Assembly (NCBI RefSeq): GCF_946478835.1
Contig: NZ_CAMLDV010000028.1
Location: 1 to 29,593 of the forward strand
Reading direction: 5' to 3'
Length of the DNA stretch: 29,593 nucleotides
From: an uncultured Bdellovibrio sp.
GTDB lineage: Bacteria; Bdellovibrionota; Bdellovibrionia; Bdellovibrionales; Bdellovibrionaceae
In this document: positions 1-29,593 of the stretch, piece by piece
Layout: each line of letters starts with the position of its first letter
Position numbering within the stretch: the stretch's first letter is position 1
Notes under the pieces: model-generated
The model's database searches: none
Told to the model about the DNA's origin: nothing
What the model saw: the letters and a program-made list of their open reading frames with translations, nothing else
Translations under genes and position numbers: made by a program

Positions 1-1712
1 GGTTGAGTTTCACCGTAACCCACGGCTTCCACTTGGTCTTCGCTCAGATTGAATTTGCGACGAAGAATTTGCGCGACCGTTTCTGCGCGGTTTTGGCTGA
101 GTTCTTGATTGTATTCGTCAGAACCAATGCTGTCTGTGTGACCGACAACGATGATTTTTTTAATTTTGACCTGAGACATGCTTGAAAGATTTTTATCCAA
201 CTCTCTTTGAGAAGCTTTCGTCAGGTTGCTTGTGTTGAAAATGAAGTTCAAGTTTTTAAGCAGAAGCGCTTTAGCCGGTTTTGGAATTGCCACAACATGC
301 ACGAGCGCTTTGGCTTTTTGTCCTTGTTCATCTTTAACAATAACTTCAACGTCACCGGGATGTGTCGGCGCCATGTACTTCAAAGTGCGGCTTGAGATAC
401 TTCCAAAGAACTCAGGGCTTAAATCCGCCGTGTAGGGAGGAGTTCCACCTTTGGCTTTGATGTGAGCAACACCACCAGTATAGACCGTGATTTCGGATGG
501 ATTGATTTCTAGTGGTTCTGCTGAAGTACTTGGAGCGGCATTGCTTTCGCGAACATGCACAGGAACTGTGACCACAGCACCTTCGGCATCCTTCACGATG
601 ATTTCATCGTCACCGACTTGATCGTAAGCTACATATTCCATCGTCGTCTCGTCAAAATAACCTAGACCTTGAGAGAGTTCATACTGATAAGGAGCGACGC
701 CGCCACTGACCGTGATTTTTTGCTTTTCGTTTTGGGCGAGGTTGAGTTCGTAAGGAAGAACCGACAAGGTCGAGGTTTTTGCAACGGTCGTTGTTGTCGT
801 TTCTTTTGCACTGAAACCAAAGAAATGATTGATACCGAGATACACCCGATAATCCGGAGCTAGACCTTTTGGCATCACTTCGGCTGTTGCACCGAAATGG
901 CCCCACAGATTTCTCGCCAGACGGTATTTTCCACCGAGAAGAACTTCGAGGGAACTAATGTATTTTTGATCGGGATGATCGTCTTTTTTAAGACCGTAAG
1001 AGCTAAAAAGCTCGGCATGGAAACGCCATTTTTTTGTGAGTCCTGTAACATAACCCGCAGAGGCGATCAGTTGGTCACTCACTGGCAAGAAATAATCTGT
1101 GGCAGCAGGATCTCCCGGAGTTCTTTTTCTGTACCCTAAGTTAAATCCGTAACCGCTGTCGCGATCTCTTTTGTCATAAATGAATTCAATATTCCAGATC
1201 GGGGCAGGGGAGTTTCCAATGTAGGGATTGTCGACGGAAGTTGTCAGATCCGCGGAACCAGCGACAGCGAAACCGCCGGTTTTTTCTTGAGAGATATTGT
1301 ATTTAAATCCCAATCGATGTCCGTTAATTCCTTCAGAGATAAAATTCTGCTGACTTTGGCCTGAGTCGGGCTCCTGACTAAAATATCCTGGCATTGAGTA
1401 AGTGAGTTCCAAATTGCGAGTCACACCCCAAGCGAAAATCAAGTCGAACGTAAAAGCTTTATCCTTGTAATCGACAAAGTTCTTTTGCACGAGATTATCG
1501 TAAACACTCAATTCGTTTCGTACATAGGCGGCGAAGAAGCCGATATTGAAATAATTCTTTTCCAAAGTTTGCGAAGAGTGAATGTTCTGAAATACCAGGG
1601 AATCTGGATTGGGAGCAAAGGTCTGCATATTTCCCAAAACATTCGCCTGCGCTGGTGAAGTTATTGTGAGGGCCGCAAGAAAACAAATTAAAAACGTTCT
1701 AAAAATTTTCAT
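1..1712 (-). CDS. OmpA-domain outer-membrane protein with Ig-like repeats (3' end cut off)
   Basis: The reading frame is open from the ATG at 1712 to the window edge, about 570 residues. Residues 1-24 are a signal peptide ending in AQA. Residues about 30-305 have alternating aromatic, amphipathic strands typical of an outer-membrane beta-barrel. Two Ig-like domains follow at about 314-385 and 400-475, each with a GG-x-x-PY motif. An OmpA C-terminal peptidoglycan-binding domain starts near 486 and contains VGHTDSIGSDEYN and the NRAETV helix. Only the last few residues of that domain should be missing. The family tethers the outer membrane to the cell wall. The start overlaps the stop of the upstream GlsB-like gene by one base (TAATG), with GAGG five bases before the ATG, so the two are probably co-translated. 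The fold assignment is by sequence pattern only. Confidence 0.88.
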   Translation of the reverse strand, partial: MKIFRTFLICFLAALTITSPAQANVLGNMQTFAPNPDSLVFQNIHSSQTLEKNYFNIGFFAAYVRNELSVYDNLVQKNFVDYKDKAFTFDLIFAWGVTRNLELTYSMPGYFSQEPDSGQSQQNFISEGINGHRLGFKYNISQEKTGGFAVAGSADLTTSVDNPYIGNSPAPIWNIEFIYDKRDRDSGYGFNLGYRKRTPGDPAATDYFLPVSDQLIASAGYVTGLTKKWRFHAELFSSYGLKKDDHPDQKYISSLEVLLGGKYRLARNLWGHFGATAEVMPKGLAPDYRVYLGINHFFGFSAKETTTTTVAKTSTLSVLPYELNLAQNEKQKITVSGGVAPYQYELSQGLGYFDETTMEYVAYDQVGDDEIIVKDAEGAVVTVPVHVRESNAAPSTSAEPLEINPSEITVYTGGVAHIKAKGGTPPYTADLSPEFFGSISSRTLKYMAPTHPGDVEVIVKDEQGQKAKALVHVVAIPKPAKALLLKNLNFIFNTSNLTKASQRELDKNLSSMSQVKIKKIIVVGHTDSIGSDEYNQELSQNRAETVAQILRRKFNLSEDQVEAVGYGETQ

Positions 1713-2002
1713 TAAGACCTCGTGACCACACGGTTGATAAGAACAAGAATAACAGCTCCGGCGATGCCGATTAAAATTCCTTGCCAGCTAAAAGCAGTGT
1801 AAGTAGGCCAGTGAAACACACGAGGCGCCAGGAAATTGCCCAGAAAAGATCCAGCTAGACCTAGCAGGATCGTACGAATCCAGCCCATGGCTTCACTGCC
1901 TGGAATGACCAACTTTGCGGCGACGCCCACACCAAGTCCAAGAACGACCCAAAGAACAATTTGATTAAAAAGGGGATGATGCAAAATGGAGTTGATATTC
2001 AT
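1712..2002 (-). CDS. GlsB/YeaQ/YmgE family membrane protein
   Basis: This 96-residue protein has three hydrophobic helices with the family's glycine-rich pattern: GLGVGVAAKLVIPG, then a GLAGSFLGNFLAP segment, then GILIGIAGAVILVLINR. It belongs to the transglycosylase-associated/GlsB-YeaQ-YmgE family, small inner-membrane proteins linked to general stress responses whose molecular role is unknown. A longer in-frame start exists at 2119, but the ATG at 2002 is preferred because AGAGAGG lies about eight bases upstream and the family begins just before the first helix. The stop overlaps the start of the OmpA-domain gene by one base, implying an operon. The gene is divergent from the anchored protein at 2110. 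Confidence 0.88.
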   Translation of the reverse strand: MNINSILHHPLFNQIVLWVVLGLGVGVAAKLVIPGSEAMGWIRTILLGLAGSFLGNFLAPRVFHWPTYTAFSWQGILIGIAGAVILVLINRVVTRS

Positions 2003-2109
2003 AGTTGTGCCTCTCTTGTTTAGGTTAACGTGATTCATTTTGACTGAGTAGTAATTCTGCAATTCTCTCGACCTTGGCAGGTTGGCTTTTCTTAAGATAA
2101 GATGCAGAT

Positions 2110-2760
2110 ATGAAGTCATTTTCTCGTTTTAAATATCTCCTTGCCGGTCTTGTTATTGGCGTTGTTGCTTTCGGCCTTTTTAACGCCTATCGCGGGAAAG
2201 AGACGACCACCGTTGAAGATCTTTTTACGGAAAATATCGAACACCGTTTTTATTCGTATGCGACTCAAATCGTCGGAAAACAACGTTTGCAGGTGGCAAA
2301 ACTTCAAGAGACCGAAGTCTTTGAAAGAACATCAAAGCTCAAAGCTTTTTGGGTGGATCTTCCTGATGTGGTCGTGAAAGCCACGGTCCCGGTAGAATAT
2401 AGTTTTTTCGTTGATATGAATCGAGGCTGGAAGTTTCAATTGGTGAATAACGAAATTCTTGTGGATGTGCCAGGACTCAGCAATAGCACTCCGGCCGTGG
2501 ATATTGGCAAACTTCGTTTTGACGTGGTGAAAGGCAGTCTTTTTCGCAGTGAAAAAGACTCTCTTGAAAAAATTCAGAAAGAGTTGATGGGTTTGCTTGT
2601 CGAAAAATCCATTGAGCATCGTAAAACTGTGCGTGAACAAGCGCGAACGTCCCTTGAGCAATTCATCAAAGGCTGGCTTTCCCAAGTGACGGGAGGACTG
2701 CCTTCTGAAAAAATCAAAATTCGTTTCGCAGATGAACCGAAGACCGAAAATTTGCAATAG
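2110..2760 (+). CDS. Membrane-anchored protein of unknown function
   Basis: I do not recognise this 216-residue protein with confidence. Residues 1-8 are basic and residues 9-26 form one hydrophobic anchor (LLAGLVIGVVAFGLF), so most of the chain should lie outside the inner membrane. The middle (about 90-140) is beta-rich with a VEYSFFVDM segment and ends in a VDVPGL motif. The C-terminal third is a charged amphipathic helix region. The layout is loosely reminiscent of DUF4230-type anchored proteins, but that is a guess. The lipoprotein at 2782 follows after 21 bases, so the two are probably one transcript. Confidence 0.8.
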   Translation: MKSFSRFKYLLAGLVIGVVAFGLFNAYRGKETTTVEDLFTENIEHRFYSYATQIVGKQRLQVAKLQETEVFERTSKLKAFWVDLPDVVVKATVPVEYSFFVDMNRGWKFQLVNNEILVDVPGLSNSTPAVDIGKLRFDVVKGSLFRSEKDSLEKIQKELMGLLVEKSIEHRKTVREQARTSLEQFIKGWLSQVTGGLPSEKIKIRFADEPKTENLQ

Positions 2761-2781
2761 TCCGTTGCAGTGAAGGAACTT

Positions 2782-3228
2782 ATGAACAAGATCTCTTATT
2801 TTTTCGTGATAGTAATTCTAACAATGGCAACGGCTTGTTCGTCTTTTACAAAAGGCCTTTTGAAGGATCCGGAAGTTTCCGTTGTGGGACTTGATGTTTC
2901 CAATGTCACGGCCCAAGACGCCTTGGTGCATGTGAAACTCAATGTGAAAAATCCAAATCCTGTTCCGTTGCGTGTGGGAAAAATAACTTATGCTTTGACG
3001 TTGTCAGGGAAAGACGTGACCGAAGGTGAATTTAAAGAGGGCGTGGACGTTCCTTCACAAGGTGAAAACACGGTCGTTGTCCCACTGAAATTTAAATACA
3101 ACACCGTGGGCACTTTGGTTGATGGTCTTTTAAAGGGTACTTTGAGTAAAGAGTACGAACTTAAAGGCTCGGCCCAGATGGGACTTTTCTCCATTCCGTT
3201 TAATAAAAAAGGCGAACTGGAATTTTAA
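2782..3228 (+). CDS. LEA14-like (WHy domain) lipoprotein
   Basis: This predicted 148-residue lipoprotein has the lipobox ATAC with Cys19, and serine follows the cysteine, so outer-membrane sorting is likely. The remainder is a single LEA type 2/WHy domain: VKLNVKNPNPVPLRVGKITY is the hallmark strand with an NPN turn, followed by the usual beta-sandwich strands. Such bacterial proteins are small periplasmic domains of unknown role. A GTG at 2770 is in frame, but the ATG at 2782 has GAAGGA just upstream and gives a proper signal peptide. The stop overlaps the convergent DUF6624-like gene by four bases (3225-3228). Confidence 0.87.
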   Translation: MNKISYFFVIVILTMATACSSFTKGLLKDPEVSVVGLDVSNVTAQDALVHVKLNVKNPNPVPLRVGKITYALTLSGKDVTEGEFKEGVDVPSQGENTVVVPLKFKYNTVGTLVDGLLKGTLSKEYELKGSAQMGLFSIPFNKKGELEF

Positions 3229-3806
3229 GCCGTTCGCCATCCTGTTTTCTTGGTCCATTCAAGAAATTCTTGCTGGCGTTTTGCCGGGTCCGGTGGATGA
3301 TATTCGACATTCATCGGCGTGATGATCATGCTTTCTAGAGGAGAAAGTCCTACTTCGGCGCGGCGTCTGTTCAGATTGTCGGGATCTTCAACATCCGTGA
3401 TTCTAAGAATTCCGTTTTCGTCCCAATCTGAATTTGTCCCGTAAACTTGTTTAAGTCCTTCGTAAAAACGAATGCGATCCACCAGGCAAGCCACATACAG
3501 TGCAGGAACTTCTTTTCTCTTTGCAAGATCCGTCAACACTTGTTCTTGAGCACGCATAAATTCTGGCCAACTGATGGCGTGTAATACAATTCTGAGCGCG
3601 GCGACGCAGGCTTCTTCGCCGACTTGGGCGGTCGTTGGAAAACCTTTATTTTCTTCGATGAGTTCTTTGAGGCGCTGGGCATTTCGTAAATGCACTTTTT
3701 CCATTTGCGGATTGTATCCGTGAAAAAGTTCTCCTGTGCTCGCAAGTACTTCGCGAACGGCCTCATCTTCACGCATCAAGTGGAGAAGTTCTTCTTTCAG
3801 TTTCAT
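3225..3806 (-). CDS. DUF6624-like protein
   Basis: This 193-residue soluble protein has no signal peptide. Its pattern matches what I know of the DUF6624 family: an N-terminal acidic region, an NAQRLKELIEENKGFPTTAQVG segment spanning roughly residues 42-63, ACLVDRIRFYEGLKQVYGT near 104-122, and RRAEVGLSPL near 147-156. The family function is unknown. The ATG overlaps the stop of adenosine deaminase (ATGA at 3803-3806), with GG only two bases upstream, so its translation probably depends on termination of the deaminase. Assignment rests on motif memory rather than a search. Confidence 0.85.
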   Translation of the reverse strand: MKLKEELLHLMREDEAVREVLASTGELFHGYNPQMEKVHLRNAQRLKELIEENKGFPTTAQVGEEACVAALRIVLHAISWPEFMRAQEQVLTDLAKRKEVPALYVACLVDRIRFYEGLKQVYGTNSDWDENGILRITDVEDPDNLNRRRAEVGLSPLESMIITPMNVEYHPPDPAKRQQEFLEWTKKTGWRTA

Positions 3807-4828
3807 CCAAAAAAATCCGTCATAAATCTGTTTTTTTCCACATCAGGAAAGAAGCTGGCATCAAAAGCGACTTGATTGCAGCGATGAAAATCTTCTTTTG
3901 TAAAACCATGCACGCGGTGAAGAACTTCGTAATCGTCACTGAGTGTGGTTGCAAAAACTCCGGGATCGTCAGAGTTGATGGTGACAAGAACTCCTGCATT
4001 CATCAGTTGACGAATCGGGTGGTCCTCATAAGTTTTAAAACTTTGGGTCAGGTAATTGCTGATCGGGCATATCTCTAAAGGAATACGACGACTTTGTACA
4101 AAGTTGATTACTTTTGGATCATGCACGATTTGAATTCCGTGACCGATCCGTTCAGCACCCAGAATTTCAATACTGTCTTGCACCCACTGTGCTGAGAGCG
4201 GCCCGGGGGCTTCGCCAGAGTGAACTGTAATACGTAAACCTGCTTTTTTCGCTTTTTGAAAAAGAGGTGCAAAAACTTTTGGATCGAAACCTTCTTCGTT
4301 ATCGGCAAGATCTAAAGCGATAAAACTATCTTTGTGAGCGATTGCAAAATCCACGACTTTCTCTGCCTCGGCGAAAGGTTTCACTCTTTGCACGATGCAG
4401 ATCAGACCAATGAGCATGTGGTATTTTTTGCGGGCCATCTCAAGGCCCTTGTGTAAAGATTTGTGGATTTTTTCGAAAGTCAGATTCTTATGACCTTCGG
4501 CAATGAACGTGGGGGCATAACGAAGTTCGAGCAGACGAATGCCATCATTGTACGCGTCCTCACAGGCTTCAAAAGCAATACGTGTTAGGATCTCTTCGCT
4601 TGCCAAGACTTTTTGAGCGTTGAGAAATTTATTAAGAACTGAACTCAAATCCTTCATCGGGCTTGTAATTAAAAATTGTTCCTTCTGCGCCTGTGAGGTC
4701 GAGGCTAGGGGAATTCCGACTTGAGGGGCCAGTTCTACAAGCGTACTCCAACGCACCGAGCAGTCCAGGTGGCGATGTAATTCCACTTTCAGGATATCGC
4801 GAATGTTATGAGAGTAGAGTTTTTCCAT
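3803..4828 (-). CDS. add: Adenosine deaminase
   Basis: This enzyme hydrolyses adenosine or deoxyadenosine to inosine or deoxyinosine plus ammonia in purine salvage. The 341-residue length fits the family. The metal-binding HxH is His18/His20 in ELHRHLD; His203 and Glu206 lie in VHSGE; His230 is in RIGHG; LEICPISN precedes the NSDDPG motif with Asp287-Asp288. All expected catalytic and metal ligands are present. In a predator that digests prey nucleic acids, salvage of purine nucleosides is a natural role, which is inference. Adenine deaminase is the nearest alternative, and motifs alone do not exclude it. The gene is coupled to the DUF6624-like gene by ATGA overlap and is divergent from transketolase 65 bases away. 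Confidence 0.93.
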   Translation of the reverse strand: MEKLYSHNIRDILKVELHRHLDCSVRWSTLVELAPQVGIPLASTSQAQKEQFLITSPMKDLSSVLNKFLNAQKVLASEEILTRIAFEACEDAYNDGIRLLELRYAPTFIAEGHKNLTFEKIHKSLHKGLEMARKKYHMLIGLICIVQRVKPFAEAEKVVDFAIAHKDSFIALDLADNEEGFDPKVFAPLFQKAKKAGLRITVHSGEAPGPLSAQWVQDSIEILGAERIGHGIQIVHDPKVINFVQSRRIPLEICPISNYLTQSFKTYEDHPIRQLMNAGVLVTINSDDPGVFATTLSDDYEVLHRVHGFTKEDFHRCNQVAFDASFFPDVEKNRFMTDFFG

Positions 4829-4893
4829 TTAACGCTCCCGGTAAGCTTTTGTTCCCTTTACCCACTTCGTCTTCCAGAGTAAAACTTTATCCT

Positions 4894-6927
4894 ATGACAG
4901 AACCCATCCAAATCAAAACAAAACTCGCGGGGAACCCTTCACAGGAACCTCAATTTAAAACTTTCGTTAAAAGCAAAGACGGACGTCAGATTCCAGTCGT
5001 GGACCCTCGTTCGACTCGTGCTCTTGTTTCTTTGATGGACATGAATGCGGTCCTTGGCGGAGCAGCGTCTCACTACGGTGGTCCGGCGGCTTTGGCTGAG
5101 TTGATGTCCGCTTTGCATGGTCACGTTTTTGATGTTGCCGCTCGCGAAAAAAAGCAATGGTATGATTTGTTTCACTTGGTGAACGACGCTGGTCACTGCG
5201 AAAATGGTTTGTATGCTTTAAAAGCGAACTACCACATGGCGGGCTTGACGTTAGAGAGTCTAAAAAAATTCCGTTCTATTGAAAGCGGCCTAACAGGTCA
5301 CGGTGAAGTTCACTGTTTCCCCGAAGGCGTTTTCATTTCTAACGGTCCGTTAGGTTCGGCCTTTCCGCAAACTCAAGGTCTTGCTATGGGAGAAGCGATC
5401 TCGGGTCGCAATCGTATCACTGTGACGACAATTTCTGATGGCGCTTGTATGGAAGGTGAAGCGAAAGAGTCTTTCGCGGCGATTCCGGGTCTTGCGCAAA
5501 CAGGAAAGATGGGTCCTTACGTTTTGATTATCAGTGATAACAATACAAAACTTTCGGGTCGTATTGATGCGGAGTCTTTCTCAATGACTCCAACATTCAA
5601 CTCTTTAAAAGATTTGGGTTGGAATGTGATCACATTGGCTGAAGGTAACGACTTGCAAAAATGCTATGACACGATTGTCACTGCGATTGAGCAAGCTAAA
5701 GCTGATCCGAAGAAACCAGTTGTGATTCATGCAAAGACAATCAAAGGCATCGGTACTAAGAAAACAGCCGAATCTGCTTCGGGCGGTCACGGTTTCCCTC
5801 TGAAAAGTCCTTCTGAGTTGCCAGCTTTCTTAAGTGAAATTTACGGTGGCGAAACTTTGCCGGCGGTTTACAACACGTGGATTGATGAACTCAATAAATG
5901 GGAAGCAGAGATTAAAGCCAAAGCTGTGAAAGACACGGGCGAAAAAATTCAAACGGGTGTCTCTGCTGCTATGGTACGCGCTCGTAAAGCGGGCCTTCCG
6001 GTTTTGAGTGTGACTTCGGATCTTCCAGGCTCCACAGGTGTTGCTGGATTCCGTAAAGAGTTCCCACAAGATTCTTTTGATGTGGGTATTGCCGAAAGCA
6101 ACATGGTTTCAACAGCGGCGGGTCTTTCTAAATTGGGATACATTCCTGTTGTAGATACTTTCGCGCAATTTGGTGTGACAAAAGGCGCGTTGCCTTTGAC
6201 GATGGGAGCTTTATCAGAAGCTCCGATCATCGCGATCTTCTCACACACGGGTTTTCAAGATGCGGCAGACGGAGCGTCTCACCAGGCTTTGAGTTACATG
6301 GCGATGGTGTCTTCGATTCCTCACGTGGATGTGTATTCTCTTTCTTGCAGCGAAGAAGCTGATGCTTTGGTTTACGCCGTGATTGAGAATTTTGCGAAGG
6401 CTCGTAAAGAGGGACAAGTTCCAAATTCAGCGGTGTTCTTCTTGGGTCGTGAAAACTTCCCTAAGTCTTATGTGACCCCAAGCTCTTATGATTTGAAAAA
6501 AGCGCAGATCTTGGTGGATACAGCGAAAGACAAGACAAAATCTGTGACGATTGCAACAACAGGCTCTTTAGTTCCACAAGCTTTGCAAGCTGCAAAAGAT
6601 TTGGAAACAAAAGGTGTGGGCGCGATTGTTGTGAACTGTGCGTGTGTGAATCACGTGGATCTTGCGACAATGAAGAATGCTCTTGAAAAAACTCAAGGTC
6701 GCCTTGTGACTGTGGAAGATCATCAGTTAGTCGGTGGTTTCGGCCAGATGTTGACTCATGCGCTTTTGCAGGCGGATACGACGGTCTCTGCAAAGAGTTT
6801 GGGTGTTCACGGCGAATTCGGACAAAGTGCTTATACGGCTTTGGATCTTTACCGCAAACACAAAGTCGATGCTTCGGCGATTGTTGAAACTGTCGGCACG
6901 TTCTTTCAAAAAAGCGGCGCTTGGTAA
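4894..6927 (+). CDS. tkt: Transketolase
   Basis: Transketolase moves two-carbon units between sugar phosphates in the pentose phosphate pathway, using thiamine diphosphate. The protein has 677 residues, normal for a full-length enzyme. The cofactor motif begins at Asp182 (SDGACMEGE) and ends in the SDNN stretch. The pyrimidine-binding domain contains the catalytic glutamate Glu401 (VGIAESNM). The frame stays open upstream to 4693, but that stretch lies inside the divergent add gene; the ATG at 4894 gives the expected N-terminus although no strong Shine-Dalgarno site precedes it. A clear terminator follows at 6955-6983. A dedicated one-carbon or sulfonate transketolase variant cannot be excluded by eye. 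Confidence 0.92.
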   Translation: MTEPIQIKTKLAGNPSQEPQFKTFVKSKDGRQIPVVDPRSTRALVSLMDMNAVLGGAASHYGGPAALAELMSALHGHVFDVAAREKKQWYDLFHLVNDAGHCENGLYALKANYHMAGLTLESLKKFRSIESGLTGHGEVHCFPEGVFISNGPLGSAFPQTQGLAMGEAISGRNRITVTTISDGACMEGEAKESFAAIPGLAQTGKMGPYVLIISDNNTKLSGRIDAESFSMTPTFNSLKDLGWNVITLAEGNDLQKCYDTIVTAIEQAKADPKKPVVIHAKTIKGIGTKKTAESASGGHGFPLKSPSELPAFLSEIYGGETLPAVYNTWIDELNKWEAEIKAKAVKDTGEKIQTGVSAAMVRARKAGLPVLSVTSDLPGSTGVAGFRKEFPQDSFDVGIAESNMVSTAAGLSKLGYIPVVDTFAQFGVTKGALPLTMGALSEAPIIAIFSHTGFQDAADGASHQALSYMAMVSSIPHVDVYSLSCSEEADALVYAVIENFAKARKEGQVPNSAVFFLGRENFPKSYVTPSSYDLKKAQILVDTAKDKTKSVTIATTGSLVPQALQAAKDLETKGVGAIVVNCACVNHVDLATMKNALEKTQGRLVTVEDHQLVGGFGQMLTHALLQADTTVSAKSLGVHGEFGQSAYTALDLYRKHKVDASAIVETVGTFFQKSGAW

Positions 6928-6954
6928 AATTGAAAATTGAATTAGATTTCAGAG

Positions 6955-6983
6955 AAACCCATGAAGAAATTCATGGGTTTTTT
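6955..6983 (+). terminator. Intrinsic terminator after tkt
   Basis: The arms AAACCCATGAA (6955-6965) and TTCATGGGTTT (6970-6980) form a perfect 11-bp stem with a GAAA loop, followed by a T run. The hairpin overlaps the stop codon of the convergent regulator gene, so it may serve both directions. Confidence 0.88.
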
Positions 6984-7609
6984 CTTATGCAGAATCGGCA
7001 GACAGAGCCACCTCGGGCTATGCAGCTCTCTAGTTTGACGTTCAATCCTCCAGAAGACTTTTCGATAAATTTCGTATCGAACTTGCAAAGTTCCGGATGG
7101 GCTTTGGCAACGGTGTGATAAACGCAGTTTGTGGCTTCAATAACAGCACCTTTGCGAAGATCACGTTGTTTAAGGGTGGCGCGGTAACCGAGTTCATTAA
7201 GCGCTTTGGCGATCTCACTTAAAAGTTCTGCCGTGGAGTCGGCTTTTTCAAAGCGGGGTTTCATAGATTCGGCGACACGAACTGCAAGTCGTTCCATCAT
7301 TTTTGCAACGGAAGCGGCTCCTACGTCTTCAGCAAGAAATTCTAGAATAATATTTGAAAGCCACGAGTACTGACGGGGAAAAGCTTCGTGTCCTTCCTGA
7401 GAAAGAAGATAATAGCGACGAGGTCGTCCCACGGAGCCTTTGACATCTCTGTAGGAAAGAAATCCCAAACCGTCGACTTTGATAAGATGTTCTTTGGCCG
7501 CTGTTTTTGTAATCTCCAAATGGTCCGCAATCTCATCTAAAGTGGCCCCATCCGGTTGAGTCAAAAGGTATTCCAAAATCTTCTTTTGATTGGCGTGCAG
7601 ACTTTGCAT
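6971..7609 (-). CDS. ArsR/SufR-like winged-helix regulator with C-terminal cysteine cluster
   Basis: This 212-residue cytoplasmic regulator has an N-terminal winged helix (about 8-75) with a TLDEIADHLEITKTAAKEHL helix-turn-helix and the GRPRRYYLL wing. It resembles COG2345, the group that includes the iron-sulfur regulator SufR. The C-terminal part has cysteines at 162, 175, 196, 204 and 207. The spacings from Cys162 to Cys175 (12 residues between) and Cys175 to Cys204 (28 between) match the first-second and second-fourth SufR cysteines, but the third SufR position is not cysteine; Cys196 lies seven residues later. An Fe-S cluster is plausible but unproved. It is divergent from the membrane protein at 7708, its likely target. 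Confidence 0.86.
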   Translation of the reverse strand: MQSLHANQKKILEYLLTQPDGATLDEIADHLEITKTAAKEHLIKVDGLGFLSYRDVKGSVGRPRRYYLLSQEGHEAFPRQYSWLSNIILEFLAEDVGAASVAKMMERLAVRVAESMKPRFEKADSTAELLSEIAKALNELGYRATLKQRDLRKGAVIEATNCVYHTVAKAHPELCKFDTKFIEKSSGGLNVKLESCIARGGSVCRFCIRKNP

Positions 7610-7624
7610 AGGACCTCTTTATCT

Positions 7625-7642
7625 ATTTAAACAATTTAAACA
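7625..7642. promoter_or_regulatory. Tandem 9-bp repeat, candidate operator
   Basis: ATTTAAACA occurs twice back to back, and each copy contains the palindrome TTTAAA. It sits 16 bases upstream of the regulator start and about 65 bases upstream of the membrane-protein start, where an autoregulatory operator would be expected. It does not resemble the CAAC-N6-GTTG box I associate with cyanobacterial SufR. The operator role is inference. Confidence 0.4.
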
Positions 7643-7707
7643 GTATTTACCATTTTTATTCCCGGGATCATTATGAAGCCAGAAAGAATTTTATAAAAGG
7701 AGTAATT

Positions 7708-8238
7708 ATGGAAAACACTGTAAAGCCTTTAACGGCTGTTTCGTCTCGAGACTCCGGAATGTCTCGCTCTCTTGTTACGGGTATTGTGACAGGACAAATC
7801 GCGGGACTTATCATGGCGGTCGTTGTCATGGTCGTTTTTACCGTCTTCTTGGGAAAGAGCCCTCTTTATCCTGTGCAAGTGATTGGTTCGGTCTTATTTG
7901 GTGAGTCGGCTCTACAAGGGTTTCACCTTGGAGCATTGCTCGCAGGACTTTTGTTGCATCAATTGGGGCCATCACTTCTTTGGGGTGTCCTTTACGGAGT
8001 CGTGGCTAGTAAACTTCAGCCTCAGTCTAAGGGTGCGGCTTTGATGTTGGGTCTTGGCGTCAGCGTGGTTTCAATGGCAGGACCTTATGTCTTAATTCCA
8101 CTTGTGATGAATATCATGCAAGGCGTGGATTACTGGAACCGTGAAGTTCCGATGTTTTGGGATTGGGCCGCTCACATCGTGTTTGGAGCTTCATTTGCTC
8201 TTTACCCAATGATTGAAAAGAAATTGCAGAAGAACTAA
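7708..8238 (+). CDS. Four-helix inner-membrane protein of unknown function
   Basis: I do not recognise this 176-residue protein. Residues 1-20 are polar, followed by four hydrophobic stretches at about 22-48, 70-100, 107-134 and 148-168, so a four-helix membrane protein is predicted. The helices are rich in glycine and small residues, and a WDWAAHIVFG segment precedes the last helix. A strong ribosome-binding site AAGGAG (7697-7702) lies five bases before the ATG. It is divergent from the cysteine-containing regulator and ends at a bidirectional terminator, so it is a single-gene transcript probably controlled by that regulator. No cysteine or obvious metal site is visible. Confidence 0.85.
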   Translation: MENTVKPLTAVSSRDSGMSRSLVTGIVTGQIAGLIMAVVVMVVFTVFLGKSPLYPVQVIGSVLFGESALQGFHLGALLAGLLLHQLGPSLLWGVLYGVVASKLQPQSKGAALMLGLGVSVVSMAGPYVLIPLVMNIMQGVDYWNREVPMFWDWAAHIVFGASFALYPMIEKKLQKN

Positions 8239-8273
8239 AAGCATGCGAGTGATTTTTTGAAATACGTTCACGG

Positions 8274-8308
8274 AAAAAAGCCCATGAATCACTTCGTGGG
8301 CTTTTTCT
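8274..8308. terminator. Bidirectional intrinsic terminator
   Basis: The arms AAAAAGCCCA (8275-8284) and TGGGCTTTTT (8297-8306) pair, and the stem continues inward through a T-G wobble and GAA/TTC to a TCAC loop, about 14 pairs in all. A-rich and T-rich flanks allow function on both strands, between the convergent genes ending at 8238 and 8329. Confidence 0.88.
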
Positions 8309-8328
8309 AAATTAGTTAAAAAGTATCA

Positions 8329-8835
8329 TTATTGATTGTTAGAGGGAAGGCGGCCTGTGCCTTCATAAAAAGAGATGCCTTCGACTTGTTTCAGGTTCTC
8401 ATCATATCGAATCGTAATCCCTCTCTTTTGATCAATATAAAATTTGACCCTTGAGATAGAATGTATTCTATCTCTTTCACTTTGCTCCGTTACAAAAGAA
8501 GCGCCTTGAAAACTTTCAAGAGTATTTGAAAGAGAGATCTGTGGATCAGACTCTGTCGGGATCCATAAAATGCCAATGAGCTTTGATGTTTTATCGTCAA
8601 AGTTGGCAGTTACCCTTTGAACGCCTGTTGAGGGATCATTAAACTGCAGGGAAAAGTAGCCGTCCCGAGAGTTCTTGTCACTCGGAGACCCTAGAGTAGC
8701 GATAACTTCAGAGGAAGTAGATTTTCCAACCGAAAGGCTTTTAACATTTTCGTAGGTAAGACGTTGAGTTTTGCCTGAGGTACTTGCACAACCAGCCAAC
8801 ATAATAAGGCTTGTAATCAAAACTCCACATTTCAT
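8329..8835 (-). CDS. BamE/SmpA-like lipoprotein
   Basis: This 168-residue predicted lipoprotein has lipobox LAGC with Cys16. Residues about 28-60 contain VKSLSVGKSTSSEVIATLGSP, spread over the first helix pair typical of the SmpA/OmlA (BamE-like) fold, where a GxS/T-x-x-E/D-V motif leads to a G-x-P turn. The following YFSLQF and RVTANFDD strands fit the same small alpha-beta domain, then an unassigned C-terminal region. BamE assists outer-membrane protein assembly, but many lipoproteins use this fold for other purposes, so a role in Bam is not implied. The ATG overlaps the stop of the upstream metalloprotease-like gene (ATGA, 8832-8835), so the two act as a coupled pair. Confidence 0.84.
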   Translation of the reverse strand: MKCGVLITSLIMLAGCASTSGKTQRLTYENVKSLSVGKSTSSEVIATLGSPSDKNSRDGYFSLQFNDPSTGVQRVTANFDDKTSKLIGILWIPTESDPQISLSNTLESFQGASFVTEQSERDRIHSISRVKFYIDQKRGITIRYDENLKQVEGISFYEGTGRLPSNNQ

Positions 8836-9584
8836 TTGCCGGAACCCTTTCTTCCCAATTTATCGCCGTATCTCTTTTGATACCATTCATACGCCGAAGG
8901 TGTGGTCTTTTTCAGTTTATCAGGATTGTTTATAAAGTGTTCAAAATTATTGGAATAATCCTCGCTAGGCGACATTTTTCCGTCTTCTTCAACGTATCCA
9001 TTCTTACGGCCTTGCCAATAATATTTGTTATCTTTTTCGAGCTCAAGGTGCCATCCCGTAGCGCGACGATAGTCCTGTCTGGCAGTTTCCCCAATGTCTT
9101 CGTAATTTTGATGTGACAACTCATGCGTGATTACTCTGTCTAACCCGTCTTTATTATCAAAAGCAGAGTCATAGATGACGATAATTCCGTCAGAACTACT
9201 GGCTGGGTTAGGATAATCTTTAGAGCGCTCGGCTCTATAAAATCCCTCAATTTTCTCGCTTAAAATTTCTTGAGGAAGGTTGTCGAGTATATCTATGAGG
9301 ACGCTTTTTTCGCCATCTTTCCAAGCCTTCGCTCGTTCTTTTGAATGGGGCCACCCTTGGGGTAAGCCATCCTTAAATCTATTTTTCGTATAGATATAAC
9401 CACGAGTTAACAACTTGCAATGTGCTTTGACATTCGTGGCCCTCACAAGGGTTCCACTAGCTCGGTAATAGGAGTGTCGATAATGAGCTTTAACTGGATA
9501 TTGCCCGTCGGGACATGCAAGTGTACTGGCAGAAATTTCTAAATAAAATACAGAGATCACTATAAAAGAGAGATATTTGAGCAT
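8832..9584 (-). CDS. Secreted HExxH putative metalloprotease
   Basis: This 250-residue protein has a signal peptide (about 1-20, ending SAS or STLA) and therefore acts in the periplasm or outside the cell. His154-Glu155-Leu-Ser-His158 (RVITHELSHQNY) is a zinc-protease active-site motif. The downstream KMSPSEDYSNNFEHFINNP segment, near Glu208-Asp209, followed by TTPSAYEWYQKRYG, resembles the third-ligand region of anthrax-lethal-factor-like (ATLF-like) peptidases, in which an EDFAE motif supplies the glutamate. That placement is by pattern memory. Paired cysteines Cys24 and Cys56 could form a disulfide. It overlaps the BamE-like lipoprotein gene and no other known partner is seen. The substrate is unknown; prey cell-wall or envelope protein is possible. 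Confidence 0.82.
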   Translation of the reverse strand: MLKYLSFIVISVFYLEISASTLACPDGQYPVKAHYRHSYYRASGTLVRATNVKAHCKLLTRGYIYTKNRFKDGLPQGWPHSKERAKAWKDGEKSVLIDILDNLPQEILSEKIEGFYRAERSKDYPNPASSSDGIIVIYDSAFDNKDGLDRVITHELSHQNYEDIGETARQDYRRATGWHLELEKDNKYYWQGRKNGYVEEDGKMSPSEDYSNNFEHFINNPDKLKKTTPSAYEWYQKRYGDKLGRKGSGK

Positions 9585-9637
9585 AGTAGATTATTATTAA
9601 ACTCGCTCAAGAAAACAACTAAGTAATGTTTATTAAA

Positions 9638-9672
9638 ATAAAAGGGCTAGCTTTTTGAGCTCGCCCTTTTAT
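9638..9672 (-). terminator. Intrinsic terminator after cheW
   Basis: The arms ATAAAAGGGC (9638-9647) and GCCCTTTTAT (9663-9672) are perfectly complementary, with a further AGCT pairing inside. On the minus strand the 3' side runs into TTTTATTTTAAT, as expected for termination of cheW. Confidence 0.82.
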
Positions 9673-9703
9673 CTTCAAAAAACGCGAGGAAACTCGCCTA
9701 TTA

Positions 9704-10192
9704 TTAAGCAGCTTTCGCTTCTTCTTGGTGAGAGAACTGAGCCATGTGACCCATTTGTTCTGCAGAGAATGCAGAAACGATATCAACCAGGATCACAACT
9801 TTGTTGTCGACTTTACCCATACCGCGAACGAAAGACATTGCGTGTTCGTTACCTAGTACCGGAGAAGGTTCGATTTGTGATTCTTGAAGATCTACAACTT
9901 CTTTTACTGAGTCTACGATCATGCCTACTTGACCGATTTCAGTGTCGATCACGATGATACATGTGTCGCGAGTTGTATCTTGTGGTTGCATACCGAATTT
10001 AATGCGAAGATTTACAACCGGAATAATTTTACCGCGCAAATTCATCACGCCTTTAACATAATCAGGAGTACGCGGCACTGGAGTGATTTCACCGAACTGG
10101 TTGATCTCACGCACAGTCTCAATAGCAACTCCGTATTGTTCAGACATCAATTGGAACGTCAAATACTGACCTGGTTTTGCTTTATCGCTCAT
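9704..10192 (-). CDS. cheW: Chemotaxis coupling protein CheW
   Basis: CheW links chemoreceptors to the kinase CheA in the polar signalling array. The 162-residue protein is one CheW domain: YLTFQLMSEQYGVAIETVREI at the start, VPRTPDYVKGVMNLRGKIIPVVNLR in the middle, and VGMIVDSVKEVVDL in the second subdomain. These are the usual conserved receptor- and CheA-contacting segments. AAAGG lies about nine bases before the ATG. It is transcribed divergently from cheA, with a 278-base gap, and ends at its own terminator, so it is a separate transcript from cheA-cheR-cheB. It appears intact even though the neighbouring cheA frame is broken. Confidence 0.94.
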   Translation of the reverse strand: MSDKAKPGQYLTFQLMSEQYGVAIETVREINQFGEITPVPRTPDYVKGVMNLRGKIIPVVNLRIKFGMQPQDTTRDTCIIVIDTEIGQVGMIVDSVKEVVDLQESQIEPSPVLGNEHAMSFVRGMGKVDNKVVILVDIVSAFSAEQMGHMAQFSHQEEAKAA

Positions 10193-10239
10193 TGTAATCG
10201 CCTTTCAAAGTCGAAGATAAAATCCTTACCCCAGACTCT

Positions 10240-10277
10240 TCGAGAAAAATTTAAGGGGACTTAAGAGAATTTCTCGA
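10240..10277. repeat. Inverted repeat in the cheW-cheA gap
   Basis: TCGAGAAA (10240-10247) and TTTCTCGA (10270-10277) are perfect inverted arms, with a second nested pair TTAAG/CTTAA (10251-10255, 10260-10264). It lies 48-85 bases before the cheW start. No T run follows on either strand, so it is not a terminator; an operator or leader hairpin is possible. The rest of the 10193-10470 gap also holds the palindrome GTCCTGAGGAC at 10341-10351. Confidence 0.45.
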
Positions 10278-10426
10278 CTCTTTCAAAAAATAATAAATTA
10301 GGATTAGAGCAATCTCGTACTGAGACATTTAAAGACGAAGGTCCTGAGGACAAAATTGTTGGCCCGACCCGGTTGGAATTTAATCTCATTCTGGACCAAT
10401 GATGTAAATAGTTAGCCTGCCTATCA

Positions 10427-10434
10427 TCCGATAA
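10427..10434 (+). promoter_or_regulatory. Possible sigma-28 (FliA) -10 element for cheA
   Basis: TCCGATAA matches seven of eight bases of the flagellar sigma-28 -10 box GCCGATAA, 36 bases before the cheA ATG. TAAA at 10405-10408 is the nearest -35 candidate, but it is about three bases too far upstream for the usual spacing. Treat as tentative. Confidence 0.3.
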
Positions 10435-10470
10435 TTTCTTGTGATTTTTCAATACTAATGGAGCACGCAC

Positions 10471-11070
10471 ATGAGCGGTGATAATGCCTTTTTCGAAGAA
10501 CTGCAGATGGATTTCCTCAACGAGTCTGCGTTCATGCTGGAGCAGTATGAGGAATATATGATGAGACTAGAAAACAGTGAAGATCCTGCGAAGGATCTCA
10601 CTGATATTTTCCGCGTAGCTCACTCTGTAAAAGGGGGCGCGGCCGCTGTCGGTCTCACAGATCTTTCTAAATTTGCCCATGTGATGGAAGACCTTTTGGA
10701 TCTTTTACGTTCGCGTCCTGAGCTTGTGAACTCCAATGCGATTTCACTTTTGCTTCAATCTGGTGATGAACTTAAAAACCGCGTCTCTTCTTTGCAGCAA
10801 GGTAAAAATCTTCCTTGGGATACAACGGCTCTAAGAGAGCAGCTTGTCGCTTTAACGGAAGAGCTTTCAGGAAAACCTTCTTCTCATAAAAAAGAAGCGG
10901 CTCCAGCTCCTGAAGAAATCAAAGAACAAGTTCCTGATGATTTCTTTGCGGCCCCTGCATCTGCCCCTGTGGCTGAAGCGACTGACGATGTTACAAACCA
11001 TGACTTGCTTGCAGAACTTCTGGCGCAATTGTCTCCTGAAGATCAAGCTGAGTTCTATGCGAAAGAATAA
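10471..11070 (+). CDS. cheA: CheA N-terminal fragment: phosphotransfer (P1/Hpt) domain
   Basis: This 199-residue product contains an intact Hpt domain (about 1-110) with the phospho-accepting His51 in the FRVAHSVKGGAAAVG motif. A charged linker follows from about 130, containing a helical LLAELLAQLSPEDQAEF stretch, then the premature TAA. GGAG (10460-10463) is seven bases before the ATG. No canonical P2 CheY-binding domain is evident. On its own this fragment could still be phosphorylated in trans: liberated P1 of enteric CheA is known to be a substrate for the P3-P4-P5 part. Whether that happens here depends on the second fragment being made. Confidence 0.8.
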   Translation: MSGDNAFFEELQMDFLNESAFMLEQYEEYMMRLENSEDPAKDLTDIFRVAHSVKGGAAAVGLTDLSKFAHVMEDLLDLLRSRPELVNSNAISLLLQSGDELKNRVSSLQQGKNLPWDTTALREQLVALTEELSGKPSSHKKEAAPAPEEIKEQVPDDFFAAPASAPVAEATDDVTNHDLLAELLAQLSPEDQAEFYAKE

Positions 11071-11145
11071 CAAGAGAAAAAAGCGGCGGCACAGGCACCA
11101 GCGCCGACACCCGTTGCGGCACAACCAGCTGTTGAAAAGCCTGCA

Positions 11146-12492
11146 TTGAAAGTGGTGGCTGAAAATTCAAAACCAGCTCCAGCAAAGGCAGCACCGGCTG
11201 AGCCTGCAGCCTCTTCAAACGGCAATGGTGGTTCTGGAAAAGCTCCGGCAAAACAAACAAGCGCAATCAAAGTCGATACGGGCCGTGTGGATTCCGTGTT
11301 GGATGCCGTCGGCGAGCTTGTGGTTTTAAAGAATCAATTAGTCCATGATGAAACAGTTCGCAGTGGTGTGAATCTTCGTTTGGAAGCAATCGTTGATCAA
11401 TTGGATAAAGCAGTTCGTGAACTTTATGAAAAGACACTCAGCATTCGTATGACGCCGCTAAAATCCATGTTCATTAAAATTCAACGTATCGTTCGTGACG
11501 TGTCGTTGAGTTTGGATAAACCTGTGGATTTGCAGCTTATCGGTGAAGAGACCGAGGTTGAAAGAACCGTCTTTGAATTATTAGGTGATCCTCTCGTTCA
11601 CTTGGTTCGTAACTCGATGGACCACGGGGTTGAGAAAAAAGAAACACGCTTGGAAAGAGGCAAACCTGTCACAGCAAAAGTGGTCGTTTCCGCAAAACAA
11701 TCAGGTGGTAACGTTATCATTGAAATTTGTGACGATGGTGGTGGTATCAATCGCGAAAAAGTTTTGGCAAAAGCTATTGAAAGAGGCTTTGTGCCAACAG
11801 GTGTTGACCCCGCATCAATTCCCGATGAACAAGTTTTCCAATATATTTTCCAACCGGGTTTTTCGACGGCAGATAAGATCTCGGATCTTTCAGGCCGTGG
11901 TGTAGGTTTGGACGTTGTGAAATCAAATTTGGATAAGATCAACGGGAAGATCAATATTTTCTCGAAAGCAGGTCAGGGAACAACCTTCCGTTTGACGATT
12001 CCTCTTAGCACGGCGATTACCGACGGTATCATCGTGGCTTTGGATGGAGCCCGTTATATTTTACCAATTCATTCCATTCGTGAAATCGTGCGTGTCCTAC
12101 CAAAAGACTACACGCATATTTCCGGAGCAGGAAAAGTGGCGAGCATTCGTGGACTCCTCTTGCCGGTGATTGATGTTTCAAAAACTTTGGGATCCATCAA
12201 TTGGACACTCAACAAAAAAGACCAGCAGCTCATGGCAAAACGCGAGAACTCTTTGAGTGCTCGTCGTGAAGAGACCATGCTTGTGATTATTGAATCCATG
12301 ACTGGCCAAATGGCATTCCCTGTGGATGACGTTTTGGGTCAGGCACAAGTGGTGGTTAAACCAATTACGACAGGACAAAATATTCCTGAAGTTGCGGGCG
12401 CCGCGATTCTTGGTGATGGTCGTACGGTTCTTATTCTTGAACCAGGAGCTTTAGTGAGTAATGTCACTAAGGGTAGGGAGATGGCAGCATGA
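11146..12492 (+). CDS. cheA: CheA C-terminal fragment: P3-P4-P5 kinase core
   Basis: This part carries the dimerisation helix (SAIKVDTGRVDSVLDAVGEL), the ATPase N box (HLVRNSMDHGVE), G1 box (CDDGGGINREK), G2 box (GRGVGLDVVKSN) and a CheW-like P5 domain near the end. All ATP-binding motifs are intact. The first in-frame start after the TAA is TTG at 11146, without a convincing ribosome-binding site; GTG codons at 11152 and 11155 are alternatives. Independent translation is therefore doubtful, and the sequence is better seen as the rest of a broken cheA. It overlaps cheR by ATGA at 12489-12492. Confidence 0.6.
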   Translation: MKVVAENSKPAPAKAAPAEPAASSNGNGGSGKAPAKQTSAIKVDTGRVDSVLDAVGELVVLKNQLVHDETVRSGVNLRLEAIVDQLDKAVRELYEKTLSIRMTPLKSMFIKIQRIVRDVSLSLDKPVDLQLIGEETEVERTVFELLGDPLVHLVRNSMDHGVEKKETRLERGKPVTAKVVVSAKQSGGNVIIEICDDGGGINREKVLAKAIERGFVPTGVDPASIPDEQVFQYIFQPGFSTADKISDLSGRGVGLDVVKSNLDKINGKINIFSKAGQGTTFRLTIPLSTAITDGIIVALDGARYILPIHSIREIVRVLPKDYTHISGAGKVASIRGLLLPVIDVSKTLGSINWTLNKKDQQLMAKRENSLSARREETMLVIIESMTGQMAFPVDDVLGQAQVVVKPITTGQNIPEVAGAAILGDGRTVLILEPGALVSNVTKGREMAA

Positions 12493-13358
12493 CGGCTGTA
12501 AAAAAGAATGAGCTTGTAGGCTCTCTTTACGATTTTGAAGAGATCAAGCTCAGCGATAAGATGTTTACAAAATTTGCGGAACGCATGTATGAACTCGCGG
12601 GCGTGGATCTTCCACTGACTCCAAAGAACCATGCATTGATTCGCAATCGCATTGTGAAGTTATTAAGACGACATTCTTTGAAGTCGTACGAAGAGTATTG
12701 GACGATGATCGATAGAGGCAGTCCGGAAATGGTGTCAGAGTTTATTTCGGCTCTGACAACGAACATGACGTCGTTTTATCGCGAGTCGAATCATTTTGAT
12801 TTCCTCGGCAGTGTACTTCCTGATTTGTGTCGCAAATTTGGCAATGACATCCGCCTTTGGTGTGCGGCGGCCAGCACAGGTCAAGAGCCTTACACGATTG
12901 CGATGACGGCAAATGAAGCTGTGGGTGATAACTCCGCTAGCAAAGTGCGTATTCTGGCGACCGACATTGATTTGCAAGTTCTAAAAAAGGCTTCTTCAGG
13001 AACTTATGAAGAGCGTGAGATGCAAGGTCTTCCTCCAGCGCAACGTCACAAGTACTTTGAAAAAATCAAAGCGCAAGGTGATGAGTTCTGGAGAGCCAAG
13101 GATCAGATTCACAGCATGATCCGCTTTGCGCCATTCAATCTGATGAATCCGAAATATGAATTTCAGCACAAGTTCCATGTGATCTTCTGTCGAAATGTTT
13201 TGATTTATTTTGATGAAGCAACAACGAAGAAGGTGATCGACAATTTGGTGACTTGTTTGGCTCCGGGTGGATACCTCATCTTAGGCCACTCTGAATCTGG
13301 AAACGTCAAGCACCAACAACTTAAACCGCTTTCAAGAGCTGTTTACCAAAAGCTCTAA
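12489..13358 (+). CDS. cheR: Chemoreceptor methyltransferase CheR
   Basis: CheR uses S-adenosylmethionine to methylate glutamates of chemoreceptors, the adaptation step opposed by CheB. The 289-residue protein has the N-terminal helical domain (to about 95) and the methyltransferase domain: WCAAASTGQEPYTIAM binds the cofactor, ILATDIDLQVL is motif II, VIFCRNVLIYFD follows, and PGGYLILGHSES is near the end. All are intact. No C-terminal pentapeptide-tether or TPR extension is present. It is translationally coupled to cheA by ATGA overlap, so a stop in cheA could still allow expression only if ribosomes or transcripts reach this point, and polar effects are possible. Confidence 0.94.
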   Translation: MTAVKKNELVGSLYDFEEIKLSDKMFTKFAERMYELAGVDLPLTPKNHALIRNRIVKLLRRHSLKSYEEYWTMIDRGSPEMVSEFISALTTNMTSFYRESNHFDFLGSVLPDLCRKFGNDIRLWCAAASTGQEPYTIAMTANEAVGDNSASKVRILATDIDLQVLKKASSGTYEEREMQGLPPAQRHKYFEKIKAQGDEFWRAKDQIHSMIRFAPFNLMNPKYEFQHKFHVIFCRNVLIYFDEATTKKVIDNLVTCLAPGGYLILGHSESGNVKHQQLKPLSRAVYQKL

Positions 13359-13370
13359 TAGAGGCGCCTT

Positions 13371-14432
13371 ATGGCTCAGAAAATTCGTGTCCTGATTGTT
13401 GATGACTCTGCGGTGATCAGAAAACTTCTAGAGAAGATTTTTAGCTCCGCACCGGATATGGAAGTTGTAGGAACAGCTTCAGATCCTTATATCGCAAGAG
13501 ACAAACTGGTGACCCTCAAACCTGATGTTATGACTCTGGATGTGGAAATGCCTCGCATGGATGGCATTAGTTTCCTGGAAAAGGTCATGCAGCATTTTCC
13601 AACTCGAACGATTATTTTTTCAAGCTTGGCGAAAACGGGTTCTGAAACTTATTTGCGCGCTCTTGAAGCGGGTGCCATTGAGATCATGGAAAAACCTTCC
13701 ATTGACGTCTCACAAAGTTTGGAATCACTGTCGCAAACGATTCTGGAAAAAGTCAGAGCCGTTGCCAAAGCACGTATCAATCCGATTAAAAAAGTGATTC
13801 CAGCATCGGGACCCGTAAAAAAAGTAAGCCCGACTTCACTTGCAAGAACTACGCATCAGTTGATCGCCGTGGCCTCTTCAACAGGTGGAACCGAAGCTTT
13901 GAAAGTTTTTTTAAGTGGTATGCCTGCGGATATTCCGGGAACCTTGATTGTTCAGCATATGCCACCGGGATTCACAAAATCTTTTGCAGAAAACCTGAAT
14001 AACCTTTTCCCTTTCGAAGTGAAAGAAGCGCAAGAGGGTGATCAAGTCGTTCCTGGACGCGTGTTGATTGCTCCGGGAAACTATCACATGGAAATCACGC
14101 GCAGTGGTGCCTTTTACTACGTAAAACTTCATCAAGGCCCCGCTTTGCACAGTGTGCGTCCGGCGGCAGACTACTTGATGAAATCTGTTGCGAAGTACGT
14201 GGGTAAAAATGCCTTGGGTGTTGTTTTGACCGGAATGGGTAAGGACGGTGCTGAAGGTTTGCTAGAGATGAAAAATGCCGGAGCTTACACGGTCGCACAA
14301 AACGAAGAAACGTGCGTGGTGTATGGAATGCCTGCGGCTGCGGTGGCATTAGGTGCTGCTGATAAGATTCTCCCTCTGGATAAGATTGCCGGAGATCTTT
14401 TAGGTCAAATCCAAACTCGTAACGCGGCTTAA
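13371..14432 (+). CDS. cheB: Chemotaxis methylesterase/deamidase CheB
   Basis: CheB removes receptor methyl groups and deamidates glutamines, and is activated by phosphorylation from CheA. The 353 residues comprise a receiver domain (about 5-125) with Asp11-Asp12 and phospho-acceptor Asp57 in LDVEMPRMDG, then a linker, then the esterase domain with the serine triad: Ser170 in ASSTGGTEA, His196 in QHMPPGFT and Asp292 in GMGKDGAEG. All catalytic residues are present. It starts 12 bases after cheR with GAGG upstream, so it is the last gene of the cheA-cheR-cheB operon. No cheD or cheY adjoins it. Confidence 0.95.
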   Translation: MAQKIRVLIVDDSAVIRKLLEKIFSSAPDMEVVGTASDPYIARDKLVTLKPDVMTLDVEMPRMDGISFLEKVMQHFPTRTIIFSSLAKTGSETYLRALEAGAIEIMEKPSIDVSQSLESLSQTILEKVRAVAKARINPIKKVIPASGPVKKVSPTSLARTTHQLIAVASSTGGTEALKVFLSGMPADIPGTLIVQHMPPGFTKSFAENLNNLFPFEVKEAQEGDQVVPGRVLIAPGNYHMEITRSGAFYYVKLHQGPALHSVRPAADYLMKSVAKYVGKNALGVVLTGMGKDGAEGLLEMKNAGAYTVAQNEETCVVYGMPAAAVALGAADKILPLDKIAGDLLGQIQTRNAA

Positions 14433-14502
14433 CGCTGAGAAACAAAACGGGCAAGTCGAGGCCTTTATTAAATCCTTGAACCCTTAAGAGTATTCCCTAA
14501 GA

Positions 14503-14531
14503 ATAGACTCCTGCTATCGACAGGAGTCTAT
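14503..14531 (+). promoter_or_regulatory. Hairpin burying the ribosome-binding site of the S9 peptidase gene
   Basis: ATAGACTCCTG (14503-14513) and CAGGAGTCTAT (14521-14531) are perfect 11-bp inverted arms with a seven-base loop. The 3' arm contains the only good Shine-Dalgarno site, CAGGAG, seven bases before the ATG at 14534. In RNA this would block ribosome access. A possible promoter TTGAAC-N17-AAGAAT (14476-14504) would start transcription within the left arm, in which case the palindrome would act as a DNA operator instead. No T run follows, so it is not a terminator. Confidence 0.55.
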
Positions 14532-14533
14532 CT

Positions 14534-16660
14534 ATGAAATTTCCAAAGTGGTTTCTTCTTATGCCCCTGATGCTTGGGGCCTGCAAATCAAAACCTCTGC
14601 AAAACAACGCGGCTTCAGAAGCTGAAGATCCTTATTTGTGGCTTGAAGAAGTCGAAGGACAGAAAGCTTTGCAATTTGCAAAAGATGAAAATCAAAAAAC
14701 TTTGGATCATTTTAAAAAAGATCCTTTGTTTAAATCCTTGGAAAAAGACATTCGTAAGATTGTTTTAGCAAAGGACCGTGTTCCAGATGTGAAGCTTAGA
14801 AATGGAGAGCTTTATAATTTCTGGCAAGATGAAAAGCACGTTCGCGGGGTTTGGCGTAAAACAACGGTGGCTAGTTACAAAACAGGAAGTCCTCATTGGG
14901 ATGTGATCCTAGATCTCGATGCTCTTGCGAAAAAAGAAAATGAAAACTGGGTTTGGAAAGGTTCTTCGGAACTTCCTCCTAAATACGAAAGAACGTTCAT
15001 TCACCTTTCTCGCGGCGGTAAAGATGCTACGGTGATCCGTGAATTTAATTTGAAAACCAAAGAATTTGTTAAAGATGGATTCGTGGTTCCTGAAGCAAAA
15101 AATCTTCTGACGTGGAAGGATGAAAATACAATTTTCGTAGGCACTGATTATGGTCCGGGCTCAATGACGGATTCTGGTTATGCACGTATCGTGAAGGTTT
15201 GGAAGCGCGGAACGCCGTTATCGACAGCTCAAGTCGTCAACGAAGGACAAAAGACGGATATGTCTGTTTATAGTTGGGTGGAATTCACACCGGAGAAAAA
15301 CTATACATTCCATACTCGTCGTCTGTCTTTTTATGAAGGCATCGATTGGTACGAAGATACTTCAGGCAAGAAAACGCAGATCCCGATGCCACAAGATGCG
15401 CAGTTTAACGGTGTCTTTAAGGATTATTTACTTTACGTTCTGCGCTCCGACCTAAAACAATTTAAAAAGGGCAGTCTTGTTGCGATGCCTTTTGATAAAA
15501 TCTTTGATGGTGAAAAAGCTCAAGATTCCTTGCAGCTTGTTTTTGCTCCTACAGAGAAAAAGTTTTTACAATGGGCAAGTTCGACAAAAGGCCATTTGAT
15601 ACTTTCAACAACCGACAATGTTTTATCAAAAATTGTGAAAGTCACTTACCAAGGACCTAACAAATGGACTCAAGAAGAGGTGTCTTTAGGTAAAAACGGA
15701 ATGGCAGTTGTAACTTCCACTGAAGATAATTCAGATCAATATTTAGCGGTGTACACAGATTTCTTAACACCGTCTTCAAACTACGTGGGAAACGCGGCGG
15801 ACTCTAAAAACGAATTTACTTTATTAAAAAGATCTCCAGAAAGATTCAACGCTCATGGCATGCACACAGAGCGCTTTGAAGCCATCAGCAAAGACGGAAC
15901 GAAAATTCCCTATTTCGTCGTGTCAAAAGAATCGCTAAAAAAAGACGGCAAAAATCCAACTCTGCTTTATGGTTACGGCGGATTTGAAATTCCGATGCAG
16001 CCTTCTTATAACGGTGTTTTAGGAAAGGCATGGTTAGAAAAAGGCGGTGTGTACGTTCTTTCCAACTTGCGCGGCGGCGGGGAGTTTGGTCCGGCTTGGC
16101 ATCAAGCTGTGCAAAAGGAAAATCGCTATAAAGTTTTTGAAGACAATATCGCGATTGCGGAAGACTTGATTGCGAGAAAGATCACATCACCTCAACACTT
16201 GGGAATTCGCGGCGGATCGAACGGTGGCCTTTTGACGGGAGCGACGTTTGTTCTCAGACCGGATTTGTTCAATGCTGTTCTTTGCCAAGTGCCTTTGCTT
16301 GATATGCTTCGCTATCACAAGCTTCTTGCAGGTGCGAGTTGGATGGATGAATACGGAAACCCTGAAGATCCTAAAATGCGCGAGGCGATTTTAAAATATT
16401 CGCCATACCAAAAAGTCGATGCAAAGACGAAATATCCTGAAGCGTTCTTTATGACGAGCACAAAGGACGACCGCGTTCATCCAGGCCATGCACGCAAGAT
16501 GGTGGCGAAGATGAGAGCGCAGGGACATCCTCTGTTCTACTATGAAAATACAGAAGGCGGCCACGCAAGGACCGCCAACTTAGAACAAAGTATTTTATGG
16601 AATACTTTGGAGTTCACTTATCTCTGGGAAAAACTGGGTAACAAGAAGTCTATCCAGTAA
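14534..16660 (+). CDS. Prolyl oligopeptidase family (S9A) lipoprotein
   Basis: This 708-residue serine peptidase cleaves short peptides, usually after proline. Lipobox LGAC with Cys17 predicts a membrane lipoprotein, while typical prolyl oligopeptidases are cytosolic, so it probably acts in the periplasm. The DPYLWLEEVEGQKAL N-terminal motif and a seven-bladed propeller region (about 70-420) precede the hydrolase domain. The catalytic serine is Ser562 (GGSNGG), the aspartate lies in DDRVHPGHA at 645-653, and the histidine is His677 (EGGHA). All are intact. The gene ends 11 bases inside the convergent receiver/CNB gene. A likely job is finishing digestion of prey peptides. Oligopeptidase B would be the alternative, but the motifs fit S9A better. 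Confidence 0.92.
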   Translation: MKFPKWFLLMPLMLGACKSKPLQNNAASEAEDPYLWLEEVEGQKALQFAKDENQKTLDHFKKDPLFKSLEKDIRKIVLAKDRVPDVKLRNGELYNFWQDEKHVRGVWRKTTVASYKTGSPHWDVILDLDALAKKENENWVWKGSSELPPKYERTFIHLSRGGKDATVIREFNLKTKEFVKDGFVVPEAKNLLTWKDENTIFVGTDYGPGSMTDSGYARIVKVWKRGTPLSTAQVVNEGQKTDMSVYSWVEFTPEKNYTFHTRRLSFYEGIDWYEDTSGKKTQIPMPQDAQFNGVFKDYLLYVLRSDLKQFKKGSLVAMPFDKIFDGEKAQDSLQLVFAPTEKKFLQWASSTKGHLILSTTDNVLSKIVKVTYQGPNKWTQEEVSLGKNGMAVVTSTEDNSDQYLAVYTDFLTPSSNYVGNAADSKNEFTLLKRSPERFNAHGMHTERFEAISKDGTKIPYFVVSKESLKKDGKNPTLLYGYGGFEIPMQPSYNGVLGKAWLEKGGVYVLSNLRGGGEFGPAWHQAVQKENRYKVFEDNIAIAEDLIARKITSPQHLGIRGGSNGGLLTGATFVLRPDLFNAVLCQVPLLDMLRYHKLLAGASWMDEYGNPEDPKMREAILKYSPYQKVDAKTKYPEAFFMTSTKDDRVHPGHARKMVAKMRAQGHPLFYYENTEGGHARTANLEQSILWNTLEFTYLWEKLGNKKSIQ

Positions 16661-17405
16661 GAGCTTTGTTTGCTTTCTTAAGCCTTTGTGAAAGTGTTTT
16701 CACAAGGGCTTTGGCCCACGAAGGGCGAGCAAAGATCACATTGTCCAAATTCTTATTAGGAATCGCGATCAATTCTACCTCAGTGATCGCTTCCACTGTG
16801 GCAGAACGTGGGTCTTGATTAAAGTGACCCATCTCTCCAACGAATTCTCCCGCCATGATTTCACCTAGCATCACTTTGTCGCCATCATGACCTAAGCAGT
16901 AAGCTCTCAGACTTCCTTTTTTTACAATGTAAGCAAGCTCCGTACTGTCGCCTTCTTTGAAAAGCACTTCGCCGGCCTGCAATTGCTTTAGTTGATATTG
17001 AGGTTGATCGTCGTTCTTTTTAGGAGACACGATTTTGGAAACACAGTCGACCAAAGCTTGTTCGCGATCGGGCTCTGTCAAAAACTGAACTCGACCTGAA
17101 GCAACCTCGGAAGAAAACATATCGTGATCAGCAATGTAAGACATGATGATGATCGCAATATCGTTATTGTTTTTTTCCTTTAAAATTTTGGCGACGATAT
17201 CAAAGCCGGAACCTTTAGGAAGATATTCATCAACGAGCACGGCCTTTGGGTGAACGTTGTCGAGTTTGTATTTCGCTTCAAACCATTCTGCTCCATGAAA
17301 AACGGAACTGTTTTCAAAGTTTCTTGTGAGAATATCGGTACAGCGCTGGATGCGCGTCTTATCGCCACTGATAATCAAAAACGTATTCTTTTTGTCTTGC
17401 CCCAT
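16650..17405 (-). CDS. Receiver-like domain plus cyclic-nucleotide-binding domain protein
   Basis: This 251-residue cytoplasmic protein has a CheY-like domain (about 8-125) and a CRP/PKA-type cyclic-nucleotide-binding domain (about 135-240), with no DNA-binding helix-turn-helix. The receiver keeps Asp59 (VLVDEYLP) and Ser90, but the N-terminal acidic pair is reduced to Asp15 and the usual Lys-Pro is Glu112-Pro113, so phosphorylation is uncertain. The nucleotide-binding cassette FVGEMG plus PRSATVEA contains the phosphate-contacting Glu and Arg, so cAMP or cGMP binding is plausible. With no output domain, it probably acts through protein contacts. GGAAGG lies six bases before the ATG. It overlaps the convergent S9 peptidase gene by 11 bases. 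Confidence 0.87.
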   Translation of the reverse strand: MGQDKKNTFLIISGDKTRIQRCTDILTRNFENSSVFHGAEWFEAKYKLDNVHPKAVLVDEYLPKGSGFDIVAKILKEKNNNDIAIIIMSYIADHDMFSSEVASGRVQFLTEPDREQALVDCVSKIVSPKKNDDQPQYQLKQLQAGEVLFKEGDSTELAYIVKKGSLRAYCLGHDGDKVMLGEIMAGEFVGEMGHFNQDPRSATVEAITEVELIAIPNKNLDNVIFARPSWAKALVKTLSQRLKKANKALTG

Positions 17406-17468
17406 CGCTAACCTTCCCTGGAGTCTTCGTGTTGCTGGCTTAGGCCACTTTGAGACGACTCCTTAATG

Positions 17469-17496
17469 GTTACACAATTTGATTATCTTATGACAA
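17469..17496 (-). promoter_or_regulatory. Possible promoter of the receiver/CNB gene
   Basis: On the minus strand TTGTCA (17491-17496) and TGTAAC (17469-17474) are separated by 16 bases, a fair sigma-70 match about 64 bases upstream of the ATG. Predicted by eye only. Confidence 0.3.
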
Positions 17497-17502
17497 TCAG
17501 TA

Positions 17503-17516
17503 CGGAACAAGTTCCG
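17503..17516. promoter_or_regulatory. Palindrome upstream of the receiver/CNB gene
   Basis: CGGAACAAGTTCCG is a 6-bp inverted repeat with a two-base centre, located just upstream of the possible -35 box of the receiver/CNB gene and downstream of pcnB. It looks like a dimer binding site. Its protein is unknown; the spacing differs from the GAAC-N4-GTTC LexA box of Gram-positives. Confidence 0.35.
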
Positions 17517-17566
17517 AGCCTCAGATCGAAGCTCGATGTACTATAATGAGAATATGAAACGTAAGA

Positions 17567-18793
17567 TTAGTGTTGAGGTTCCTCGGTAGTCTTCATTGGA
17601 AGGCCACCTCGGTATTTTTCGATTTGCTGCAACCAGTACGCTAGTTGAGCACCCGAAAGAGAGTAATCCATTTTTGCCAGTTTCAAAGCCAGGCCAAACG
17701 ATTCATTGTGAATGAAGGCCATTTGACGACGCTCGCCTTTGCGAGAGTAGTTTTCGATTCTGTGCAGACCTTGCATGATGTGCAAAGCTTTAAAGAAGAT
17801 CGTGATCTCTTGTTTGAAAATACCCATCTCTTCACGCATGAAATACGCAAGCTTTGGATCATTTGCGAGTTCATCGTGATTCCAAGGTTCTTCACCGTAT
17901 TGCGCTTTCATAAATGCCAGCATAAAGCCTGCAAAAAGCTCGATCGGATTGGCTTTGTCAATTTGGGCCGAATTGATTCTTGCAAGATGGATTTCGAAAG
18001 TCTCCATTTTTGCAGGATCTACGAACACGGATTGCAAGCCAGGAAGAATTTGCTCCATGATGTGCAAATCAAAAAGCTCCATGAAGGCGCGGTGAGGTTC
18101 GTTTAAACGCAAGAACTTCAACCACTCTTCACGACGGCGAGGAAGTACGGATTTTTTAAGCTCCACGCTGCATTCGGCAATCGCCGCACGCATCGAAGAC
18201 TCAATAGAAAAATGCAACTTATGCGACAAACGAATCGCGCGCAAAATGCGAATTGGATCTTCGATAAAGCGTTCCTTCGGATCGCCGATCATGCGCAAAA
18301 CACGATCTTGAATGTCTTGAAGACCCCCGCAATGATCCAGCAACTTGTGTTGAACAGGATCATAAAAAATCGCATTGGCCGTGAAGTCGCGGCGTTGAGC
18401 GTCTTCTTCGACAGTACCGAAGTAGTTGTCTCCCTCGACCGTGTCGTCTCCCATGGCTGTTAATTCTTCAGGAGTGACGTTGCGACGGAAAGTAGCGACT
18501 TCAAATTGCTGATCGCCGCGTTTGACAAGAACCAGCTTAAAGCGACGACCAATCACATAGGCATTGGGAACTTTTTTGCGAACTTGATTTGGAAGAGCGT
18601 TGGTGGCGATGTCGAAGTCTTTCGGATGAATGCCAACAAGCAAGTCGCGAACACAGCCGCCCACAAGGTAGGTTTCAAACCCGGAGTCTTGCAGACTTCG
18701 GACAATTCTTAAGGCGTAGGAGTCGATCCAGTCCTCATGGAGCTGGGGCTTTTGCTGAGATGTCATCGAGGCTGAATCTACATCCCTTCGCAT
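17567..18793 (-). CDS. pcnB: PcnB-like poly(A) polymerase / CCA-adding nucleotidyltransferase
   Basis: Class II nucleotidyltransferases of this type add A tails to RNA or CCA to tRNA. The 408-residue protein has LVGGCVRDLLVG followed by PKDFDIATNALP, whose Asp59 and Asp61 bind the catalytic metals. NAYVIGRRFKLVLV, EVATFRRN and RRDFTANAIFYDP follow, then IEDPIRILRAIRLSHKL as the RNA-binding helical part. The GRRF and EVATFR spellings favour the PcnB (poly(A) polymerase) branch over bacterial CCA enzymes, but the two are hard to separate by motif. The frame can begin at TTG 18796, ATG 18793 or ATG 18766; none has a clear ribosome-binding site, and I chose 18793. It is divergent from the hydrolase gene 48 bases away. 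Confidence 0.88.
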   Translation of the reverse strand: MRRDVDSASMTSQQKPQLHEDWIDSYALRIVRSLQDSGFETYLVGGCVRDLLVGIHPKDFDIATNALPNQVRKKVPNAYVIGRRFKLVLVKRGDQQFEVATFRRNVTPEELTAMGDDTVEGDNYFGTVEEDAQRRDFTANAIFYDPVQHKLLDHCGGLQDIQDRVLRMIGDPKERFIEDPIRILRAIRLSHKLHFSIESSMRAAIAECSVELKKSVLPRRREEWLKFLRLNEPHRAFMELFDLHIMEQILPGLQSVFVDPAKMETFEIHLARINSAQIDKANPIELFAGFMLAFMKAQYGEEPWNHDELANDPKLAYFMREEMGIFKQEITIFFKALHIMQGLHRIENYSRKGERRQMAFIHNESFGLALKLAKMDYSLSGAQLAYWLQQIEKYRGGLPMKTTEEPQH

Positions 18794-18841
18794 CAAAATT
18801 CAAACGTTGTTGAGACCTTTTCTCGGGAGTATAAAAAGGCC

Positions 18842-19657
18842 ATGTCTTATTTAGCGAATTTTTACCATCATTTTTATGGCCCCGAAGACGGACGGAAGTG
18901 GATTTTCGTGCACGGTTTGATGGGCTATGGGCAAAACTGGCGTCGAATCATCTCCGGCCTTGAGGCCACGGAACATTGCTTGGCCTACGATCAACGCGGG
19001 CACGGCCGTTCTTTTCAGCCTCCCGAAGGTTACTCTCCCGAAGATTACGCCAATGACCTTAAAAAAATCGTGGATGAGCTTGGTTGGGACAAATTTATCT
19101 TGGTCGGCCACTCCATGGGTGGGCGAAATGTTTTAAACTTTGCCTCTCGTTTTCCCCAATATCTCAGCCATCTGGTCATTGAGGACATCGGCCCTGAAGG
19201 CAACCCTCAAGCTCATGAGTATTACGAATATTTATTGAATTTGGTGCCGAGTCCCTTTGCTTCTCGTGAGGAGGCGAAGCGCTATTTCTTTGAGGATTTC
19301 GTAAAAACGGCAAAGACTCGCGAGAACGTGCAGGTTATGGCGAACTATTTTTACTCTAATATGGAGGAAAAACCGAACGGAACCGTGGACTGGCGCTTCT
19401 CTAAACAAGCAATTATTGATTCGGTCCGTTTAGGCAGACAAGGGGACCGTTGGGCCGAGGTGGGGAGCCTTAAGGTTCCGACTTTGTTGGTCCGAGGCGG
19501 AAACTCCAAGGAACTTAGCCGCGAAAATTACGAGAAAATGCTGGCGCACAATTCTATGATTAAGGGCGTCGAAATCCCCAATGCCGGTCATTGGGTGCAC
19601 TCAGATCAACCTCAGGCTTTCATCGAGGCCTTGAAGATGTTTGTGGGCGGCTTTTAA
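18842..19657 (+). CDS. Alpha/beta-fold hydrolase
   Basis: This 271-residue cytosolic hydrolase has the oxyanion motif VHGLMGYG (about 23-30), DQRGHGRS near 50, the nucleophile Ser91 in VGHSMGG, and His250 in NAGHWVH as the catalytic histidine. An acidic residue after VPTLLVRGG near 218-226 is replaced by NSKE, as often seen when the acid is placed elsewhere. Sequence style is close to YbfF-like esterases and other small-ester hydrolases; the substrate cannot be read off. AAAAAGG lies two bases before the ATG and GGGAG about 13 upstream, so the start is reasonable but not strongly marked. The RNA helicase gene follows 65 bases later. Confidence 0.9.
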   Translation: MSYLANFYHHFYGPEDGRKWIFVHGLMGYGQNWRRIISGLEATEHCLAYDQRGHGRSFQPPEGYSPEDYANDLKKIVDELGWDKFILVGHSMGGRNVLNFASRFPQYLSHLVIEDIGPEGNPQAHEYYEYLLNLVPSPFASREEAKRYFFEDFVKTAKTRENVQVMANYFYSNMEEKPNGTVDWRFSKQAIIDSVRLGRQGDRWAEVGSLKVPTLLVRGGNSKELSRENYEKMLAHNSMIKGVEIPNAGHWVHSDQPQAFIEALKMFVGGF

Positions 19658-19722
19658 GCACCTGCTTTGACTTTTCGCTTCCCGGTGATTACTTTGGGAG
19701 CTTCAGACTGGAGTACAGAAAG

Positions 19723-21336
19723 TTGAAATTCTCAGAGTTGAATTTAGAGCCTAGTTTGTTGTCTGCAATCCAAAAATTGAATTACGAGGATTGCACACCG
19801 ATTCAGGAACAAGCCATGCCCCACATCCTTGAAGGTAAGGATGTCGCAGGACTTGCACAAACAGGCACAGGAAAAACCGCCGCTTTTGTTATTCCTCTTA
19901 TGGAGCGCATCCTTCGCGCTCGTCCGGCACCAGGTGACGCGACTGAGGAACAAAAAGCACTTTACGAAAAACGCGCCTTCAAAGATTGGAAACCACAAAA
20001 TTTTATTTTGATTTTGGTTCCGACTCGCGAGTTGGCAGAACAAGTTCAAGAGAACATCACAAAATTCAGCGTCGATTCAGGTCTTCGCGGTTTTGCGATT
20101 TACGGTGGAACGGGTTACGACAAACAAAAAGAGGCGCTTAAAAATGGCGTTGAATTTATTGTCGCAACACCAGGCCGCTTGATTGATCTTTACAAAGAAC
20201 ACTTGGTGGACTTGAAACAAGTTCGCGCGATTGTGTTCGATGAAGCCGATCGCATGTTCGACATGGGCTTTAAAGACGACATGAAGTACATCTTGCAAAG
20301 AGTGCCTCGTGAACGTCAGTTCTTGGTCTTTAGCGCCACATTGAACTTCGATGTTTTGAACACGGCTTACCAATTTGGTTCCGAGCCTGTTGAAATCAAC
20401 ATCAGCCGCGATCAAGCCAAAGCTGAAAACGTGAAAGACCAAATCTTCCACGTCGGCAGTGATGAAAAGCCTCAGCAGCTTTTGTCTTTGTTGAAAGTGC
20501 ACAACCCAAAACAAGCGATCATCTTCACAAACTTCAAGTTGAGTGTAGAGAAAATCGCAAGATTCTTGGTTGATAACGGCATTCCTGCGATGGCGATCTC
20601 GAGCTTGTTAACTCAAGCGCAACGCAATCGCGTGATTGAGCAGTTCAAAGCTGAAAACAACATGAACATCTTGGTGGCAACTGACGTGGCAGCACGCGGT
20701 TTGGATATCAAGGGTGTCGACATGGTGATCAACTATGAACTTCCAAACGACAGTGAATCGTATGTTCACCGTATCGGCCGTACAGGTCGCGCGGGTACAA
20801 CGGGACAAGCGTTCTCTTTGGTGGGTGACAAAGACATCGAAGCTTTGGCGCGCATCGAAGATTATTTGAAACACAAAGTAGAAGTTGGTTATTTGGAAAA
20901 CGATCAGTTGGTGAAAGACTTCAAAGCGATGTCTCACCATCATGAAGGTCATTATCCAAAATCTTTGGACCGTGCCCGTGCTCCGCGTGAGCGTCAAGGC
21001 GGTGGCGGCGGAGAACGTCGCAGTGGTGGCGGACCAAGAGGCGAGCGTCGTGGTGGCGAACAGCGCCGTCATGAAAAAGGTCCTCGTGATCAACAACGAT
21101 CTGCTCAAGGCAACCGTCCAGGTGGACCACGTCCGGAACATAAAAAACATGAAGGCGGAAAGCGTCCTGATCAACATCAGCAAAGACGTCATGAGGGTGG
21201 AAAACGCCACGATCAAAAACGCCATGAACATCGTAAGGGACCACACCCGCAACATGCTAAAAAGCATGCTCCAGTGGTCGCACAAAAATCACTGGGACAA
21301 AAGATCTCAGGATTCTTCAAACGTCTTTTCTCATAA
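19723..21336 (+). CDS. DEAD-box RNA helicase with long basic tail
   Basis: This ATP-dependent RNA-unwinding enzyme is RhlE-like. From the TTG start, 537 residues: Q motif FSELNLEP...CTPIQEQ, Walker A AQTGTGKT (45-52), PTRELA, TPGRL, DEAD (173-176), SAT (204-206), then the second RecA domain with ATDVAARGLD and HRIGRTGR (349-356). Residues about 405-520 form a low-complexity tail rich in Arg, Gly, His, Lys and Gln, and the chain ends in a short amphipathic KISGFFKRLFS segment. The frame is open further upstream, but TTG 19723 has GGAG (19710-19713) nine bases before it and gives the expected family N-terminus. The tail should bind RNA nonspecifically. A terminator follows. Confidence 0.93.
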   Translation: MKFSELNLEPSLLSAIQKLNYEDCTPIQEQAMPHILEGKDVAGLAQTGTGKTAAFVIPLMERILRARPAPGDATEEQKALYEKRAFKDWKPQNFILILVPTRELAEQVQENITKFSVDSGLRGFAIYGGTGYDKQKEALKNGVEFIVATPGRLIDLYKEHLVDLKQVRAIVFDEADRMFDMGFKDDMKYILQRVPRERQFLVFSATLNFDVLNTAYQFGSEPVEINISRDQAKAENVKDQIFHVGSDEKPQQLLSLLKVHNPKQAIIFTNFKLSVEKIARFLVDNGIPAMAISSLLTQAQRNRVIEQFKAENNMNILVATDVAARGLDIKGVDMVINYELPNDSESYVHRIGRTGRAGTTGQAFSLVGDKDIEALARIEDYLKHKVEVGYLENDQLVKDFKAMSHHHEGHYPKSLDRARAPRERQGGGGGERRSGGGPRGERRGGEQRRHEKGPRDQQRSAQGNRPGGPRPEHKKHEGGKRPDQHQQRRHEGGKRHDQKRHEHRKGPHPQHAKKHAPVVAQKSLGQKISGFFKRLFS

Positions 21337-21348
21337 GACGGATTTTAA

Positions 21349-21375
21349 AAAGGGACCGCAAGGTCCCTTTCTTAT
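21349..21375 (+). terminator. Intrinsic terminator after the helicase gene
   Basis: AAAGGGACC (21349-21357) and GGTCCCTTT (21362-21370) form a 9-bp stem with a GCAA tetraloop, followed by CTTATTTTT. Confidence 0.88.
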
Positions 21376-21432
21376 TTTTAATTATCTCCTCATTTCTTCG
21401 TGTGTTCCAATGACGTCAATGGGGAGGAGCGT

Positions 21433-21969
21433 GTGGGAAAACTTTCTTTACTCTGTTTTGTTTTTGTCAGTTCGGGATCTGTTGTGTGGGCGGCGCAAAA
21501 AGTGATTGAGCCTGTCGCGGTCATCATCAACAACGCTCAAGGGGAACAAGTCGGAGATCTCAATCTCACTCAGGAACCCGATGGTGTTAAAGTCACAATC
21601 AATCTTACAAAGCTGTCTCCTGGAACTTATGCCGCTCATTTTCATGAAAAGGGTGTTTGCAAAGGTCCTGATTTCAAATCGGCCGGCGAGCATTTCAATC
21701 CCAGCCAAAAACAAAAGCATGGCCACGTAAAAGGCGGACCTCATGCAGGTGATTTGAAAAATATTGAAGTTAAAGTAGATGGGCAGGGACATTCAGAAGA
21801 AATCAATACTATGGTGACTTTGAAAGAAGGTCCGAATTCTTTGCTCAAAAGAGGCGGCACGACCATCATTATTCACGAACGTCCCGACGATTATCAAAGC
21901 CAGCCTTCAGGAGCTTCTGGTAAACGCATCGCCTGCGGTGAAATCAAAACACCAGATCGCACGAAATAA
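21433..21969 (+). CDS. sodC: Cu/Zn superoxide dismutase
   Basis: SodC converts superoxide to peroxide and oxygen in the periplasm. The 178-residue product has a signal peptide ending near VVWA-A (residue 20). Copper ligands are His69, His71, His87 and His148; zinc ligands are His87, probably His96, His104 and Asp107 (PHAGDL). Cys76 and Cys168 should form the conserved disulfide and Arg165 (GKRIACGE) guides superoxide. All expected residues are present. The GTG at 21433 is preferred over an upstream GTG at 21400 because GGGGAGG lies just before it and the signal peptide then begins cleanly. In a predator it may protect against oxidants met in prey, which is inference. Confidence 0.92.
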   Translation: MGKLSLLCFVFVSSGSVVWAAQKVIEPVAVIINNAQGEQVGDLNLTQEPDGVKVTINLTKLSPGTYAAHFHEKGVCKGPDFKSAGEHFNPSQKQKHGHVKGGPHAGDLKNIEVKVDGQGHSEEINTMVTLKEGPNSLLKRGGTTIIIHERPDDYQSQPSGASGKRIACGEIKTPDRTK

Positions 21970-21972
21970 AAA

Positions 21973-21999
21973 AGAAAAAGGTACCAGGTACCTTTTTCT
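21973..21999. terminator. Bidirectional terminator between sodC and the ankyrin gene
   Basis: AGAAAAAGGTAC (21973-21984) pairs with GTACCTTTTTCT (21988-21999), a 12-bp stem with a three-base loop. T-rich tracts on both strands suit the two convergent genes; it reaches the last bases of the ankyrin gene's stop codon. Confidence 0.85.
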
Positions 22000-22657
22000 A
22001 CTTTTTTGATAGGAGTTTGATGGCGGCTTCGTTTTGGGCCTTATTAGCAATTTCCAAAGCTGTTTTCCCATCATCATTTTTGGCTTTTAAATCCGCACCA
22101 GCATCCATTAATAGCTTAATTGTTTTTGTACTGCCGTGACGTGCGGCTTCGAGTAAAGGGGTTTTTCCATTTTTATTTGCGACATTGATAAGTGAAGATT
22201 GTTTTTTGAGAAGGAGCTGCATGAGTTCATTATCATTAACAGAAGTAGCCAGAATGAGAGCGGTGTCATTCCATTGATTTAAATTTGTAAGTTCAGCACC
22301 TTTGCCGACTAAAATCTTTGCAGCGTCTCTCTGTTCGTTGTCTATTGCATAAAAAAGCGCTGTTTTTTGTTCATTATCTTTGAGATTAAGATTCGCTTTT
22401 TTGTTAATTAGAAAGTTCAAGATATCAATATGGCCATTGCTTGCCGCCGCCATAAGCATCGTTTGACCATTTTTATTGGTCTGGTTGACATCGACGTCTT
22501 TGCTAAGAAGTCTTTTTAATGCCCTTAAATTTCCCTCAAATGCTTGCGTATACGCTTGTGAAAATTGATTTGATGTTTCAACTTTAGCCCCGCTAGCAAA
22601 ACCTGCAGAGCTAAAAGTGAGTAATACTGTCGTGATAATAACGTCTAGCTTTATCAT
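21998..22657 (-). CDS. Periplasmic ankyrin-repeat protein, probable peptidase-inhibiting self-protection factor
   Basis: This 219-residue protein has a signal peptide (about 1-23) and then five to six ankyrin repeats, visible as NGQTMLMAAASNGHIDIL, EQKTALFYAIDNEQRDAA, NDTALILATSVNDNELM, NGKTPLLEAARHGSTKTI and DGKTALEIANKAQNEAA. It begins 10 bases after the stop of the PBP4-type peptidase gene, so it is its operon partner. In Bdellovibrio bacteriovorus the ankyrin protein Bd3460, encoded next to the PBP4-type enzyme Bd3459, binds and inhibits these DD-endopeptidases to protect the predator's own wall (established). The shared order, size and secretion make this protein the likely counterpart. 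Orthology is inferred from context and fold, not from a search. Confidence 0.87.
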   Translation of the reverse strand: MIKLDVIITTVLLTFSSAGFASGAKVETSNQFSQAYTQAFEGNLRALKRLLSKDVDVNQTNKNGQTMLMAAASNGHIDILNFLINKKANLNLKDNEQKTALFYAIDNEQRDAAKILVGKGAELTNLNQWNDTALILATSVNDNELMQLLLKKQSSLINVANKNGKTPLLEAARHGSTKTIKLLMDAGADLKAKNDDGKTALEIANKAQNEAAIKLLSKK

Positions 22658-22667
22658 GTAATCCTAC

Positions 22668-24053
22668 CTAGTTCAGCTTAGTTGATAAATTAGCACTTTC
22701 TTCAACAAGAGTTGCCGCAGAGTCTGTTGGTGTCATAGGACCTATCTGAGTATAGTCGAATTTCTTTAATTTTTGTCTATCTGCCATGATAGAAACTAAA
22801 TCACGGATATATTTGCGTGGAGACCCTAAATTTTCATAGGCCTCAGGTTCCGTCAATGCCGCAAAATAAAGTGGTCCATCAGTCGTTGATAACATTCCGC
22901 CAAATGTAATTGCTTTTTCAGCCGAACCAGTTTTGGCCGTAAGAGTGTTGTCATATTTTGAGTCGCTGTATAGCGACTTGAATGTGGAGAAATCTTCATC
23001 AGGTCCGCCAACCGCCATAACATCTGCTAGTTGAAAGCTTTTTGAACCCTTGTATGCCTTCAACATATGATCTAAATCTTGGATCACACGAACGATACTT
23101 CCGCATGTAACTTCATTGTATACTTTTTGCTCATTGGCCTGTCCTTTATTTAAAAGAACTGGATATCCCGAACCATTTAAAACAGTTAAGTTTGATGAAT
23201 CAAAGCCAAGACGATTCTTAATAAATGCGCTGTAAGCAGTTGCGCCACCTAATTTTTCAAAAAGGATATTAGGCGGAATATTTGATGAATAAGCATTGTA
23301 TTCTCTCATCATCATATAGAGAGGACGCGACTTAAATGAATAAGTCTTCACAGGTACAGTTTGCGCATACTTTTTATATTCGTCAGCACGTGCCGGTTTA
23401 ATTGTTTTTACAGTGATCGGACCATATTTTCTAATAAAGTATGTCAATGCTTTTTGAGTCGTTAATGGCCCATAGAACATTTCTGGATCTTTGCCTCTAA
23501 ATCCCGAAATTTTTCGATGATCGAAGATAAAATTATTTGTTGTATAAAAAGGGATCACAAATTTTTCGTCATAGGAAAGTTGTGAGATGGTCGTACAATT
23601 TTGTTTGGCAAGAATGGGTTTAAGTTGATCAAAGACGGTGGTAAGCATTTCCTTACCCATGAAAATATCTTGATCGCCTGAAATATGAACATAACAAGAT
23701 TTGCTTGCAGCATCCGCTGGTGTAACGTTGATCTTTGTCTTAAATCGGTATTCAGGTCCTAATGTCGCCACAGCCCAGTGAGTTACAAGAATTTTGGAAA
23801 GAGAAGCTACTCGAAATTTAGTGTTCACGTCCGTCGCCGTAACGTTTGTCGGAACACTGCGAACTTCGCTGTCTTTTTCTGTGTCGCGAATCTCTTGTTG
23901 TGTCGGATTGAACTCCTTAACTTGAGCAGACTGCTTGTCCTGGAGGTAGCACATAGCATTCATTTTATATGTAGCAGCTATTGCCGAACTAGCTACAAGT
24001 GATGAAAAGCTGATGCTTGCGACGATACTCTTTACAAGGAAACTGTTAGCCAT
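22668..24053 (-). CDS. dacB: PBP4-type (S13) D-alanyl-D-alanine carboxypeptidase/endopeptidase
   Basis: This 461-residue penicillin-binding-protein-type enzyme cleaves peptidoglycan cross-links or terminal D-Ala. The signal peptide ends near AIA-AT (residue 26). The three active-site motifs are Ser84-Leu-Ser-Lys87 (SxxK), Ser256-Ser-Asn258 (YSSNIPPN) and Lys374-Thr-Gly376 (TAKTGSAEKA), all intact. AAGGAG lies upstream of the ATG. In Bdellovibrio, secreted PBP4-type enzymes cut prey-wall cross-links, which rounds the prey and marks it as occupied; one of them, Bd3459, has an ankyrin inhibitor gene next to it, as here. A housekeeping DacB function is the alternative. The upstream region holds repeated TCTCAA motifs at 24124-24164. 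Confidence 0.92.
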   Translation of the reverse strand: MANSFLVKSIVASISFSSLVASSAIAATYKMNAMCYLQDKQSAQVKEFNPTQQEIRDTEKDSEVRSVPTNVTATDVNTKFRVASLSKILVTHWAVATLGPEYRFKTKINVTPADAASKSCYVHISGDQDIFMGKEMLTTVFDQLKPILAKQNCTTISQLSYDEKFVIPFYTTNNFIFDHRKISGFRGKDPEMFYGPLTTQKALTYFIRKYGPITVKTIKPARADEYKKYAQTVPVKTYSFKSRPLYMMMREYNAYSSNIPPNILFEKLGGATAYSAFIKNRLGFDSSNLTVLNGSGYPVLLNKGQANEQKVYNEVTCGSIVRVIQDLDHMLKAYKGSKSFQLADVMAVGGPDEDFSTFKSLYSDSKYDNTLTAKTGSAEKAITFGGMLSTTDGPLYFAALTEPEAYENLGSPRKYIRDLVSIMADRQKLKKFDYTQIGPMTPTDSAATLVEESANLSTKLN

Positions 24054-24123
24054 CTACGTGCTCCTTTTTAACAGTTTGTAACGTTTTCAAAATCTGTGCT
24101 CTGTGGAAACCCATTCAGTTTCA

Positions 24124-24164
24124 TCTCAAATGTCTCAATATTTGACACTGACACATTTTGAGAC
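24124..24164. promoter_or_regulatory. TCTCAA-type repeats upstream of dacB
   Basis: Three related words occur: TCTCAAATGT (24124-24133), GTCTCAATAT (24133-24142) and, inverted, ATTTTGAGAC (24155-24164). The last two match 9 of 10 bases as an inverted repeat. They lie 71-111 bases before the dacB start and just beyond the end of the lipoprotein gene at 24182. They could be operator sites or a weak terminator hairpin for the lipoprotein transcript; no long T run follows on the minus strand. Confidence 0.4.
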
Positions 24165-24181
24165 TGTACGTTGTCAGGTCA

Positions 24182-25393
24182 TCAATCGACGACATCGTCG
24201 TCCATTTCTTGGAAACCTATCTGCCATGGTTTTTCTACTGTGCCTTGAATGTAAGTCCCACGTTCGTTCGGATCTTCGATGTCGTAGTAAACTTTTTTTC
24301 CATGCAGGAAGTAGCTTACTTTTTCATAAAAATCATCTTGTGAATTGACAACTTGGCGACGGAAAAATGAATAAGTTGTCACGATGGACCCATTCTTTGT
24401 ATGAATAAGCTCGTAGTCGGGAAGCAAAATATTGTTATTCTTAAAAAAGGCATAAGTTTTCATTTCTTCTTCTAGGTAACAACCTTCGAAGTCGGGTCCG
24501 AACGGAGGCTCGCAGAAATCGGAGCTGCTTTTTTTTGTGAGATAACGATTCTCTTCGTCGAAGGCGATTCTGAATAACAGGTTTGGAGAAACCCAAAAAC
24601 CAGAGTTGTCTATATTCCATAAAAGACTTGTAAGAGACGGATGTCGAGTTATATAGGAAAGTAGGGACCCGTCGGAAAAAAAATGTTGGAACTGTCTTGT
24701 AAGTTCCACGTGATAGATTTCTTCTATTTCGGACTTCTTTAAACTTGGTTTACAGTCTATTTTGGAAAGAAACTTTTCGATTTGAGTGAAATCCTTATGT
24801 CCGTTTTGCATGTACAGAAATATGGTTTGAGCCTCCATAAATTCACAGTTTATTGGAGTCTTGTGATAAGCGGCTACGGCGCTTACGAAATCGTTTTTTT
24901 GAATTAACGCAGTTACATTAGATAATATTGTCAAATACTTTTCGAAAAGGAGTGCCTGGGAAGAGTTTATTGTCCCATTATTTTCTTTGACTCGTTCAGT
25001 TAAATTCAGTGATGTATAAATTTTTTGGATCTGTGTTAAGTAGATTACTGAGTTAAAAATTTCCTGTTGATCACCTAAATTCGTAGGGTCTACGTTAGAG
25101 CTAACGAGCAGCTCTACAAACTCTTTTCTATCAATTTGCAAAGCCAATCCCATAGGAGTTGAGCCTTCCTTGGGGAAAATGAAATCCTGTGGCTGTGCTG
25201 AATCGAGAGCTGCTTTGAGTTTATTGAGATTATTAATTTTTATTGCGGTCAGGATGTTTTTTTGAGTTTCGGAAAGAGTTTTCTTCGATTCTTGAGATGT
25301 CCGCATCAAAGGTGGAGGCAACTTATCTTTGGAAAATGAACATCCGGTTAGGTTGAAGAGTATCACAAGAAGGAGAATAGATATAAATTTCAT
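24182..25393 (-). CDS. Lipoprotein with a degenerate ankyrin-like segment (paralogue B)
   Basis: I know no family for this 403-residue protein. The lipobox is LTGC with Cys18, followed by serine, so outer-membrane placement is likely. Residues about 43-110 read like two weak ankyrin helices (TAIKINNLNKLKAAL, then STPMGLALQIDRKEFVELL). The middle is alpha-helical and contains two cysteines (NCEFMEAQ and IDCKPSL) that line up with those of the upstream neighbour. The end is acidic (MDDDVVD). Its ATG overlaps the stop of the upstream paralogue by four bases. The next gene downstream, 128 bases on, is the PBP4-type peptidase. Base composition is AT-rich. A binding or inhibitory role toward the peptidase is speculation. 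Confidence 0.82.
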   Translation of the reverse strand: MKFISILLLVILFNLTGCSFSKDKLPPPLMRTSQESKKTLSETQKNILTAIKINNLNKLKAALDSAQPQDFIFPKEGSTPMGLALQIDRKEFVELLVSSNVDPTNLGDQQEIFNSVIYLTQIQKIYTSLNLTERVKENNGTINSSQALLFEKYLTILSNVTALIQKNDFVSAVAAYHKTPINCEFMEAQTIFLYMQNGHKDFTQIEKFLSKIDCKPSLKKSEIEEIYHVELTRQFQHFFSDGSLLSYITRHPSLTSLLWNIDNSGFWVSPNLLFRIAFDEENRYLTKKSSSDFCEPPFGPDFEGCYLEEEMKTYAFFKNNNILLPDYELIHTKNGSIVTTYSFFRRQVVNSQDDFYEKVSYFLHGKKVYYDIEDPNERGTYIQGTVEKPWQIGFQEMDDDVVD

Positions 25394-26640
25394 AGGCCAT
25401 CCCCCTCAGAATCTGCGGGAGAATTTTTACTCTCAGTTTGAATCTTTTCATTCAAAGATTTGCATACCTCTTTTTTTATTTTAGCAGCCTCTTCTGTTAA
25501 CGGTTCTTCGGACAAATTAGTCCAAATAGTACTATATAAAATATCATCGTAGTGTTGAGCCTTGAAAAGAAGCCCGTAAGCATAAGTCATATTGTTAGCA
25601 TTTTCATGAAATGAGCTACAATACTCGGGATCACCTTCACATGAATTGGCTTTTTCATTCTCAGACAATTCGTCTGGAAATACATACCTGAATGAGTAAG
25701 TAGCGTCTCCCCTGTCTACATGTTTTTTAATCAAAGAAATCCATTTTAAAAATAGCTCTTCATTATCAAAGCAGGATTTTTTTACCATTAAAAGTAACAT
25801 AGGGTCGATTTTAAGTAATGCGGGGCCCGGTATTCTATTGTTGTTGGCAAGATTTATAGACAAGGCTTTTGCGGGTCCGAGAGAGCTAATAAATTCAAAA
25901 AATTCTGACGACGAAAAATTATTTCTAAACTGGTCTAAAATTTCATTTGCAAGCCACTCAGACAACTTTTCCGATGAAAATTTATTACTGAGACTGGAAC
26001 ACTCAGTCTCTTTCAGAACGGTTTTGATCATCTCTTCATTGTGAATAGATTTTAAAACTTCATAATAGTAACCAGGGTTCCCTTTTTCCGGGTGAGAATA
26101 TTTTAGATTCATGAGAAAATTGATAAAATTCTGGCAACCAATGAACCCGAGTCTATTACTGGTAACCGAGCTTTTGAACTTGGTCTGTTCCTCTTCGGAA
26201 GAATAGTTACGCAAGATTCCAATAAATCGATCTCTTTGAGCATCTCCGATAATTTTATTTAGTTCGTCGGAATATGAAAGTTTATTGTAAGTGGCTTCAG
26301 TCATGATGAACGGACTGTGCCCCTGAATAAGCAAATAATTAAGAATATTCTTTTTGTCGAATTTGATGGCTGTATCAATCAGTGAGCCATCCGTTGTTTT
26401 GATGTCACTGATTTTCGTAAATCTTATTTCTGAAAGCTCTTTAAGCGCTTTTTCTTCGTTTTCTTGGGAAATAATTTCTTCAAGAGTAAGCTTCTTCTTA
26501 GATACTTCTTTCTCTTGAATAAGGATCAGGGGACGTTGGTTTTTCTCCGGATCTTTTTTAAACGAGCAAGCCCCTACGGCTATGATCAAAGCCGTAAGAA
26601 TCAATTGTCTCAAAATGAGAAACGCCTGTGATAGGTTCAT
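25390..26640 (-). CDS. Lipoprotein with a degenerate ankyrin-like segment (paralogue A)
   Basis: I know no family for this 416-residue protein. Lipobox VGAC with Cys25, then serine, predicts a lipoprotein. A single weak ankyrin-like unit (DGSLIDTAIKFDKKNILNYLL) is near residue 85-105. The helical middle shares an ordered pattern with the downstream protein: a cysteine followed by Phe-rich helix (IGCQNFINFL), a second cysteine about 55 residues on (ETECSSL), then an Ile/Val-x-x-QF-x-x-x-FS segment. This is why I call the two distant paralogues. A TTG at 26643 precedes the ATG at 26640; neither has a ribosome-binding site, and the palindrome GCATATAAATATGC (26644-26657) occupies that place. The DNA is AT-rich. 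Confidence 0.8.
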   Translation of the reverse strand: MNLSQAFLILRQLILTALIIAVGACSFKKDPEKNQRPLILIQEKEVSKKKLTLEEIISQENEEKALKELSEIRFTKISDIKTTDGSLIDTAIKFDKKNILNYLLIQGHSPFIMTEATYNKLSYSDELNKIIGDAQRDRFIGILRNYSSEEEQTKFKSSVTSNRLGFIGCQNFINFLMNLKYSHPEKGNPGYYYEVLKSIHNEEMIKTVLKETECSSLSNKFSSEKLSEWLANEILDQFRNNFSSSEFFEFISSLGPAKALSINLANNNRIPGPALLKIDPMLLLMVKKSCFDNEELFLKWISLIKKHVDRGDATYSFRYVFPDELSENEKANSCEGDPEYCSSFHENANNMTYAYGLLFKAQHYDDILYSTIWTNLSEEPLTEEAAKIKKEVCKSLNEKIQTESKNSPADSEGDGL

Positions 26641-26643
26641 CAA

Positions 26644-26657
26644 GCATATAAATATGC
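26644..26657. promoter_or_regulatory. Palindrome at the lipoprotein start
   Basis: GCATATAAATATGC has 6-bp inverted arms with a two-base centre, three bases before the ATG of the lipoprotein gene, in place of a Shine-Dalgarno site. It may be a protein-binding site or contain the -10 region of a leaderless transcript. The rest of the 26641-26818 gap shows no other clear signal except GATAAT at 26769-26774, a possible -10 box for dipZ. Confidence 0.35.
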
Positions 26658-26818
26658 AAGGTATGCCGCTAGTTAGGCTGCAAAAGAAGGCGGGGTTGCT
26701 GTCTACAGAAATGACACCTTACCAAATCCGTCATTAGGCAACAGTGTGGTTTTTAACAACTTTTCTGGGATAATTGAAAGATGTAGTCTTAGAACAGACT
26801 CGTGCAGAGGAGACGATC

Positions 26819-28546
26819 ATGTGGCTCTTAGTGCTGTCGTATATTGGGGGAGTTCTAACGATTTTAAGTCCCTGCATCCTTCCGGTGATTCCTTTTGTCT
26901 TTGCGAAAGCAGATCAACCTTTTCGAAAAAGTGGATTGCCCCTTTTGTTAGGCATGGCTTTGACGTTCGCGGTTTTTTCAAGTTTGGCGGTTCTCGGCGG
27001 AGCATGGATTGTTCAAGCCAACAATTGGGGACGGTGGATTGCCATTGTTCTTCTCACAGTCTTTGGTTTGTCACTGATCTTTCCACAGTTTTTCGATAGG
27101 TTCTTTGAACCGTTCACACGTTGGGGTTCAAAACTCAGCGAGAACTCAAAGTCTCAAGCAAGTTTTTCTAAATCTCTCTTGTTGGGAGTTGCGACAGGTC
27201 TTCTGTGGGCTCCCTGTGCGGGACCTATCTTAGGACTGATTCTAACTGGGGCGGCTTCTCAAGGAAGTACGCAAAGTGCCATTTGGTTTCTTTTGGCTTA
27301 TGCTTTAGGAGCTGCCACATCTCTGATGCTGGCTCTTGTCGCCGGGGGAAAATTTTTAGGAGTATTGAAAAAATCTTTGAAAGCAGAACGGGGAATAAAA
27401 ATCGCGCTAGGTATCGCGGTACTTCTTGGAGTTTTAACGATAACTTTTGGCCTTGATCGCACAGTTCTTACTAGAATTTCCAAAGTTCAAACGGAAGATA
27501 TCGAAAATAAGCTCATCCAAATTTTCCGTGGTGAAAATTCTCAGCGTAGTGGAACGGCAAAACAAGATCTAGAAGCCATGAATGATCTTCCAATCAGTTT
27601 GACCGGAGCCACTCAATGGTTTAACTCGCCCGCTCTTTCATTTGAGGCCTTAAAAGGGAAAGTCGTGCTTGTGGATTTCTGGACTTATTCATGTATCAAC
27701 TGTCTGCGCGCGCTAACCTATGTGAAAGCTTGGGCAGAGAAATACAAAGATCAAGGTCTCGTAGTTATCGGCGTGCACACTCCTGAATTCGCTTTCGAAA
27801 AAGATCCCGACAATGTTGCAAAAGCTATTAAAGAACTTGAGATTGGATATCCTGTGGCAATGGACAATGAGTATCGCATATGGAATTCATTTGATAACCA
27901 CTATTGGCCGGCCCATTATTTTTTGGATCGACAGGGGCGTCTTCGTCATCATCACTTTGGTGAAGGACAATATGAAGAGTCCGAAATGGTTATCCAAGAC
28001 CTTCTCAAAGAGGGCGGGCAACCCGCAATTTCTTTTGGTGTAGTGAAAGTGGAAGCACGGGGTGCGCAAGCGGCCCCGCAAATGAACGATATTAAATCCC
28101 CAGAGACGTATGTTGGTTACGCTCGTGCTGAAAATTTACGACTAACACCGATTCTGAAAGCGGACCGCGAGGAAGATTATGTCGCAGTTAAAAATCTGGA
28201 ACTTAACGAATGGACCCTAGGCGGTCGTTGGAACATTTCCAATGAGAGTGCCACACTCACCAAAGCAGGTGGCAAAATAATTTATCGTTTTCATGCACGC
28301 GATTTACATTTGGTTTTAGGTCCTCATAAAGCGGGTTCCTCAGTTCGATTTCGTGTCACTATTGATGGACACGCGCCGGGAGCGGATCACGGAATGGATG
28401 TGGATGAAAAAGGTCAGGGCATCGTCAAAGAGAATCGTTTGTATCAACTGATTCGCCAGAAAGATGCAGGCGACATTCGCGATCGAACTTTTGAAATTGA
28501 ATTTTTAGATCCGGATGTGGAAGCTTTTGCATTTACATTTGGATGA
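26819..28546 (+). CDS. dipZ: DipZ-like CcdA/thioredoxin fusion protein
   Basis: This 575-residue protein carries electrons from the cytoplasm to periplasmic thiols. Residues 1-210 are a CcdA/DsbD-type membrane domain with six helices and the redox cysteines Cys19 (LSPCILPVIP) and Cys133 (WAPCAGPI). Residues about 262-400 are a periplasmic thioredoxin-like domain with Cys292-Ile-Asn-Cys295 (YSCINCLRAL). The C-terminal part (about 425-575, from SPETYVGYARAENL) matches the extra carbohydrate-binding-like domain known from DipZ. The frame extends upstream, but ATG 26819 has AGAGGAG six bases before it. lrgA begins immediately after the stop, which suggests one transcript. Confidence 0.91.
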   Translation: MWLLVLSYIGGVLTILSPCILPVIPFVFAKADQPFRKSGLPLLLGMALTFAVFSSLAVLGGAWIVQANNWGRWIAIVLLTVFGLSLIFPQFFDRFFEPFTRWGSKLSENSKSQASFSKSLLLGVATGLLWAPCAGPILGLILTGAASQGSTQSAIWFLLAYALGAATSLMLALVAGGKFLGVLKKSLKAERGIKIALGIAVLLGVLTITFGLDRTVLTRISKVQTEDIENKLIQIFRGENSQRSGTAKQDLEAMNDLPISLTGATQWFNSPALSFEALKGKVVLVDFWTYSCINCLRALTYVKAWAEKYKDQGLVVIGVHTPEFAFEKDPDNVAKAIKELEIGYPVAMDNEYRIWNSFDNHYWPAHYFLDRQGRLRHHHFGEGQYEESEMVIQDLLKEGGQPAISFGVVKVEARGAQAAPQMNDIKSPETYVGYARAENLRLTPILKADREEDYVAVKNLELNEWTLGGRWNISNESATLTKAGGKIIYRFHARDLHLVLGPHKAGSSVRFRVTIDGHAPGADHGMDVDEKGQGIVKENRLYQLIRQKDAGDIRDRTFEIEFLDPDVEAFAFTFG

Positions 28547-28924
28547 GTGTTAGTCTTTGCCATCATGATTTTGGCACTTCTCATCTTGCTTTGTTTTCAG
28601 TTTTTGGGTGAGGGAACGGTTCGACTCCTTCATTTGTTTATTCCAGGACCTGTTCTTGGAATGGTCTATTTTTTTATAGCTCTGGTTTTGTATCCACCAT
28701 TGAAACAAAAAGTCGAAGCTCTCAGCCAATTCATGAATGCGCACCTAGCTCTCTTCTTTGTTCCGGCCGGTGTTGGAATTATCGATTATTTTGATTTGTT
28801 CGGCAAATACGGTTGGGCGATGGGAGTGACTTTGCTGGTAAGTACAACCGTCACTCTTGCTGTAACGGCTTGGTTCTTTAATGTTCTTATTAAGAAAAAT
28901 CAGACGGAGACTTCTCATGATTGA
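28547..28924 (+). CDS. lrgA: LrgA/CidA family holin-like protein
   Basis: This 125-residue membrane protein has four hydrophobic helices. The LLILLCFQFLGEG start, LFIPGPVLGMVYFF (family motif IPGPVIGM) and FFVPAGVGIIDYF (family motif FvPaGvGv) identify the LrgA/CidA family. These proteins work with LrgB/CidB and have been tied to control of murein hydrolase activity, lysis and, in some bacteria, pyruvate or glycolate transport. The GTG at 28547 directly follows the dipZ stop without a gap; ATG 28565 is an alternative. The stop overlaps lrgB by eight bases. Confidence 0.9.
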   Translation: MLVFAIMILALLILLCFQFLGEGTVRLLHLFIPGPVLGMVYFFIALVLYPPLKQKVEALSQFMNAHLALFFVPAGVGIIDYFDLFGKYGWAMGVTLLVSTTVTLAVTAWFFNVLIKKNQTETSHD

Positions 28925-29593
28925 GTTGTTTTCTTTGATTATGACTTTCGGATTTTATCTTGCGGCAAGAAAACTTAGCACTTACGGAAAAGATCATCCG
29001 TTTTTGAGTCCTCCGGTGATTACGATGATGGCGGTGATCGCCGTTCTTCTGATTTTTCGTATTCCCTATGCAGAATATTTCCAAGGCGTTCGTCCGATTC
29101 ATTTTATGCTGGGGCCGGCGACAGTGGGATTTGCGCTGCCGTTATACAATCAACTGTCGCGCCTTAAAAAAGTTTTAGTTCCACTGGCGATTGCTTTGAC
29201 CGTGGGATCTTTTATCGGAATTTTTAGTGCCGTCCTGGTGGGCTATTTTTTAGGTCTTCCCCATGACATTCTTTTATCTCTGTCGCCAAAATCAGTGACC
29301 ACGCCTATCGCGATGGGAATTTCAGAAAAGATCGGTGGGGTGCCAACGCTCTCGACAGTTTTTGTGATGATAACCGGAATTGTCGGGGCCATTGTGGCTG
29401 GCACCGTGATGAAGCTTGTAAAAGTAAAAGATCCGCTTGTTAAAGGATTCTCCATGGGACTTGCAGCTCACGGTCTTGGGACTTTCCGTGCTTTTCAAAT
29501 CAATGAAATGGCTGGCGCTTTCGCAGGACTCGCGATGGCGCTTAACGGTTTGATGACTGCTATCTTGATTCCGCTGTTACTATTTTTAATTCC
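28917..29593 (+). CDS. lrgB: LrgB/CidB family membrane protein (3' end cut off)
   Basis: The frame is open from ATG 28917 to the window edge, 225 complete codons, close to the usual 230 or so. Several hydrophobic helices are present and the family signature PKSVTTPIAMGISEKIGG is clear near residues 123-140, followed by ITGIVGAIVAG and GLAAHGLGTFRAF. LrgB is the partner of LrgA in the inner membrane. The start lies within the last codons of lrgA (overlap 28917-28924), so the pair is translationally coupled. Confidence 0.93.
   Translation, partial: MIELFSLIMTFGFYLAARKLSTYGKDHPFLSPPVITMMAVIAVLLIFRIPYAEYFQGVRPIHFMLGPATVGFALPLYNQLSRLKKVLVPLAIALTVGSFIGIFSAVLVGYFLGLPHDILLSLSPKSVTTPIAMGISEKIGGVPTLSTVFVMITGIVGAIVAGTVMKLVKVKDPLVKGFSMGLAAHGLGTFRAFQINEMAGAFAGLAMALNGLMTAILIPLLLFLI

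Follow-up and report, generated by a model that had tools for sequence, protein, structure and literature searches.

The window (the whole stretch of DNA analysed here, 29,593 nucleotides) carries a cheA gene with cheW on the opposite strand to one side and cheR and cheB on the other. Reading of the cheA frame, 10471-12492 on the plus strand, found exactly one internal stop, a TAA at 11068-11070 (codon 200 of 673) in the base context TAA-CAA-GAG, and the frame is otherwise open. Because of this TAA, CheA is not encoded here as one continuous polypeptide. The same frame crosses the site in 22/22 orthologues from the genus, and we therefore treat the locus as one gene with a stop rather than as two open reading frames (ORFs) that adjoin by chance. 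The features are listed below, with the evidence for each in brackets.

9704-10192, minus strand: cheW, intact, its protein identical to that of G001, the nearest genome compared (domain scan; G001 comparison)
10471-11070, plus strand: 5′ piece of cheA, comprising P1 (Hpt) and linker, 199 aa, ending at the TAA (frame and domain scan; database entry P0001)
10996-11055, plus strand: conserved linker island, residues 176-195, just 5′ of the TAA (orthologue alignment)
11068-11070, plus strand: in-frame TAA (a sense codon in 22/22 genus orthologues)
11071-12492, plus strand: 3′ part of cheA in the same frame, comprising linker, P3, P4 and P5, 473 codons and a TGA stop (frame and domain scan)
11146-11157, plus strand: candidate restart codons TTG 11146, GTG 11152 and GTG 11155 (anti-Shine-Dalgarno pairing -0.1 to -0.4 kcal/mol)
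12489-12492, plus strand: ATGA, in which the cheR start overlaps the cheA stop (also in 19/20 relatives whose locus reaches it)
12489-13358, plus strand: cheR, intact (domain scan; full length against G001)
13371-14432, plus strand: cheB, intact (domain scan; full length against G001)

Frame reading and domain scan agree with the initial annotation that a single in-frame TAA, with CAA directly 3′ of it, splits cheA between its phosphotransfer domain and its kinase core. The 199-aa 5′ piece contains an Hpt domain (PF01627, E 2.5e-13), in which His51 of P1 sits in the motif AHSVKGG, and the 3′ piece contains H-kinase_dim, HATPase_c and CheW domains; all four exceed their Pfam cut-offs and follow one another in CheA order across the two pieces. 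The phospho-acceptor histidine and the nucleotide-binding motifs are in place. The domain order P1-linker-P3-P4-P5 and the complete set of catalytic motifs described at the outset thus stand. A Pfam scan of the cheA pieces at E 0.001 found no P2 or CheY-binding domain.

The position of the stop had been described as a dispensable Ala/Pro-rich linker, and this needs amendment. The TAA does lie in the linker but directly after, on the 3′ side of, its best-conserved island (residues about 174-199), whereas the variable Ala/Pro stretch is downstream of the stop. Across the 22 orthologues the mean top-residue frequency at residues 181-190 is 0.94. Two conserved islands are present in this variable linker that lacks P2, namely VPDDFF (10930-10947, residues 154-159) and NHDLLAELLAQLSPEDQAEF (10996-11055, residues 176-195), and they may serve as docking motifs for CheY or CheB. 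The position of the break, immediately behind a conserved linker island, is the detail that most deserves to be kept.

The comparison with G001, which has 21% of the window's sampled 31-letter words in common, reaches about position 27825 of the window. G001 has 28 ORFs of 150 codons or more in the stretch compared; 23 of them match the window, and a stop was found in the window only in cheA; the other 22 each match as one ungapped or in-frame piece with no stop or frameshift. One of the 23 is cut by the window start and another, of 154 aa, overlaps a different gene and is unlikely to be real, while the five unmatched ORFs comprise four at the end of the G001 stretch before the window begins and one that has no counterpart in the window. 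With 1/23 matched ORFs containing a stop, an error-ridden or pseudogene-rich window is ruled out for the compared part. Two differences in gene content were seen near the locus. Positions 8329-9584 contain two ORFs, of 168 and 250 aa, for which neither Pfam nor the G001 stretch gave a match, and which we read as a strain-variable insertion adjoining cheW. In G001, in turn, about 2.4 kb including a 556-aa ORF separate cheB from a prolyl oligopeptidase gene; the window lacks this segment at 14432-14534 (L037/L038).

A close cheA orthologue was found in 22/24 genomes of the genus (L001-L022, mostly from other species; core query identity 79-99%), and none has a stop within the match. The alignment places a sense codon at the TAA site in all 22 (18 Ala, 3 Glu, 1 Gln), although it is loose just past the site, where linker length is variable. 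Two of the loci, L020 and L022, end at contig edges before the cheA 3′ end, and both cover the site; six named loci (L031-L036) were left out of every count. Relatives of cheB and cheW adjoin cheA in most of the 22 genomes. The closest named protein, P0025 of Bdellovibrio sp. HCB-162, has Glu at the stop site, and its other differences from the window are confined to residues 145-250. The stop is therefore absent from all 22 orthologues and from P0025. Conservation of the same stop in relatives, which had been named in advance as an argument against random mutation, was found in 0/22; a conserved stop or a two-gene arrangement in the genus was accordingly rejected. The two remaining genomes, G010 and G011, gave no cheA match at E 1e-150. 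G010 also lacks close matches to cheB, to cheW and to both flanking genes tested, so a longer stretch appears to be absent from the assembly or the genome. G011 is in about 510 contigs, with cheW and a transketolase-like gene sharing one of them. We took neither as a specific loss of cheA, given the larger gap in G010 and the fragmentation of G011.

Against G001, P1 (135 codons) shows 21 synonymous and 0 nonsynonymous differences and the core (410 codons) 45 and 0. The linker (128 codons) shows 28 and 6, the stop being among the six, and G001 has three extra residues there. With neither P1 nor the core showing an amino-acid change, the lesion must be recent, false or without effect. Polarisation with seven outgroups assigns 17 synonymous and 0 nonsynonymous core changes to the window branch, with six ambiguous sites left out. 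At a nonsynonymous-to-synonymous opportunity of 2.78 (transitions weighted 2), about 47f amino-acid changes are expected if a fraction f of this branch was free of constraint; their absence puts f below about 0.06 at 95%, as a rough bound. These substitution counts suggest, roughly, that constraint on cheA either persists or was lifted only a very short time ago. A core so strictly conserved could also be one that is still being made.

One stop in an otherwise intact gene is what was found, and 196 of the 672 sense codons of cheA are a single substitution away from a stop, so a nonsense change in this gene is an easy accident. We consider it likely, on these comparisons, that the Bdellovibrio cheA of the window, intact in other respects, is a nonsense allele that arose recently and is private to this strain. 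Translation would then end at 11070 and leave a P1-plus-linker fragment, with the kinase core unmade or made in traces only. Because the cheA stop and the cheR start overlap as ATGA, early termination in cheA may lower cheR translation: untranslated mRNA and the lost overlap may both reduce CheR, which has a strong ribosome site of its own (pairing -8.9). The cheA signalling unit would be silent or much weakened, and any other CheA paralogues that the strain has kept would go on working and perhaps buffer the loss. The loss of chemotaxis offered in the initial annotation goes beyond what the data support, because two more strong CheA-like matches are present in G001, in frames of 585 and 654 aa (sequence matches, as distinct from a domain scan).

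The first rival to this nonsense allele is a sequencing or assembly error: the strain's cheA would in reality be whole, and the TAA would be a single false base or a variant carried by a minority of the sequenced culture. Apart from this one change at base level the gene shows no sign of decay, and the original HD100 genome is reported to have contained a base-level discrepancy in another CheA gene, bd2406, although in that case it was the open sequence that had been published (PMC6428892). Set against this, no stop or frameshift occurs in any of the other 22 ORFs (150 codons or more) matched to G001, and the sequence is thus not generally poor. We regard an error of this kind as unlikely but worth keeping in mind.

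A second rival takes the split at face value: P1 would be free, and the core would be made from a restart at 11146-11155 and work in trans, like CheA3 and CheA4 of Rhodobacter sphaeroides. All domains are intact on both sides of the TAA, the core is under purifying selection, and split CheAs are known, at 11 against 470 complete ones in a count cited in the accessible part of PMC3591291. The difficulty lies in starting the second piece. The first in-frame ATG, GTG or TTG past the stop is TTG 11146, and upstream of the kinase core the only possible restarts are this codon, GTG 11152 and GTG 11155. That TTG 11146 has no good ribosome-binding site, as remarked from the start, is borne out by anti-Shine-Dalgarno pairing, and the same holds for every restart 5′ of the core; the best of 21 in-frame starts from 11071 to 11700 reaches -3.7 and lies within HATPase_c. 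Among 17 gene starts tested in the window, 13 pair at -4.2 or better. The other four are also weak (-1.5 to -3.3; one of them, at 19591, is a mechanical start and perhaps not real), and weak pairing alone therefore does not rule out initiation. The Leu codon aligned with TTG 11146 in the 22 relatives is TTG in 13, TTA in 4, CTG in 2 and CTT in 2, with the motif not found in 1. This TTG majority speaks for a restart, but none of the 13 TTG codons has upstream pairing better than -3.3 kcal/mol, and we read the position as a Leu codon rather than a conserved internal start. Enteric CheA-short does arise from an internal start, and a start here would similarly yield a CheA without the phospho-acceptor; unlike that case, the internal TTG has no good Shine-Dalgarno sequence in the window or in the relatives.

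The arrangement of the pieces argues in the same direction. The split is found in 0/22 relatives, and the P1 piece carries only Hpt and is missing the CheW domain that CheA3 has (PMC10782961, accessible part). A start signal of its own, a CheW domain on the P1 protein and a conserved split are thus all lacking. A working two-piece kinase is unlikely, and we would give a P1 and core acting in trans only a slim chance. The same small weight goes to a newly born two-piece kinase, in which P1 and the conserved linker island would form a diffusible phosphocarrier while weak restarts give enough core for the pathway still to signal. That the strict conservation of the core reflects continued use in such a kinase is just as improbable.

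The remaining rival, that readthrough of the TAA yields some full-length CheA, is very improbable: the core is conserved and the C that follows the stop is a base said to weaken termination, but TAA ends more genes in the window than any other stop (14/26), no Rfam match was found in the window at the gathering threshold, TAA-CAA-GAG does not match the extended viral (TMV-type) context CAR-YYA, and the stop and its context are kept in 0/22 relatives, which argues against a conserved programme. Of the four alternatives first put forward, recent nonsense mutation and sequencing error survive, readthrough is without positive support and the two-piece kinase is unlikely.

Short CheA entries were also found in the protein database. 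A search with CheA gave 266 matches, and among the 120 listed five are below 600 aa (P0027, P0065, P0069, P0139 and P0121). P0027 is the window's own core piece, given a start at GTG 11152 and 446 aa; it counts two member sequences, their source not given, and a second assembly carrying the same stop is possible. P0065 is on a contig of 1838 bases, and P0069 and P0139 are labelled partial. P0121 (568 aa; contig up to 11.6 kb) carries all three core domains but lacks Hpt, its start being a Met within the linker, and the related L019 contains this segment inside a full-length frame; P0121 may be a further broken copy, the product of start-site choice or the effect of a contig edge. The search with the P1 piece gave 24 matches, one of them the window's own and three labelled partial (P0005, P0006 and P0009), and a further P1-only gene among the remaining 20, such as P0004 (Hpt only), is possible. 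The partial pieces P0009 and P0139 have the same longest contig (49141 bases) and are probably one gene of a metagenome-assembled genome broken by an assembly gap. Elsewhere in the genus, a paralogous CheA-like match with one TAG inside (G006:C1:2501663-2502163) is possibly a further interrupted CheA homologue, and a second CheW-like match contains one TAA (G013:C1:226936-227352).

We tentatively take the window cheA to be the orthologue of HD100 Bd3469, since the three matches in genome G007, presumed to be HD100, follow the order of the homologue names. The Bd3469-type CheA of Bdellovibrio (L001-L022) is then the same gene as the window's, except that all 22 copies are without the stop. A literature search, mostly of titles and listings, found no publication describing this locus as split; one of the papers covered mentions Bd3469 by name. 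As far as the accessible part of PMC10782961 describes them, CheA3 and CheA4 of R. sphaeroides are encoded by two separate genes, both proteins carry a CheW domain, and orthologues occur in twenty other Rhodobacteraceae genomes. The window has one gene and a P1 piece without CheW, and the likeness, P1 and P3-P4-P5 on separate polypeptides, holds only provided that the second piece is translated.

A closer parallel comes from within the genus. HD100 has three CheA homologues, Bd0578, Bd2406 and Bd3469 (PMC6428892), and Tiberius likewise retains three (PMC3539863, accessible part); no interaction between Bd3469 and RomR was found (PMC6428892). Re-examination of bd2406 in HD100 brought to light a TAA in place of the lysine codon of the published genome, a discrepancy ascribed to low-coverage Sanger sequencing; the gene is full length in 109J and Tiberius, its N-terminal part is still translated in HD100, and a deletion strain has a predatory cycle much like that of the wild type (PMC6428892). 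Like bd2406, the window cheA is a CheA homologue of this genus in which a sense codon has become TAA in one strain with the remainder intact, and by this analogy it fits a strain-specific nonsense allele of the same kind. The two differ in that bd2406 is another paralogue, with PAS, whose stop lies upstream of Hpt and spares the sensory part, whereas the window cheA keeps P1 and linker; and the N-terminal part of bd2406 is expressed in HD100, whereas the window gene is known from sequence. As a molecular system the window cheA is ordinary. If its stop is real, it would offer a natural knock-out for learning the role of the cheA pathway and would join HD100 bd2406 as a second instance in which one nonsense codon cuts short a CheA homologue in a single Bdellovibrio strain, a hint that these predators readily lose chemosensory kinases.
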